A stretch of DNA of 64,000 nt, from the NCBI GenBank assembly GCA_026005175.1, contig BPKO01000002.1, forward strand, positions 94,501 to 158,500. Direction: 5' to 3'. Below the pieces are notes generated by a model. That model made no database searches, was not told where the DNA came from, and was given only the letters and a program-made list of their open reading frames with translations. Shown here in pieces: positions 1 through 64,000 of this stretch. The position numbers and the translations under genes were made by a program. The DNA is from Candidatus Tectimicrobiota bacterium. Lineage in GTDB: Bacteria; Tectomicrobia; Entotheonellia; Entotheonellales; Entotheonellaceae. Position 1 is the first letter of the stretch, and each line of letters opens with the position of its first letter.

Positions 1-264
1 GTCCCCGCAGATGCGGGCCACCTCGGCAGAGTTGACGGTCTTGATGCCCCAGTCGTTGAGGATCTTGAGGGCATAGAGGGCCCGCGAGTGGTTGATGCAG
101 CGCTCCAGGATGAGGTCATAACGCCGAAAGGGGCCCGCATCGTGCAGGTTAAAGATGACCTCCCGGTCGTCGAGCTTTTCGTAAGCCACGCCCCGCTGCC
201 GAAGCGCCTGGAAGATGAGCTTTTCTTCAACGCGCACCAGCGAACACAGCACGCCAATCAGCAT
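1..264 (-). CDS. lysX: LysX, lysine biosynthesis ATP-grasp ligase (5' part only)
   Basis: Only the first 88 codons lie in the window; the gene runs off the left edge. The protein opens MLIGVLCSLVRVEEKLIF and continues with a DDREVIFNL segment and LILERCINHSRALYAL, which matches the N-terminal domain of the RimK/LysX ATP-grasp family. LysX joins alpha-aminoadipate through its amino group to the C-terminal glutamate of the carrier LysW, the first committed step of the LysW-protected lysine route. The start is 9 bases after the lysW stop, so the two genes are almost certainly cotranscribed. The paralogue ArgX, which uses glutamate, cannot be excluded from this fragment. The LysW neighbour does not decide between them, because some organisms use one carrier for both. 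Confidence 0.82.
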   Translation of the reverse strand, partial: MLIGVLCSLVRVEEKLIFQALRQRGVAYEKLDDREVIFNLHDAGPFRRYDLILERCINHSRALYALKILNDWGIKTVNSAEVARICGD

Positions 265-273
265 ATACCGGTC

Positions 274-438
274 CTACTCGCCCCAGTCTTCTTCTTCTTC
301 CGGCGCCAGGGCGAGCTCCAGGGGGTCGTCGTTGATCACCTCCAGATCGGCGCCGCAGTCGGTGCAGCTGATGATTTCGCCTTCCTCCAGTTCCTCGTCC
401 ACCTCGATGATCGCCCCGCATTCTGGACACTCTGCCAT
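274..438 (-). CDS. lysW: LysW, amino-group carrier protein
   Basis: This is a 54-residue acidic protein with two CxxC pairs (C4/C7 and C25/C28) that form a small zinc-ribbon fold, and it ends in the diagnostic EDWGE tail. The gamma-carboxyl of the terminal glutamate is where LysX attaches alpha-aminoadipate, so lysine intermediates are carried and shielded on this protein. A longer in-frame reading back to 540 exists. The ATG at 438 is preferred because it follows a strong GGAGGGAGCACG ribosome site and gives the normal family length. It lies directly upstream of lysX. The family is typical of Thermus/Deinococcus, archaea and scattered deep bacterial lineages. Confidence 0.93.
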
Positions 439-484
439 CGTGCTCCCTCCTCCGCTAAGCCACGCCACCCATAGTGGCCCTTCA

Positions 485-513
485 ATCCTATGGCAAGCCC
501 GGGCAAGATGCAA
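485..513 (-). promoter_or_regulatory. Putative sigma-70 promoter of lysW
   Basis: On the minus strand TTGCAT (508-513) and TAGGAT (485-490) are separated by exactly 17 bases, about 45 bases before the lysW start. Each hexamer matches its consensus at four of six positions. This is inference from sequence pattern only. Confidence 0.4.
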
Positions 514-533
514 GCCCCGGGAAGCGGGCACGA

Positions 534-562
534 TTGACACCTGCGGGGGGAAGCGGTAAGCT
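534..562 (+). promoter_or_regulatory. Putative sigma-70 promoter of the FAD/Fe-S dehydrogenase
   Basis: TTGACA (534-539, a perfect -35) is followed after 17 bases by TAAGCT (557-562), a poor -10. It lies 45 bases before the start at 608 and just upstream of the divergent lysW promoter. Only the -35 element is convincing. Confidence 0.35.
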
Positions 563-607
563 TGCGCGGAGTGTGAGGATTAAACGGCCAGCCGTGGGAA
601 CTTGCCT

Positions 608-3511
608 ATGGACGCTCTGGTGCGCGACTTGCAAAAGCACATTGCGGGAGAAGTGCGTTTTGACGCCTTCAGCCGCATGCTTTACAGTACCGATGCCAGC
701 ATTTATCAAATTGAGCCCCTGGGGGTGGTCATCCCCGCCCACGCCGACGACATCGTGGCCACGGTGCAGGTGGCGGCGGCGCACGGCGTGCCGGTGTTGC
801 CGCGTGGCGGTGGCACCAGCCTGGCCGGGCAGACGGTGGGGCGGGCAGTGATCATCGATGTCTCGCCGCGGCTCAACCAGGTGCTGGAGCTGAACCCCGA
901 AGAACAGTGGGCCTGGGTGCAGCCAGGGCTGGTGCAGGACCAGTTCAACGCCTACTTGCGTCCCCACGGCTTTCTCTTTGGCCCCGACACCGCCACCAGC
1001 AACCGTGCCACTCTGGGTGGGATGATCGGCAACAACTCGGCCGGCGCCCGCTCGGTGATTTACGGCAAGACGGTAGACCACGTCTTGGAGCTGCAAGTGG
1101 TGCTTGCCGACGGCAGTACGGCGCGCTTGCAGCCTCTTGACAAGGCACAGCTCGAGCAGAAGCAGCGCGCCGCCGGGCTAGAAGGCCACATTTACCGCGA
1201 GGTGGTGCGCCTCGTCGAAGCCCACCGCGACGAGATCGCCGAGCGCTATCCCCGCCTCATGCGGCGCGTCAGCGGCTACAACCTGGACGAGCTTGTCAAA
1301 GACGGCCCCTTTAATCTGGCCAAGCTGGTGGTGGGCTCTGAAGGCACGCTGGCGGTGGTGACGGCGGCAAAAGTGCGCATCATGCCGCGGCCTCGCGCCA
1401 CCGCGGTGCTCGTGGTGCACTTTGACGACATGATCCGGGCCGTCGAGGCGGCCAACACCATTTTGCCCTTTCACCCGTCGGCCATCGAGCTGGTGGACCA
1501 CCAGATTCTCAACGCGGCGCGTGCGGCACGGGAGTTTGCCGGGCAGCTGCCGTTTTTGCAGGGCGAGCCGGAAGCCATTCTCATCGTCGAGTTTTATGGC
1601 GAGACGGCGGCCGAGGCGGCGGACAAAGTGGCGCAGCTGACCGCCTGCCTGCGCCGCGAGCGCCTGGGCTATGCCTATGCGCCGGCCCTCAGCGCCCAGG
1701 AGCAGGCAGCGGTGTGGAAAATGCGCAAGGCCGGCTTGGGCCTGCTCATGGGAACGCGTGACGAGCGCAAGCCCATCGCCTTTGTCGAGGACACGGCGGT
1801 GGCGCCAGAAAAGCTTCCGGAGTTCCTGCGCCGCTTTCGCGACATCATCGCCGCTTACGAGACGCACGCCGGCTACTACGGCCACGCCAGCGTCGGCTGC
1901 CTGCACATCCGCCCCTGCATCAACCTCAAGAAGCAGGAAGAAATCGACAAAATGTACGCCATGATGCAGGACATCAGCGCCCTGGTGGCGGAGTTCGGCG
2001 GTGCGATGAGCGGCGAGCATGGCGACGGCCTGGCGCGCAGCTGGCTCAACGAGAAGCTCTTTGGCCCGCGCCTTTACCAGGCCTTTCGCGAGGTAAAGCG
2101 GGCCTTTGATCCCCACAACCGCCTCAACCCGGGCAAGATCGTCGACGCCCCGGCGCCGACCGAAAACTTGCGCTACGGGCCGTGGTACCGGCCGCTGGCC
2201 ATCGACACGGTGCTTGATTTTCGCCGCGACGGCGGCTTTGCCACCGCCATCGAGATGTGCAACGGCAACGGTGCCTGCCGCAAGCTGGCCGAGGGCACCA
2301 TGTGCCCGTCCTATCAGGCCACCCTCGACGAGCAGCACTCCACGCGCGGCCGCGCCAATGCCCTGCGCGCTATTCTGGCTGGCCATCTGCCCCCCGAGGA
2401 GTTTACCGGCAAGCGGCTCTACGAGATCCTTGACCTCTGCTTGGAGTGCAAGGCGTGTAAAACCGAGTGCCCCTCTAACGTCGACATGGCCAAGCTCAAA
2501 GCCGAGTTTCTCTGCCACTACTACGCCCGCCACGGGGTGCCGCTGCGGGCACGCCTCTTTGCCGGCATTGCCCGCTGGCAGCACTGGGGGCAGAAAGTGG
2601 CGCCTCTGGCCAACTGGCTGGGCGGCAGTGCGGTGGGCAAGTGGCTGCTGCAGCGCCTGGGCATTGCGCCGCAGCGCACCCTGCCGCGCCTGGCCAGGCA
2701 AACTTTCAGCGCCTGGTTCCGGCGCCACACGCCGCTGCCGCAGGCCGGCCGGCGCGGCCAGGTGGTGCTGTTTCACGACACCTTTGCCGAGTACAACTGC
2801 CCCGAGGTGGCGCAAGCCGCCACGCAGCTGCTCGAAGCCGCCGGCTTTGCCGTGCAGCTGGTGCCGCGCCGCTGCTGCGGGCGGCCCGCCATTTCCAAAG
2901 GGCTGCTGCACCAAGCGCGAGCCCTGGCCCAGTACAACGTTGCTTCGCTCGCCCCCTATGCCCGACGGGGCATTCCCATCGTCGGCCTGGAACCCAGCTG
3001 CCTGCTGACGCTGCGCGACGACTACCTCGATCTGGTGCCGGGAGAAGAGGCCACGGCGGTGGCGGAAAAGGCCGTAACCCTGGACGAATTTCTCTACCAG
3101 CTCCAGCAGCGCGGCGAACTGGATTTGACCTTTACCCAGGCGCCGCGCCGCCTGCTGCTGCACGGCCACTGCCACCAGAAGGCGCTGGTGGGCACTGCCC
3201 CCACCCTGGCCGTCTTGCGCTTGCCGCCGGGCTACGAAGTGGAAGAAATTCCGTCGGGCTGCTGCGGTATGGCGGGTTCGTTTGGCTACGAAGCCGAGCA
3301 CTACGCGCTGTCGCTTGCCATCGGCCGCCAGCGCCTCTTCCCGGCCGTGCAGGCTGCCGACGCCTCGGTCACCCTGGTGGCCAACGGCATCTCCTGCCGC
3401 CAGCAGATCGAGCACGCCACCGGCCGCCGCGCTTACCACCTGGCCGAAGTGCTCTGGGAAGCAACACAAAAAGGGGACAGGCTACTTTTTGCGCACCCCA
3501 CGAAAAAGTAG
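608..3511 (+). CDS. FAD-linked oxidase / Fe-S (GlcD-GlcF-like) fusion dehydrogenase
   Basis: This is a 967-residue protein fusing a flavin dehydrogenase to an iron-sulfur subunit, as in D-lactate, glycolate or 2-hydroxyglutarate dehydrogenases of the Dld/GlcDF type. The N-terminal third is a PCMH-type FAD domain with GGGTSLAGQTVG near residue 68. An FAD-oxidase C-terminal domain follows to about 520. Two 4Fe-4S clusters follow, with cysteines in CNGNGACRK...MCPS (about 550) and CLECKACKTECPSN (about 610). Two cysteine-rich CCG domains come last, with CCGRP near 756 and CCGMAG near 885. It would oxidise a 2-hydroxyacid and pass electrons towards quinone or another acceptor; the substrate cannot be read from sequence. 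The ATG at 608 is preferred over TTG 602. The last ~14 residues are encoded by the REP-like palindrome, so the native C-terminus was probably altered when that element arrived. Confidence 0.85.
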   Translation: MDALVRDLQKHIAGEVRFDAFSRMLYSTDASIYQIEPLGVVIPAHADDIVATVQVAAAHGVPVLPRGGGTSLAGQTVGRAVIIDVSPRLNQVLELNPEEQWAWVQPGLVQDQFNAYLRPHGFLFGPDTATSNRATLGGMIGNNSAGARSVIYGKTVDHVLELQVVLADGSTARLQPLDKAQLEQKQRAAGLEGHIYREVVRLVEAHRDEIAERYPRLMRRVSGYNLDELVKDGPFNLAKLVVGSEGTLAVVTAAKVRIMPRPRATAVLVVHFDDMIRAVEAANTILPFHPSAIELVDHQILNAARAAREFAGQLPFLQGEPEAILIVEFYGETAAEAADKVAQLTACLRRERLGYAYAPALSAQEQAAVWKMRKAGLGLLMGTRDERKPIAFVEDTAVAPEKLPEFLRRFRDIIAAYETHAGYYGHASVGCLHIRPCINLKKQEEIDKMYAMMQDISALVAEFGGAMSGEHGDGLARSWLNEKLFGPRLYQAFREVKRAFDPHNRLNPGKIVDAPAPTENLRYGPWYRPLAIDTVLDFRRDGGFATAIEMCNGNGACRKLAEGTMCPSYQATLDEQHSTRGRANALRAILAGHLPPEEFTGKRLYEILDLCLECKACKTECPSNVDMAKLKAEFLCHYYARHGVPLRARLFAGIARWQHWGQKVAPLANWLGGSAVGKWLLQRLGIAPQRTLPRLARQTFSAWFRRHTPLPQAGRRGQVVLFHDTFAEYNCPEVAQAATQLLEAAGFAVQLVPRRCCGRPAISKGLLHQARALAQYNVASLAPYARRGIPIVGLEPSCLLTLRDDYLDLVPGEEATAVAEKAVTLDEFLYQLQQRGELDLTFTQAPRRLLLHGHCHQKALVGTAPTLAVLRLPPGYEVEEIPSGCCGMAGSFGYEAEHYALSLAIGRQRLFPAVQAADASVTLVANGISCRQQIEHATGRRAYHLAEVLWEATQKGDRLLFAHPTKK

Positions 3512-3524
3512 CCTGTCCCCTTTT
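3469..3524. repeat. REP-like palindrome, 22-bp perfect inverted repeat
   Basis: Arms 3469-3490 and 3503-3524 are perfect reverse complements (core GGGGACAGGCTACTTTTT) around a 12-base loop, GCGCACCCCACG. The arm closely resembles the dispersed GGGGACAGGCxxC palindromes that accompany REP-associated tyrosine transposases in many bacteria (recalled family knowledge). It lies where two genes converge. The TAG of the plus-strand dehydrogenase (3509-3511) is inside the right arm, and the TAA of the minus-strand gene overlaps its outer end. It could also act as a bidirectional terminator, since each arm ends in a T run on one strand. Confidence 0.8.
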
Positions 3525-3984
3525 ACTCGTACTCGTCTTCGTCGTAGAGCAAGTCGCTGTCTTCGTCCTCGAGGGGCTCGTAGTCCTCGTCGAGCTCCTC
3601 GAGGTCGAGGCCTTCTTCCTCTTCCTCTTCTTCTTCCTCCTCTTCTTCTAACTCTTCGAGCTCCTCTTCTTCGACGTCCTCGATTTCCTCATCGTAGTCG
3701 ACATCAATGGTCTCTTCTGCCGTATCGATGCTGGGCACTTCTGCCGACCCAGGGAACAAATCGGGGGGTGGCGTGGGGGCTTCAATAAGACCAAAATCTG
3801 CTGGAGAGAAGGCGTAGCGCATTTCTCCAGTCTTGGAATTGAACGAATGGCGCTCGATGCCGGACAGAACACGAATGGAGCGTACTTTGTCTCCAAAGTA
3901 TTCGAGTGCTTCCTGCCGGATCTGGGCCAGCATAGGCTCGGTGAGCTCGTATTCTGTCTCGTTGTGGATAGGGATGTCGGTCAT
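3523..3984 (-). CDS. Hypothetical protein with highly acidic C-terminal tail
   Basis: This is a 153-residue protein with no family I recognise. Residues 1 to about 70 look globular (start MTDIPIHNETEYELTEPM, then ALEYFGDKVRSIRVLSG). The last ~65 residues are almost entirely Glu and Asp, including a run of twelve glutamates, and end YDEDEYE. The ATG at 3984 is chosen over the far upstream in-frame start at 4119 because it follows GAGGAACGGCAC and a promoter lies upstream. The stop codon falls in the REP-like palindrome. Base composition is visibly less GC-rich than in the neighbours. Such acidic tails occur in nucleic-acid mimics, chaperones and metal or cation buffers, but no role can be assigned. 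Confidence 0.65.
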   Translation of the reverse strand: MTDIPIHNETEYELTEPMLAQIRQEALEYFGDKVRSIRVLSGIERHSFNSKTGEMRYAFSPADFGLIEAPTPPPDLFPGSAEVPSIDTAEETIDVDYDEEIEDVEEEELEELEEEEEEEEEEEEGLDLEELDEDYEPLEDEDSDLLYDEDEYE

Positions 3985-4141
3985 GTGCCGTTCCTCATGC
4001 CTGGCAAAGCGAAGGTGGTCACGAATGCAGGCACACACGGATACGGTAGCGGATTTCCACGTTGGCGTGGAAGAGACACCGCGTTGTGTTTTGGCATGGG
4101 GTGAGTCGCTGTGAGACACGCGTGGTACTCAAGCCGGGATA

Positions 4142-4170
4142 ATTATGGCACCTCCGCTGGCGTGCTGCAA
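4142..4170 (-). promoter_or_regulatory. Putative sigma-70 promoter of the acidic protein
   Basis: On the minus strand TTGCAG (4165-4170) and CATAAT (4142-4147) are separated by 17 bases. They match the consensus at four or five of six positions each. The start codon at 3984 is about 150 bases downstream, implying a long leader. Confidence 0.45.
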
Positions 4171-4272
4171 GGCGTGCCGGGGTGCGGCGAGCGGCGGAGA
4201 GGGCGGTTTTTTGCTACAATGGAGCGGCACGACGCGAGAGCTGAGCGAGGGCGCCATAACGGGAGAACCACG

Positions 4273-4665
4273 ATGGCCGATTTTGCCACGGTAAAAGCGT
4301 ACTTGCTCGACCTGGGGTTGGCCGTGGTCAGCGAAGACCCGCAGCAAGAACTCCTGGTGGTGGAAGATGAGGAGCGGGGGATCAAGAATCTGATCGTCGA
4401 CTGCGAAGACCCTATTGTCATTTTCGAGCAGGTGATCATGGTTGTCCCGCCGCATCCTGGCGACTTGTTTCGCCGCCTGCTGCAGATGAACCGCACCCTG
4501 GTGCACGGGGCCTTTGCCCTCGACGAAGAGGGCAAATGGGTGCTGTTTCGCGATACGCTGCGGCTGGCTACCCTTGACCGCGACGAAGTGGAAGGCACCA
4601 TCGAGGCGCTGAGTCTGGCCTTGGCCGAACACGCGGCCGAGTTCCTGGCGTTTTCTGCGCGCTAG
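4273..4665 (+). CDS. YbjN / CesT-like chaperone-fold protein
   Basis: A 130-residue acidic protein that begins MADFATVKAYLLDLGLAV, with the alternating helix and beta-sheet pattern of the YbjN/type III secretion chaperone-like fold. Segments such as LIVDCEDPIVIFEQVIMVV and LLQMNRTLVHGAFALDE support this. In many bacteria such a protein is encoded next to PspA, as here (28 bases upstream), and is thought to assist the envelope-stress response. The start at 4273 follows GGGAGAACCACG; an upstream in-frame start at 4111 lacks a ribosome site. A TACAAT at 4215-4220 could be its -10 element, but no -35 is evident. The fold assignment is moderate and the stress role is inferred from the neighbour. 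Confidence 0.6.
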   Translation: MADFATVKAYLLDLGLAVVSEDPQQELLVVEDEERGIKNLIVDCEDPIVIFEQVIMVVPPHPGDLFRRLLQMNRTLVHGAFALDEEGKWVLFRDTLRLATLDRDEVEGTIEALSLALAEHAAEFLAFSAR

Positions 4666-4693
4666 CGGCGTCTTGGCAAGGGGAGGCATAAGG

Positions 4694-5434
4694 ATGGGCA
4701 TTTTCCAGCGGTTGTTTAAAATCGGGCAATCCGAAGCGCACGCGGTGCTCGACCAGCTCGAAGATCCCATCAAGATGACTGAGCAGGGAATTCGCGACCT
4801 CAAGCGCGAGCTGCAGCAGGCGATGGCGGCTTTGGCCGAAGTGAAAGGGGTGGCCATCCGCCTGCAGAAAGAAGGCGAGGACGCCAAGCGGCAGGCGGGT
4901 GAGTACGAGCGTAAGGCCATCTTGCTGTTGCAACGCTTCAAAGAAGGGCAGCTGGAGCAAGCCCAGGCCGAACGCCTGGCCACCGAGGCGCTGGCCAAGA
5001 AAGACAGCGCCAGCGAGCGGGCGGCGCGGCTGCTGCGCGAAGCCGAGCAGCAGCAGCGCCTGGCGGCGCAGCTGCAAGAGAAAGTCCTGCAGCTCAAGTC
5101 GACGATTTCCCGCTACGAAAACGAGCTCATCACCCTGCGGGCGCGGGCGCGTACCGCGGCTTCCACGCGCAAGATCAACCAGCAGCTGGCCAAACTCGAC
5201 GCCTCGAGCACCCTGGCCATGCTCGAGCGCATGCGGCAAAAAGTCGAGGAAGACGAGGCGCTGGCGCAGGCCTATGGCGAGATTGCCGACGTCGACACCT
5301 CGGTCGACGCCGAGATCCAGCGCGCGCTGGCCGGTGCCACCTCCGGTCCTGCTCCCCACGACCGGCTGCGCGAGCTCAAAGCCAAGCTGGGCCTCCTGGA
5401 GCCGGGACAGAGCGGCGGAGCGCCGCAGCCTTAA
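4694..5434 (+). CDS. pspA: PspA/IM30 family protein
   Basis: A 246-residue, almost wholly helical protein. It opens with the amphipathic MGIFQRLFKIGQSEAHAVLD helix and DPIKMTEQGIRDLKREL, which is typical of PspA/Vipp1. Long coiled-coil segments rich in Glu, Gln and Arg follow from about residue 30 to 190, and a short loop-rich tail ends the protein. PspA is a peripheral inner-membrane protein of the ESCRT-III superfamily that protects the membrane during stress. No classical PspF/PspBC partners are nearby; the only partner is the YbjN-like gene. The ATG at 4694 follows GGGGAGGCATAAGG. The stop overlaps the stop of the convergent gene by a few bases. Confidence 0.88.
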   Translation: MGIFQRLFKIGQSEAHAVLDQLEDPIKMTEQGIRDLKRELQQAMAALAEVKGVAIRLQKEGEDAKRQAGEYERKAILLLQRFKEGQLEQAQAERLATEALAKKDSASERAARLLREAEQQQRLAAQLQEKVLQLKSTISRYENELITLRARARTAASTRKINQQLAKLDASSTLAMLERMRQKVEEDEALAQAYGEIADVDTSVDAEIQRALAGATSGPAPHDRLRELKAKLGLLEPGQSGGAPQP

Positions 5435-6063
5435 GAGCCTGCCGGCGGCTGGGCAAGGGGGGAGACGTGGCGGGCGGTGATGAGCCAGCCGCGCTCGGCC
5501 ACGTGCACCAGCGTGAAGGTTTCGCGCTGCCAGCGCGTCTCGCCGCCCACCCGCACCTGCGTCTGCACCTGCACGGTGGCCTGGGTTTCGGTGCGCTCGA
5601 CGTGCTCCACACGCCAGGCAAGCAGCTCGTAAGCCTGCTGCTGCTGCCAGGCGTTGGTGTGGGCAATCCACTCCCGCGCCGTCATGCCGCCCAGAAAGGC
5701 CGGACTCAGGTAGGGCAGCGCGCGGGCTGGCTGGGCGTCGTAAAAGCGCAGGAAGTCCACCACCACGCGCACCGGTGAGGCCTCGCGTGGCGCGGGCGGT
5801 GCAGCCGGCGGGGCAGCCAGGCCTAGGGCCTGCAGGGTGGCGGCATCCAGGCTGCCGGTAGGCGGCAGGCCGCGGTCACGCTGGAAGGCCTGCAGCGCCT
5901 GGCGGGTGCGGGTCCCCAGCAGGCCATCGATCGTCCCCACTTCGTATCCCAAGGCCGCAAGGCGCTGCTGGACCTGGATCACACGCGGGTCTTGTGCCAG
6001 CGCCACCCCAGGCGCCAGGAGGCAGAGCAGCCCCAGCAGGAGCCAGCGCCTGCTGCCGCGCAC
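5431..6063 (-). CDS. Secreted peptidoglycan-binding-domain protein
   Basis: A 210-residue protein with a signal peptide (RR, then LLLGLLCLLAPGVALAQ, cleavage near residue 23). A peptidoglycan-binding type 1 domain at about 28-80 follows (VIQVQQRLAALGYEVGTIDG, then GTRTRQALQAFQRDRGLPPTG). A Pro/Ala linker leads to a C-terminal ~110-residue domain (FLRFYDAQPARALPYLSPAF to WLITARHVSPL) that resembles an NTF2-like or DUF-type cell-wall module. It probably acts in the periplasm. It starts with GTG 12 bases after the oxygenase stop and may be the last gene of that operon. Its catalytic role, if any, is unknown. Confidence 0.72.
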   Translation of the reverse strand: MRGSRRWLLLGLLCLLAPGVALAQDPRVIQVQQRLAALGYEVGTIDGLLGTRTRQALQAFQRDRGLPPTGSLDAATLQALGLAAPPAAPPAPREASPVRVVVDFLRFYDAQPARALPYLSPAFLGGMTAREWIAHTNAWQQQQAYELLAWRVEHVERTETQATVQVQTQVRVGGETRWQRETFTLVHVAERGWLITARHVSPLAQPPAGS

Positions 6064-6075
6064 GGCGTTTCCCCA

Positions 6076-7179
6076 TCAGTTCTTGGGCGCAATCCAGTCG
6101 GGCTGGCGCGTCAGTTCGGCCACCAGGGCCTTGTCGGCCTCGCTGGGCAGCACCTCGGCCAGGTGCTGGGCGTAGGCCTCTGGGGAGAGGCGCTCGCCGC
6201 TGACGCTGTAGGTGCCCCCGGCATAGCGCCCGATGCGGCGGTGGAACTTCTCGTCGGGCAGCACCAGCTTGGGCTGGTCCTCGGGAATGAGGCGGTTGAG
6301 GCGCTCGGTCAAGTCCCGGATCTCGGCGATAAACAGGCTGCGCGCGTACTCGTTTAAGTGCTCGCGGTCTGCCGGGGTGGGGTTGGTGTCTTCGTCAAAA
6401 CGCCCTTTCAGCCCCCAGACGTAGCCCCAGTGCGCCGAGCTCGACTCGTCGGTGCCAAAGAGATCGTAAGCGGTGGGCACCCACTTGTTAAAGTACTTCT
6501 GGAGCAAGGGAATAGGGATCTTGCCGGCGCGCACGATGCGCCGCAGGCCGTCGTTGCCGGTACCCAGGTGGAAAGACTCCTCCTTGAGCATGGGCAGCGT
6601 GCTGCGCGCCAGCGGGGCAAAGGCCGAGTGGCTGAGCATGCGCAGCTGGTACTTGCCGTCGCGGTCGATGAACTGCGTGTAGACAAAGAAGTCGAGCCAG
6701 TTGTCCACCTCTTCGTTAAAAGAGCCCAGCAGGCGCTGCTTGCGGAAGGCGCGACGCTCGAGGAGCTTTTGCGCCTCCAGGCGTCCCGAGGTGCCAAAGT
6801 ACTCTACCAGCAGGTGGCTCATCTGGAAGCCGTGGCGCATCTCCTCGGCCATGACACGGCACAGGGCGCGCAAGTCGTAGTCGCTAGGGGCGGTGGCAAA
6901 GAGGGTGCGCTGCTGCTCAACAGAAGCGAACTCCGTGTCTCCCTGGTAGACGAGGTAGTTGAGCAGGGCGTCGCGAATGCGCTGGTCAGGAATTTCGCGC
7001 ACCGATTCCCAGCGGCGCTCGCCGGCAAAGTCGCCAAAGAGGATCTCCTGGGTGGGCAGCTCGCCGTACTTGACCTCGAAGCGGTAGTCCTGGAAGTAAG
7101 AGCGCTCCAGGCCGATGTCGTCCTGCCAGGCGTAAAAAAGATCGACCCACTCGTCAAAAGTGCGGAACTTGGCGGGCAT
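6076..7179 (-). CDS. BoxB/PaaA-family di-iron aromatic acyl-CoA oxygenase
   Basis: A 367-residue member of the phenylacetate-catabolic-protein family of carboxylate-bridged di-iron oxygenases, which epoxidise the ring of aromatic acyl-CoA thioesters. The paired iron ligands are seen as EEMRHGFQMSH (near residue 110) and KEESFHLGTGNDGLRR (near 195). LLGSFNEEVDNWLDFFVYTQ and LSHSAFAPLARS lie between them. These motifs look closest to BoxB, the benzoyl-CoA 2,3-epoxidase. BoxB is usually about 470 residues, so this is a short form lacking part of the N-terminal region. The start follows AAAGGAGAGCTCC. It lies 17 bases after an enoyl-CoA hydratase and near two benzoate-CoA-ligase-like genes, which fits aerobic CoA-dependent aromatic degradation. 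No BoxA reductase or BoxC lyase is in the window. Confidence 0.72.
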   Translation of the reverse strand: MPAKFRTFDEWVDLFYAWQDDIGLERSYFQDYRFEVKYGELPTQEILFGDFAGERRWESVREIPDQRIRDALLNYLVYQGDTEFASVEQQRTLFATAPSDYDLRALCRVMAEEMRHGFQMSHLLVEYFGTSGRLEAQKLLERRAFRKQRLLGSFNEEVDNWLDFFVYTQFIDRDGKYQLRMLSHSAFAPLARSTLPMLKEESFHLGTGNDGLRRIVRAGKIPIPLLQKYFNKWVPTAYDLFGTDESSSAHWGYVWGLKGRFDEDTNPTPADREHLNEYARSLFIAEIRDLTERLNRLIPEDQPKLVLPDEKFHRRIGRYAGGTYSVSGERLSPEAYAQHLAEVLPSEADKALVAELTRQPDWIAPKN

Positions 7180-7196
7180 GGGAGCTCTCCTTTGGG

Positions 7197-7979
7197 TTAG
7201 AGACCACGAAAGCGCGGCACGCGCTTGTCGACGTAAGCCGCCAGGCCTTCGGCAGCGTCACTGCTTTCGAAAAGTTGCTGCTGGAACTCGCGCTCCAGGG
7301 CCAGGGCTTCGGAAAACGGCACCTCGATTCCCGTGCACACCGCCCGCTTGATGCGGCCCACCGCTTTGCTGGCTTTGTAGGGGGGCAGGAACTGGCGGGC
7401 ATAGTCGAGCACCTGCTTGAAAAAGTCTTCTGGTTCGAAGATGTAGTCGATAAGCCCAATTTCCTGGGCTTCTTCAAAAGACAGGAGGCGGCCGGTGGCC
7501 ATAAGCTCGATGGCGCGGGTCTTGCCCACCAGCCGCGGCAGGCGCTGGGTGCCGCCGGTGCCGGGCAGCACGCCAAGGTTGACTTCCGGCAAGCCGACGC
7601 GGCCGCCGTCTTTCTTGGCGATGCGGATGTCGCAGGCCATGGCGATTTCCAGGCCGCCGCCGACGGTAGCGCCGTTCAGCGCGGCAATCACCAGCTTGGG
7701 CGTCTGCTCCAGGCGGTTGAGGGTCTCGTTGGCGTGCAGGCAAAAGTAGTACTTAAACGTCGGGTCGGCCTGCTGCAGCATCTGGATGTCGGCGCCGGCA
7801 GAGAAAAAGCGCTCGCCCTGGCCGCGCAGCACCAGCACGTGCACCGTGGAGTCAAAGCGCGCCTGCAAGATGGCCTCGTCGAGCTCGCGCATCATCTCGT
7901 AGGTGTACGTATTGGCCGGGGGGTTGTTGAGGGTGAAAATGGCAATGCCGTTTTCTACTTGGTAGTCAACGAGGGCCAT
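7197..7979 (-). CDS. Enoyl-CoA hydratase/isomerase family protein
   Basis: A 260-residue crotonase-fold enzyme. The oxyanion-hole segments are RFFSAGADIQML (near 65) and NGATVGGGLEIAMACD (near 108). The second catalytic region is GLPEVNLGVLPGTGGTQRL (near 137), which carries the glutamates expected of a hydratase. It probably hydrates an unsaturated acyl-CoA formed after ring opening or during beta-oxidation. The ATG at 7979 follows GCAGAGGAGAGCGCC and overlaps the end of tetR by 14 bases, showing translational coupling. A 62-residue upstream in-frame extension is only an overlap with tetR and is rejected. Specific substrate unknown. Confidence 0.85.
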   Translation of the reverse strand: MALVDYQVENGIAIFTLNNPPANTYTYEMMRELDEAILQARFDSTVHVLVLRGQGERFFSAGADIQMLQQADPTFKYYFCLHANETLNRLEQTPKLVIAALNGATVGGGLEIAMACDIRIAKKDGGRVGLPEVNLGVLPGTGGTQRLPRLVGKTRAIELMATGRLLSFEEAQEIGLIDYIFEPEDFFKQVLDYARQFLPPYKASKAVGRIKRAVCTGIEVPFSEALALEREFQQQLFESSDAAEGLAAYVDKRVPRFRGL

Positions 7980-8658
7980 GGGCGCTCTCCTCTGCGTGGA
8001 AAGGGGACGCCGCCGGCGCAGGCGGCGCGAAGCCGTCCGGCGCTGGCCAGGCAGCCTGCCCCAAAAAGCCATAGAGAAACAGCCGCGTGAGCTTGGTGGC
8101 CAGCACCTCCGGGTCGCCGTCGCGCGACGGCCGATACCACGTGTAGATCCAGTTGAGGGCCCCAAAGAGAAACAGCGCTGTCGTCCCCAGGTCGGTATCG
8201 GCCACCCCGTAAGCGGCCTGCAGCTCCTGCAAGAGGCCCTTGGCGGTGTCGAAGTAAGCGCGGCGCTTGGCCGCCACCTGGGCGTAGTAAGGGGCCTTGA
8301 GGGTGGTGAGCTCGCGCGAGCAGACTTTGAGCTCGGCCATGTGGGTGCTGAAGTAGCGCAGGTGATTGGCGATGAAAAAGCGCAGGCGCGCTACCGCATC
8401 GGGCTGCGCCGGCAGCCCGGCGTGGAGGGCTTCGAGAATGGCTCCAAACGCGGTATCTTGAATGAGAAAAAGCAGCTCCTGCTTGCCGGCGCAATAGTAG
8501 TACAGGCCCGCCAGGCTCATGCCGGTGGCTTGGGCAATGTCGCGCATCGAGGTGCGGTCGTACCCTTGCGCCGCAAAGAGCTCGGCCGCTTTCTTGAGGA
8601 GCTTCTGGAGCTGCGCGTCGTGCCGCCGCTGTCCCTCTCCCGCCGCCTTGCCCGCCAC
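7966..8658 (-). CDS. TetR family transcriptional regulator
   Basis: A 230-residue repressor. The N-terminal helix-turn-helix reads LFAAQGYDRTSMRDIAQATG then MSLAGLYYYCAGKQELLF (residues ~27-63), which is classical for TetR and closest to the FadR/PaaR-like acyl-CoA-responsive branch. The C-terminal ligand domain would bind an acyl-CoA or aromatic CoA ester. It is the first gene of the operon with the enoyl-CoA hydratase and BoxB-like oxygenase. It starts with GTG after a strong AGGAGGT site. A palindrome overlapping its own transcription start predicts autorepression. Confidence 0.88.
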   Translation of the reverse strand: MAGKAAGEGQRRHDAQLQKLLKKAAELFAAQGYDRTSMRDIAQATGMSLAGLYYYCAGKQELLFLIQDTAFGAILEALHAGLPAQPDAVARLRFFIANHLRYFSTHMAELKVCSRELTTLKAPYYAQVAAKRRAYFDTAKGLLQELQAAYGVADTDLGTTALFLFGALNWIYTWYRPSRDGDPEVLATKLTRLFLYGFLGQAAWPAPDGFAPPAPAASPFHAEESAHGPR

Positions 8659-8681
8659 CGCGCACCTCCTGTCAAGGTTCG

Positions 8682-8699
8682 TTCGAACGTTCGTTCGAA
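8682..8699. promoter_or_regulatory. Likely TetR operator (8-2-8 inverted repeat)
   Basis: TTCGAACG-TT-CGTTCGAA is a perfect 8-base inverted repeat with a 2-base centre. It matches the AACGnnCGTT core of FadR/PaaR-type TetR operators. A partly overlapping TTCGTTCGAA repeat precedes it, so two dimers could bind. It covers the expected +1 region of the tetR promoter. Confidence 0.75.
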
Positions 8700-8702
8700 A
8701 TC

Positions 8703-8731
8703 AAGATACCTGGTGGGGATGGGATTGTCAA
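8703..8731 (-). promoter_or_regulatory. Sigma-70 promoter of the tetR operon
   Basis: On the minus strand a perfect TTGACA (8726-8731) and TATCTT (8703-8708) are spaced by 17 bases. The operator at 8682-8699 begins 4 bases downstream of the -10 box, so repressor binding should block transcription. Confidence 0.7.
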
Positions 8732-8759
8732 GGGGCGGGATGCAGCGGCAGGGGGAATG

Positions 8760-8768
8760 TGCTATGAT
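8760..8768 (+). promoter_or_regulatory. Extended -10 promoter candidate for hyuAB
   Basis: TGCTATGAT is an extended -10 element (TGn plus TATGAT) 25 bases before the hyuA start. No good -35 is present. The TetR operator is about 70 bases upstream, so any control of this side by TetR would be indirect. Confidence 0.4.
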
Positions 8769-8792
8769 CGCCTGCACGCAAGGAGGCGAGCT

Positions 8793-10775
8793 ATGGCGGT
8801 GAAAATCGGCATCGACACGGGGGGAACGTTTACCGACTGCATTCTGATGCGCGACGGGCGCCTGGCCGTGCACAAGGTGCTCTCCACGCCCGATAACCCG
8901 GCGCGGGCGGTGCTTGAGGGATTGCGGGCGCTGTGTCCGGAGCTGATGGGGGTGCAGCTGGTGCACGGGTCGACGGTAGCCACCAACGCCTTGCTCGAGC
9001 GCAAGGGCGCGCGCACCGCGCTGATCACCACCAAGGGATTTGAAGATGTCTTGGAAATCGGCCGCCAGACGCGGCCCCACCTCTACGATCCCTTTGTCAC
9101 CAAGCCGCCGCCCTTGGTGCCGGCGCGCTGGCGCTTTGGGGTGCGCGAGCGCCTGGCAGCCAGCGGCGAGGTGCTGCAGCCCCTTACGCCCGCCGAGGTC
9201 GAAGCGGTGCTGGCGCGCGTGCGCCGCAGCGGGGCGGAGTCGCTCGCCATCTGCCTGCTGCATGCCTACGCCAACCCCGTCCACGAGCAGCAGCTGGCGC
9301 AGGCCGCCGCCCAGCTGGGCATTCCCGTGTCGGCCTCGCACCAGGTGCTGCCGGAGTTTCGCGAGTACGAGCGCTGCAGCACCACGGTGGTCAACGCCTA
9401 CCTGCGGCCGGTGATGCAGCGCTACTTAGAGACGCTGGTGCGGGAGCTGGCCGGCACCCACCTGAGCATCATGCGCTCCAACGGCGGCATCATGTCGGCG
9501 CAGCGCGCCCAGCAAGAAGCGGTGCATACCATTCTTTCGGGGCCGGCCGGCGGGGTGGTGGGCGCTTTCCGCGTGGCGCAAGACGCCGGCTACCGGCGCG
9601 CCATCACCTTTGACATGGGCGGCACCTCCACCGACGTCTCCCTGTGCGACGAGCAGCCGCGCACCACCAGCGAGACGGTGATCGCCGGCTGCCCGGTGAA
9701 GGTCCCGGTGATCGACATCCACACCGTGGGCGCCGGTGGCGGCTCCCTGGCTTATCTTGACCGCGGCGGCGCCCTGCGGGTGGGGCCGCAGAGCGCCGGC
9801 GCCGATCCCGGCCCGGTTTGCTACGGCAAAGGGCAGGCGCTGACGGTGACCGATGCCAACCTCTACCTGGGCCGCCTGCACCCCGACTGGTTTTTGGGGG
9901 GCGCCATGCGCCTGGATGTGGAGCGTACCCGCGCTGCCGTGCGAGACTTTGCCCGCCGCCTGCGCCGCCCTCCTGAAGAGGCTTGCGAGGGCATCCTGGA
10001 AGTGGCCAACGCCAACATGGAGGGGGCCATACGGGTGATTTCCGTGGAGCGCGGCTACGACCCGCGGGAGTTCGTGCTCGTTTCTTTTGGCGGGGCGGGC
10101 AGCATGCACGCCGCCGACCTGGCGCGCCGCCTGGCCATTCCCGAAGTGCTGGTGCCGGCCAATCCCGGCATTCTTTCCGCTTTTGGCATGCTCATTTCCG
10201 ACTACGTGCAGGAGTTCGCCCAGACCGTCTTGGTGCCGGCCGAAGCCTTTACGCCTGAGCGTGCCGCGCAGGCCTTTGCCGCCCTGGAGGAGCGCGGGCG
10301 CCAGGCGATGCAGGAGGAAGGGGTGCCGGCGGAGGCCATTCGCATCCACCGCTTTCTCGACATGTGCTACGTTGGGCAGTCCTACGAGCTTACCGTGCCT
10401 TACACCCCGCGCTTTGTGGAGGCGTTTCACCGCCAGCACGAGTGGCGCTACGGCTACGAGGACAGCCGCCGTCCCACGCTGGTGGTCAACGTGCGCGTGC
10501 GCGTGGAGGGCCCTTCCGGCACGGCCTACCATCCCCCGCGCCAGCCCGAGGTGCCGGGCGACGGCCGGGCGGCGCAAGTCGACACGGTGGCTATGTACGT
10601 TGGCGGCCGCTGGCAAGAGGCACGGGTGTACGACCGGCAGCGCCTGCAGCCCGGAGACCGGCTGCGCGGCCCGGCACTCATCGTCGAGTACAGCGCCACC
10701 ACCGTGGTGCCGCCCGATTTTGTGGCCCGCGTCGACGGGCAGCAAAACCTCGTGCTGCGCCGTGGCGAGACCTGA
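8793..10775 (+). CDS. hyuA: Hydantoinase/oxoprolinase family protein, subunit A
   Basis: A 660-residue protein with the ATP-binding actin-like fold of HyuA, acetone carboxylase beta subunit and 5-oxoprolinase. It opens KIGIDTGGTFTDCI. Later motifs are VHGSTVATNALLERKGART (near 60), LSGPAGGVVGAF (near 250), TFDMGGTSTDVSL (near 273) and VSFGGAGSMHA (near 430). With HyuB it would hydrolyse a cyclic amide, or carboxylate a ketone, using ATP. The ATG at 8793 follows AAGGAGGCGAGCT; an upstream start at 8757 is rejected. hyuB follows after 26 bases. The true substrate of such pairs is rarely predictable. Confidence 0.88.
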   Translation: MAVKIGIDTGGTFTDCILMRDGRLAVHKVLSTPDNPARAVLEGLRALCPELMGVQLVHGSTVATNALLERKGARTALITTKGFEDVLEIGRQTRPHLYDPFVTKPPPLVPARWRFGVRERLAASGEVLQPLTPAEVEAVLARVRRSGAESLAICLLHAYANPVHEQQLAQAAAQLGIPVSASHQVLPEFREYERCSTTVVNAYLRPVMQRYLETLVRELAGTHLSIMRSNGGIMSAQRAQQEAVHTILSGPAGGVVGAFRVAQDAGYRRAITFDMGGTSTDVSLCDEQPRTTSETVIAGCPVKVPVIDIHTVGAGGGSLAYLDRGGALRVGPQSAGADPGPVCYGKGQALTVTDANLYLGRLHPDWFLGGAMRLDVERTRAAVRDFARRLRRPPEEACEGILEVANANMEGAIRVISVERGYDPREFVLVSFGGAGSMHAADLARRLAIPEVLVPANPGILSAFGMLISDYVQEFAQTVLVPAEAFTPERAAQAFAALEERGRQAMQEEGVPAEAIRIHRFLDMCYVGQSYELTVPYTPRFVEAFHRQHEWRYGYEDSRRPTLVVNVRVRVEGPSGTAYHPPRQPEVPGDGRAAQVDTVAMYVGGRWQEARVYDRQRLQPGDRLRGPALIVEYSATTVVPPDFVARVDGQQNLVLRRGET

Positions 10776-10801
10776 TGGCGTAGCCCTTTCAGGAGAAGCC
10801 A

Positions 10802-12376
10802 ATGGACTACGATCCCATTCGCCTGGAAGTTTTCAAAAACCTGCTCAGCGGCATTGCCGAGGAGATGGGCGTCACCCTGTGCCGCACCGCCTTTTCGCCC
10901 AACATCAAAGAGCGGCGTGACTTTTCCTGCGCCCTCTTCGACGCCCAGGGGCGCATGCTCGCCCAGGCGGCCCACATCCCGGTGCACCTGGGGGCCATGC
11001 CCATGTCGGTGCGCTATGCCCTCGAGCACGTGGAGATGGCCCCGGGCGACGCCGTGCTGATCAACGACCCCTATGGCGGCGGCACCCACCTGCCCGACAT
11101 CACCCTGGTGACGCCGGTGTTTCTCGATGATCCGCGCCGCCCGGCGTTTTTTACCGCCAACCGTGCCCACCACGCCGATGTGGGCGGCATGGTGCCGGGC
11201 TCCATGCCCCTTTCCACCGAGGTCTTCCAGGAAGGCATCCGCATTCCGCCGGTGAAAATCATGGTCGACGGCAAGGTGCAGCCGGACCTCTTGCAGCTCA
11301 TCCTGGCCAACGTGCGCACGCCGCGCGAGCGCGAAGGCGACCTCACGGCGCAGATTGCTGCCAACCGCACCGGCGAGCGCCGCCTGCGCGAGGTGGTGGC
11401 CAAGTACGGCCTGCCGGAGGTGGTGCGCTACAGCGAGGCGCTGCTGCGCTACTCGGAGCGCATGACGCGGCTGGTGATTGCCGAGCTGCCCGACGGCGAC
11501 TACACCTTTGAGGACTACATGGACGACGACGGCATCGACGCTGCACCGGTGCCGCTGCGGGTGACGGTACGCATTCGCGGCGACGAAGTGGAAGTCGACT
11601 TTAGCGGTTCGGCGCCGCAGGTGCGCGGCAGCGTCAACGCCAACTTTGCCATCACCATGTCGGCGGTGTACTACTGCATCCGCACCCTGGCGCGCGAGCA
11701 GTTCCCCTTCAACTACGGGTGCATGGTGCCGGTGCGCATCGTGGCGCCAGAGCGCAGCGTGGTGAACTGTGCGTTTCCCAGCGCGGTGGCCGGGGGCAAC
11801 GTGGAGACCTCGCAACGCATTGTCGACGTGGTGCTGGGCGCCCTGGCGCAGGCGGTGCCCGGCCGCGTGGCGGCAGCCAGCTCCGGCACCATGAACAATG
11901 TCACCGTGGGCGGCCTCGACCCCCGCAGTGGGGAGCCTTACACGTACTACGAAACCATCGCCGGCGGGCTGGGCGGCCGGCCAGGGCTGCGCGGCTTGTC
12001 GGCCACCCACGCCCACATGACCAACACCCTCAATACCCCCATCGAGGCCCTCGAGCACGCCTATCCCCTGCGCGTCACCCGCTATGCCATCCGGCGCCGC
12101 TCGGGCGGCCGGGGGCAGTTCCCGGGCGGCGACGGCGTCATCCGCGAGCTGGAGTTCCTGGGCGAAGCCCAGGTGACGGTGCTCTCCGAGCGCCGCAAGT
12201 TCCCCCCTTATGGCCTGCAAGGGGGCGAGCCAGGCAAGGTGGGGGTCAACCTCCTGGTGCGCGACCACCGGCGCCGCAAGCTGCCCTCTAAGTTCAACTT
12301 GCGGGTGCAGGCCGGCGACCGGCTCGTCGTGGCTACCCCCGGCGGGGGAGGTTACGGGCCGCCACGCCGCAAGTAG
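10802..12376 (+). CDS. hyuB: Hydantoinase/oxoprolinase family protein, subunit B
   Basis: A 524-residue HyuB-family protein. It starts [20 protein letters not shown] and has the family segments [34 protein letters not shown] (near 92) and [14 protein letters not shown] (near 122), plus a C-terminal glycine-rich GGGGYGPP end. It forms a complex with HyuA. Length is normal and no frameshift is seen. It converges with the ligase gene at 12386, leaving only 9 bases between the two stops. Confidence 0.88.
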
Positions 12377-12385
12377 GGTGGCGCC

Positions 12386-13945
12386 TCAGGCGGTGGCTTC
12401 CTGCCGCAGCTTGTAGCGCTGGATCTTGCCGGTGGCCGTTTTGGGCAGCTCGGAAGCGAAGACCACCCAGCGGGGGTACTTGTAGTACGCCGGGGCTACC
12501 CGCTGCTTGACGTGCTCCTGGATCTCTTGCGCCAGCTCCGGCGAGGGGTTAACGCCGGGTTTGAGCACCACGTGCGCTCTGGGCTTGACCAGGCCGTCGG
12601 CGTCCTGGGCGCCAACGATGGCGCACTCGAGCACCGCCGGGTGCTCCATGACCAGGGCCTCCACTTCGGCAGGCGAAAACCACTGCCCGCCGACTTTGAA
12701 GAGGTCGTCAGCACGCCCCACATAGTAAAAATAGCCCTCTTCGTCCCGCATGTACTTGTCGCCGGTAGCGTACCAGTCGCCCAGGAAGGTCTGCTTGCTC
12801 TTGTCGTGCTGGTGCCAGTAAAACGGCGCCACGCTGTCGCCTTTGATGAGCAGGTTGCCGATTTCGCCCGGCGGCACCTCGCGGCCCTCGTCGTCCACCA
12901 CGCGGGCGGCGTAGCCGGGCACCACCTCGCCGCTTGCGCCCGGCTTGACTCGCCCCGGGCGGTTGGAGATGAAAATGTGCGCGGCTTCCGTGGTGCCAAT
13001 GCCGTCGAGGATCTCCACCCCAAAGCGCTCCCGCCAGCGCTGGTACAGCGCCGGCGGCAAGGCCTCACCCGCCGAGACGCACAGGCGCAGGAAGCTCAGA
13101 TCCTCAGGAGCGTCGTGGTGGGCCAGCAGCGCCGCATAGGCGGTAGGCACGCCGAAAAAGAGCGTCGGGCGGTAGCGCTGCAGCAGCGAAAAGACCGTCG
13201 GCGGCGCAAAAGGCCCCGGGTAGAGCACGGTGCTGGCCCCTACGCCAAAAGGAAAGTAGAGCGAAGCGCCCAGCCCGTAGGCAAAAAAGAGCTTGGGGAT
13301 GGCGAAGCAGCGGTCGCCGGCGTGCATGCCCAACACCCCTCTGGCGTAGTGCTCGAGGGCAAAAGACATGTCGTGGTGCAGGTGCACCACCCCCTTGGGC
13401 ATACCGGTGGTGCCCGAAGAGTAAAGCCAGAAGGCCATGTCGTCCTTGCTGGTGGGCTCGGCCTCCAGCGCGGTGGCTTCCCCTTCGATCCAGGGCCAAA
13501 AAGACAAGGCCGCTTCTGCCGTGCCCACCACCACCAGGTGCTTGAGATAGCGCAGCGCGCGCCGCACCGGGGCCAGCTGCGGCAGGAGCTCCTGCGACAC
13601 GATGGCCACCGTGGCGCGGCTGTCGTTGAGGATGTAAGCGTAGCTTGGGGGTTGCAGCAGGGTGTTGAGGGGCAGCGGCACGGCGCCGATTTTCATCGCC
13701 CCGAAAAAGCTGTAAACAAACTCTGGCCCGTCGAGCAGCAGCAGGGCCACCCGCTCTTCCAGGCGCACCCCCAGGCGCCGCAGGGCGTGGCCCACTTGAT
13801 TGACGCGCCGTGCCACCTCGCCGTAAGTGATCTGCGCGTCGCCGAAGTAAATGGCCACCGCTTCGCCCCGCCCCTCTTCGAGGTGGCGGTCGACAAAATA
13901 CGTGGCGGCGTTGAAGGTCTCTGGTACCGGCCAGGCAGGTTGCAT
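12386..13945 (-). CDS. Benzoate-CoA-ligase-like enzyme 1
   Basis: A 519-residue adenylate-forming enzyme that makes an aryl-CoA from an aromatic acid, ATP and CoA. Family signatures are the P-loop-like LYSSGTTGMPKGVVH (near 172), the GIGTTEAAHIF adenine-site motif (near 305), YATGDKYMRDEEGYFYYVG (near 390) and the catalytic lysine in KTATGKIQRYKLRQ at the C-terminus. LPLNTLLQPPSYAYILNDSRA is characteristic of the benzoate-CoA ligase branch. It starts 12 bases after the paralogue upstream, so the pair is cotranscribed. Substrate may be benzoate or a related acid. Confidence 0.82.
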   Translation of the reverse strand: MQPAWPVPETFNAATYFVDRHLEEGRGEAVAIYFGDAQITYGEVARRVNQVGHALRRLGVRLEERVALLLLDGPEFVYSFFGAMKIGAVPLPLNTLLQPPSYAYILNDSRATVAIVSQELLPQLAPVRRALRYLKHLVVVGTAEAALSFWPWIEGEATALEAEPTSKDDMAFWLYSSGTTGMPKGVVHLHHDMSFALEHYARGVLGMHAGDRCFAIPKLFFAYGLGASLYFPFGVGASTVLYPGPFAPPTVFSLLQRYRPTLFFGVPTAYAALLAHHDAPEDLSFLRLCVSAGEALPPALYQRWRERFGVEILDGIGTTEAAHIFISNRPGRVKPGASGEVVPGYAARVVDDEGREVPPGEIGNLLIKGDSVAPFYWHQHDKSKQTFLGDWYATGDKYMRDEEGYFYYVGRADDLFKVGGQWFSPAEVEALVMEHPAVLECAIVGAQDADGLVKPRAHVVLKPGVNPSPELAQEIQEHVKQRVAPAYYKYPRWVVFASELPKTATGKIQRYKLRQEATA

Positions 13946-13957
13946 GGCGTTCCTCCT

Positions 13958-15511
13958 TTACGAGTCCCGCTGGCGCAGCTTGAAGCGCTGGATCTTGCCG
14001 GTGGCCGTTTTGGGCAGGGCGTCGACGAACTCGATCCAGCGCGGGTACTTGTAAGGCGCGATCTTGCTTTTGACGAAGTCTTTAAGCTCTGCCTCCAGGG
14101 CCGGCGAGGGAAGGTGGCCTTGCCGCAGGACAACATAGGCTTTGGGCTTGACGAGCTGGTCTTGGTCCTGGGCACCGACCACTGCTGCTTCCAGCACCGC
14201 CGGGTGCTCGAGCAGGGTGTTTTCCACTTCGATCGGCGACACCCAGATGCCGCCCACTTTCAGCATGTCGTCGGCGCGGCCCACGAACCAGTAATAGCCG
14301 TCGGCGTCACGCCGGAAGCGGTCGCCGGTGTTGAGCCACTCGCCGATCATCGTTTGCTGCGTCTTGCGGTGCTTGTTCCAGTAAAACGGCGCCGTGCTGT
14401 CGCCGCGCACCCACAGGGTGCCCTCTTCGCCTACCGGCACTTCGCGTCCCTGCTCGTCGACGATTTTGGCCTCGAACCCCGGCACCACCTGGCCGCTGCT
14501 GCCCACGCGGATGCGGCCGGGGCGGTTGGCGATGAAGACGTGCAGCGCCTCGGTGGAGCCAATGACGTCGCAGATCTCCAGGCCAAAGCGCTGCTTCCAG
14601 CGGCGGAAGAGCTCGGGCGGCAGCGCCTCGCCGGCCGAGACGCACAGGCGCAGGGAGCTGAGGTCGTAGCGGCGCGGCGCGTCTTCCACCTGGAGCAGCT
14701 GCGCGTACAGAGTAGGCACGCCGAAAAAGAGCGTCGGGCGGTAGCGGGTGATGGTGGCAAACACCGCCTCTGGGGTGGGGCGCTCGGCCAGCAGCACCGC
14801 CGAGGCGCCAAAGCGCATCGGCACGTACATGTTGTTTCCCAGCCCGTAAGCAAAGAAGAGCTTGGCCGCAGAAAAGGTGCGGTCGTCTTCGGTAATCTGA
14901 AGCACTTCTTTGCCAAAGAGATCACTGACGTAGAGCATGTCGTGGTGCAGGTGCACGGCCCCTTTGGGAAAGCCGGTGCTGCCCGAGCTGTAAAGCCAGA
15001 AGGCCATGTCGTCCTTGCTGGTGGGTTCGGCTTCCAGTTCCGGAGACGCCTCGGCCAGCAGGCGGGCATAGTCGAGGTCCTTGCCGGCGTTTCCCACCAC
15101 CACGAGGTGGCGCAGGTAGCGCAGCTCGTGGCGGATGGCCTCGATCTGGGGCAAGAAGGCCTCGCCGACGATGAGCACTTTGGCGCGGCTGTCGTTGAGC
15201 AGGTAACGGTAGTCTGGCGGCCGCAGCAACGTGTTGACCGGCACCGGCACGGCACCGATTTTGATGGCTCCGAAGAAGCTAAAGACGAACTCCGGGCAGT
15301 CGGGCAGCAGCAGCATGACGCGGTTTTCGATTTCTACCCCCAGGGCGCGCAGGGCATTGCCGGTGCGGTTGACTTGCTCGTAGACCTCCTGGTAGGTGAC
15401 CTGCCGCTCTCCGCAGTAAAATGCCGGGCGCGCCCCGCGCCCGGCGGCGATGTTGGCATCGACGTAGGCGGTGGCGACGTTGAAGGTCTCGGGAATCGCC
15501 AGCTCGTCCAT
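13958..15511 (-). CDS. Benzoate-CoA-ligase-like enzyme 2
   Basis: A 517-residue paralogue of the downstream ligase with the same signatures: LYSSGSTGFPKGAVHLHHD (near 175), VIGSTEALHVFIANRPGR (near 310), NTGDRFRRDADGYYWFVGRAD (near 395) and KTATGKIQRFKLRQ at the end. It begins MDELAIPETFNVATAYVD after GGCAGGAGGAACCC; 13 extra upstream codons are rejected. Tandem duplication and retention of all catalytic motifs suggest two different substrate ranges, for example benzoate and a substituted benzoate. A clear sigma-70 promoter lies 38 bases upstream. Confidence 0.83.
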   Translation of the reverse strand: MDELAIPETFNVATAYVDANIAAGRGARPAFYCGERQVTYQEVYEQVNRTGNALRALGVEIENRVMLLLPDCPEFVFSFFGAIKIGAVPVPVNTLLRPPDYRYLLNDSRAKVLIVGEAFLPQIEAIRHELRYLRHLVVVGNAGKDLDYARLLAEASPELEAEPTSKDDMAFWLYSSGSTGFPKGAVHLHHDMLYVSDLFGKEVLQITEDDRTFSAAKLFFAYGLGNNMYVPMRFGASAVLLAERPTPEAVFATITRYRPTLFFGVPTLYAQLLQVEDAPRRYDLSSLRLCVSAGEALPPELFRRWKQRFGLEICDVIGSTEALHVFIANRPGRIRVGSSGQVVPGFEAKIVDEQGREVPVGEEGTLWVRGDSTAPFYWNKHRKTQQTMIGEWLNTGDRFRRDADGYYWFVGRADDMLKVGGIWVSPIEVENTLLEHPAVLEAAVVGAQDQDQLVKPKAYVVLRQGHLPSPALEAELKDFVKSKIAPYKYPRWIEFVDALPKTATGKIQRFKLRQRDS

Positions 15512-15548
15512 GGGTTCCTCCTGCCGGCCGTGGTGGCTTGCGCCCCTC

Positions 15549-15577
15549 AAAATACGCGCTTATGCTCGTGGCGTCAA
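15549..15577 (-). promoter_or_regulatory. Sigma-70 promoter of the benzoate-CoA-ligase pair
   Basis: On the minus strand TTGACG (15572-15577) and TATTTT (15549-15554) are separated by 17 bases. The -35 box is in the left arm of a 10-base inverted repeat whose right arm holds the -35 of the divergent coxG promoter. Confidence 0.6.
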
Positions 15578-15609
15578 GCGCTTCCTGGCCGGGGTTCTGG
15601 CTTGACGCC
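15570..15609. repeat. 10-bp inverted repeat joining two divergent -35 boxes
   Basis: GGCGTCAAGC (15570-15579) and GCTTGACGCC (15600-15609) are perfect reverse complements with a 20-base spacer. Each contains one TTGACG -35 element. A dimeric regulator could bind both arms and control both directions, or the symmetry may simply reflect the two promoters. Confidence 0.6.
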
Positions 15610-15631
15610 GTCGTGCGGGGTGCGCTAGCAT
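15602..15631 (+). promoter_or_regulatory. Sigma-70 promoter of the coxG-like gene
   Basis: TTGACG (15602-15607) and TAGCAT (15626-15631) are separated by 18 bases, about 37 bases before the GTG start at 15668. Confidence 0.55.
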
Positions 15632-15667
15632 GAACCACCCGGAGGCCGCTTGGAGGAGGAGAGCGCT

Positions 15668-16198
15668 GTGAAGCTCAACGGCACGCACACCCTGCCTGCC
15701 CCGCAGGAAAAGGTCTGGGCCTTTCTCATGGATCCCCAGGCCATCGTCAAGGTCATCCCCGGCTGCGAAAAGCTGGAAGCCACCGCGCCGGATACCTACC
15801 AGGCGACGCTGAGCCTTGGCATTGCCGCGGTGCGCGGCACCTACAGCGGCGCGGTGCAGCTTCTCGATAAGGAGCCGCCGTCGCGCTACCGCCTGGTGCT
15901 CGAAGGCAACGGCACCGCCGGCTTTGTCAAGGGGGAGGCGCTCGTCGAGCTGCAGCCGCAAGACGGCCACACCCTTTTGCGCTATGACGCCGACGTCCAG
16001 GTGGGCGGCCTGATTGCCAACATCGGCCAGCGCATGATCGGCGGGGTGGCCAAGATGCTCATCGGCCAGGCCTTAAAGAAGCTCGAGCAGGAGCTCGCCC
16101 AGTACCCCGGGCTGACGACCGAAGGAGGTGGCCATGCCCCGCGAGTTTCACGACGGTCGCGTCGACGGCCTGGAGCCGCTGGCCAGCCTGGACCCTGA
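15668..16198 (+). CDS. CoxG-like SRPBCC family protein
   Basis: A 176-residue protein of the CoxG branch of the SRPBCC/START fold: VKLNGTHTLPAPQEKVWAFL, DPQAIVKVIPGCEKLEAT, then LLRYDADVQVGGLIANIGQR and the amphipathic AKMLIGQALKKLEQEL helix. CoxG relatives serve aerobic CO dehydrogenases and other molybdenum hydroxylases as membrane recruiters. No CODH genes are present here. The GTG start at 15668 follows GGAGGAGAGCGCT. The last ~20 residues are basic and unlike the family, and they overlap the next gene by 65 bases. This may be a natural overlap or a missing stop caused by a small sequence change near 16130. Confidence 0.75.
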   Translation: MKLNGTHTLPAPQEKVWAFLMDPQAIVKVIPGCEKLEATAPDTYQATLSLGIAAVRGTYSGAVQLLDKEPPSRYRLVLEGNGTAGFVKGEALVELQPQDGHTLLRYDADVQVGGLIANIGQRMIGGVAKMLIGQALKKLEQELAQYPGLTTEGGGHAPRVSRRSRRRPGAAGQPGP

Positions 16199-17255
16199 CC
16201 GGGTGCAGTCGTTTGCCGACCTCCTGCGCGCCATGCGCCAGACGGCGTTTGGCGGCCGCCAGCTGGGCGAGGCCTTCGAGGTGCTGCAGGCGATGGTGAG
16301 CGACCCCGACTGCCTGGTGGTGGCCACCGTCTCGGGGGCGATGACGGTGGCCAAGATGGGGACGCTGCTGTGCCGCCTCATCGACCACGGCATGATCCAC
16401 GTGCTGGTGGCCACCGGCGCTCTGATCACCCACGGGCTGACGGAGTCGGTGGGGCTGGTGCACTACCGCTGTCCCGCGGGAGTTTCGGACCGCGAGCTCT
16501 ATGCCAAAGGGTACAACCGCGTCTACGACACCTTGGAAATGGAGGCCAACCTCTACGACGTCGAGCCCCTTGTGCACCGGGCTCTGAGTCAGCTTGACCC
16601 CGCGCAGCCCTGGTCGTCGCTGCGCATCACCCGCGCCCTGGGCCGCATCCTGCACGAGGAGTTTCCGGGCGAGGGCATCCTCAAGAGCGCCTATCGGCGT
16701 GGCGTGCCGGTCTTCATTCCCGCTTTTACCGACTCCGAGCTGGGGCTGGACCTGTCGTTTTGGGCCATGCGGCGCGCCCTGGCCGCCAGCGAGGGCCGCC
16801 TGCCGGCCGCCGACCCTTACGCCACGGTGGAGGAGCTCCTCACCCACCTGCCGCCCTTTAACCCCTTTGAAGACCTGCACAGCTACGCCCGCTGTCTGCT
16901 GCGGGCGCCGCGTACCGGCATTTTCACCATTGGCGGTGGGGTGCCGCGCAACTGGGCGCAGCAGGTGGGCTCGTACATCGAGTTCATGAGCGAGCGCCTC
17001 GACTTGCCGCTGCGGGTGCCGCGCTTTTGCTATGGCGTGCGCCTGTGCCCGGAGCCCGCCTACTGGGGAGGGCTGAGCGGCTCCACGTACGCCGAGGGCG
17101 TGTCGTGGGGCAAGTTCGTGGCTCCCGAAGACGGGGGGCGCTACGCCGAAGTCTACGCCGACGCCACCCTGGTCTTGCCCTTGCTGGTCAAGGCGCTGCT
17201 TGAAGCCTGCCCCACCGTGCCGCCGCCGCCCCTGACTTTCCCCTTCCCGGCCTGA
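16134..17255 (+). CDS. Deoxyhypusine synthase-like protein
   Basis: A 373-residue protein of the deoxyhypusine synthase family. In eukaryotes and archaea this enzyme transfers an aminobutyl group from spermidine to (e/a)IF5A in an NAD-dependent reaction. The active-site lysine is conserved in GSTYAEGVSWGKFV (Lys327; Lys329 in the human enzyme). Other family segments are SGAMTVAKMGTLLCRLIDHG, TGALITHGL and a GGGVPRNW loop near 265. Bacteria lack IF5A, so bacterial members are thought to modify polyamines (homospermidine-type reactions) or act on unknown targets. The ATG at 16134 follows a strong GAAGGAGGTGGCC. The start overlaps the coxG-like gene, implying coupled translation. Confidence 0.82.
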   Translation: MPREFHDGRVDGLEPLASLDPDRVQSFADLLRAMRQTAFGGRQLGEAFEVLQAMVSDPDCLVVATVSGAMTVAKMGTLLCRLIDHGMIHVLVATGALITHGLTESVGLVHYRCPAGVSDRELYAKGYNRVYDTLEMEANLYDVEPLVHRALSQLDPAQPWSSLRITRALGRILHEEFPGEGILKSAYRRGVPVFIPAFTDSELGLDLSFWAMRRALAASEGRLPAADPYATVEELLTHLPPFNPFEDLHSYARCLLRAPRTGIFTIGGGVPRNWAQQVGSYIEFMSERLDLPLRVPRFCYGVRLCPEPAYWGGLSGSTYAEGVSWGKFVAPEDGGRYAEVYADATLVLPLLVKALLEACPTVPPPPLTFPFPA

Positions 17256-17269
17256 GGGCTGCCCTCTGG

Positions 17270-17299
17270 TTGTAAGGCCATCTCTACGTCCTGTATACG
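17270..17299 (+). promoter_or_regulatory. Putative sigma-70 promoter of the chemotaxis operon
   Basis: TTGTAA (17270-17275) and TATACG (17294-17299) are separated by 18 bases, about 90 bases before the cheA start. No sigma-28 or sigma-54 element was found in this 136-base gap. Confidence 0.4.
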
Positions 17300-17391
17300 C
17301 TGGCGCGCTTTGCGGACGGCTCAAGCCTGGTGGTGATCCTTCCGAAAAAAAAGAGGGACAACCTCAGGCAGGCCAGAGGAGCGCGCCCCCC

Positions 17392-19938
17392 GTGGATCGA
17401 GAACGCCAGCGGACCCTGCGCCGCTTGCTGAGCATGCTCGGCGGCTTGCGCCCGCAAGACCGCGAAGGCCTCGGTGCCGCCGCCAGCGTCCTCGAAGAAA
17501 TCTGGACTGCCCTGCCAGAAGAGGCAGGGGCCCTCCGAGAGGCGCTGCAGCTCTGCCAGGAGGGACTGCAGGCGGTGCTGGCCGAGACACATCCTGAGCC
17601 CACTCGGTTGCTGGCCGCCGCGGTGGCGGCCTTGGCCGCCTGCGCGCAGTGCAACCAGCAGGCTCAAGAGGGGCCGGCGCTCGCCCCAGCCCTGCACGCG
17701 CTGCGGCAGGCGCTCGGCAAGGGGCAAGAAGAGCCGGTGCCTTCCCTCGATGAGCTTCTTGCCCTCTTCGTCCAGCTCGAACCCGACAACACGGCGGACG
17801 TGCCGGCTCTGGTTGCTGCCCTCAGGGCCTTCCTTGCGACTCCGGCAGCGACACCCGCCCTCCGGCAACCGCTGCAGCAAGCCCTGGCGTACCTTGAGGC
17901 CGTGCGTGACGGCACGGCCACCGAGGTGGCGGCGGCCTTGACGGCGGCTGGCCAGCTCCTAGCCGCTGCCGCTGAAGCCCGTGACGCAGCCCCTGCTGCC
18001 CGGGAGGACGTCCCGGAGAGGCCACCCCAGACTGCGGCGGCAGGTGCCGTGTCCGGCATGGCCCTGTTGCCGCCTGGGGCCGAAATCGAGCTCATCGGCG
18101 ACTTTCTCGTTGAGTGCCGCGAGTACATCGAACAGGCCGAGGCGGCGTTGCTGGCGCTGGAAACCGACCCCGAGGACCCCGAAGCCCTCAATACAGTCTT
18201 TCGGGCCTTCCATACCATCAAAGGCACGGCAGCGTTTCTCGGCTTGCAGCTGGTGAGCGAGCTGGCGCATCGCGCCGAAACGCTCTTGAGTCGCATGCGC
18301 GACGGCGAGATCCGCTGCACCGGCGGCTATGCCGACCTGGCCTTGCAGGCTGTCGACATGCTCAAAGCGCTGGCACAGGCGCTACAGAGCGCCCTGGCGG
18401 GGGCATCGGCTTCTCTTCCGGCGGGACTCGAGGCCTTGCTCGACCTGCTGGCCCATCCCGAAGCCGCCGGCATTTCCGAGGAAGAGACCTCGCCACCGCC
18501 CTCGCTGCCGGACCTGGTGCCGCGTGCCGGCGAGCAAAAGACAAGGGCAGTCCCGCGGCTGGGCGACATCCTGGTGGCACAGCAAAAGGTGCCGCGTGAG
18601 ACCGTCGAGCAGGCGGTGGCCCAGCAGGGGCAAGAGCCATTGGGGGTGACGCTGACCCGTAGCGGCGCCGCCCAGCTCTGCGACGTTGCCCACGCCCTGC
18701 GCCTCCAGCGCCGCCTGCTCCAGGACGGGCAGCAAAGCGCCACGGTGCGGGTGCGCACCGACCGCCTCGACCGCCTCATCGACATGGTGGGCGAGCTGGT
18801 CATCGCCCACTCTATGGTGGCCCAGGACCACGTCGTCATCCACGGCAAGCACCACGAGCTCCTCAAGAAAGTGGCCCACGTGGGCAAGATCGTGCGCGAG
18901 CTACAGGACCTGAGCATGGCCATGCGCATGGTGCCGCTTAAGTCCACTTTCCAGAAAATGGCCCGCGTGGCCCGCGACGTGGCCACCCGCCAGGGCAAAG
19001 CCGTGCAGTTCGTCACCGAAGGCGAGGAAACGGAAATCGACCGCACCATGGTGGACGTGCTCAATGACCCCCTGGTGCACATGGTGCGCAACGCCGTGGA
19101 TCACGGCCTCGAGCCGCCCGAGGAACGCCAGCGCCTGGGCAAGCCGCGCACCGGCACCGTACGCCTGGCCGCCTACCACGCCGGCAGCAGCGTGGTGGTC
19201 GAGCTGCAAGACGACGGCCGCGGCCTGTGCCGGGAAAAGATCCTTGAAAAGGCGCTGGCGCGGGGCCTCATCGCCTCGGCGCAGGGGCTGGCGGACCACG
19301 AGGTCTTCAGCCTCATCTTTGCGCCGGGCTTTTCCACCGCCGAGCGCGTCACCGAGGTGTCGGGGCGCGGCGTGGGCATGGACGTGGTCAAGCGACACAT
19401 CGAGGCGCTGCGGGGGCGCATCGACATCGCCTCCGAACCCGGCCGCGGCACCACCTTTACCATTCGCTTGCCGCTGACCCTGGCCATCACCGACGGCATG
19501 CTGGTGCGCATTGGCACGCAGCGCTACATCCTCCCCACCATGAGCATCGCCGTCAGCTTTCGCCCCGAGCCCAGCGCCCTGCGCACGGTGGTGGGGCAGG
19601 GCGAGCTGGTCCTGCTGCGTGGCGAGCTCCTGCCGCTGCTGCGTCTGCACCGCCTCTTTGCCATCCCCGAGGCCGAACCCGACCCCACCCGGGGCCTGCT
19701 GGTGGTCATCCAGGTCCACGAGCGGCGCTATGCCTTGCTGGTCGACGAGCTTCTGGGCCAGCAGCAGGTGGTGGCCAAGTCGCTGCGCGCCAGCCTCGGC
19801 GAGGTGCCCGGCATTGCCGGGGCCGCCATTCTCGGCGACGGCCGCGTCGGCCTCATCCTCGACCCGGCCGGGCTGGTGGCGCTGGCCCGCGAGCGGCTGC
19901 CTGCCGAGACGGCCCGCATGACGCCCCCTGCAGCGTGA
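17392..19938 (+). CDS. cheA: CheA chemotaxis histidine kinase
   Basis: An 848-residue CheA. Unusually, about 220 Ala/Leu/Glu-rich residues precede the phosphotransfer domain, whose histidine is His274 in FHTIKGTAAFLG. There is no clear P2 domain. Instead a linker has RLGDILVAQQKVPRETVEQA, a segment seen in some deltaproteobacterial-type CheA proteins. The dimerisation helices (VRVRTDRLDRLIDMVGEL), the ATPase domain (N-box VHMVRNAVDHGLE near 560, then DDGRGL and GRGVGMDVVK) and a CheW-like regulatory domain (~700-840) follow in the normal order. The GTG start at 17392 has AGAGGAG about 13 bases upstream, so the exact start is uncertain. It heads an operon of receptor-signalling genes and would phosphorylate CheY and CheB. 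Confidence 0.92.
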   Translation: MDRERQRTLRRLLSMLGGLRPQDREGLGAAASVLEEIWTALPEEAGALREALQLCQEGLQAVLAETHPEPTRLLAAAVAALAACAQCNQQAQEGPALAPALHALRQALGKGQEEPVPSLDELLALFVQLEPDNTADVPALVAALRAFLATPAATPALRQPLQQALAYLEAVRDGTATEVAAALTAAGQLLAAAAEARDAAPAAREDVPERPPQTAAAGAVSGMALLPPGAEIELIGDFLVECREYIEQAEAALLALETDPEDPEALNTVFRAFHTIKGTAAFLGLQLVSELAHRAETLLSRMRDGEIRCTGGYADLALQAVDMLKALAQALQSALAGASASLPAGLEALLDLLAHPEAAGISEEETSPPPSLPDLVPRAGEQKTRAVPRLGDILVAQQKVPRETVEQAVAQQGQEPLGVTLTRSGAAQLCDVAHALRLQRRLLQDGQQSATVRVRTDRLDRLIDMVGELVIAHSMVAQDHVVIHGKHHELLKKVAHVGKIVRELQDLSMAMRMVPLKSTFQKMARVARDVATRQGKAVQFVTEGEETEIDRTMVDVLNDPLVHMVRNAVDHGLEPPEERQRLGKPRTGTVRLAAYHAGSSVVVELQDDGRGLCREKILEKALARGLIASAQGLADHEVFSLIFAPGFSTAERVTEVSGRGVGMDVVKRHIEALRGRIDIASEPGRGTTFTIRLPLTLAITDGMLVRIGTQRYILPTMSIAVSFRPEPSALRTVVGQGELVLLRGELLPLLRLHRLFAIPEAEPDPTRGLLVVIQVHERRYALLVDELLGQQQVVAKSLRASLGEVPGIAGAAILGDGRVGLILDPAGLVALARERLPAETARMTPPAA

Positions 19939-19949
19939 AGGAGGACCCT

Positions 19950-20474
19950 ATGGCTTCCACAGCAACACCTGCGGCCAGCGCTGCGTCCCGGAGCGCTGGC
20001 GGCAAGTTTCTCACCTTTTTCCTGGGACAGGAGGAGTACGGCCTCGAGATCCTCAAGGTGCAAGAAATCATCGGCATGCTCGACATCACCCCGGTGCCGC
20101 GCACGCCGCCTTTTGTGCGCGGGGTGATCAACTTACGCGGTAAGGTCATTCCCATCATCGACTTGCGGCGCAAGTTCGGCATGGCGGCGGCGCAGGGTGA
20201 AGAGACCTGCATCGTCGTCGTCAAGGCCCACGGCGTGGAAACCGGGCTCGTCGTCGACCGCGTCTCCGAGGTCCTCGACATCGCCGAAGAAGACGTCGAA
20301 GCCCCGCCGGACTTCGGCGCCGGCGTCGACACCTCGTTTTTGCTGGGGATTGCCAAAAGCGACAAGCGGGTACAGCTGCTGCTCGACATCGACAAGGTCC
20401 TGGCCACACACGAGGCGCTCACCTTATCCCCAAGCGCAAGCCAACCCCACACGCCAGAGGAGGAGAACCGCTAA
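19950..20474 (+). CDS. cheW: CheW coupling protein
   Basis: A 174-residue CheW that links receptors to CheA. The family core is [40 protein letters not shown] and [18 protein letters not shown]. The ATG at 19950 follows AAGGAGGACCCT. An earlier in-frame GTG at 19935 overlaps the cheA stop and is less likely. The stop codon overlaps the start of the receptor gene (TAATG), showing tight operon packing. Confidence 0.93.
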
Positions 20475-23044
20475 TGCTGCGCAAGCTGCGCCTGACCACC
20501 AAGCTGGTGCTACTTTTTCTCGTCTTTGGCTGCGTGCCGATGCTGGTGCTGGGGGCTATCGCGTACCGGGAAACGCGTAAAGCCGAAGACCAGCTTGCTG
20601 CCCAGCTTGCTTCGGTGGCCGAGAGCATGGCCGACAAGATCGACCGCAACCTCTTCGAGCGTTACGGCGACGTGCAGGCCTTTGGCGCCAACCGGGCGGT
20701 GCTGCGCTTTGGCGAGTGGGGAATTGCCAGTGAAGCCAACAGCGGCATCGTGCGCGCCATGAACCGCTACGTGGCCACCTACGGCATTTACTACCTGACC
20801 CTGCTGGTCGACCCCAACGGCCGTGTGGTGGCCGTTAACTCCCGCGACGCCGGTGGTCAGTCCATTGACACCGCCTGGCTGTACGAGAAGAACTTCAGCG
20901 AGGCGCCTTGGTTCAAGGCCCTCAAGGCCGGGCAGTTTACCACCCGCATGCCCTTTACCGCCCCTGGCAACGACCGCGCTACTGGCACCTTTATCGAAGA
21001 CGTGCACGTCGACCCTGACGTCAAGCGCGCCTATCCCGGCGACGACGGCCTCACCTTGGGCTTTTCGGCCCCCGTCTACGACGACAACGGCAGCGTTATT
21101 GCCTACTGGAGCAACCGCACCAAGTTTTCCCTGGTAGAGGAGATCTTCCGCACCACCTATGCCAAACTCAAAGCCCGCGGCCTGGCCAGCGCCGAGCTCA
21201 CCCTGCTCGACGGCCAGGGACGGGTGCTCATCGACTACGACCCCACGCGCACCGGCAGCGAGGAAGTGGTACACGATTTCGATGTCTTGCTGCGCCTCAA
21301 CCTGGCTAAGGAGGGGGTCAAGGCAGCGCAGGAAGCGATTGCCGGTAAAACCGGGTATGGCTTCGATTTTCATCTCCGCAAACGGATCGAGCAGGCGGCA
21401 GGCTGGGCCCACCTCAAAGGCGCCTTGGGCTATCCGGGCATGAACTGGGCGGTGCTGGTGCGCGTGCCCCGCAAGGACCTGGCCGCCGCGGTGGTCGGCG
21501 CCCGGCGCAGCATCCTTTTTACCGCCGCCGTGGGCGTGGGCCTTATCGCCAGCCTTGGTATGGCCTTTGGGCGGCGCTTCAGCCGGCCGCTGGTGCAGAT
21601 GGCCAGGGTGGCCAGCCGCCTGGCGCAAGGAGACCTGAACCAAGAAGTCACCCACCGCGGCGGGGACGAAACGGGCGAGCTGGCCGAAGCCATGCGGCAG
21701 CTACTGGCCTACATGAAGGAGGTGGCCGGGGCCGCCGACGCCCTGGGCCGCGGCGAGCTGGACGTGGACGTGGTGCCGCGCTCCGAGCACGACGCGCTGG
21801 CCCACAACCTGCGGCAGGCCATAACCACCCTGCGCGCCGTGCTGAGCGACACGCAGCGGCTGGTGCAGGCTGCCCAGGCAGGGAACTTTGAGGCGCGCAG
21901 CGAAGCCAGCCGCTTTCAGGGGGCTTACCGCGACTTGCTGGCGCAGCTCAACGCTCTCATGGTGGCGGTGGCCACCCCCTTGCAAGCGGCGGTGGCGGCG
22001 CTCGAGCGCCTGGCACAGCGCGACCTCACGGCGCGCATGGCGGGCGACTACCAAGGGGCCTTTGCCGCCATGCAGGCCGCCCTCAACCAGGCCCTTGCCG
22101 CCCTTGAGGAGGGCTTTAGCCAAGTGGCCCAGGGGGCACAGCAGGTGGCCAGCGCCGCCGGGCAGATCAGCAGCGGCAGCCAGAGCCTGGCGCAGGCCGC
22201 CTCCGAGCAGGCCAGCACGCTAGAAGAAGTGGCCAGCTCTCTGGAAGAGCTGGTGGCGATGAGCAAGCAAAACGCCGCCAACGCCCACGAAGCCCGTGCC
22301 CTGGCCGAGCAAGCGCGCCACAGCGCCGACACCGGCCGCGAGAGCATGCAGCGCCTGGCGCAAGCCATGGCGGCGATCAAGGCGGCGGCCGACGAGACGG
22401 CCAAGATCGTCAAGACCATTGACGACATCGCTTTTCAGACCAACCTGCTGGCCCTCAACGCCGCCGTGGAAGCAGCCCGCGCCGGCGATGCCGGCAAAGG
22501 CTTTGCCGTGGTGGCCGATGAGGTACGCAGCCTGGCCATGCGCAGTGCCGAGGCGGCCAAGACCACGGCGCAGCTGATTGCCCAGGCCGTGCAGCGCAGC
22601 GACGACGGCGTGCAGCTCAACCAGGAAGTGCTCGGAAACCTGCAAGATATTGTGACGAACGTCCATCGCGTCAACGAGGTGATGGGCGAAATTGCCACTG
22701 CCTCGCAGCAGCAGCAAGAAGGCGTCGGGCAGATCCAGACGGCGGTGACGCAGCTCAACCAGGTGACGCAGCAGACGGCGGCCCATGCCGAAGAAGCGGC
22801 CAGCGCTGCCGAGGAGCTCAACGCCCAGGCCGCCGAGATGCAGCACCTGGTGGGCTCCTTCCAGCTGCGGCAGAAAGCCACGGCAGAGACCCGTATGGGA
22901 GAGCGCTCCCCGGCCAGGGTAGGGCGAGCGCCGGTCCCTAAGGAAGCAGGCCGCGCTGCGGTCAGTGCGCCGGTTCCCGCCCGGCCCGAGGAGGTCATTC
23001 CCTTTGATGACGACGAAGACGACGAGGTCTTGCGGAGCTTTTGA
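20474..23044 (+). CDS. Methyl-accepting chemotaxis protein
   Basis: An 856-residue transmembrane receptor. A first membrane helix ([18 protein letters not shown], ~12-30) is followed by a ~310-residue periplasmic domain with the look of a double-Cache sensor. A second helix ([20 protein letters not shown], ~345-365) and HAMP come next, then at least one further HAMP-like repeat ([20 protein letters not shown]). The signalling hairpin contains the highly conserved tip [20 protein letters not shown]. The tail ends [12 protein letters not shown], acidic and not the NWETF pentapeptide. Its ligand is unknown. As the only receptor in the operon it is the likely main partner of this CheA/CheW. Confidence 0.93.
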
Positions 23045-23089
23045 GCCTCGTGTGCCCTGGCGGCATGGCCGGCGGGGCGTAGGGGGCAG

Positions 23090-23907
23090 ATGGGACCGGA
23101 GCTGCTGACCCCACCCCTGCACCCCAGCAGTTCGAGCAGATCCGGCGGCTCGCCCGGCGCCTCTGCGGCCTGGCCTTGCTGCCTGGCAAGGAGGAGCTGG
23201 TGCGCACTCGCCTGGGCAAGCGCCTGCGCGCCCTGGGGTTGCCGTCGTTTGCCCACTACCTGCGGTACCTGGCTGCCGACGCCTCGGGGCAAGAGCGCCA
23301 GCAGCTCATCGAGGCCCTGACCACCAACAAGACCGGCTTTTTTCGCGAGCCGCAGCATTTTGCTTTCCTGCAGCGGGAGCTGCCTGCGCTGTGCCGGCGC
23401 AGCGCCCGCCTGCGCTTCTGGAGCGCTGGCTGTGCCTCGGGCGAAGAGCCCTACTCCCTGGCCATGGTGCTCTGGGAGCACGTGCCCGACTTGGCCCAGC
23501 GCGATGTGCGGATTCTGGCCACCGACATCGCCACTGCCGTGCTGCAGCGAGCCCGCCAGGGACGCTACGACGCCCAGGCGCTGCAGGCGGTGCCGGCACC
23601 GCTGCGGCACAAGTACTTTACCGCCGTGGCCCCGGGGGTCTACCGCGTGCAGGCGCGCCTCAGGGCCCTGGTGCGCTTTGCGCGCCTGAACCTGCTCGAC
23701 CCGTGGCCGATGCGCGGCCCTTTCGACGTCATTTTGTGTCGCAACGTGATGATTTACTTCGACCGGGAAACGCGGGCGAACTTGGTGCAGCGCTTTGTAC
23801 GCCTCTTGTCCCCCGGAGGCTATCTCTTTACCGGTCATGCAGAAAGCCTGGTGAACCTGGCGCCGGGCCTGCGCTACGTGCAGCCTGCGGTGTACCAGAA
23901 GCGGTGA
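23090..23907 (+). CDS. cheR: CheR methyltransferase, 5' end uncertain
   Basis: CheR methylates receptor glutamates with S-adenosylmethionine. The body is clear: EALTTNKTGFFREPQHFAFL, the SAM-binding FWSAGCASGEEPYSLAM, LATDIATAVL and FDVILCRNVMIYFD. The expected N-terminal helix (QQFEQIRRLARRLCGL) is encoded in frame from about 23083, but no ATG, GTG or TTG precedes it there. The best start, ATG 23090, is in another frame. A single missing base near 23100-23125 would join them. The alternative is a TTG start at 23176, which would delete part of the N-terminal domain. All later catalytic motifs are present. Confidence 0.82.
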
Positions 23908-23917
23908 GGGCCAACGC

Positions 23918-24400
23918 ATGCACCACATCGTCGGCGTGGCCGACATGCGCGTCTCTAGCTGCCCCGAGGATGTGCTCGTCACCTATGCCCTGGGCAGCTG
24001 CCTGGGTATTGCCCTTTACGACCCCGTGGCCCGCGTTGGCGGCTTGCTCCACGTCATGCTGCCCTCTTCAGCCCTCGATCCCGACAAGGCGCGCCAGAAT
24101 CCCTATATGTTCGTCGACAGCGGGGTGCCCAGACTCTTTCACGCCTGTTACCAGGCGGGGGCGCAGAAGCAGCGCCTGGTGGTGAAGGTGGCCGGCGGGG
24201 CAACAATGGTGGCTGACGGCGAGGAGGACTACTTCCAGATCGGCAAGAAGAACTTCGTGATGCTGCGCAAGCTGCTGTGGAAAAACGGGGTGCTGCTCAA
24301 AGCCTGCGACGTGGGGGGTACCTGCTCGCGGACCCTGTCGCTGGCGATTGGCAGCGGAGAGGTCCTGGTCAAAGCCAACGGAGAGGTCAAGCGTCTCTGA
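23918..24400 (+). CDS. cheD: CheD chemoreceptor glutamine deamidase
   Basis: A 160-residue CheD that deamidates receptor glutamines and in many species also binds CheC. The Cys-His-Thr catalytic set is intact: Thr22 and Cys28 in TYALGSCLGIALYD and His45 in GGLLHVMLPSS. These positions are nearly identical to those of Thermotoga CheD. It starts 10 bases after cheR. Its partner here may be one of the two CheX-like proteins. Confidence 0.92.
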   Translation: MHHIVGVADMRVSSCPEDVLVTYALGSCLGIALYDPVARVGGLLHVMLPSSALDPDKARQNPYMFVDSGVPRLFHACYQAGAQKQRLVVKVAGGATMVADGEEDYFQIGKKNFVMLRKLLWKNGVLLKACDVGGTCSRTLSLAIGSGEVLVKANGEVKRL

Positions 24401-24796
24401 CCCTGGATGAGGAAGCGGCGATGGCTCTCAACGTGCTCGTGGTGGACGACAGCGCCGTCATGCGCGCCATGGTGATCAAAACCCTGCGCCTGAGCGGCCT
24501 TCCCCTTGGCGAGGTGCACGAGGCGAGCAACGGCGAAGAGGCCCTGCGCCAGCTCGATGCCCACTGGATCGACCTGGCGCTTATCGACCTCAACATGCCG
24601 GTGATGGACGGCGAGGCCCTGCTGGCCTGCCTGCGCCGCAATCCCGAGACCGCTCAGCTGCCGGTGATCGTGGTGTCTACCGAAGGCAGCACCACGCGCA
24701 TCGAGGCCCTGCGCCGCCAGGGCGCGGCGTTTGTACACAAGCCCTTTACCCCAGAGCAGCTGCGTGGTGTTATCCTCGAAGTGACAGGAGTTGCCG

Positions 24797-26319
<1,523 letters not shown>

Positions 26320-26322
26320 GCC

Positions 26323-29214
<2,892 letters not shown>

Positions 29215-29279
29215 GGCAATTGGCCTCCCTGGGTGGGAGCGCGAGGACTGCGCATGTCAGCGGGCGAGGCGTGCGGGCT

Positions 29280-30084
29280 CTACTGCGCTTCCGGTAGGTC
29301 TTCTGCCGCCGGGGCGGCCAGGGCTCCGTGGCGGAACAGGTAAATCGAGGCCAGGATGATTTCCACCCGGCGGTTGCGGCGGCGGTGTTCCGGAGAGTCG
29401 TTGGGCACCAGGGGGCGGTATTCGCCAAAGCCCATGGTGACCAGCTTGTCGGGGCGGATGAGGCCCTCGTTGAGGAAGAAGTTGGCCACCGCCGCGGCAC
29501 GCGCCAGGGAAAGCTCCAGGTTGGAGCGGAAAGGCCCCGCCGCGCAGCGGCACGTTGTCGGTGTGGCCAGCAACGATGATCTCTTGCTCCAGCGTCCCAA
29601 GGATGCTGCCGATGGCACGCAGCACCGGCTTGACTTCCGGCTGCAAGGCGGCGCTGCCCGAGGCAAAAGTCACGTCGCCAAGCAGGCGCATGATCACGTA
29701 GTCTTCCTGCACCTCCAGCTCGACGAGCTGCTGCTCGAGCAGGGGCTTCAGCAGGTGCCGCAGCCGCTCGGCGACGATCTGCGGCAAGCGGTGCGGTTCG
29801 ATGTTGCCAACCATGGCCTGCTCGACGTAAGCCTGATCGAAGTCGCGGGCCACGATCTTGATGCCCTTGGGAGGTTCGTAAACCGGAATTTTTCGCTGCA
29901 CGCCAAAGGCCTGCTGCAGCGAGCCGGCAAGCTCCTTGAACTTGGCCACGTCCATCTGCGAGAAAGACAGCAGCAGCACGAAGAAGGTCAGCAGCAGCGA
30001 CATCAGGTCGCCGAAAGTGACCACCCAATCGGGGGCACCTTCTTCGGCCTCTTCTTCGGCCAAGCGGGGCTCGTCATCGGGCAT
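29280..30084 (-). CDS. motB: MotB stator protein, frameshifted as sequenced
   Basis: MotB anchors the motor stator to peptidoglycan. The N-terminal plug/TM region is DWVVTFGDLMSLLLTFFVLL, with the essential aspartate in the membrane helix. The OmpA-like domain continues to IIVAGHTDNVPLRGG. The frame then breaks. The other frame carries the rest (FRSNLELSLARAAAVANFF, LVTMGFGEYRPLVPND, RRNRRVEIILA) and stops at 29280. Removing one base from the run at 29535-29538 (C4 on the plus strand) restores the reading exactly. Translated as given, the peptidoglycan-binding domain would be destroyed. It is the last gene of the operon. Confidence 0.88.
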
Positions 30085-30099
30085 GGGACACTCCGGCGG

Positions 30100-30871
30100 T
30101 TACTTCTGGCTTAAGTCCATCTGCTGCTGCGTGGTCATGAGGAATGCTTTGAGCTTTTCCTCAAGCAGGCGCGGGTTGAGGCCCATCTGCAGCCCTTTGA
30201 GTCCTTCGGCAATGATCAGGTTGGTCAGGAGCTCCTGGTCGGTGCGCTGCTTGAGCTTGCCGGCCATAGGCAGGCAGAAGAGGTTGGCAATGAGGGCGCC
30301 ATAAAAGGTGGTGAGCAGCGCGATCGCCATCTTGGGTCCCAGCGACTTGGGGTCGTCCATGGTGGAGAGCATCTGCACCAAGCCGATAAGGGTGCCGATC
30401 ATGCCAAAGGCCGGGGCCCAGCGGCCCATGGCTTTGAAGACTTCCTGGCCGACTTTATGGCGCTGCTGCACGGCGAGGTTTTGCAAGGTGAGGATGCTGT
30501 TGAGGGCTTCGGCATCCACGCCGTCGGCCACCAGCATGAGCCCTTTCTGCATGAAGGGGTGGGTGACGTTTTTGGCCTCGTTTTCCAGGGGCCAGCTGGC
30601 CTTCTTTGCGCACCACGACGGCCAGCTGCACGAATTTCTCGATAATCGCCAGCGGTTCTTCTTCCTGGGCCTTGAGCAGCTTCTGCACCACTTTGAGCAC
30701 GGCCAGGAATTGTTTGAGGGGGAAGTTGATCAGGGTGGCAGCCAGCGTCCCGCCCACCACGATGAGGATCGAGGGCATGTTGATGAACAGGCCGATGCCC
30801 CCGCCCATCATCAGCGAGGCGCCGATGAGTCCCACACCGGCCACGATGCCCAGGATGGTGGCGAGGTCCAT
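30100..30871 (-). CDS. motA: MotA stator protein, frameshifted as sequenced
   Basis: MotA forms the proton channel with MotB and pushes FliG. The N-terminal part reads MDLATILGIVAGVGLIGASL, GGTLAATLINFPLKQFLAVL and VVVRKEGQLA. The remainder, in another frame, has MQKGLMLVADGVDAEALNSI, the membrane helices around MGRWAPAFGMIGTLIGLVQM and LLTTFYGALIANLF. One extra base in the G4 run at 30588-30591 (C4 in the gene) explains the break: without it the sequence reads LALENEAKNVTHPF. It starts after GGGAGTAAGCA, 23 bases beyond the FapA stop. Confidence 0.9.
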
Positions 30872-30894
30872 TGCTTACTCCCGTGCCGGCCTCT

Positions 30895-32226
30895 TCACGC
30901 GGCCAGGTCGGCGAGCGGACGGGCCTGCACGCCGGCCTCGCCGAGGGTAAAGAGGGTCTGCTGCATGGGACGCGTCACCTGATAGCTGGCCTCCCCGATG
31001 TGCACGCTCACGCCGGGATAGGCGGTTCCCAGAACCACGACGGCCCCAAGGGGCCACAGGCCCTGGTGTTGCTGGCGATGACGCAGGTAAGCCTGGAGTT
31101 CGTCGAGTGCCGCCCGCGCGCGCCGCAGCAGGCAGCCAAGGCGGGCGCCTTCGGCGCGGTCTGCGGCGCCGGTGGCGAGCTGGCGTTCGTCTTCGTCAAG
31201 AAGCAGGGCCAGCGCCTCGAGGCCTTGCCGGTGGCGAGCCACGTCGCAGGCCCCCGGGTCTAGGCACAGCCGGGTGGGAATGGCCCGTTCCGAGCCCACG
31301 TCGTGCAGCAGCAGGTGCAGGCCGGCGCGCAGCTCTCCGCCGACGACCTGGCTGGCGCTGCCCTGGACGCGGATACTGCCACCGGCATGTAGGGTGCTGT
31401 GGCGGGCGCCGCGGGCAAGGACGATGTCACGGCGGGCTTCCACGGTGGCAGCATCGATGAACGCCGCTTCCACCGACTGGCCACTGCGCAAGGATGCCCG
31501 GTGGTTGCCAAACACGTTGCTGTAAAGCCGCAGGTGTCCGCCTGCCTCGATGCGGGCCGCTTCGACAACGCCGTGCACGGTGACGTCGCCGGCCGCTTTG
31601 ATGCTGAAGCCGCCCTTTACGTCGCCGGTGACCACGAGGTGGCTGACGCAGGTGAGGTTGCCCACCGCAAAGTCGACGTTGCCGCTGAGGGTGTATGTGG
31701 GCTCGACGTGCAAGGTGTCGCCGCGCAAGCTGGGATACCCGTTGATGAGGGCGATCAGCGCCTGGCCGTCGGGCGCAAGGGCCACGTTGGTGCCGGCTTT
31801 GGGCAGGGACGCCGCGTGCTTTGGCGGCGGCAGGGGCACGCCGGTCACCGTCAAGCCGGGTTTGCGGGCCTCAGGCGGAAGGGCACTCACCAGGATCTGC
31901 TGCTGCACCACGTTTTGGACGGTATTCAAGTTGAAGAAATCGACCCGGCCGTCGGGAAGCCGCCGCGGGGAACTGTCGGGGGTGAGGGCAAAGGCAAACT
32001 CCAGCCCCTCGTCCGGAGGCAGCCCGCGGGCAATGCAGTAGCGCTGGCCGACGCGGTGGGCCTCGGCCAGGTCCTGAAGTAAGAACTCGTCGATGCCCGC
32101 CACCACCCCGGCCGCCTCCAGGCCCGCCCGCAGCTCGGCCACCGGCACCGGCGCTTCCGTGTGAAAGCAGATCCAGGCTTCCATCGCGTCCTCGCTGCGG
32201 GTCACGGTAAAGGCGGGAAGGGGCAT
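30895..32226 (-). CDS. FapA (DUF342) family protein
   Basis: A 443-residue FapA/DUF342 protein. The N-terminal part (to about 170) precedes a right-handed beta-helix in which short units follow each other: LSGNVDFAVGNLTCVSHLVV, TGDVKGGFSIKAAGDVTVHG, VVEAARIEAGGHLRLYSNVF and so on to about 300. A helical region and a final small domain end the protein. In Vibrio, FapA-type proteins affect flagellar assembly and polar placement. Here it sits between a STAS protein and motA in one operon. The start follows ATGAGGACCGCCAG. Confidence 0.78.
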   Translation of the reverse strand: MPLPAFTVTRSEDAMEAWICFHTEAPVPVAELRAGLEAAGVVAGIDEFLLQDLAEAHRVGQRYCIARGLPPDEGLEFAFALTPDSSPRRLPDGRVDFFNLNTVQNVVQQQILVSALPPEARKPGLTVTGVPLPPPKHAASLPKAGTNVALAPDGQALIALINGYPSLRGDTLHVEPTYTLSGNVDFAVGNLTCVSHLVVTGDVKGGFSIKAAGDVTVHGVVEAARIEAGGHLRLYSNVFGNHRASLRSGQSVEAAFIDAATVEARRDIVLARGARHSTLHAGGSIRVQGSASQVVGGELRAGLHLLLHDVGSERAIPTRLCLDPGACDVARHRQGLEALALLLDEDERQLATGAADRAEGARLGCLLRRARAALDELQAYLRHRQQHQGLWPLGAVVVLGTAYPGVSVHIGEASYQVTRPMQQTLFTLGEAGVQARPLADLAA

Positions 32227-32244
32227 CTGGCGGTCCTCATGGCG

Positions 32245-32605
32245 TCACCGGCGGACACCTCCGGCTTGCGGCGTCTGGCTGGCCAGGGCCGCCTCTTCGC
32301 TGGCGTACGTCTCAAAAAACTCCTCCAGCTTGGTCAGCGCCAGCAAGTCGGCCACTTGCTTAGGGACGTGGGCCAGCTTCATGCTGCCGCCATGCTTGCG
32401 CACGGCGCTAAAACAAGTGACCAGAGTGCCCAGCCCCGAGCTGTCGATGAACGTCACGTCGTGCAAGTTGAGGACAAAGTCGCGGTAGCCCTGGGCGAGC
32501 TGCGTGTCGATCAGGGTGCGCAGCGTCTTGCGCGACAGGAAGTCAAGCGGGGCCGGACAGGGCGATGACGACCGCGTTGCCCTTGATGGTGCTGGTGGCC
32601 TGCAT
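32245..32605 (-). CDS. STAS-domain anti-anti-sigma-like protein, frameshifted as sequenced
   Basis: The start at 32605 (MQATSTIKGNAVVIALSG) follows AAAGGAGAGGAGCCCCCT. The frame shifts at the run 32549-32552 (one extra base). Beyond it the frame reads PLDFLSRKTLRTLIDTQL, VTFIDSSGLGTLVTCFSAV and SMKLAHVPKQVADLLALTKL. This gives ~119 residues with the STAS phosphorylatable-serine motif DSSGLG, as in SpoIIAA/RsbV. Such proteins switch partners between an anti-sigma kinase and its target and are dephosphorylated by a PP2C phosphatase such as the one encoded just upstream. The target here is unknown. Confidence 0.8.
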
Positions 32606-34324
32606 AGGGGGCTCCTCTCCTTTGCTGGTCGGGGCGTTGTCGGGAATCATCGGGCTACCGGGCACTTGTCCGGCAGCCGACGGTGTCAAAGCCTTAATGA
32701 GGGTGACCGCATTGCCTTTGTTGTTGTAATGACAGGCGTCCATCAGCGCCTGGGCGATCAGAATGCCGCGCCCGTGTGGCGTTTCTGGCACCGGCGGGGT
32801 GGATTTGCCGAGCAAGGCTTTCCAATCGAAGCCGTTGCCTTCGTCGCGCACGGTAAAGACGGCTTGCGAGGGGGAAATGCGGTACGTGAGCGTCACTTTG
32901 CGCGTCGCGTAAGGCGGCTGGCGCCGGCGGTGCTCGACAAGCTCGTCAAAGGTGCCTGCGGCCAGGGCTTCCCGCTTGCGCGCGTAGCCGATGGCCAGAT
33001 TGCCGTGCTCGATGGCGTTCATCAGCATCTCGCGGAGGCTAAGGCGAATCGCTTGCCGCTCGGCGGGGGAGGCGTAGCCATCGAGTGCGGCCACCACCGT
33101 ATCGACGGCTTCGGGTACGCTGGCCGGGTCGTTGTCCAGCCGCAAGGTACGGCACCAGACCGGAGGGACAAAGTCGATCGCAACGAACGCCACGTCGTCG
33201 TGGAAGCGGCCTCCGGCATAGGCCTGAAGGCGCTGCCAGAGCCAAGGCACGAGGGGATGGGCCGAGGCCTGTATGGCTTCAGCAAAGAGCTGCTGCAAGC
33301 CGGAGATGCCCAGCGCAGTCCGTTGGGTGGCCGAACGGGCTTCCGTGACGCCGTCGGTGACCAGCAGCAGGCGGTCGCCCACGGCCACCGGCACTTCTTG
33401 CGCTTCTGCCTGCCAGTCCTCGTCGTCAAGAAGGCCCAGCACGGGACCGGTGGTGGCAAGGCACTCGATGCATGCGGTGCTTTGGCGCCACAGCAAGGGG
33501 GGGGGATGGCCGGCGTTGGCGTACTGGAGCACCTGGCGCAGTGGGTCGTAGATTCCGACAAACGCGGTTACGAAGTCGCCTTCCACGGTGAGGGCGGTGA
33601 GGTCGTGGTTGAGGCGCCGCAGTGTGTGGAGCGGCGAGGCGGTGTCGCGGATATACTGGGCGAAAAGGGGTTTGAGCAGCGCCGCCACCATCGCGGCCAG
33701 CACCCCATGGCCGCTGACGTCGGCAATGATAAACGCGGTGCGCTCGTCGGCCAGCGGCACGAAGTCGAAGAAGTCTCCACCCACCCCCAGGTGCGGATGG
33801 TACCAGGGAGTGATGTCGAGGCCCCGGCCGCTGAAGCCTTTGGGCAACAAAAAGCGCTGGTATTTCCCGGCGGTTTGCAGTTCTCGCTCGAGCAGCCGCT
33901 TCTGGGCGTTGGCGTCGTCGAGCAGGCGTTTGGCGTGAATGGCATTGCGGGCCTTGAGCGGCAGCAGCACCTTGGCCTCGGCCGGGGGCAGGGACTTGCG
34001 GAAGTAGTCGTAACAGCCCATGGCCAGGGCCCGTTCAATGGCAGCGGTGTCCTCGCGTGAGGAGTGCACAATCACCGGAATATCTCGCCACGCCGGTCGC
34101 GCTTTGAGGGCTTTGAGCACCTCGAAGCCGTCGAGCACCGGCATCATTAAGTCCAGAATGATCAAGTCGACTCGCTGCTGGCGCAGCACGGCCAGGGCCT
34201 CCTGCCCGTTTTCGGCTTCCACAAAACGGTAGCCGTGTCCGCTCAGGCAGCGGCGGATGAAGGCCCGGTTGACGCGCCCGTCGTCGACGATGAGCACAGT
34301 TGGCGTGTGGGCAAGCGGTGCCAT
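32543..34324 (-). CDS. Response-regulator PP2C phosphatase (RsbU/SpoIIE-like) with kinase-like domain
   Basis: A 593-codon reading frame. It contains a receiver domain (VLIVDDGRVNRAFIRRCL, phosphoacceptor in LIILDLMMPVLDG), a SpoIIE/PP2C phosphatase (GVGGDFFDFVPL, FIIADVSGHGVLAAMVAALL, ANAGHPPPLLW, LLLVTDGVTEAR) and a C-terminal HATPase_c anti-sigma-kinase-like domain (REMLMNAIEHGNLAIGYA, VRDEGNGFDW, GRGILIAQALMD). The last ~20 codons are the start of the STAS gene, read in frame because no stop lies between them. Either the stop was lost to a small error or the proteins are fused. It should dephosphorylate the STAS protein when its receiver is phosphorylated. Confidence 0.85.
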   Translation of the reverse strand: MAPLAHTPTVLIVDDGRVNRAFIRRCLSGHGYRFVEAENGQEALAVLRQQRVDLIILDLMMPVLDGFEVLKALKARPAWRDIPVIVHSSREDTAAIERALAMGCYDYFRKSLPPAEAKVLLPLKARNAIHAKRLLDDANAQKRLLERELQTAGKYQRFLLPKGFSGRGLDITPWYHPHLGVGGDFFDFVPLADERTAFIIADVSGHGVLAAMVAALLKPLFAQYIRDTASPLHTLRRLNHDLTALTVEGDFVTAFVGIYDPLRQVLQYANAGHPPPLLWRQSTACIECLATTGPVLGLLDDEDWQAEAQEVPVAVGDRLLLVTDGVTEARSATQRTALGISGLQQLFAEAIQASAHPLVPWLWQRLQAYAGGRFHDDVAFVAIDFVPPVWCRTLRLDNDPASVPEAVDTVVAALDGYASPAERQAIRLSLREMLMNAIEHGNLAIGYARKREALAAGTFDELVEHRRRQPPYATRKVTLTYRISPSQAVFTVRDEGNGFDWKALLGKSTPPVPETPHGRGILIAQALMDACHYNNKGNAVTLIKALTPSAAGQVPGSPMIPDNAPTSKGEEPPMQATSTIKGNAVVIALSGPA

Positions 34325-34361
34325 AGTCGCCCTGCCTGAGGCCGGCTTTCTGCGTAGGAAC

Positions 34362-34388
34362 TTATCGGCCGCACCCGCTGGTTCCTTA
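34362..34388 (-). promoter_or_regulatory. Sigma-28 (FliA) promoter of the phosphatase-STAS-fapA-motAB operon
   Basis: On the minus strand TAAGGAAC, 11 bases, then a perfect GCCGATAA. The flagellar sigma-28 consensus is TAAAGTTT-N11-GCCGATAA. The -10 is identical, the spacing exact and the -35 partly matched. The start codon is 38 bases downstream of the -10 box. This places the motor operon in the late flagellar class. Confidence 0.82.
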
Positions 34389-34514
34389 AGGCCTCAGGGG
34401 ATTGCCGTCCGCGCGCGCGGCCAAGCCACTTCGGCATTGTCATCGCTGACAGGGGGAGTTAAAATTTTGACACCCGTATACGCACACCCAGTCATCGGCC
34501 CAGGGGATGAGCGC

Positions 34515-35891
34515 ATGGCAGGAGAACGGATCCTCATCGTCGACGATGAGCCGGCCAACCTCGACTTTCTCCGCGAGGCTCTCACCACCCAAGGCTATGT
34601 GGTCGACACCACCACCGATCCCACCGTGGCCCTAGAGCGCCTCGAGCAAGACGTTTACCACGTGCTTTTGACCGACCTGAAAATGCCCCGCATGAGTGGC
34701 GTCGAGCTCATCCGCCGCCTCAAGGAGAAAACGTCGTTCACCATGGGCATTGTCTTTACCGCCTACGCCAGCATCGAGACGGCGGTGGAAGCGATCAAGG
34801 CCGGCGCCTACGATTACGTCAGGAAACCCTTTAAACTCGAGGAACTTTACGTCGTTTTGCAGCGCGCCTTGGAGTACCAGCGCCTGCATGCCGAAAACGT
34901 CAACCTGCGCCGGCAGCTCAAGGCCAAGTACCGCTACGAAAACATCGTTAGCGACCATCCCAAGATGCAAGAAGTGTTTGCCACCATCGAGAAGGTGGCC
35001 GACAGCGACAGCACCGTGCTCATCTGCGGCGAGAGCGGCACGGGGAAAGAGCTGATTGCCCGCGCCATCCACTACAACAGCTACCGCCAGGACAAGCCCT
35101 TGGTGCCCATCAACTGTGCGGCCATTCCTGCCGAGCTGCTCGAAGCCGAGCTGTTTGGCTACGAGAAAGGCGCCTTTACTGGCGCCACCGCCACGCGCAT
35201 TGGGCGCTTCGAGCTGGCGCACGGGGGCACCCTCTTCCTCGACGAGATTGCCGAGATGAGCCCCGCGCTGCAGGCCAAACTGCTGCGCGTGCTGCAGGAG
35301 CGCGAGTTCGAACGCGTGGGTGGGGTGCGCACGATTAAAGTCGACGTGCGCATTATTGCCGCAACCAACAAGAACATCGAAGAGCTGGTGGCCCGCAACC
35401 AGTTCCGCGAAGACCTCTACTACCGCCTCAACGTCATTCCCATCCATGTGCCGCCGCTGCGGGAGCGCAAGTCGGATATCCCGCTGCTGGTGACCCACTT
35501 CATCGAGCGCTTTAATGCGGAAAAGCGGCGACAGATCCAGGGGATCACTCCGGAGGCCCTGCAAGTGCTGATGAATTATGACTGGCCGGGGAACGTGCGC
35601 GAGCTCGAAAACGCCATCGAGCGTGCCGTCATCCTCAAGGGCAGTGGCCTGATCACCCCGGCCGACTTGCCGCCCAAGCTCGCCCAGGGCGTTTCTGGCG
35701 ACTTCTTCCCGGTGATCGACATTCCCGACGAGGGGCTGGATTTCGAAGGCGTCATGCAGGCATTTGAGCGCCAGCTCCTCACCAAGGCGCTGCAAAAAAC
35801 CCATGGCGTGAAATCCAAAGCCGCCGAACTCCTGCACATGAACCGCACCACCCTGGTAGAAAAAGTCAAAAAGCTCCGCCTCGACGTCTGA
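34515..35891 (+). CDS. NtrC-family sigma-54 activator (flagellar master regulator type)
   Basis: A 458-residue activator with a receiver domain (ILIVDDEPANLDFLREAL, phosphoacceptor Asp54 in LLTDLKMPRMSG), an AAA+ domain (Walker A GESGTGKE, the sigma-54-contacting GAFTGA loop, LFLDEIAEMS) and a C-terminal Fis-type helix-turn-helix (TKALQKTHGVKSKAAELLHM). It resembles FlgR/FlrC/FleQ-type regulators. Location at the head of the flagellar cluster, just before a sigma-54 promoter, supports a flagellar role. The ATG at 34515 is chosen because the receiver starts there; upstream codons overlap the divergent promoter. Its cognate kinase is not obvious in the window. Confidence 0.88.
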   Translation: MAGERILIVDDEPANLDFLREALTTQGYVVDTTTDPTVALERLEQDVYHVLLTDLKMPRMSGVELIRRLKEKTSFTMGIVFTAYASIETAVEAIKAGAYDYVRKPFKLEELYVVLQRALEYQRLHAENVNLRRQLKAKYRYENIVSDHPKMQEVFATIEKVADSDSTVLICGESGTGKELIARAIHYNSYRQDKPLVPINCAAIPAELLEAELFGYEKGAFTGATATRIGRFELAHGGTLFLDEIAEMSPALQAKLLRVLQEREFERVGGVRTIKVDVRIIAATNKNIEELVARNQFREDLYYRLNVIPIHVPPLRERKSDIPLLVTHFIERFNAEKRRQIQGITPEALQVLMNYDWPGNVRELENAIERAVILKGSGLITPADLPPKLAQGVSGDFFPVIDIPDEGLDFEGVMQAFERQLLTKALQKTHGVKSKAAELLHMNRTTLVEKVKKLRLDV

Positions 35892-35931
35892 CCCGCCCCG
35901 CTCGCCTTGTCAGTTTTTTGACGTCTCCGGG

Positions 35932-35966
35932 GCCTTGCCCCTCTGCCAGGCAAGGCGCACGTGCGC
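35932..35966. promoter_or_regulatory. Stem-loop and GCGCACGTGCGC palindrome before the flgB operon
   Basis: GCCTTGCC (35932-35939) pairs with GGCAAGGC (35949-35956) across 9 bases. Directly after it is a perfect 12-base palindrome, GCGCACGTGCGC (35955-35966), 33 bases upstream of the sigma-54 -24 element. The palindrome is a candidate binding site for the NtrC-type activator encoded just upstream. The stem-loop could end that gene's transcript, though no T run follows. Confidence 0.45.
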
Positions 35967-35998
35967 TTTGGGCCTTGTTGTGCCAGGCGCGGGCCGCG

Positions 35999-36014
35999 TG
36001 GTACGCCTCTTGCT
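35999..36014 (+). promoter_or_regulatory. Sigma-54 promoter of the flgB operon
   Basis: TGGTACG-CCTC-TTGCT matches the consensus TGGCACG-N4-TTGCW with one mismatch. The invariant GG (36000-36001) and GC (36012-36013) have the exact -24/-12 spacing. The first gene of the operon starts 39 bases downstream. Confidence 0.8.
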
Positions 36015-36052
36015 TGCCGCAGCGGAAGGCCCGCTGAAAGAGGGAGGAGGCG

Positions 36053-37948
36053 ATGCGACGCGGTGGCGTGTTGCTGCTGGTGCTGCTTTGGGGAGCGCAG
36101 CTCTCAGGCGCCCTGGCTGAAGAAATAGCCCTTCAGCGCGTGCGCTTTGGATGGCATACCACCTTTGCGCGCGTGGTCTTTGACCTCTCCCGGCTGCCGG
36201 CGTATCGCCTTCGCCTTGCCGACGCCACCACGGTGCTGGTGGAGTTTCCAGGCTGGCAGCCTGCGGCGGCGCTGCCGGCATGGCCGGCTCGCAATCCCCT
36301 GGTGCGCGAAGTGCGCTTTGCCAGGCGCGACGACGGTACGGTGGCGGTCATTGCCTTGCGGGCTCCGGCAACGGTGCAGCGGCACTTTACCATGGCACAG
36401 CCGCCCCGCCTGGTCGTCGACGTGGCCGCCGCGCCGTCGGCCCCGCCTGCGGCGCCACCGGCTGCTCCCCCGGCCGCTGCCGCGCCACCTGCTGTGGGCG
36501 CAGCACCGGCTGCCTCGCCGCCACCACCCACCGAAGCGGTGCTGTCCCGTCTTGACTTGCCCCCCCTGGCATTGCTGCAGTACGCCGAACGGCAGTGGAA
36601 AGACGGCCATCTCGATCTGGCCGCTCGTGCCTATGAGCTGTTTTTGCAGCGCTTTCCTCAGGAGGCACAGGCTTCCCTGGTGGCAGCGCGCCTCGCCGAC
36701 ATCCTGCGCGCCGAGGGCAAACACGCCGAGGCCCTGGCCGCTTATGCCCGCGTGGTGACCACCTATCCGGGCAGCGAAGGCGCCCTGATCAGCCAGATTC
36801 GCATGGCTGAATTGCACCTCGCCGTGCCAGGGCTGCCCGTTCCCGCTGAAGACCCTGCTTATGCCGCTTACCGCCGGCCGCTGGAAACGCTGCGCCAGCT
36901 GGTGGCCAGCCACCCGGTGTCACCGCTGGCCAATGTGGCGCGGCTTACCATCGGGACGGTGCAGCTTCAGCGCGGCGAAGCGCGGCAGGCCCTCGCGACT
37001 TTGCAAGACCTGCTCGGCAGGCCGCTGGCCGAATCGCTGCGGCAGGAAGCCCTGAGCGCTTACCAGCGCGCCTTGGCCCAGGTGCTAACGGCAGCACAGC
37101 CAGATGCAGTCGAGGTCTTGCAGGCCTTCTTCGCCCACAAAGGGCTGCTTCCCGAGACGGCTCTTGTTGACCCTACTTTCCTGATGCCGGTGGCCAAGAG
37201 CTATGCCCAGCTCGGATTGGAGGCGGAAGCCGTGGCACTCTTGCAGCTCCTGCACGAGCGGGCGCAGGCGCCGGCAGCGCGGGAGCAGGCGGCCCTCTTG
37301 CTGGCGGCCCTGCGCTTGGCGCAGGGAGAGCGGAGGCAGGCCAAAGCCCTTCTCGAGCCGCCGCAGCGCTTTACCACCCCGGCGCTGCGCGCCAAAGCCC
37401 TGCTGCTGCGCAGCAAGCTGGCCCTCGAGGAAAAACAGCCCGCCATTGCCGTGCGGGCGCTGCGGGAAGCAGACCTGCCCTGGACGCCGGCAGAAGAAGT
37501 CAGTCGCTGGTTCTTGCTGGGCCAGGCATACGAAGCGCTGGGGCAGGCACCGGCGGCCGTGGACGCTTGGCAGCGCTGCGTGGCCGCAGGCTCGATAGCC
37601 CAGGAGAAGCCGCCGGCCCTGGTCGAGCGCTGCCTGTTTGCTGCCGGCCGGCTCTTGCTTCGCTTGCAGCAGCCTGAAGCGGCGCAGCACGCTTACGAGC
37701 AGCTGCTGCAGCAATTCCCTGACAGTCCCCTTCGTCCCAGCGTCCTCTTGCAGCTGGCCAACATTGCGCAGGCCCGCCACGACGCTGCCAAGGCGGCAGC
37801 CTGGCTCACCACCGTGCAGAAGGAAAACGACGATCCCTTCTGGCAGCGCCTTGCCGCCGCGTTTCTTGAAGACTTGCAGTGGCAGCAGCAGTTTCGCGAG
37901 CGTCTTGCGACCTTTCAGCAACGCCTCCTAGAAGGAGCCCAGCCATGA
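36053..37948 (+). CDS. AMIN-domain and TPR-repeat periplasmic protein
   Basis: A 631-residue exported protein. The signal peptide (RRGGVLLLVLLWGAQLSGAL) is followed by an AMIN-like domain at ~25-130 (LQRVRFGWHTTFARVVFDLS, VLVEFPGW, RLVVDVA). A Pro/Ala-rich linker at ~130-165 comes next. TPR-like repeats then run to the end (LDLAARAYELFLQRFPQEAQ, ALAAYARVVTTYPGSEGAL, AAQHAYEQLLQQFPDSPLRP). AMIN domains bind peptidoglycan or localise cell-wall proteins. As the first gene behind the sigma-54 promoter, and overlapping flgB by ATGA, it may help the rod pass the wall or assemble the basal body. That role is inferred; I do not know a named homologue. Confidence 0.7.
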   Translation: MRRGGVLLLVLLWGAQLSGALAEEIALQRVRFGWHTTFARVVFDLSRLPAYRLRLADATTVLVEFPGWQPAAALPAWPARNPLVREVRFARRDDGTVAVIALRAPATVQRHFTMAQPPRLVVDVAAAPSAPPAAPPAAPPAAAAPPAVGAAPAASPPPPTEAVLSRLDLPPLALLQYAERQWKDGHLDLAARAYELFLQRFPQEAQASLVAARLADILRAEGKHAEALAAYARVVTTYPGSEGALISQIRMAELHLAVPGLPVPAEDPAYAAYRRPLETLRQLVASHPVSPLANVARLTIGTVQLQRGEARQALATLQDLLGRPLAESLRQEALSAYQRALAQVLTAAQPDAVEVLQAFFAHKGLLPETALVDPTFLMPVAKSYAQLGLEAEAVALLQLLHERAQAPAAREQAALLLAALRLAQGERRQAKALLEPPQRFTTPALRAKALLLRSKLALEEKQPAIAVRALREADLPWTPAEEVSRWFLLGQAYEALGQAPAAVDAWQRCVAAGSIAQEKPPALVERCLFAAGRLLLRLQQPEAAQHAYEQLLQQFPDSPLRPSVLLQLANIAQARHDAAKAAAWLTTVQKENDDPFWQRLAAAFLEDLQWQQQFRERLATFQQRLLEGAQP

Positions 37949-38358
37949 GTCGCAGTCTCTTTCCTGAGGTGGTCGCCATGCTGCACAAGGACCTCGACCT
38001 GCGCTTTGCACGCCATGCGCTCCTCAGCGCCAACCTCGCCAATGCCGAAACGCCTGGCTATATCGCCCGCGACTTGCGCTTTGAAGACGCCCTGCGCGCT
38101 GCCGTGCTCGGCCAGACGTCAGCGCTGCACCGCACCCACCCGCGCCACTTGCCCCTGGCTCCGCCGCCGGTGCAGGAGGTCAAGGGCACCGTGGTGGCCA
38201 CCCCCTCAGACGACGTGGGGCGTGACCTCAACACCGTCTCCGTCGAGCGCGAGATGGGCCGACTCACCGTCAACGCCTTTCGCTACGGGGCCACAGCCGA
38301 GATCCTGTCGCGCCTGCTGGCCCAGCTGCGGCGCGTCATTCAAGAAGGGAGGATCTAA
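37945..38358 (+). CDS. flgB: FlgB proximal rod protein
   Basis: A 137-residue rod protein. The conserved N-terminal helix has FARHALLSANLANAETPGYI, the flagellar rod/hook signature. The C-terminal half has VSVEREMGRLTVNAFRYGAT. Exported by the flagellar type III apparatus to form the proximal rod with FlgC and FliE. The ATG at 37945 overlaps the TGA of the preceding gene. Confidence 0.94.
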   Translation: MSRSLFPEVVAMLHKDLDLRFARHALLSANLANAETPGYIARDLRFEDALRAAVLGQTSALHRTHPRHLPLAPPPVQEVKGTVVATPSDDVGRDLNTVSVEREMGRLTVNAFRYGATAEILSRLLAQLRRVIQEGRI

Positions 38359-38360
38359 GG

Positions 38361-38801
38361 ATGGATTTCTTGGCCGGCTTGCGCGCCAGTTTTTCGGGCC
38401 TGCAAGCCCAGCGCCTGCGCATGCAGGTAATTGCTGCCAATTTGGCCAACGCCAACGCCACTCGTACGCCCGAAGGGGGCCCTTACCAGCCGCGCCTGGT
38501 GGTCTTTGCCGCCGTGCCGCAGCAGTCGCCCTTTGCCGCTCTCCTGTCCGATTCGGTGGAAGCCAACCTCAGCGAGGTGCGGGTCGTCGATGTCGTGCGC
38601 GATCCTTCGCGGGTGCGCCTCGAGTACGACCCCAGCCATCCCGATGCCAACGCCCAGGGCTATGTGGCGTACCCCGACATCAACCTCATGCAGGAGATGG
38701 TGGACCTGCTGACGGCAACGCGCGCTTACGAGGCCAACGTCACGGCCATCAATGCCGCCAAAGACATGAGCCTCCGCGCCCTGCAAATCGGGCGCGTCTA
38801 A
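38361..38801 (+). CDS. flgC: FlgC proximal rod protein
   Basis: A 146-residue rod protein with SGLQAQRLRMQVIAANLANA near the start, the GYVAYPDINLMQEMVDLLTA segment and the C-terminal TRAYEANVTAINAAKDM helix typical of FlgC. It starts 2 bases after flgB behind GAAGGGAGGATC. Confidence 0.95.
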   Translation: MDFLAGLRASFSGLQAQRLRMQVIAANLANANATRTPEGGPYQPRLVVFAAVPQQSPFAALLSDSVEANLSEVRVVDVVRDPSRVRLEYDPSHPDANAQGYVAYPDINLMQEMVDLLTATRAYEANVTAINAAKDMSLRALQIGRV

Positions 38802-38824
38802 CCTGGCTACCGAGGAGTCGCGCC

Positions 38825-39115
38825 ATGGAAATTGCCCCTCTGCGCCCGCTTCCCCTTGCGCCGGCCCCCGCCACCCCGGAGGGCGCCGCGCCGCCGCCAC
38901 GCTTCCTCGACGTGCTGCGCGAGAGCCTGGCGCGTGTCGACGGCTTGCAGCACGAGGCCGAGCGGGCGGTGCGGGCTTTCCTGGCCGGCGAGGCCCAAAG
39001 CGTCCACGAGACGGTGATCGCGCTGGAAAAGGCCGACTTGGCCCTGCGCCTGGTGACCCAGGTACGCAACAAGGTGGTTGAAGCCTACCAGGAAATCATG
39101 CGCATGCAGATTTAA
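38825..39115 (+). CDS. fliE: FliE basal-body adaptor
   Basis: A 96-residue FliE that joins the MS ring to the rod. The C-terminal half carries the family signature (SVHETVIALEKADLALRL, VRNKVVEAYQEIMRMQI). The N-terminal 30 residues are Pro/Ala-rich. The ATG at 38825 follows ACCGAGGAGTCGCC. Confidence 0.93.
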   Translation: MEIAPLRPLPLAPAPATPEGAAPPPRFLDVLRESLARVDGLQHEAERAVRAFLAGEAQSVHETVIALEKADLALRLVTQVRNKVVEAYQEIMRMQI

Positions 39116-39195
39116 GCCGCCGGCACGGCGCTGTCGGTAAACGCGGGGCAGGAGCGTAAAGCGAGCCTTTCCATCCGCCAAAGGAGCAAAGCCGG

Positions 39196-40827
39196 GTGCT
39201 TGCACGCTTCAGAGAACTGGCCAGGGTGCTTCCCGCGCGCCTGCGGGCCTTGCCGCCGGCCAGGCTGTTTGCGCTCCTTGGCCTGCTGGGCACGGCGCTG
39301 GCGGTGGGGGTGGTCTCCTTGCTGTGGCTGGCGGGGCCGCCCGCTTACCGGGTGCTTTACGCGCAGCTTACCGTGGAAGACGCCGCAGCCATTGCGGCGA
39401 AGCTGCGCGACCTGCACGTGCCTTACCGCCTGGAAGGCGATGGCACCACCATCTTGGTGCCGGCGGCTTCGGTGTACGACCTGCGCTTGCAGCTGGCTGC
39501 CGAGGGGCTGCCGCAGGGCGGCGGGGCCGGCTTCGAGCTCTTCGACCAGCGCAGCCTGGGGATGACCGAGTTCATGCAGCAGCTCAACTACCGCCGCGCG
39601 CTTCAGGGCGAGCTGGCGCGCACCATCGCCCAGCTGGCGGCGGTGCAAAGCGCCCGCGTGCACATCGTGTTGCCCGAAAAGACCCTCTTTCTCGAGCAGC
39701 AAGAGCGCCCTACGGCCTCTGTCGTCCTCCGGCTGGTGCCCGGCCGGCAGCTGAGCCCCGAGCAGATCCGCGGCATTGCCCACCTGGTGGCCAGCAGTGT
39801 GGAGGGACTGCGGCCCGAGGACGTCACCCTGCTCGACAGCAGCGGGCGCTTGCTCAACCGCCAGGAGCTACCGGCTTCGGCCCTCTCTCTTAGCCAAGCG
39901 CAGCTGGCGTACAAGCAAACCCTCGAGCGCACCCTGGAAGCCCGCATCCAGACGATGCTCGAGCACGTGCTGGGCCCTGGCAAGGCCCTGGCCCGGGTGA
40001 GCGCCGATTTGGACTTCCAGCAAATCGAGCGCACCGAAGAGCGTTATGATGCCGACAACCCGGCGATTCGCAGCGAGCAGCGCACCCAGGAATCAGGCAG
40101 CGGGGCCGGCTTCTGGGCCATCGGCGTCCCCGGCGTGCCGTCCAACGTGCCGCAAAACACCCCCCCGCCGCAGCCTCCCACCACCTCCACGTCGCGCCAG
40201 AGCGAGACGGTGAACTACGAGCTGAGCAAGGTGGTCAGCAAAATCGTGGCTCCCAGCGGGGAGATTCGCCAGCTGTCGGTGGCCGTGCTCATCGACGGCA
40301 CCTACCAGGTGCAGGAGGGCAAGCGCCGGTACGTGCCGCGCTCCGAAGAGGAGATGGCCAAATTTCGCGACATCGTCAAAAGCGCCGTGGGCTACAACGC
40401 CGCCCGCGGCGACCAAGTGGTGGTGGTGAACGTGCCCTTCACCACCCCAGAAACCGACGCAGCGCAGGCCCTGGCGGCCGCCCAGCGGCAGGCTTTTTGG
40501 CTCACCGTGGGCCGCTACGGCGTTTACGCCTTGCTGGCCCTGCTGGCCCTGCTCTTTGTCATTCGGCCCCTGATCGCCTGGGTAACGCGCGGCGGCGAGC
40601 CGCACACTGCCGAGTTGCCGCTGCCGCAGACGGTGCAAGAGCTCGAAGGCGCCATGGCAGCAGAGGGTGCCGCGCTGCCACAAGGCCCAGAGGGCGCTGC
40701 CGCCCTTCCCGAAGAGGAGCCGAGAGAAAAAACGCGCTTGCAGCGGTTACAGGAGCGGGCGGTGGCCTTCGTGCGCGCTGAGCCCGAGCGGGCGGCAGAA
40801 ATGATCCGCATGTGGATGCGCAGCTAG
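39196..40827 (+). CDS. fliF: FliF MS-ring protein
   Basis: A 543-residue MS-ring protein. An N-terminal membrane helix (LFALLGLLGTALAVGVVSLL) is followed by the YscJ/FliF ring-building domains (RVLYAQLTVEDAAAIAAKL, LAAEGLPQGGGAGFELFDQR, FMQQLNYRRALQGELARTI). The FliF C-terminal domain and a second helix (YGVYALLALLALLFVIRPLI) come next, then the FliG-binding tail (AAEMIRMWMRS). It starts with GTG; AAAGGAG is about 10 bases upstream. The reading frame is intact, unlike several neighbours. Confidence 0.95.
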   Translation: MLARFRELARVLPARLRALPPARLFALLGLLGTALAVGVVSLLWLAGPPAYRVLYAQLTVEDAAAIAAKLRDLHVPYRLEGDGTTILVPAASVYDLRLQLAAEGLPQGGGAGFELFDQRSLGMTEFMQQLNYRRALQGELARTIAQLAAVQSARVHIVLPEKTLFLEQQERPTASVVLRLVPGRQLSPEQIRGIAHLVASSVEGLRPEDVTLLDSSGRLLNRQELPASALSLSQAQLAYKQTLERTLEARIQTMLEHVLGPGKALARVSADLDFQQIERTEERYDADNPAIRSEQRTQESGSGAGFWAIGVPGVPSNVPQNTPPPQPPTTSTSRQSETVNYELSKVVSKIVAPSGEIRQLSVAVLIDGTYQVQEGKRRYVPRSEEEMAKFRDIVKSAVGYNAARGDQVVVVNVPFTTPETDAAQALAAAQRQAFWLTVGRYGVYALLALLALLFVIRPLIAWVTRGGEPHTAELPLPQTVQELEGAMAAEGAALPQGPEGAAALPEEEPREKTRLQRLQERAVAFVRAEPERAAEMIRMWMRS

Positions 40828-40835
40828 GAGCAGCC

Positions 40836-41840
40836 ATGGGCGAGCAGCAACTGACCGGTCCAGAAAAAGCGGCGATTTTGCTTCTTACCCTCGGCGAAGA
40901 GGTGGCACCGCTGGTTCTGCAACACCTGAGCGAGCAAGAAATCCAGCGGCTGAGCAACTACATTTCCTACTTGCAGGACGTAGAAGCCCCGGTCGTCGAG
41001 CAGGTGCTGAGCGAGTTCGACGAGCTCGTCCACGGGGCCAACAGCCTCATTGCCGGGGGCAAAGAGTACGTGCGCAAGCTCCTGCTCAAAGTGCTCGATC
41101 CCAAAAAAGCCGACGCCATCCTCAACAACCTGTCGATGCCGACGATGGAAACCGGCTTGGAAGCCCTCAAGTGGCTCGATGCCAAGACCATCGCCCGCTT
41201 TTTGCAAAACGAGCACCCTCAGACCATCGCCGTGATCCTGGCCCACCTCGAGCCGCCACAAGCCGGCAGCGTGCTGGGCTTTTTACCCCCTGCCTTGCAA
41301 GCCGACGTGGTGCTGCGCATCGCCAAGCTCGAGCGGGTGCCGCCGGGGGTTATCCAGGAGCTCGACAAGGTGCTGCGCCACGAGCTCAAGGCCGCCGGTG
41401 CCCTCGAATCGCGGCAAGTGGGTGGCGTGGCAGCGGTGGCCGAAATCCTCAACAACGTCGATCAGGCTTCAGAGCGTGAAATTCTCAACCGCATCGAGGA
41501 AACCAACGCCTCTTTGGCGGAAGAGATCCGGCAGCTGATGTTTGTCTTCGAAGACCTCCTGTACGTCGACGACCGCGGCATCCAGACCATCCTCAAGGAA
41601 GTGGCCAACGAGGACCTGGTCTTGGCGCTCAAGACGGCTTCCGAGCCCCTGCGCGACAAGATCTTCCGCAACATGTCGCAGCGGGCCGCCCAGATGCTGC
41701 GCGAGGAGCTCGAAGTGATGGGGCCGGTGCGGGTGAGCGACGTGGAAAAAGCGCAGCAGAAAATCACCCAGGTGGCCAAGCGTCTCGAAAGCGAGGGCAA
41801 GATCGTCCTGGGTGGCAAGGGAGAGAATGCCTTTGTCTGA
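40836..41840 (+). CDS. fliG: FliG motor switch protein
   Basis: A 334-residue FliG: N-terminal LTGPEKAAILLLTLGEEVAP, middle-domain EHPQTIAVILAHLEP, and C-terminal torque helix region LMFVFEDLLYVDDRGIQTIL and LALKTASEPLRDKIFRNMS. It binds FliF, FliM and the stator. The ATG at 40836 follows CTAGGAGCAGCC. Confidence 0.95.
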   Translation: MGEQQLTGPEKAAILLLTLGEEVAPLVLQHLSEQEIQRLSNYISYLQDVEAPVVEQVLSEFDELVHGANSLIAGGKEYVRKLLLKVLDPKKADAILNNLSMPTMETGLEALKWLDAKTIARFLQNEHPQTIAVILAHLEPPQAGSVLGFLPPALQADVVLRIAKLERVPPGVIQELDKVLRHELKAAGALESRQVGGVAAVAEILNNVDQASEREILNRIEETNASLAEEIRQLMFVFEDLLYVDDRGIQTILKEVANEDLVLALKTASEPLRDKIFRNMSQRAAQMLREELEVMGPVRVSDVEKAQQKITQVAKRLESEGKIVLGGKGENAFV

Positions 41841-42649
41841 GAAGATCATCCGCCGCGCGCACGCCACCGCGGCGCGCATCCGGCCTTTTACGTTTCCGGC
41901 CGCAGACGCCGCCTTGCCCGCAGGTTCTGCCGGCAGCGAGGCGCCCCGCGCGGCAGCAGCCCAAGCCTTGCCTTCTGGCGTCCTCACTTCTCCGCCTCCG
42001 GAGGCTGACGCGCCTCCCACGGCCGCCAGCAGCGCCCACTCCGGAGTCGCTTGCCGCCGAGCGCGAGCAGGTGCTGGCGGCAGCGCGCACCGAAGCCGAG
42101 CAGTTCCTGGTGCAGGCCCAGCAGGAGGCTGCCCGCCTCAAGGAACAGGCCTACGAAGAAGGCTATGCCGCCGGTCTGGCCGCAGGGAAGGAGGCCATGG
42201 CGGCAGAACTCGCCTCGCTGGTGGCGGCGCTGCGGCAGGCGGTAGCCGAGGTGATCGCCCTGCGCCCGGACCGCCTGCGCCAGGCCGAAGAGGACATCCT
42301 CACCCTGGCAAGTGCCATGGCGCACGCCATCCTGCAACGCGAGGCCTGTCAGAGCCGTGACGTGCTTGCCACCATGCTGACGCAAGCCCTCGAGCGGCTC
42401 GGCGCTTCGGGCCAAGTGGTGGTGTGGGTTCACCCTCTGGACCTGGCGCTGGCCCGCGATTTGCAAGCAGCGTGGCACGACCCGGAGGTGCAGCTGGTGA
42501 TTCGCAGCGACGAGCGGGTAGGGCGCGGCGGCTGCCGCGTGACCTCGACCCTGGGCGAAGTGGACGCCCGCCTGGAGGCCCAGCTGCACGAGATCGAACG
42601 GCACTTGCGGCAGCACCTTTTTACCGAGAGCGAGGAGGCTTCCCCATGA
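41827..42649 (+). CDS. fliH: FliH export-ATPase regulator, frameshifted as sequenced
   Basis: FliH binds FliI and the C ring and holds the export ATPase. The start MPLSEKIIRRAHATAARIRP is at 41827 and overlaps fliG. The conserved coiled-coil and C-terminal region (EREQVLAAARTEAEQFLVQA, KEQAYEEGYAAGLAAGKEA, RVGRGGCRVTSTLGEVDARL) lies in another frame from about 42030 onwards. The shift is in the Pro/Ala-rich linker between ~41995 and 42045 and cannot be placed exactly. The stop overlaps the fliI start (ATGA). Confidence 0.85.
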
Positions 42650-44005
42650 CCCCCTCGGCGCGGCTTGCCCACTATCTTCCCCTGCTGCGCACCGTCCAGC
42701 CCATCCGCAGCCGCGGGACGGTGTGCCGGGTGCGCGGCTTGCTCATCGTCGGCCAGGGCCCGGCCGCGGCGCTTGGCGACGTGTGCGAAATCTATCCGCG
42801 CTGCCGCAACGTGCCGGTGCGGGCAGAGGTGGTGGGGTTTGCGCAGCACGAGATCATGCTCATGCCGCTTGGTGAACTGCGCGGCATTCGGCCCGGTAGC
42901 CCCATCCTCCACCGCGGAGAGCGTGCCGCGGTGCCGGTCGGCCTGGCGCTGCAAGGCCGTGTCCTGGATGGCCTGGGACAACCCCTCGACGAACGAGGCC
43001 CGCTGGCAGCCGAGACCACGTACCCCCTGTATGCCCAGCCGCTTCATCCGCTGCGCCGGGCACGCATCAGCGAGCCGCTCGACTTGGGGGTACGGGCCAT
43101 CAACGCCTTGCTCACCTGCGGCAAGGGCCAGCGCCTGGGCATCTTTGCCGGCTCGGGGGTGGGCAAAAGCGCCCTGCTGGGGATGATCGCCCGCGCCACG
43201 CAGGCCGACATCAACGTCATCGCCCTCATCGGCGAGCGCGGCCGGGAGGTGCGAGAGTTCCTGGAACGCGACCTGGGGCCGGCAGGGCAACAGCGCTCCG
43301 TGGTGGTGGTGGCCACCGCCGAGCAGCCCCCCTTGGTGCGGCTGCGGGCGGCGTTTGTCGCCACCGCAATCGCCGAGTTTTTCCGCGACCGCGGCCAGGA
43401 CGTGCTGCTCATGATGGACTCCCTGACGCGGGTGGCCATGGCCCAGCGCGAAATCGGGCTGGCAGTGGGGGAGCCGCCCACCAGCCGCGGCTATACGCCG
43501 TCGGTGTTCACCCTGCTGCCGCAACTGCTCGAGCGCGCCGGCATGGGCGCCGGGCAGGGGAGCATCACCGGCTTGTACACGGTGCTTATTGAAGGCGACG
43601 ACTTCCACGATCCCATCGGAGATGCGGTGCGGGCCACGGTGGACGGGCACCTTCTGCTGTCGCGGGCCCTTGGCAGCCCAGGGCCACTATCCGGCCATCG
43701 ACGTGCCCCTGAGCCTGAGCCGGGTCATGCCCGACATCACCACGGCCGAGCACCAGCGGCTGGCGGCCATGGTGCGCGAGCTGCTCGCCGTCTACCAGGA
43801 CGCCGAAGACTTGCTCCACATCGGGGCCTATGTGCAGGGCAGCAACCGCCGGCTCGACCAGGCCGTGAAAATGATCGACGCGATCCGCAGCTTCCTGCGC
43901 CAGCCCCTTGACGTCAGCGTCTCGCTGGCCGACAGCCTGGCGCAGCTGCGGGCGCTGTGCGCGCCGCTAGAGGGCGAGCAAGCCCAAGGCAGCGGGAGGG
44001 CATAG
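42646..44005 (+). CDS. fliI: FliI flagellar export ATPase, frameshifted as sequenced
   Basis: The F1-beta-like ATPase of the flagellar export gate, normally about 440-450 residues. Walker A is GIFAGSGVGKSALLGM and Walker B DVLLMMDSLTRVAMAQREI; EPPTSRGYTPSVFTLLPQLL is also present. After DGHLLLSRAL the frame breaks. The other frame carries AAQGHYPAIDVPLSLSRVMP, DAEDLLHIGAYVQGSNRRLD and the C-terminal domain. Deleting one T at 43670-43671 restores SRALAAQGHYPAID. As sequenced the C-terminal domain would be lost. Confidence 0.92.
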
Positions 44006-44007
44006 CT

Positions 44008-44445
44008 GTGCGCTTGGCTCGCTTGGCCAGGCTCGTGCAAGTGCGGCATCGTCTTGAGATGCAGGCGCGGCAGGCGCTGCAGCACGCCCACCGCCAGTAC
44101 CAGGCAGAGGCCGCATGCCTGCAGGCGGTGCAGGCGGCCCAGCAGGCCCAGCAGGCCGCCCTGGAGGCCACCTGCGGCACCGCGATGGCCGTGGCCGACC
44201 TGCAGGCCCAGGCTGCCTACTACCAGGAGCTGGTACGCCAGCACGCCCGGCAGCAGGCCGTGGTCCAAGCGCAGGCAGCGCGGGTTGAGCAGCAGCGGGC
44301 AGCCGCGGTGCGCGCCCGGCAGCAGCGCCGCCTGCTCGAAAGCCTCTACACGCGCCGCGCGCAGCAAGTGCGCAGGCAGCAAACCAAGCGCGAACAGGAC
44401 ACGCTCGATTCCCTGGTGCTGCGAGGAAAAGCCTATGGCCGTTAA
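44008..44445 (+). CDS. fliJ: FliJ export chaperone-like protein
   Basis: A 145-residue all-helical protein very rich in Ala, Gln and Arg, with the two long antiparallel coiled-coil helices of FliJ (LVQVRHRLEMQARQALQHAH; ARQQRRLLESLYTRRAQQVR). FliJ works with FliI like the gamma subunit of an ATP synthase. Sequence identity is weak, so the call rests on fold, length and position between fliI and a MotE-like gene. The GTG start at 44008 follows GGGAGGGCATAGCT. Confidence 0.8.
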   Translation: MRLARLARLVQVRHRLEMQARQALQHAHRQYQAEAACLQAVQAAQQAQQAALEATCGTAMAVADLQAQAAYYQELVRQHARQQAVVQAQAARVEQQRAAAVRARQQRRLLESLYTRRAQQVRRQQTKREQDTLDSLVLRGKAYGR

Positions 44446-45067
44446 ACACGCGTCTGCACCAGCCGCCGCGGCAGGGCGTGCGGCCGTTTCCAGGCGGCGC
44501 TGGCTGCCCTATCTCTCCCTGGCGATCCTGGCGGCAGGCACCGTGGGGGGCGCCCTCTCCCTGGGGGCGCTGACCCCGCCCACCGCGGGGCCCAAAGCCT
44601 CTGCTCCCCCAGCGCAGCCCCCACCGGCAGTGGCACTGCTGACCGTGCCCAGCACGGAGATTCCGCTTCTGGCTTCGTTGCAAGAGCGGCAGCAGCGCCT
44701 TGCCGAGCGAGAAAAACACCTGGCCCAGCGGGAAGAAGAAGTGCGGCTCCTGCAACAGCAGCTCGAAGAGCGGCTGTCCCAGCTGGCCTCGATGCGCCAG
44801 GAGCTCTTGGCGCTCCTTGAAGAAAAGGAAGCGTTTGAGGAAAAGCGCTTCGAGCACCTGGTGAAGGTCTACGAAGGCATGAAACCGCAGGAAGCGGCGA
44901 GCCTTCTCGAGCGCTTGCAAGAAGATACGGCCGTGCGGCTGCTCTACCGCATGAAAGAGAAAAAAGCCGGAAGCATTTTGAGCTTCATGAAGCCCGAGCG
45001 AGCAGCAAAGCTCAGCGAACGCCTGGCGTCGCTGCCCAAGCCTGCCCCGGCGACGCCAGAGCAGTAA
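44435..45067 (+). CDS. MotE-like (MgtE N-domain) flagellar protein
   Basis: A 210-residue protein with one N-terminal membrane helix (WLPYLSLAILAAGTVGGALS, ~23-43) and a Pro/Ala linker. A long coiled coil follows (LAEREKHLAQREEEVRLLQQ). The C-terminal domain reads VKVYEGMKPQEAASLLERLQ and AVRLLYRMKEKKAGSILSFM, the MgtE N-terminal-like domain of MotE, a periplasmic chaperone of MotB. The ATG overlaps the end of fliJ. It lies between fliJ and fliK, as in many deltaproteobacterial clusters. Confidence 0.75.
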   Translation: MAVKHASAPAAAAGRAAVSRRRWLPYLSLAILAAGTVGGALSLGALTPPTAGPKASAPPAQPPPAVALLTVPSTEIPLLASLQERQQRLAEREKHLAQREEEVRLLQQQLEERLSQLASMRQELLALLEEKEAFEEKRFEHLVKVYEGMKPQEAASLLERLQEDTAVRLLYRMKEKKAGSILSFMKPERAAKLSERLASLPKPAPATPEQ

Positions 45068-45115
45068 CCCAGGAGAAGGCCGTGCCCGCGGGGGTTCTGA
45101 TTCCCATCTCTGGCC

Positions 45116-46816
45116 GTGACGCCACTTCCAGGGTTGCCCGCTGCGCTCCCGCAAGCGGGAGGACAGCAGGCACCCGAGGCCATGGCGGCTTTTTCCTTCT
45201 TGCTGCTGGCGGCTTCCCAGGAAGGCGCTCCTGCCAGAGCCGCCTGCCTCGCCCGGCTACCCCGGGGTCCGATGGGCTTGTCAGGGCCTCAGGGGTCGGC
45301 CAGCGAAGGCACAGCGAGCGCGCTTCTCCTGCGCCTTGCTGCCGCGCGGGAGAGGGCAGAAACGGCGCCGGAAGGCGACGAGCCTTCCCGAGGCGTGGCC
45401 CACGTGCTGCCGCTGCTCATCCCACTCCTTGCCGCGGTGCCCGCCCCGCCGTGGTCGTCCGCCTCGCCACTGCCGACTGCAGAGGGCGAGGCGCCCGTCA
45501 GGCTTCAGCTTCCCCCTGCGTGGTTTTCAGGGGAAGCAGCCCCTCCTGGCTCTCGCCTCAGGGCAGAAGAAGCCATGGCGTTTGGCCCGCTTTTGGTGGG
45601 GCCCGCGGGGGTGGTGTTGAAGGCATCGCCAGAGGAAGCCCTGCCTTTCTTGGCGTTTTTGGGCAGCTCCGCAGAAGGCGTGTTGCGCTTGGCGCCAGGC
45701 AGTGAGGCGCTGCAAGGCGAAGCCGGCACGGCAGGGCTGCGGTGGCCAGAGGCTGCCCAAGTGCCGCCAGCCCAGGGGGTGGCTGGTGTGAAGGCCGGAA
45801 GCGAAGAAGCCATGGCGTTTGGCCCGCTTTTGGTGGGGCCCGCGGGGGTGGTGTTGAAGGCATCGCCAGAAGAAGCCCTGCCTTCCTTGGCGTTTTTGGG
45901 CAGCTCCGCGGGGGGTGCGTTGCGCCTGGTGTCAGGCAGTGAGGCGCTGCAAGGCGAAGCCGGCACGGCAGGGCTGCGGTGGCCAGAGGCTGCCCAGGTG
46001 CCGCCAGCCCAGGGGGTGGCTGGTGTGAAGGCCGGAAGCGAAGAAGCCATGGCGTTTGGCCCGCTTTTGGTGGGGCCCGCGGGGGTGGTGTTGAAGGCAT
46101 CGCCAGAGGAAGCCCTGCCTTTCTTGGCGTTTTTGGGTAGCTCCGCGGAAGGCGTGTTGCACCTGGTGTCAGCCAGTGAGGCGCTGCAAGGAGAAGCCGG
46201 CACGGCAGGGCTGCGGTGGCCAAGGGGCGGGGAAGGGGCAGGCGGCATCCCCGCAGAGACAAAGCCGGAAGCAGGGGGCCAAGTGAGGTCTGGACTCTAC
46301 CTCCTGGCAGGGGAAAGCCTTTCTTCTGGGGCGTTGCCGGCAGCGACGCCGGCTGCGCCTGAGCCGCCGGTGAGGGCTGCAGAAGGCCGCCTTGCCCCCA
46401 GGGTAGGGGATGAGGGCGGTGCAACCAGCCCGTTGGGACTGCTGCGGCCGCCACAGGCGGTCACCCTGCGGCTTTCTCCGCCACACCTGGGACAGCTTCA
46501 GGTTCAGGTTCGCCTCGACGACGAGCGACTCACCGCCGCCTTTGTCGTGGAGTCGTCTGCGGCGCAGCAGCTGCTGCGCACGCACTTGCCGCTGCTGCAA
46601 CACCTGCTCGACCAGCAAGGCTTTGCCCAGCCGCACCTCGTCCTGTACCAGGCAGCCGGCAACTTTGCCTGGCTGGCCGGCCACGGCTCCGCCAAGCAAG
46701 AGGCCCCATCGTGGGCAGCGTGGCCGCCGGCCACCGGCCATGGCCGGGCAGCATCCGAGCGATCGCGCGGCGCGGTCAGGGCTGACCAAGTGCGGCTTGT
46801 TGATCTCGTCATTTAG
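45116..46816 (+). CDS. fliK: FliK hook-length control protein with tandem repeats
   Basis: A ~566-codon FliK. The C-terminal domain that switches export specificity is recognisable (VTLRLSPPHLGQLQVQVRLD, LTAAFVVESSAAQQLLRTHL, LLQHLLDQQGF). The central part contains about 2.8 copies of a 79-residue repeat (EEAMAFGPLLVGPAGVVLKA and onward). FliK acts as a molecular ruler, so repeat number may set hook length. The start is uncertain. GTG 45082 has a good AGGAGAAGGCC site but is in another frame; one extra C near 45112 would join its MPAGVLIPISG to VTPLPGLPAALPQAGG. The 45116 start given here has no ribosome site of its own. Confidence 0.85.
   Translation: MTPLPGLPAALPQAGGQQAPEAMAAFSFLLLAASQEGAPARAACLARLPRGPMGLSGPQGSASEGTASALLLRLAAARERAETAPEGDEPSRGVAHVLPLLIPLLAAVPAPPWSSASPLPTAEGEAPVRLQLPPAWFSGEAAPPGSRLRAEEAMAFGPLLVGPAGVVLKASPEEALPFLAFLGSSAEGVLRLAPGSEALQGEAGTAGLRWPEAAQVPPAQGVAGVKAGSEEAMAFGPLLVGPAGVVLKASPEEALPSLAFLGSSAGGALRLVSGSEALQGEAGTAGLRWPEAAQVPPAQGVAGVKAGSEEAMAFGPLLVGPAGVVLKASPEEALPFLAFLGSSAEGVLHLVSASEALQGEAGTAGLRWPRGGEGAGGIPAETKPEAGGQVRSGLYLLAGESLSSGALPAATPAAPEPPVRAAEGRLAPRVGDEGGATSPLGLLRPPQAVTLRLSPPHLGQLQVQVRLDDERLTAAFVVESSAAQQLLRTHLPLLQHLLDQQGFAQPHLVLYQAAGNFAWLAGHGSAKQEAPSWAAWPPATGHGRAASERSRGAVRADQVRLVDLVI
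45566..46221 (+). repeat. 237-bp tandem repeat inside fliK
   Basis: The anchor GAAGAAGCCATGG recurs with its ATG at 45575, 45812 and 46049, an exact 237-base (79-codon) period. The first two units are full and the third runs about 180 bases, to 46221. Copies differ at only a few positions, so the duplication is recent or is kept uniform by gene conversion. The period is a multiple of three, so copy changes keep the frame. Confidence 0.9.
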
Positions 46817-46828
46817 AGGAGGTTCGGT

Positions 46829-47491
46829 GTGGAGGTTTCTGCCGTCACTGCGGCGCATACATCTCCAGGGACAGCGAGTGCCCAGCCCCTACAAGCAACG
46901 CAAGAGACCTTTTTGCAGCTGCTCATTGCCCAGCTTGAGCATCAAGATCCGCTCGAGCCCCTGCAAGGAACCGAGTTTACGGCACAGCTGGCGCAGTTCA
47001 CCATGCTCGAACAGCTCGACACCATGCAGGGCACCTTGGACGAGCTTCAGGCCTTGCAGGCCACCGCAGCCAACGTGCAAGCGGCCAGCCTCATCGGCAA
47101 GGAAGTCAGAGCGGCCGGCAATCGCGTGGCGGTGCAGCCCGGCGAGACGGCCTCCCTGCACTATGCCCTGGCCGCCGACAGCGCCAAAGTCACCCTCCAC
47201 ATCTTCAATGCCAGCGGTAACCTGGTACGCACCCTGGAGCAGTTTCAGCAAGCTGCAGGCGAACATACCGTGAGCTGGAACGGCACCGATGCCCAGGGCA
47301 TGCCCCTGCCGGAAGGAGAGTACTTGTTTACGGTCACCGCCGAGGATGCCCAGGGCAACCCGGTGCGGGCCGACACCTTCGTGCAGGGCGTCGTAGAAGG
47401 ACTGGAATTCGCCGGAGAGCGCCCCTTATTGATTGTGGCGGGAAGCCCCGTCGATCTGGCGGCCGTCGTGAGCGTACAACTGGCCGAGTGA
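46829..47491 (+). CDS. flgD: FlgD hook-cap protein
   Basis: A 220-residue FlgD, the scaffold that caps the growing hook. The N-terminal signature is ETFLQLLIAQLEHQDPLEPL then GTEFTAQLAQFTMLEQLDTM. The C-terminal half is the FlgD tudor/Ig-like region (VTLHIFNASGNLVRTLEQFQ, VSWNGTDAQGMPLPEGEYLF). It starts with GTG after AGAGGAGGTTCGGT. Confidence 0.94.
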   Translation: MEVSAVTAAHTSPGTASAQPLQATQETFLQLLIAQLEHQDPLEPLQGTEFTAQLAQFTMLEQLDTMQGTLDELQALQATAANVQAASLIGKEVRAAGNRVAVQPGETASLHYALAADSAKVTLHIFNASGNLVRTLEQFQQAAGEHTVSWNGTDAQGMPLPEGEYLFTVTAEDAQGNPVRADTFVQGVVEGLEFAGERPLLIVAGSPVDLAAVVSVQLAE

Positions 47492-47510
47492 CCTAAAAAG
47501 GAGAGCGGGT

Positions 47511-48921
47511 ATGAGCTTGCAGAGCGCGTTGTTTACCGGTGTCAGTGGCTTGAACACGTATGCCAATGTGATTTCGATCATCGGCAACAACATCGCCAAC
47601 GTTAACACGCCGGGCTTCAAGCAGAGCCGGGGAAGCTTTTCGGATATCCTGAGCCAGAGCTTTGGCTCCTCAGGCGGCTTGCAGATTGGCCGCGGCGTGC
47701 GCATGAACCGCGTTGACTTTCTTTTTACGCAAGGCTCGTTTCAGACCACGTCGGTCGCCAGCGACTTGGCCATTGACGGCGACGGCTTTTTCATCGTGCG
47801 CGATCCCGACACCAACGCTTTGCTCTACACGCGCACCGGCGACTTTCGTCTCGACCGCGAGGGCAACCTGGTCAATGCGCAAGGGTTCATCCTCCAGGGC
47901 TTTGACGTCGATACCAACGGCAATGCGCTGCCCTTTGTCAAGGATGTGAACGTCAGCGGCCAGGGCCTTTCCTCCCAAAATGACCGATCAGGCAACGATT
48001 AATGTCAACCTCAATGCGGGGGCGGAGGTGTTGCTCGACCCTGGCACCGGCACGCCGCTGGCCTTTGATCCGGCTGATCCAGTAGGAACGTCAAACTTTT
48101 CCACCGCCTTAACGATTTACGACTCCTTTGGCAACGCCCACACGGTGGAGTTTTACTTCCAGAAGACGGCCGACAACACCTGGACATGGATTGCCACCAC
48201 CCGCGCCAGTGACCTTGCGGGGATGAGCGGCTCCAGCCTCGTTACCCTGGCCAAAGGGCAAATGACCTTCACCGACAGCGGCGCGCTCGACACCATCGTT
48301 ACCACCGACCGCTACAACTACGAGGACGGGATGCTGGAGGCTTTGAGCGCGCCCGAACAGGGGGCCAGCGTGGTCTTCAATTTTGCCAAAGGCGCCCAAG
48401 CAGGGCAGACGGTGAGCTTTAACTTTGGCACGCCACGCCGGGTCTGGGACGACGCCACGGGCGCCTTTGTCGACAACGCGGCGGCGCCAGACGGGTTTGA
48501 TGGCACCACGCAGTTTGCCTCCCCCTCGGCGACGCTGTTCCAGTCGCAAAACGGGTTTGGCTCCGGGGTGCTGCAGAGCTTCAGCGTCGACGAGCACGGC
48601 ATCGTGCGCGGCCTGTTTTCCAACGGCCAGACCTTGGCGCTGATGCAAGTGGCGCTGGCCAAATTCCCCAGCCCTAACGGCCTCAACGCCGTAGGGCAGA
48701 ACCTCTTTGCCCAGTCCCAGCTCTCCGGCGATCCCGTGGTATCGGCTCCGGGCACCAGCGGGCTGGGCGTCATTGTCTCTAACGCCCTGGAAATCTCCAA
48801 CGTCGACTTGTCGTCCCAGTTCGTCGAGCTCATCCGCGCCCAGCAGGCCTTCCAGGCCAATGCCCGGGTCATCACCACGGGCAACGACTTGCTCGGCGAG
48901 GTGGTGAACCTCCGCCGCTAA
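47511..48921 (+). CDS. flgE: FlgE hook protein, frameshifted as sequenced
   Basis: The hook subunit, ~469 residues when repaired. The start has SLQSALFTGVSGLNTYANVI and SIIGNNIANVNTPGFKQSRG. The D1 region has SDLAIDGDGFFIVRDP. The first frame ends at 48002. The second frame carries KMTDQATINVNLNAGAEVLL, TIYDSFGNAHTVEFYFQKTA and the C-terminal VELIRAQQAFQANARVITTG. Deleting one T of the TTT at 47968-47970 gives GLPPKMTDQATIN, close to the LPPKAT motif common in FlgE. Confidence 0.93.
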
Positions 48922-48930
48922 GCCTTCACC

Positions 48931-48952
48931 GCGGGCGCCCGGCCCGCTGTTT
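48931..48952 (+). terminator. Weak GC-rich hairpin after flgE
   Basis: GCGGGC and GCCCGC pair around a 5-base loop, followed by TGTTT, 9 bases after the flgE stop. The stem is short and the T run poor, so it may only attenuate transcription. Confidence 0.35.
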
Positions 48953-48987
48953 AGGGCAGGGTCGGGCGTGCCGCCAGATCCCGAAAC

Positions 48988-49001
48988 GGCTTAGGCATTG
49001 C
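48988..49001 (+). promoter_or_regulatory. Possible weak sigma-54 promoter of the fliL operon
   Basis: GGCTTAGGCATTGC has GG and GC at the exact -24/-12 spacing and a TTGC box, but lacks the AC of TGGCAC. fliL starts 29 bases downstream. It follows the hairpin after flgE, a sensible place for a new promoter. Confidence 0.35.
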
Positions 49002-49029
49002 CGACGTTGCATGCAGAGGATGGCACCAC

Positions 49030-49552
49030 ATGGCGGCAGAAGCCCCGGTCACTGAGGAAACCCGCAAGCGCGGCATGGGCAAGTTGCTGTTTCTGGCGGT
49101 GAACGTGCTGCTGTTTGTGGCCGGCGCTGGCTTCTTCGTGCTGACCAAGTTCGGCGTGCTCGGCGCCGCGCCCTCGCCTCAGGCCCCTCGACAGCGAGCC
49201 GCCGCCTGCCGCCGCGCCTCCGCCCACCGAAACGCCACAACCTCCCCAGCCAGGCATCATGGTGCGCTTTGATCCCTTCATCGTCAACCTGAGCGGGGAT
49301 CAGGGACGGCGGTACTTGCGGGTGATTTTGCAGGTAGAAGTGCCGAATGACGAGGCGAAAAATGCGGTGACGTCACACATGCCTCAACTGAGAGACCGCC
49401 TGATTTTTCTTTTAAGCAGTAAAAAGTTTTCTGATATTCACAGCATTGATGGAAAGTATCAGCTTCGGGAAGAGATTCTTCGTCATCTCAACGAGGCACT
49501 TGGCAAAGAGATTGTCAAGAAAGTTTACTTTACCGAATTCATTGTGCAATGA
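49030..49552 (+). CDS. fliL: FliL basal-body-associated protein, frameshifted as sequenced
   Basis: FliL is a single-pass inner-membrane protein around the stator. The N-terminal part has ETRKRGMGKLLFLAVNVLLF and a membrane helix. After a Pro-rich linker the other frame reads VRFDPFIVNLSGDQGRRYLR, VILQVEVPNDEAKNAVTSHM and the typical end EALGKEIVKKVYFTEFIVQ. One extra C in the CCCC at 49184-49187 explains the break. The last ~200 bases are distinctly AT-rich compared with everything around. Confidence 0.88.
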
Positions 49553-49563
49553 GGCTATCGGCC

Positions 49564-50598
49564 ATGAATCAGTATCTCAGCCAAGAAGAAGTCGATGCGC
49601 TGCTGCGTGGCATTTCCGAAGGGGAGGTGGCCACCGAGCAAGATAGCGGGCCAGAGCCTGAGGGCGTGCGGCCTTACGACTTGACCAATCCGGAGCGGAT
49701 TATTCGTGGGCGCATGCCGACGCTGGAGATCCTCAACCAGAAGCTGGCCCGGCTGCTGCGGGCCGAGCTGTCGAGTGCCCTGCGGCGGCTGGTCGACGTC
49801 AATGCCCAGAGCGTTGAGATGCTCAAGTTTGGGGAGTTCCTCAAGACGCTGCCGGTGCCCACGAGCATGCACATTTTTCGCATGCCGCCGCTGCGCGGTG
49901 GGGCCTTGCTGGTGATTGAGAGCCGCCTGGTGTTTGCGCTGATTGACAGCTTTTTTGGTGGCTCGGGAAGTGCCCAGGTAAAAATCGAAGGGCGCGACTT
50001 TACGCCTATCGAAATGCACATGATTCAGCGCGTGGTCCATTTGGTCTTTAGCCAGATGGAGAAAGCTTGGGCACCCGTGGTGCCAATCCGCATCACGCTC
50101 GAGCGCTCGGAGGTCAATCCCCAGTTTGCCAGCATCGTGCCGGCCAGTGATATCGTGGTGGTCGTGCCGCTGGAAGTGGAGATGGACGAGGCCCGGGGCT
50201 TCATGACCCTGTGCATTCCGTACTCCACCCTTGAGCCGGTGCGGGCCAAGCTGCACGCCGGGTTTCAGACCGAGCGGCTGGAAATCGATCAGGGCTGGCA
50301 GCGCCATATCATCCGTTTTCTCAAAGACGTTGAGGTAGAGCTTAGCGTCGAGCTGGGAACTACCGAGCTTACCTTGCAGGCCCTGTTGAGCCTGCAAGCG
50401 GGAGACATCCTCCGGCTGGATCAGGACTGCGACAGCGACTTGTTGGTGCGCGTTGAAGGCGTGCCCAAGTTCAAGGGCTTACCCCGCGTGGTCAAGCAGA
50501 AAAAGGCGGTGGAGATCACCCAGGTCTTAAAGCCCCCAGTAGAGGAGGAGGACAGTGAGCACCTCGCCGCAACCCCCGCAGAATCCCTCGACGCCTGA
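49564..50598 (+). CDS. fliM: FliM motor switch protein
   Basis: A 344-residue FliM. The N-terminal CheY-P-binding peptide region is MNQYLSQEEVDALLRGIS. The middle domain has FGEFLKTLPVPTSMHIFRMP and LVIESRLVFALIDSFFGGSG, and the C-terminal SpoA domain has VELSVELGTTELTLQALLSL. The ATG at 49564 with GAGG upstream is preferred. ATG 49549, overlapping the fliL stop, would add five residues. Confidence 0.94.
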   Translation: MNQYLSQEEVDALLRGISEGEVATEQDSGPEPEGVRPYDLTNPERIIRGRMPTLEILNQKLARLLRAELSSALRRLVDVNAQSVEMLKFGEFLKTLPVPTSMHIFRMPPLRGGALLVIESRLVFALIDSFFGGSGSAQVKIEGRDFTPIEMHMIQRVVHLVFSQMEKAWAPVVPIRITLERSEVNPQFASIVPASDIVVVVPLEVEMDEARGFMTLCIPYSTLEPVRAKLHAGFQTERLEIDQGWQRHIIRFLKDVEVELSVELGTTELTLQALLSLQAGDILRLDQDCDSDLLVRVEGVPKFKGLPRVVKQKKAVEITQVLKPPVEEEDSEHLAATPAESLDA

Positions 50599-51007
50599 GA
50601 AACAGGGGGCCGAGGAGATCTCTTGGGAGGACGCCCTGGAAGACCTCGAGCGCCAGAAGCAAATGATCCGGGAACAGGCCTCAGCGCAGGCGGCTGCCTC
50701 AGCGGCGCCAGAGACGCCGGCGGCGCCCGCCACCGCCCCGGCGACGCCGCCAAACCTGCGGTTGATCCTCGATATCCCCCTGCAGGTGACCGTGGAGCTG
50801 GGGCGCCGCCGGTTGCTGGTCAACGATTTGCTGCAGCTCAGTCAGGGCTCGGTCATCGAGCTGAGCAAGCAGATTGGGGAGCCCTTCGAGGTGCTGGTGA
50901 ACCAGAAGCCCATTGCGCGGGGAGAGGTGGTGGTCATCAACGACAAGTTTGGCATTCGCATTACCGACATCATCAGTCCGATCGAGCGCGTACAGCAGCT
51001 TCAGTAA
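50555..51007 (+). CDS. fliN: FliN motor switch protein
   Basis: A 150-residue FliN with a ~65-residue variable N-terminal region followed by the SpoA domain: ILDIPLQVTVELGRRRLLVN, LLQLSQGSVIELSKQIGEPF, LVNQKPIARGEVVVINDKFG and RITDIISPIERV. It starts with GTG after GAGGAGGAGGACA, inside the end of fliM. Confidence 0.95.
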   Translation: MSTSPQPPQNPSTPEKQGAEEISWEDALEDLERQKQMIREQASAQAAASAAPETPAAPATAPATPPNLRLILDIPLQVTVELGRRRLLVNDLLQLSQGSVIELSKQIGEPFEVLVNQKPIARGEVVVINDKFGIRITDIISPIERVQQLQ

Positions 51008-51029
51008 AAAAGACAGGGGAGGCGGAGCG

Positions 51030-51704
51030 ATGCGGGAATGGCGACAGGGCATAGCGGTACGGCGGGCGTGGCAGAGGTGGGCCTGGTACGGCGTGCTCGG
51101 CGTCTCGCTGAGCTTGCTGGTGCCGGCGGTGCTGCTGGCGCAGGCCCAGCAGCCGGCACCGGGCGCCGCGGCGCCGTCTGACGACCGCTTTTTGCAGCAG
51201 TTCATTAGCCGCACCCTCACCCCGCCGCGCGAGAGCCCGGCCGCCGCGGTGTCCTCGCCAGCCGGCCGCCCCGACCCGGCAGCGCCTCCGGCCACCGCCC
51301 CGTCGCTGACGGCCGCCGCGCTGCGGGTGGTGGGCGTGCTGGCGCTGTTGCTTGCCTTGCTCGGGGCGGGGGCGTACGTGCTGCGCCACTTGAGCCACCG
51401 CATGCCGGGGCGCGGTCGGCGCTATCCGGTGCAGGTGCTGGCCCGGATCCCCCTGGCGCCCAAGGCCTGCCTGACCTTGGTCCGGGTGCCTGGCAAAGTG
51501 CTGCTCCTGGGGCTGGCCGGCACCACGCTTTCCTTGCTTGGCGAGTTGCCCGAAGAGCGGGAAGCGGCAGGCGAGTCTGAGCCGTTTCTGGCGGCGCTGG
51601 CCCAGCAACTGCGGCAGAGAACCCCTCAGGAAAGCGAGCAGAACGGCTTTGAAGGCATGGCTGCCGCCCTCGAGCAGAAGCTGCGCAGTATGCAGCAGCT
51701 CTAG
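51030..51704 (+). CDS. fliO: FliO export apparatus assembly protein
   Basis: A 224-residue protein with an N-terminal signal-like helix (WYGVLGVSLSLLVPAVLLAQ) and a Pro/Ala-rich periplasmic stretch. A membrane helix (ALRVVGVLALLLALLGAGAY) and a cytoplasmic FliO domain follow (YPVQVLARIPLAPKACLTLV, VPGKVLLLGLAGTTLSLLGE). FliO helps assemble FliP. The ATG at 51030 follows GGGGAGGCGGAGCG. Confidence 0.88.
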   Translation: MREWRQGIAVRRAWQRWAWYGVLGVSLSLLVPAVLLAQAQQPAPGAAAPSDDRFLQQFISRTLTPPRESPAAAVSSPAGRPDPAAPPATAPSLTAAALRVVGVLALLLALLGAGAYVLRHLSHRMPGRGRRYPVQVLARIPLAPKACLTLVRVPGKVLLLGLAGTTLSLLGELPEEREAAGESEPFLAALAQQLRQRTPQESEQNGFEGMAAALEQKLRSMQQL

Positions 51705-51713
51705 GAGACGGCC

Positions 51714-52395
51714 ATGCCCCCTTCTTCCTTTCCCAGCCTCGGCCTCCAGGTGCCGGCGCAGGCGGGCGACTTGGCCGTGCCGCTGCAGATCCTCCTGCTG
51801 CTGACCCTGCTCACCCTGCTGCCGGCGCTGCTTATGGCCATGACCTCGTTTGTGCGCCTCGTCGTGGTCTTTTCCTTGCTGCGGCAGGCGCTTGGGGTGC
51901 AGCAGATGCCACCCAATCAGGTCTTAATTGGCCTGGCCCTGTTTCTCACGTTTTTCATCATGCAGCCGGTTGGAGAGCGCCTCTACCGCCAGGCGCTTCA
52001 GCCGTACTTGGCCCAGCAGCTGACGGCGCCGGCGGCGCTGCAGGCAGCGCTCGTGCCGCTGCGTGACTTCATGCTGCGCCAGACGCGGGAAAAGGATCTG
52101 TGGCTCTTTATCGAGCTCGGCAAGTATGCGCGGCCCCCGCACCCCCGACGACGTGCCCACCGTGGCGCTGATTCCGGCGTTTATCCTGAGCGAGCTGAAA
52201 ACTGCGTTTCAGATTGGGTTCCTGCTGTATTTGCCGTTTCTGGTGCTCGACTTGGTGGTGTCGTCGGTGCTGCTGTCCATGGGCATGCTCATGCTGCCGC
52301 CCGTCCTGGTGTCGCTTCCTTTTAAGCTCATGCTTTTTGTGCTTGTGGACGGCTGGAACCTGATCGTGGGATCCCTGCTGCGCAGTTACCAGTGA
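51714..52395 (+). CDS. fliP: FliP export gate protein, frameshifted as sequenced
   Basis: FliP, FliQ and FliR form the core export gate. The first frame has [40 protein letters not shown] and [19 protein letters not shown]. After KYAR the frame breaks. The second frame has [40 protein letters not shown] and the typical end [20 protein letters not shown]. One extra C in the CCCCC at 52134-52138 explains it; repaired, the protein is about 226 residues. Confidence 0.93.
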
Positions 52396-52405
52396 GGAGA
52401 CAGCG

Positions 52406-52687
52406 ATGACGCCGGAATTCGTGGTTGACCTGGCGACGCGTACCCTGCGTACGGCCCTCCTGCTCGCCTTGCCGCCCCTGCTGGCGGGCTTGCTGGTGGG
52501 CGTGGGGGTGAGCCTCGTGCAGGCGATGACCCAAATTCAGGAGCAGACTCTGGTCTTCGTGCCCAAAATGCTGGTGGTGGCGCTGGTGCTGCTGCTGTTT
52601 GCACCCTGGATGCTCCAGGTGCTTACCGCCTTTGCCGCCCAGATCTTTCTCCACTTCCCCGCCTACGTGCGGGCACCCCTGCCGTAG
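52406..52687 (+). CDS. fliQ: FliQ export gate protein
   Basis: A 93-residue, two-helix membrane protein with the FliQ pattern: LLLALPPLLAGLLVGVGVSL, VQAMTQIQEQTLVFVPKMLV and VALVLLLFAPWMLQVLTAFA. It starts 10 bases after fliP behind GAGGAGACAGCG. Confidence 0.95.
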   Translation: MTPEFVVDLATRTLRTALLLALPPLLAGLLVGVGVSLVQAMTQIQEQTLVFVPKMLVVALVLLLFAPWMLQVLTAFAAQIFLHFPAYVRAPLP

Positions 52688-52713
52688 GCAGGGCACGAAA
52701 CCTTGACGGTCCT

Positions 52714-53517
52714 GTGGCGTTTTTGACGCGACGCGCCATGCTGGTCCTCTCTCTGCCAGGTCTCTTCGCCTTTCTGTTGGTGCTGGTACGGCTAGGTGCC
52801 TTGCTGCTGACGTTTCCGCTCCTTAACGCCCGCGTGGTTCCGGCGCACCTCAAGCTGGTCTTGCTCGTGGCCCTCAGCCTGGGCTTGTTTCCTGCGGCCC
52901 GCGTGACTTCACCCCCCCTGCCGCACGGGGTGGTTCACTTGGCGCTCTTGCTGCTTGGCGAAATGCTCCTCGGCATGGTTCTGGGCTTTGCCGCGCAGTT
53001 CGTTTTTGCCGGCGTGCAGCTGGGTGCCGAGCTCCTCAGCCAGCACATGGGCCTGTCGCTGGCTACGGTCTTTGATCCGCAGGAGGGACACAGCAACGCC
53101 GTGCTTACCAACTTCTTTTACCTCGTGGTGGCCTTGCTGTTCTTCTCCCTCAATGCCCACCTGTGGTTTGTGCGGGCCGTGGCAGAGAGTTTGCATGCCG
53201 TGCCGCTGCTGGAAGCCAAGGCGCCGCCTGCCCTGCTGGGCGAGGTACTGCGCTTGGGCGCTGGGATGTTTGTCAGCGCCTTGCGGCTCGTGGCGCCGCT
53301 GAGTGGGATCCTGCTGCTGACTACGGTGGCTTTGGGGATCATGGCGCGTCTGGTGCCGCAGATGAACGTTTTCATCCTGGCGTTTCCCATCAACCTGGCC
53401 GTGGGGCTGCTGGCGGTGAGCCTGGCGCTGCCTTTTCTGCGCGGATACTGGCAGCAGCTGGTGCTCCAGCTCGGGCGAGATCTGCTGCGCGTTCTGCACG
53501 CAGTGGCGACGGGGTAG
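52714..53517 (+). CDS. fliR: FliR export gate protein
   Basis: A 267-residue polytopic membrane protein. FliR features include LVLVRLGALLLTFPLLNARV, LGEMLLGMVLGFAAQFVFAG, VQLGAELLSQHMGLSLATVF and VFILAFPINLAVGLLAVSLA. The GTG at 52714 lacks a clear ribosome site; an ATG at 52738 is an alternative. Confidence 0.93.
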   Translation: MAFLTRRAMLVLSLPGLFAFLLVLVRLGALLLTFPLLNARVVPAHLKLVLLVALSLGLFPAARVTSPPLPHGVVHLALLLLGEMLLGMVLGFAAQFVFAGVQLGAELLSQHMGLSLATVFDPQEGHSNAVLTNFFYLVVALLFFSLNAHLWFVRAVAESLHAVPLLEAKAPPALLGEVLRLGAGMFVSALRLVAPLSGILLLTTVALGIMARLVPQMNVFILAFPINLAVGLLAVSLALPFLRGYWQQLVLQLGRDLLRVLHAVATG

Positions 53518-53523
53518 GAGACG

Positions 53524-54600
53524 ATGGCAGAGACGGCGCAAGAACGGACCGAAGCGGCTACCCCACGGCGGCGGCAGCGCGCCCGCCAAGAAGGGCAGGT
53601 GGCCAAAAGCCGTGAGATCGCCACGGCCAGCCTGTTCCTTGGCAATTTGCTGCTGCTGGCCTTTGCCGGCGCGACGGTAGGGCGCCGCCTGCAGCAGCTG
53701 GCCACCGAAGCCTTCACGTCCCTTGACCGCCTGCCGGAGACGGCCACCGCGGTGTACGCCTTGCTGCTGCACTACGTGCTGCGCCTCTTGGCCATCCTTG
53801 CCCCTTTCTTGGTGGTCAGCGTGGGGGCAGCCCTGGCCAGCCACCTCCTGCAAAGCGGGCTGGTGTGGGCGCCGCAGGCCCTCGTGCCGCGCCTGGAGCG
53901 GCTCAGTCCCTGGCAAGGGCTGCAGCGGCTGGTGTCCGTGCAGGCCCTGGTCGAGCTGGGCAAAGCCCTGGGCAAAGTCGGCCTGGTGGCTGCCGTGGCC
54001 TATATCACTATCGTCGCCGAAGCCGAACACCTGACGGCTTGGCCCATGCTCGAGCCGCCGGCGCTTGCGGTGCACTTCCAAAAGAGCCTGCTGCGCCTGG
54101 GCACCCGCACCCTGTATCCCATCTTGGGACTCGCCCTGCTCGATTACCTGTGGCAGCGCTGGCAGTACGAGAAGCGCCTGCGCATGACCCGCCAGGAGCT
54201 CAAAGAAGAGCGCAAGGAAGACGAGGGCGATCCGCACGTCAAGGCACGCATCCGCAGCCTGATGCGCACCCTGGCCCGCCGGCGCATGATGGAAGAGGTG
54301 CCCAAGGCCGACGTCGTCATTACCAACCCCACGCACCTTGCGGTGGCCCTGCGCTACGACCGCTACACCATGCCGGCACCCAAAGTGGTGGCCAAGGGGG
54401 CCGGGCTGCTGGCCGAGCGCATCCGCGCCGTCGCGCGCCGGCACGGGGTGCCGGTGGTGGAAAGCCGCGCCGTGGCACAAAGCCTGTACAAGACCGTCGA
54501 CATCGGCCACTACATCCCCGCCTCGCTCTACAAGGCGGTGGCCGAAATTCTGGCCTACGTCTACCGGCTGCGGCCGCTGCGGGCCGCGGGCCTTGCCTAG
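53524..54600 (+). CDS. flhB: FlhB export switch protein
   Basis: A 358-residue FlhB. It opens QERTEAATPRRRQRARQEGQ VAKS, which is the family signature, and has four membrane helices (~35-215). The cytoplasmic domain has the autocleavage motif NPTH at 268-271, where cleavage switches export from rod/hook to filament substrates in concert with FliK. The charged linker (RMTRQELKEERKEDEGDPHV) is conserved. Confidence 0.95.
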   Translation: MAETAQERTEAATPRRRQRARQEGQVAKSREIATASLFLGNLLLLAFAGATVGRRLQQLATEAFTSLDRLPETATAVYALLLHYVLRLLAILAPFLVVSVGAALASHLLQSGLVWAPQALVPRLERLSPWQGLQRLVSVQALVELGKALGKVGLVAAVAYITIVAEAEHLTAWPMLEPPALAVHFQKSLLRLGTRTLYPILGLALLDYLWQRWQYEKRLRMTRQELKEERKEDEGDPHVKARIRSLMRTLARRRMMEEVPKADVVITNPTHLAVALRYDRYTMPAPKVVAKGAGLLAERIRAVARRHGVPVVESRAVAQSLYKTVDIGHYIPASLYKAVAEILAYVYRLRPLRAAGLA

Positions 54601-54615
54601 CTCCAGGAGGTGCAG

Positions 54616-56688
54616 GTGGCGTACAGACCCTTATCCTTGCAAGCGCTGGCGAGCAACACCGACCTGCTGGTGGCCGGCGGGATCATTGCCGTCTTGCTGG
54701 TGATGATTCTGCCGCTGCCGCCGCAGCTGCTCGACCTCCTGCTGGCGCTTAACATCACCCTGTCGCTGGTGACCCTGCTGGTGGCGGTCTACACCTTGCA
54801 GCCGCTGGAGTTTAGCGTCTTTCCCTCGCTGCTGCTCATGCTCACCCTGCTGCGCCTGTCGCTCAACGTGGCCTCTACCCGCCTCATTTTGCTGCACGGC
54901 AACCAGGGGCCCGGGGCGGCAGGGGAAGTGATTCGTTCCTTTGGCAGCTTCGTCGTGGGCGGCAACTTCCTGGTCGGCCTCATCGTCTTTAGCATCCTGG
55001 TGCTCATCAACTTCGTGGTCATCACCCGCGGCGCCGGCCGTATTGCCGAGGTGGCGGCGCGCTTTACCCTCGACGCCATGCCGGGCAAGCAAATGGCCAT
55101 CGATGCCGACCTCAACGCCGGCCTCATCAGCGAGCAGGAAGCCCGGCAGCGCCGCCAGGCCATCCAGCAAGAAGCCGACTTTTACGGCGCCATGGACGGG
55201 GCCAGCAAGTTCGTGCGCGGCGACGCCATCGCCGGCATCCTCATCACCCTGGTCAACGTGCTGGGGGGAATCGTCATCGGCGTGGCCCAGCAGGGCATGG
55301 GCCTGCAAGAAGCGCTACAGAGCTACACCATTCTCACCGTAGGCGACGGCCTGGCTTCCCAGGTGCCGGCGCTGATCATCTCCACCGCCGCCGGCATCGT
55401 GGTGACCAAAGTTTCCGGGGCGGCCAACCTGGGCGAGCAGGTGCGCCGCCAGCTGCTGGTACACCCGCGCGCCCTGGGCACGGCGGCTGGCATCTTGCTG
55501 CTGCTGGGACTGGTGCCCGGGTTGCCCAAGCTGCCGCTGCTCGTCTTGGCTGCCGGCACGGGCGCCGTGGCGTACTATCTGGGCCAGCGCCCGCCACCAG
55601 AGCCTCCCGCAGCGGCAGAGCCGCCGCCGGCGAGTAAAGAGGCGCTCCCTGACGTCGCCGATCTCCTTACCCCCGTCGATTTGCTGGAGCTCGAAGTGGG
55701 ATACGGGCTCATTCCCCTGGTGGATGCCGAGCGCCACGGCGAGCTGCTGGAGCGCATCCGCGCCATGCGGGTGCAGATCGCCCAAGAACTGGGAGTCATG
55801 GTGCCCCCCCTGCGCATCCGTGACAACCTCCAGCTCAAGCCCGGAGAGTACACCATCTTGCTCAAAGGCGAGGAGGTCGCCCGCGGCGAGCTGATGCTGG
55901 GGCGCTACTTGGCCATGTATCCCGGCGCCGAGCCGCCCCAGCGCTTCGGCATTCCCACCCGCGAGCCGGCCTTTGGCCTGCCGGCGTACTGGGTGAGCGA
56001 GGAGGAAAAAGAAGCGGCCCAGCTGGCCGGGTACACGGTGGTCGATCTGGCCACCGTGGTCATCACCCACCTCACCGAGGTGGTCAAGACCCACATTCAC
56101 GAGCTGCTCAGCCGCGAAGACGTACAGAAGCTCCTGCAGCGCTTTGCCCAGGATTACCCCAAGGTGGTGGAAGAGCTGGTGCCGACCCACCTGTCGCTGG
56201 GCGGGGTGCAGAAAGTGTTGCAGAACCTGCTGCGCGAGCAGATCCCCATCCGCGACTTGCTCACGATTCTTGAAACCCTGGCCGATTATGCCCCGCACAC
56301 CAAGGATCCGCTCATCCTCACCGAGTACGTGCGCCAGCGCCTGGCGCGCACCATCACCAAGAAGTGGCAGACGCCGGAAGGGGAGATCCCGGTGGTGGTG
56401 CTGGCCCACGACCTGGAGACCACCCTCAGCAAAGCCATCCAGCACACCGAGCAGGGCACTTACCTGGTCCTTGAGCCGCAGATGGCGCAGCGGCTACTGG
56501 CCGAGCTGGGCAAGGTGGTGGAGCAGTTTGCCGCGCGCCAGCTGCCGCCCATCGTGCTCACCGGCCCGCTGGTGCGGGCCCACCTGCGGCGCCTGGTGGA
56601 ACCGTACTTCCCGCAGCTCGTGGTGCTATCACAAAACGAGCTGGTGGCCGGCGTGCGTATCCGAAACCTTGGCGTGGTGAAGGTCTAA
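54616..56688 (+). CDS. flhA: FlhA export gate protein
   Basis: A 690-residue FlhA. Membrane half: LDLLLALNITLSLVTLLVAV, EFSVFPSLLLMLTLLRLSLN, VASTRLILLHG and the FHIPEP-type loop AARFTLDAMPGKQMAIDADL. The cytoplasmic substrate-docking half starts near 330 (DLLELEVGYGLIPLVDAERH). The GTG at 54616 has AGGAGG five bases upstream. The in-frame GTG at 54610 would sit directly on the ribosome site. Confidence 0.95.
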   Translation: MAYRPLSLQALASNTDLLVAGGIIAVLLVMILPLPPQLLDLLLALNITLSLVTLLVAVYTLQPLEFSVFPSLLLMLTLLRLSLNVASTRLILLHGNQGPGAAGEVIRSFGSFVVGGNFLVGLIVFSILVLINFVVITRGAGRIAEVAARFTLDAMPGKQMAIDADLNAGLISEQEARQRRQAIQQEADFYGAMDGASKFVRGDAIAGILITLVNVLGGIVIGVAQQGMGLQEALQSYTILTVGDGLASQVPALIISTAAGIVVTKVSGAANLGEQVRRQLLVHPRALGTAAGILLLLGLVPGLPKLPLLVLAAGTGAVAYYLGQRPPPEPPAAAEPPPASKEALPDVADLLTPVDLLELEVGYGLIPLVDAERHGELLERIRAMRVQIAQELGVMVPPLRIRDNLQLKPGEYTILLKGEEVARGELMLGRYLAMYPGAEPPQRFGIPTREPAFGLPAYWVSEEEKEAAQLAGYTVVDLATVVITHLTEVVKTHIHELLSREDVQKLLQRFAQDYPKVVEELVPTHLSLGGVQKVLQNLLREQIPIRDLLTILETLADYAPHTKDPLILTEYVRQRLARTITKKWQTPEGEIPVVVLAHDLETTLSKAIQHTEQGTYLVLEPQMAQRLLAELGKVVEQFAARQLPPIVLTGPLVRAHLRRLVEPYFPQLVVLSQNELVAGVRIRNLGVVKV

Positions 56689-56691
56689 GCC

Positions 56692-57939
56692 GTGCGCATC
56701 AAGCGTTTTGAAGCGGCAAGTTTGCAAGAGGCCCTGCGCCAGATCAAGCTCGAACTCGGGCCACAGGCGGTCATCCTCTCCACCCGCCAGGTGCGCAAGG
56801 GGGGAAGCGCCTTTGGCCTGTTTAGCCGCCCGCTGGTGGAGGTGATGGCGGCAGTGGATGATGCCGAGCCGGCGGCTGGCCGCGCTGCGACGTCCGGCGC
56901 GGCGCCAGCGCAGGCAGAACGGCTGGCTGCCTTCCTGCAAGTGCTCGATCCCTTGCAGCGAGACCTCGATGACGTCAAAACCATGCTCCAGCAGCTCGCC
57001 CTGCGCCAGGGCGCGGCGTCGCCCTCGCTGGACGGGCTGGCCCGTGAATTCCTGGCGGTGAAGAAAATGCTCGAGGTCCTGGTCCAGCGGCACCGCGACA
57101 CCCAGGATCCCCTGTGCGCCCCGGCCCTGCTGCCCTGGTACCAGCACCTGCTGGCCAGCGGCATGCCCGAAGCGCTGGCGCGCCTGCTGATAGAAAAAAC
57201 CCAGAACAGCCTCGACCCCAGCCGGCTGCACGATGCCCAGCACGTCCAGCACCACTTTGCCCGCACCCTGGTGAAGGTCACCCCGCTCTATGGTCCCCTC
57301 GACCGCCACGGCAGCACCGGGCTGATCGAGGCGTTCGTGGGCCCCACCGGGGTGGGCAAGACCACCACCATTGCCAAGCTGGCAGCCCACTACGCGCTGG
57401 GCAAGAAGCGGCGCGTGGCGCTGCTCACCATCGACACCTACCGCATTGCGGCAGTGGAGCAACTGCGAACCTTTGCCACCATCATGCGCCTGCCTTTCGA
57501 GGTGGTCATGACCCCGGCCGAGCTCGAGGCGGCGCTCCACCGCTGCCGAGACAGCGAGGTGGTGTTGATCGACACCGCCGGGCGCAGCCAGCGCGATGCG
57601 GTGCAGATGGCCGAACTGCAAGCCTTCTTCGGCCAGCGCCGGCGCGCCCGCGTGCACCTGGTGCTCAGTGCGACCGCCAGCGCCCACCACCTGGCCGAAA
57701 CGGTGGCGCGCTTTCAGCCCTTGGCCCCAGCCAGCCTCGTCTTTACCAAGCTCGACGAGTGCAGCCTCTTTGGCCCACTGCTGGGCACTGCCCTGCAGGC
57801 CCAGATTCCCCTTTCGTATTTCACCACCGGCCAGCGCGTCCCGGAAGACATCGAGGTGGCCACCGCCGAGCGCCTCGTGGCGCTGATCCTCACGGGACTT
57901 GAGCCCATCCCGGTGGCCGCAGGGAGTGAGGGCCAATGA
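56692..57939 (+). CDS. flhF: FlhF flagellar placement GTPase
   Basis: A 415-residue SRP-type GTPase that marks the site of flagellar assembly. The N-terminal B domain starts MRIKRFEAASLQEALRQIKL. G1 is FVGPTGVGKTTTIAKLAAHY (near residue 217), followed by VALLTIDTYRIAAVEQLRTF, a VLIDTAGRSQRD G3 and SLVFTKLDE G4. GTG start, 3 bases after flhA. FlhF with FlhG suggests polar or number-controlled flagella. Confidence 0.94.
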   Translation: MRIKRFEAASLQEALRQIKLELGPQAVILSTRQVRKGGSAFGLFSRPLVEVMAAVDDAEPAAGRAATSGAAPAQAERLAAFLQVLDPLQRDLDDVKTMLQQLALRQGAASPSLDGLAREFLAVKKMLEVLVQRHRDTQDPLCAPALLPWYQHLLASGMPEALARLLIEKTQNSLDPSRLHDAQHVQHHFARTLVKVTPLYGPLDRHGSTGLIEAFVGPTGVGKTTTIAKLAAHYALGKKRRVALLTIDTYRIAAVEQLRTFATIMRLPFEVVMTPAELEAALHRCRDSEVVLIDTAGRSQRDAVQMAELQAFFGQRRRARVHLVLSATASAHHLAETVARFQPLAPASLVFTKLDECSLFGPLLGTALQAQIPLSYFTTGQRVPEDIEVATAERLVALILTGLEPIPVAAGSEGQ

Positions 57940-58853
57940 GGGCAGATCAGGCCACCACCCTGCGCTCTTGGGTACAGCGGGCCGGCCAGACCGCCGGTGA
58001 CAGCCCGGCAAGCCGGCCGCGGCGGGTGCTGGCCTTTACCAGCGGCAAAGGGGGGGTGGGCAAAACCCAGCTGGTGGTCAACCTGGGCTATGCCCTCTGT
58101 GAAGCCGGAGCCCGTGTGCTGCTCTTCGACGCCGACCTGGGACTGGCCAACGTGGACGTGCTGCTGGGGTTGACGCCGCGCTTTACCTTGCAGCACGTGC
58201 TGCGGGGGGAAAAGCGCTTGGCCGACATTCTCCTCAAGGGACCCCAGGGGCTGTGGATCCTCCCGGCCAGCTCCGGAGTACAGGAACTGGCGATGCTTTC
58301 GCCGCAGCAGCACGCCTGGCTGCTGGCCGAGCTGCGGCGGCTGGCCGCCGGGGTCGACTTCCTCCTGGTCGATACGGGGGCCGGCATTGCGCCACACGTC
58401 ACTGCGTTTACCGCCGCCGCGCACGACGTCGTGGTGGTGGTCACCCCGGAGCCCACCTCGCTGACCGACGCCTATGCCCTCATCAAAGTGCTGGCCACCA
58501 AGTACGGCGTGCAGCGCTTCTGGGTGCTACCCAACGCCGTGGCCGATGCCGCCGAAGCCCGCGACACCTTCCGCCGCCTCAGCACGGCCACGGAACGCTT
58601 CTTGCGCCTGCAGCTTGCTTACTTTGGCTTTGTGCCCCGCGACCGGGTGTTCGGGCAGGCGGTGCGGCAGCAGCGGGCGGTGCTGGAGCTGTATCCCCAC
58701 GGTGCGGCGGCCAGGTGTCTGCGCCGTCTGGCGCGTGACGTGGTGCTGGCCCTGCCGGCGCCGCCGCAGGAAACGACGTTGGATTTCTGGCAGCAGGCCT
58801 TTGCCAGGCAGGGCGAAACCACGGCAGAAGACCGGCAAGCGCAACGCGACTGA
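57936..58853 (+). CDS. flhG: FlhG (MinD-like) flagellar number ATPase
   Basis: A 305-residue ParA/MinD-family ATPase. The deviant Walker A is FTSGKGGVGKTQLVVNLGYA (near residue 35). LLFDADLGLANVDVLLGL is the switch region and FLLVDTGAGIAPHVT the Walker B. It stimulates FlhF GTPase and limits flagellar number. The ATG overlaps the flhF stop. Confidence 0.94.
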   Translation: MRADQATTLRSWVQRAGQTAGDSPASRPRRVLAFTSGKGGVGKTQLVVNLGYALCEAGARVLLFDADLGLANVDVLLGLTPRFTLQHVLRGEKRLADILLKGPQGLWILPASSGVQELAMLSPQQHAWLLAELRRLAAGVDFLLVDTGAGIAPHVTAFTAAAHDVVVVVTPEPTSLTDAYALIKVLATKYGVQRFWVLPNAVADAAEARDTFRRLSTATERFLRLQLAYFGFVPRDRVFGQAVRQQRAVLELYPHGAAARCLRRLARDVVLALPAPPQETTLDFWQQAFARQGETTAEDRQAQRD

Positions 58854-58874
58854 GCGCGCACAGGAGAGGGGATC

Positions 58875-59636
58875 ATGGCGCGGATTCCCAGCGCATACAC
58901 GCAGCGAGGCAAGCCGTTAGATGCACAGGAAAAAGAGCGACTTATCCTCGAGTATGCGCCGGTGATCAAGTACATCGCCCAGCGCCTGGCCATCCGCCTG
59001 CCGCCCCATATCAGCGTCGACGACCTGATCAATGCGGGGGTCATCGGACTCATCGATGCCATCGAAAAGTACGACCCCAGCCGGGACAACACGTTCAAAA
59101 CATACGCGGAGTTTCGCATTCGAGGGGCTATGCTCGACGAGCTGCGCAATATGGACTGGGTACCGCGCTCGGTGCGGCAGAAGGAATCGGCGCTCAACCG
59201 CGCCTACGAAGAACTCGAGCGCCGCCTGGGGCGCTCGGCGGAGGACGAGGAGGTGGCTGCCTTTTTGGGGATCGACACCGAGGAGCTCTACGCCTGGCTC
59301 AACCAGCTGCGAGGCGTGGCCTTGCTCAGCCTCGATGCCCTCGGCCTGCACTCCCACGACGGCGAACCGTTTAACTTGCTCGATATTCTGCCCGGAGATG
59401 AGGCGCAGAACCCGGTGCAGATGCTGCAAAAGCAGCGCCTGCGGGAGATCCTGGCCCGCGCCATCGATGAGCTTCCCTATCAGGAACGGGTGGTGATTTC
59501 GCTGTATTACTTCGAGGAGCTCACCATGAAAGAAATCGGCAAGGTGCTTCACATCACCGAGTCGCGCGTGTCACAGATCCACACCAAGGCCATCTTTCAC
59601 TTGCGCAGCAAGCTGAAGCTCCTGCGCGACGCCTGA
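58875..59636 (+). CDS. fliA: FliA, flagellar sigma-28 factor
   Basis: A 253-residue sigma factor of the FliA/WhiG group. Region 2 has ISVDDLINAGVIGLIDAIEK, YDPSRDNTFKTYAEFRIRGA and MLDELRNMDWVPRSVRQKES. Region 4 has LPYQERVVISLYYFEELTMK and EIGKVLHITESRVSQIHTKA. It should recognise the GCCGATAA promoter upstream of the motA operon. No FlgM anti-sigma gene is visible in the window. Confidence 0.95.
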   Translation: MARIPSAYTQRGKPLDAQEKERLILEYAPVIKYIAQRLAIRLPPHISVDDLINAGVIGLIDAIEKYDPSRDNTFKTYAEFRIRGAMLDELRNMDWVPRSVRQKESALNRAYEELERRLGRSAEDEEVAAFLGIDTEELYAWLNQLRGVALLSLDALGLHSHDGEPFNLLDILPGDEAQNPVQMLQKQRLREILARAIDELPYQERVVISLYYFEELTMKEIGKVLHITESRVSQIHTKAIFHLRSKLKLLRDA

Positions 59637-59707
59637 GGCAGAAATCCCATCGCGCTTGCGGGCGCGAGGGACGTGCTGTCAACCAGGGATGACAAGGAGG
59701 AGGATTC

Positions 59708-60088
59708 ATGCCTAGCCCCAATTTGAAGATTCTCACGGTGGACGACTTTTCCACCATGCGTCGCATCATTCGCAGCATCCTGCGCCAGCTCGGCTACACC
59801 AACGTGGTGGAGGCGGAAGACGGCGCCTCGGCCCTGGCCTTGCTGCGGCAGGACAAGTTCGACTTCGTCATCTCCGACTGGAACATGCCCAACATGAGTG
59901 GCCTTGAGCTGCTCAAAGCCATGCGAGCCGACGACCGCCTCAAGGACATTCCCGTACTGCTGGTCACCGCCGAAGCCCTGAAAGAGAACGTCGTCGAAGC
60001 GATCAAGGCCGGCGTCAACGGCTACATCGTCAAACCTTTCACCGCCGAGACGCTAAAAGAGAAAATCGATGCCATCTTTGCCAGCTAA
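59708..60088 (+). CDS. cheY: CheY response regulator
   Basis: A 126-residue receiver: [36 protein letters not shown], phosphoacceptor in [37 protein letters not shown] and [15 protein letters not shown]. It is very close to the classic CheY that binds FliM to reverse the motor, and better conserved than the regulator at 24421. It follows fliA after 71 bases and a small GC-rich hairpin. Confidence 0.93.
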
Positions 60089-60161
60089 GCGGCCATCGGG
60101 GTTCTTCCACAGGGCCAACTTGTGCGCCCCCACCGCCGACCCTGTCGTGGAGGAGACCGAG

Positions 60162-60638
60162 ATGCACACCGACTTTATCCACCCCTTTGTGCAAGCTGCC
60201 GTCAACGTGCTGCGCACTATGGCGTCTGTGGCAGTACAAGCCGGGACGCCCTCTGCCAAACCCCACGCCGCGATGGGCCAAGGAGACATCTCGGCGGTGG
60301 TGGGCCTTACGGGTCCGGTCAATGGGTCGCTGGCCATCAGCTTTTCCGAAAAGGCCATCTGTCAGATCGTCAGCCACATGTTCGGCGAACCCGTCACGGC
60401 CATCAACGACGAGGTACGCGATGCGGTGGGTGAGCTGTGCAACATGATCAGCGGCGACGCCCGCCGTCTGCTGGCCGAGCAGGGTTACCCGCTCCAGGCC
60501 GCCATTCCCACGGTGATCGAAGGCAGGGGCCACCGCATCCGCCATGTGGTCGCCGGCCCTTCGGTGGTCGTCCCGTTTACCCTCGACGGGGAGACGGCAT
60601 TTTGCCTCGAGGTGTGCTGGGACAGCGAGAGTACCTAG
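60162..60638 (+). CDS. cheX: CheX CheY-P phosphatase
   Basis: A 158-residue CheX: VVGLTGPVNGSLAISFSEKA, ICQIVSHMFGEPVTAINDEV and the catalytic ExxN in AVGELCNMISGDARRLL. It dephosphorylates CheY-P. Placed 74 bases after cheY, so the two probably form a signal/termination pair. The ATG at 60162 follows GTGGAGGAGACCGAG; an upstream in-frame start overlapping cheY is rejected. Confidence 0.88.
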   Translation: MHTDFIHPFVQAAVNVLRTMASVAVQAGTPSAKPHAAMGQGDISAVVGLTGPVNGSLAISFSEKAICQIVSHMFGEPVTAINDEVRDAVGELCNMISGDARRLLAEQGYPLQAAIPTVIEGRGHRIRHVVAGPSVVVPFTLDGETAFCLEVCWDSEST

Positions 60639-60651
60639 CGCGCGGGCGCGG

Positions 60652-60667
60652 CGGTACGAAAATTGCA
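60652..60667 (+). promoter_or_regulatory. Sigma-54 promoter of the flgF operon
   Basis: CGGTACG-AAAA-TTGCA matches the sigma-54 consensus with the invariant GG (60653-60654) and GC (60665-60666) at the exact -24/-12 spacing. Predicted transcription would begin near 60678, leaving a leader of about 185 bases before flgF. Confidence 0.75.
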
Positions 60668-60701
60668 CTACTATGGCCTCAGCATGGTTCACCCCCCTCC
60701 C

Positions 60702-60733
60702 GCTGCCGGCACTGGTGTCCCGGTGCCGGCAGC
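60702..60733 (+). promoter_or_regulatory. Stable stem-loop in the flgF leader
   Basis: GCTGCCGGCAC (60702-60712) and GTGCCGGCAGC (60723-60733) are perfect reverse complements around a 10-base loop. A second small palindrome, TGACACCCGGTGTCA, is at 60821-60835. No T run follows either, so they are not simple terminators. They may control mRNA stability or bind the activator. The rest of the 225-base gap shows no gene. Confidence 0.5.
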
Positions 60734-60863
60734 TCCCTGAAGTCGCCGCGCACAGCTGCGGCGGCTTTTCTGCAGGCAGTGGGGGCTTACTGGCCGCGGC
60801 AGCAGGCCATGTCAACGGGATGACACCCGGTGTCAGAACGCCGAGCCGCAAGGGGAGGAGGAA

Positions 60864-61643
60864 ATGAATACGGGTCTCTATGCCGCCGTTTCAGGGGCTC
60901 TGGCTCAGGAACAGCGCCTGGCCGTCCTTACCAATAACCTGGCCAATCTGGCCACGGTGGGCTTCAAAGCCGACCAGCCGCTCTTTGCCACCCTTGCCCT
61001 GCCGGTGGTGGTGGGACCCGTTTCTCTGCCGGAGGGCAGCCCGCCGGTGGTCACCAGCCTCGATCCCTGGCTCGGGCTGACAAGCCCGCAGCACCAAGTC
61101 CACCGCGTGGTCACCGACTTTTCCCAGGGACCGCTGCGCGACACCGGCAATCCCCTCGATGTGGCCCTGGAGGGGCCAGGCTTTTTCGCCGTCGATGCGC
61201 CTTTCGGCGTGGCGTACACGCGCCAAGGCACCTTTTCCCTCGACGCCGAGGGCTTCCTGGTGACCAGCAGTGGCTGGCGCGTGCGGGGCGAACTGGGGCC
61301 TATTCGCGTGCAAGGACAGCGCGTGGAAATTGATGCCACCGGCCAGGTGGTGGTCGACGGCACCGTCGTCGACCGTCTCCAGCTCGTCGACTTCCCGCAG
61401 CCTTATGCCTTGCGCAAAGTTGGTGCGGCGCTTTTTGTCCCCTCGCAAGAGCCCCCCCCGGCGTCGGTGCCGGCCCGCCCCGTCGTGCACCAGGGGGCGG
61501 TAGAGCTGGCCAACACCGACCCGCTGCGCTTGCTAGGCGCCGTGCTGCAGGCCGCGCGGGCGTACGAAGCGTATCAAAAAGTCATTCAGGCGTTTGATGA
61601 CACGACCGGCCGGGCAGTCAACGATCTGGCCGCCACGGCGTAA
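60864..61643 (+). CDS. flgF: FlgF distal rod protein
   Basis: A 259-residue rod protein of the FlgF/FlgG group: [60 protein letters not shown] and [20 protein letters not shown]. The C-terminal coil contains [17 protein letters not shown]. Starts after GGGGAGGAGGAA. First gene behind the sigma-54 promoter at 60652. Confidence 0.93.
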
Positions 61644-61654
61644 AGGAGGAGGCG

Positions 61655-62443
61655 ATGCAACGGGCGCTCTTTATTGCCGCAACGGGCATGCGCGCGCAGC
61701 AGCTCAACATTGACGTCATTGCCAACAACCTGGCCAACGTCAATACCACGGGCTTCAAGCGCAGCCGGGCCGACTTCCAAGACCTCCTCTACCAGACGCT
61801 GCGCCAGCCCGGAGCCGCCTCGTCGACGCAGACCGAGATCCCCACCGGCATCCAGCTGGGACTGGGAACGCGTACCGCGGCAGTGCAGCGGCTCTTTTTG
61901 CAAGGCGACATGCAGGAAACCAAGAACCAGCTCGACCTTGCCATTGACGGCGCCGGCTTTTTCCAGATTCTACTGCCCAACGGCGAGGTGGCCTATACCC
62001 GCGCCGGGGCCTTCAAGCTCGACAGCCAAGGACGGATTGTCAACTCCGATGGCTATCCCCTGGAACCGGAAATCGTCATTCCGACCGACGCCACCAGCAT
62101 CACCATTGGTGCCGACGGCGTGGTGTCGGTGCTGCGCCCCGGCGACCGCAACCCGCAACAGATCGGGCAGATTCAGCTGGTGAATTTTGCCAATCCCGCC
62201 GGCTTGCTGGGCCTGGGACGGGGGCTGTTCCAGGCCACCACCGCTTCCGGGGAGCCGCTGGTCGGCATTCCGGGGCAGGATGGCCTGGGGTCGCTGTCGC
62301 AGGGCTTCTTGGAGGTGTCCAACGTTAGCGTGGTGGAAGAGCTGGTCAACCTCATTGCCGGCCAGCGAGCGTACGAAATCAACTCGCGCGCCATCCAGGC
62401 CGCCGATGAGATGTTGCAAACGGCTGTCAACTTGAGGCGGTAA
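61655..62443 (+). CDS. flgG: FlgG distal rod protein
   Basis: A 262-residue distal rod protein: [54 protein letters not shown] (the FlgG-specific segment) and [20 protein letters not shown]. The C-terminal end is [20 protein letters not shown]. Intact frame; AAAGGAGGAGGCG precedes the start. Confidence 0.95.
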
Positions 62444-62446
62444 CGT

Positions 62447-63411
62447 ATGGGATGGCTGCTGCTCGCCCTGTGGGGCATCGTGCTGCTCGGCAGCCCGGCG
62501 CTAGGGCAAGCGCCGGCGATGACGATCACCGTCCAGCGCGCCACGGTGGTGGAAGGGCCGGAGATCACGCTTGGCGACCTCGCTCGCATCGAAGGCCCTG
62601 CCCCGCTGGTAGACGCGCTGCGTCGGGTGGTGATTGCTCCGGCACCGCCGGCCGGGGAAGAGCGGCTCCTCTACGGCACTGCCGTGCGTACCCGCTTGCT
62701 GCAGGAAGGCTTTGAGCCCGACCGGTTTCATCTCGAGGTGCCCGAGGAACTGCGCGTCGAGCGGGCAGCGCAGCACATCGACGTGCGCACCCTGGAAAGG
62801 GTGGTGCGCGAGGCCCTGCGCCGCCGCCTGCCTTGGCCGGCCGAGCGCAGCACGGTACGCGACATTCGCGGCCTCAGGGCCCTGCGGGTGCCTCGCGGGC
62901 CGCTACAGTACCGGGTGCTGTTTTCGCCCCAGGCCGATTTTCTTGGCCCCACCGCGTTTTCCCTCCACGTCCTGGTGGCGGGCAACGTGGAAAAGCGCCT
63001 GCACGGGACGGCGTACATCGAAGTACAGCAGCGCCTTGTCACCTTGCGCCGCCCCCTGGCCCGGGGAGAAATCATCCAGGCTGAGGACCTGCAGCTGATG
63101 CCGGTGCGCCTGCACCACCTGCCGCGCCGCGTCCTCACGCGCCCTGAAGACGCCATCGGCATGCGGGCGCGCCGGCCACTGGCGGCCAACACCCCCCCTG
63201 CGCGCCACCGACCTCGAGCCGCAGCCGCCGGTGCAGAAAGGCGACCTGGTGCTTATCAAAGTCGAAAGCTCCCCTGCTGCGCATCACCACCCTGGGGGAA
63301 GCCCTGGAAAGCGGCCAGCAGGGAGAGACCATTCGCGTGCGCAACAGCACCTCGGGACGGGAAATCCGCGCCGTGGTGGTAGGAAAAAAAGTGGTGCAGG
63401 TGCCGTTCTAA
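62447..63411 (+). CDS. flgA: FlgA P-ring chaperone, frameshifted twice as sequenced
   Basis: A periplasmic chaperone for P-ring assembly. The signal peptide is MGWLLLALWGIVLLGSPALG. The body has TLGDLARIEGPAPLVDALRR and the SAF domain (LVTLRRPLARGEIIQAEDLQ). After RARRPLAANTP the frame shifts at the C7 run 63192-63198 (six expected), and a second time at the CCCC of 63271-63274. With both removed it reads LRATDLEPQPPVQKGDLVLI, then LLRITTLGEALESGQQGETI and the typical end SGREIRAVVVGKKVVQVPF. Confidence 0.87.
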
Positions 63412-63426
63412 GGGGCAAAGAAGGCG

Positions 63427-64000
63427 ATGAGGCTGCGTTTGTGGCTTGTGATCCTCAGCGTGAGCGCGCTTCTGGGCTGCGCGGCCCTGCAGCCCAAGCC
63501 CACGCCGGTAAACCGGGAGGTGTTTCGCACCCCACCCCCGGCACCGCCAGCCGACCGGGCGGTGACGCACGGCTCGCTGTTTCCCGGGGAAACCGCCCGC
63601 AACCTCTTCTTTGTCGACCGCCGCGCTCGCCACCTCAACGACATCGTCACCGTGCGCATCGTCGAATCGGCCAGCGCCTCGGGGGAAGCCACCACGGCCG
63701 CACGGGGCGCGGCTCGGCGGTGGCCGGCAGCCTCACCGGGCTGTTTGGGTTTGAGCGCACCCTGCGCAACAACGGCGTTGACCCCAGCGCCGCGGTGGAA
63801 GCGAGCCTGGAAAACACCTTTGACGGCAAAGGGAGCACCGAGCGCAAGAACTCCGTCACCGCCACCCTTACCGCGGTGGTGCGCGAGGTCTTCCCCAACG
63901 GCAACCTCTACATCGAGGGCACCAAAGAGGTGATCATCAACAACGAACGCCAGTACCTCATCCTCTCGGGCGTCATTCGCCCTGAAGATATCCGGCCCGA
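63427..64000 (+). CDS. flgH: FlgH L-ring lipoprotein, frameshifted and cut by the window edge
   Basis: The L-ring protein of the outer membrane. It has a signal peptide with lipobox LLGC (Cys18), then GSLFPGETARNLFFVDRRAR and HLNDIVTVRIVESASASGEA. The frame breaks between ~63690 and 63715. The other frame carries SAVAGSLTGLFGFERTLRNN, STERKNSVTATLTAVVREVF and PNGNLYIEGTKEVIINNERQ, reaching the right edge. Presence of an L ring implies an outer membrane. Confidence 0.88.

Follow-up and report, generated by a model that had tools for sequence, protein, structure and literature searches.

FliK sets the length of the flagellar hook, a length that has to match both the cell envelope and the way in which flagella bundle. 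In Salmonella, FliK is exported while the hook is growing; the hook becomes longer with insertions in the N-terminal part of the protein and shorter with deletions there, and the meeting of the C-terminal domain with FlhB triggers the export switch (PMC6972891). A related ruler, YscP of the FliK/YscP family, controls the needle of the Yersinia virulence injectisome. Its repeats of 14, 25 and 46 residues vary in number between strains, giving proteins of 452 or 538 residues, and needle length tracks YscP size (PMC3469391). For natural tandem repeats in FliK itself, we found no published report in the literature searched, of which coverage was partial.

Here we describe such a repeat in a FliK encoded in a 64-kb stretch of DNA from a Candidatus Tectimicrobiota bacterium, referred to as the window. 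The protein resembles Salmonella FliK (PF02120, Flg_hook) in its C-terminal Flg_hook domain, in the adjoining flgD and flgE genes and in a long, length-relevant N-terminal part (PMC6972891). It differs in size, with 566 residues including 2.8 units of 79 residues as compared to 405 in Salmonella, and the paper on the Salmonella FliK domains mentions no repeat (PMC6972891), whereas the window protein has 2.8 units. With length-variable rulers of the YscP type it shares in-frame repeats in the ruler region, although YscP units are shorter, serve a virulence injectisome and have documented strain variation. We consider it very probable that the window FliK is an ordinary hook-length ruler whose ruler region has gained length through tandem duplication, in frame, of a 79-residue segment. 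Such a duplication would have extended the N-terminal and central ruler region to about 2.8 copies of the segment. That the units lengthen the ruler is a sound inference by analogy with the described systems; each of them would make the secreted ruler longer, so that hook growth would stop later, and by the insertion and deletion rule the loss of a unit would shorten the hook.

The fliK gene and its flagellar surroundings

The open reading frame lies on the plus strand at 45116–46816 and encodes 566 residues from a GTG start that is uncertain. Its C-terminal Flg_hook (substrate-switch) domain at 46451–46633, residues 446–506, scores 57.3 bits in Pfam against a curated cut-off of 29.8 (E 1.4e-15), and 61.3 bits in the genome search, likewise above the curated cut-off. 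The reading frame is FliK, because this domain stands in the same frame and the neighbors are flagellar; the same evidence bears out the first-pass annotation, which had named the repeat-bearing gene FliK. Reverse-strand reading frames across the repeat (45505–46248 and 45558–46454) were set aside, since it is in the plus frame that Flg_hook matches; GC3 across the repeat gave no separation between frames. With 566 residues the protein is of unexceptional length, and about 28% of 81 FliK reading frames in one phylum equal or exceed it. No clear Shine-Dalgarno sequence was seen before the GTG at 45116, and the head of the gene may possibly contain a further frame break or have another start. 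In the region 45072–45118, a good Shine-Dalgarno sequence, AGGAG, precedes a GTG at 45082 whose frame differs from that of fliK.

Around fliK we find fliE, fliF, fliG, fliI, a MotE-like reading frame, flgD, flgE, fliL, fliP, fliR, flhB, flhA and flhF. Upstream lie fliE, F, G and I, and downstream fliM, P, R, flhB and flhA; the FliM of this genome was matched in the genome search. The immediate upstream neighbor (44054–45067, plus strand) has an MgtE_N match in its C-terminal part and is MotE-like by inferred name. Directly downstream follow flgD, the hook cap gene (46829–47491, plus), and then flgE, the hook protein gene (47511–48921, plus), which runs over two frames with a break near 47980–48002. 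The gene for the partner of the FliK switch domain, flhB (53524–54600, plus), is intact.

Besides flgE (break region 47930–48020), also fliI (43600–43720), fliL (49030–49300) and fliP (52080–52260) are each split over two frames, and GC3 changes frame there. The splits could mean that the flagellar cluster is decaying and that the repeat has no present function, a view with which the lack of FliM in three genomes of the same family (G001–G003) would agree. We regard such decay as quite unlikely, as most of the remaining flagellar genes have long, unbroken frames (FliF, FliG, FlhA, FlhB, FliR, FlhF and FlgF/G) and the fliI and flgE breaks have protein-family matches on either side, a pattern that single-base errors of sequencing would explain better than decay of long standing. 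Sequencing error is the likely cause of the four breaks because of these two-sided matches and because the fliP break adjoins a run of C; some of the four occur at short homopolymers. If they were real, the bacterium may make no flagellum. In G001–G003, FliK also gave no match above the cut-off. With no FliM match in these three genomes and a large flagellar cluster in that of the window, the family has either lost or gained flagella in some of its members, or the bins are incomplete.

The window's genome encodes a second Flg_hook protein away from the flagellar cluster (L099:3676-4967, minus strand, contig C1), next to a small reading frame whose sequence appears to resemble the FlhB C-terminal domain. 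Two Flg_hook proteins per genome also occur in many of the surveyed genomes.

Structure of the 79-residue array

Tandem Repeats Finder (TRF) places the array at 45566–46222, with a period of 237, 2.8 copies, 95% matches, no indels and a score of 1209, outranking every other tandem array in the window by a wide margin. A repeat finder returned the same registers, with starts at 45566, 45803 and 46040 and a spacing of exactly 237/237. Units 1 (45566–45802) and 2 (45803–46039) each comprise 237 bp or 79 residues on the plus strand and are 95.4% identical. The partial unit 3 (46040–46222, plus; 183 bp, 61 residues) shares 95.6% identity with unit 1 and 94.5% with unit 2, each over 183 bp; its match ends at 46222, which leaves about 2.8 units and not a full three. 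No further copies were seen in the flanks, and in the whole genome the 237-bp unit occurs only in these three places. A 68-bp core is present three times in the array, as compared to a mean of 0 in 100 dinucleotide shuffles. Every copy is in the fliK reading frame, 237 being a multiple of three, and the frame stays open throughout the array, which is N-terminal to the Flg_hook switch domain, in the part of the protein that sets ruler length. The first-pass annotation had thus located the array correctly, and both its exactly spaced 237-base units (TRF, 237/237 in the repeat finder, 94.5–95.6% identity) and its statement that copy changes keep the frame hold.

The array could be the product of an assembler that duplicated or collapsed copies. 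The assembly invites some caution, being incomplete, with rpoB and rpoC not found in it; four genes close to fliK also have frames broken at single bases, in some cases at short homopolymers. Artificial duplication is nevertheless unlikely given that each copy has private substitutions; there is also no indel within the array, its frame is open from end to end, and similar arrays occur in independent genomes. Altogether we judge an assembly artefact to be very improbable, although the number of copies may have been set wrongly.

FliK arrays in other lineages

The window array was absent from every other genome and collection searched. Relatives and genome contigs queried with the whole FliK gave C-terminal matches only, or none, and no close homologue of its N-terminal part was found. 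With FliM as an anchor, only a Syntrophobacterales metagenome-assembled genome matched, and no FliK was among the reading frames listed for 12 kb of that locus. A match in G004 (L007) was rejected as a FliK of the same class, as it gives no alignment to the window FliK; it looks like a second, FliK-like type and is therefore unfit as a control for copy number.

In-frame, near-identical tandem units N-terminal to Flg_hook are nonetheless found elsewhere. We surveyed FliK reading frames from diverse genomes, a non-random sample for which long reading frames were fetched preferentially. The FliK of G192 contains 3.1 units of 121 residues; its congener G231 has 2.4 units of 69 residues that differ from those of G192, and alignment of the two proteins is confined to their C-terminal parts. 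G173 has 3.9 units of 249 bp (83 residues), G052 a unit of 97 residues with a match over 42 residues, and G059 a unit of 46 residues. In the genus of G173, where 20 of 22 genomes have a FliK and full-length open frames span 524–961 residues, six proteins have distinct arrays, and in a seventh unread bases interrupt the sequence. The main periods there, 81, 96, 135, 204 and 249 bp, are each divisible by three. Judged by their units, which are unrelated to the window's in sequence and length, the arrays of G192 and its congener G245, of G231, and of G173 and its congeners are independent of the window array. Six loci of one genus (L102, L166, L169, L173, L179 and L180) encode congeneric FliK proteins with different in-frame arrays and would make a good set to relate hook length to ruler length.

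Age and possible homogenization of the copies

The first-pass annotation took the near-identity of the copies as a sign of recent or ongoing expansion. A pair of species from another lineage weakens this argument. G192 (L110) and G245 (L163), of one genus, both have three copies of the 121-residue unit in the same phase, and their FliK proteins align over 710 residues without gaps at 80% identity. Copies are 93–95% identical within G192, 83–90% within G245 and 83–87% between the species, while the flanks of the array are 92–93% identical between the species. In a tree the copies group by species with a support of 0.999. The simplest reading is that the array probably predates the species split and was homogenized afterwards; that each species triplicated the unit on its own, in the same phase, is possible but less probable. 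The pattern suggests concerted evolution in a ruler gene. As this array apparently predates the split and yet its copies are alike within species, near-identity alone is no proof of recent expansion.

The window copies differ at 14 of the 183 sites common to all three. Copy 2 is the odd one out at six sites, copies 1 and 3 at four each, and dS between copies is 0.09–0.11 and dN 0.03–0.04 (NG86, from few sites). All 14 variable sites fall within 85 bp of the 183, in codons 23–51 (permutation P 0.0002, in a test chosen post hoc); all three copies agree fully over the first 68 bp, so that the ends are alike and the differences lie in the middle. By these counts the array has existed long enough for substitutions to accumulate, and the pattern does not fit a duplication of such recent date that differences between strains would be expected. 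The confinement to the middle fits either recombination that homogenizes the ends or constraint on the ends; recombination between copies may keep their ends alike.

From this one could tentatively propose that the array is old, that its copy number is stable and that gene conversion keeps the copies alike in concerted evolution. The grouping by species in G192 and G245 shows a case in another lineage, and the identical ends with differences in the middle would be expected of it, although the clustering may also reflect constraint on the ends. The view of the first-pass annotation, in which recombination still changes copy number between strains and hence hook length, appears rather unlikely to us. 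It can draw on units that keep the frame, on identical 68-bp tracts that could serve recombination, on the variation of repeat number between strains in YscP (PMC3469391) and on the differing arrays of congeners in other lineages. However, a dS of about 0.1 with private changes in every copy is too much for a novelty at the strain level, G192 and G245 have both retained three copies in the same phase, and the window array is known from a single genome.

The preferred reading of a ruler lengthened by in-frame duplication makes the window array one further example of a known way in which ruler proteins grow. Copy-number variation between strains of its lineage is possible. A broader view would have FliK ruler regions as a general hot spot of in-frame duplication followed by homogenization, with hook length evolving by unit steps and the copy number in the window lineage still changing between strains like a contingency locus; this we find doubtful. 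The likeness of repeat copies is no clock. Repeats of whole in-frame units offer an easy evolutionary path to a longer or shorter ruler, and comparison of the arrays suggests that this path was taken repeatedly and independently in the FliK proteins of unrelated bacteria.
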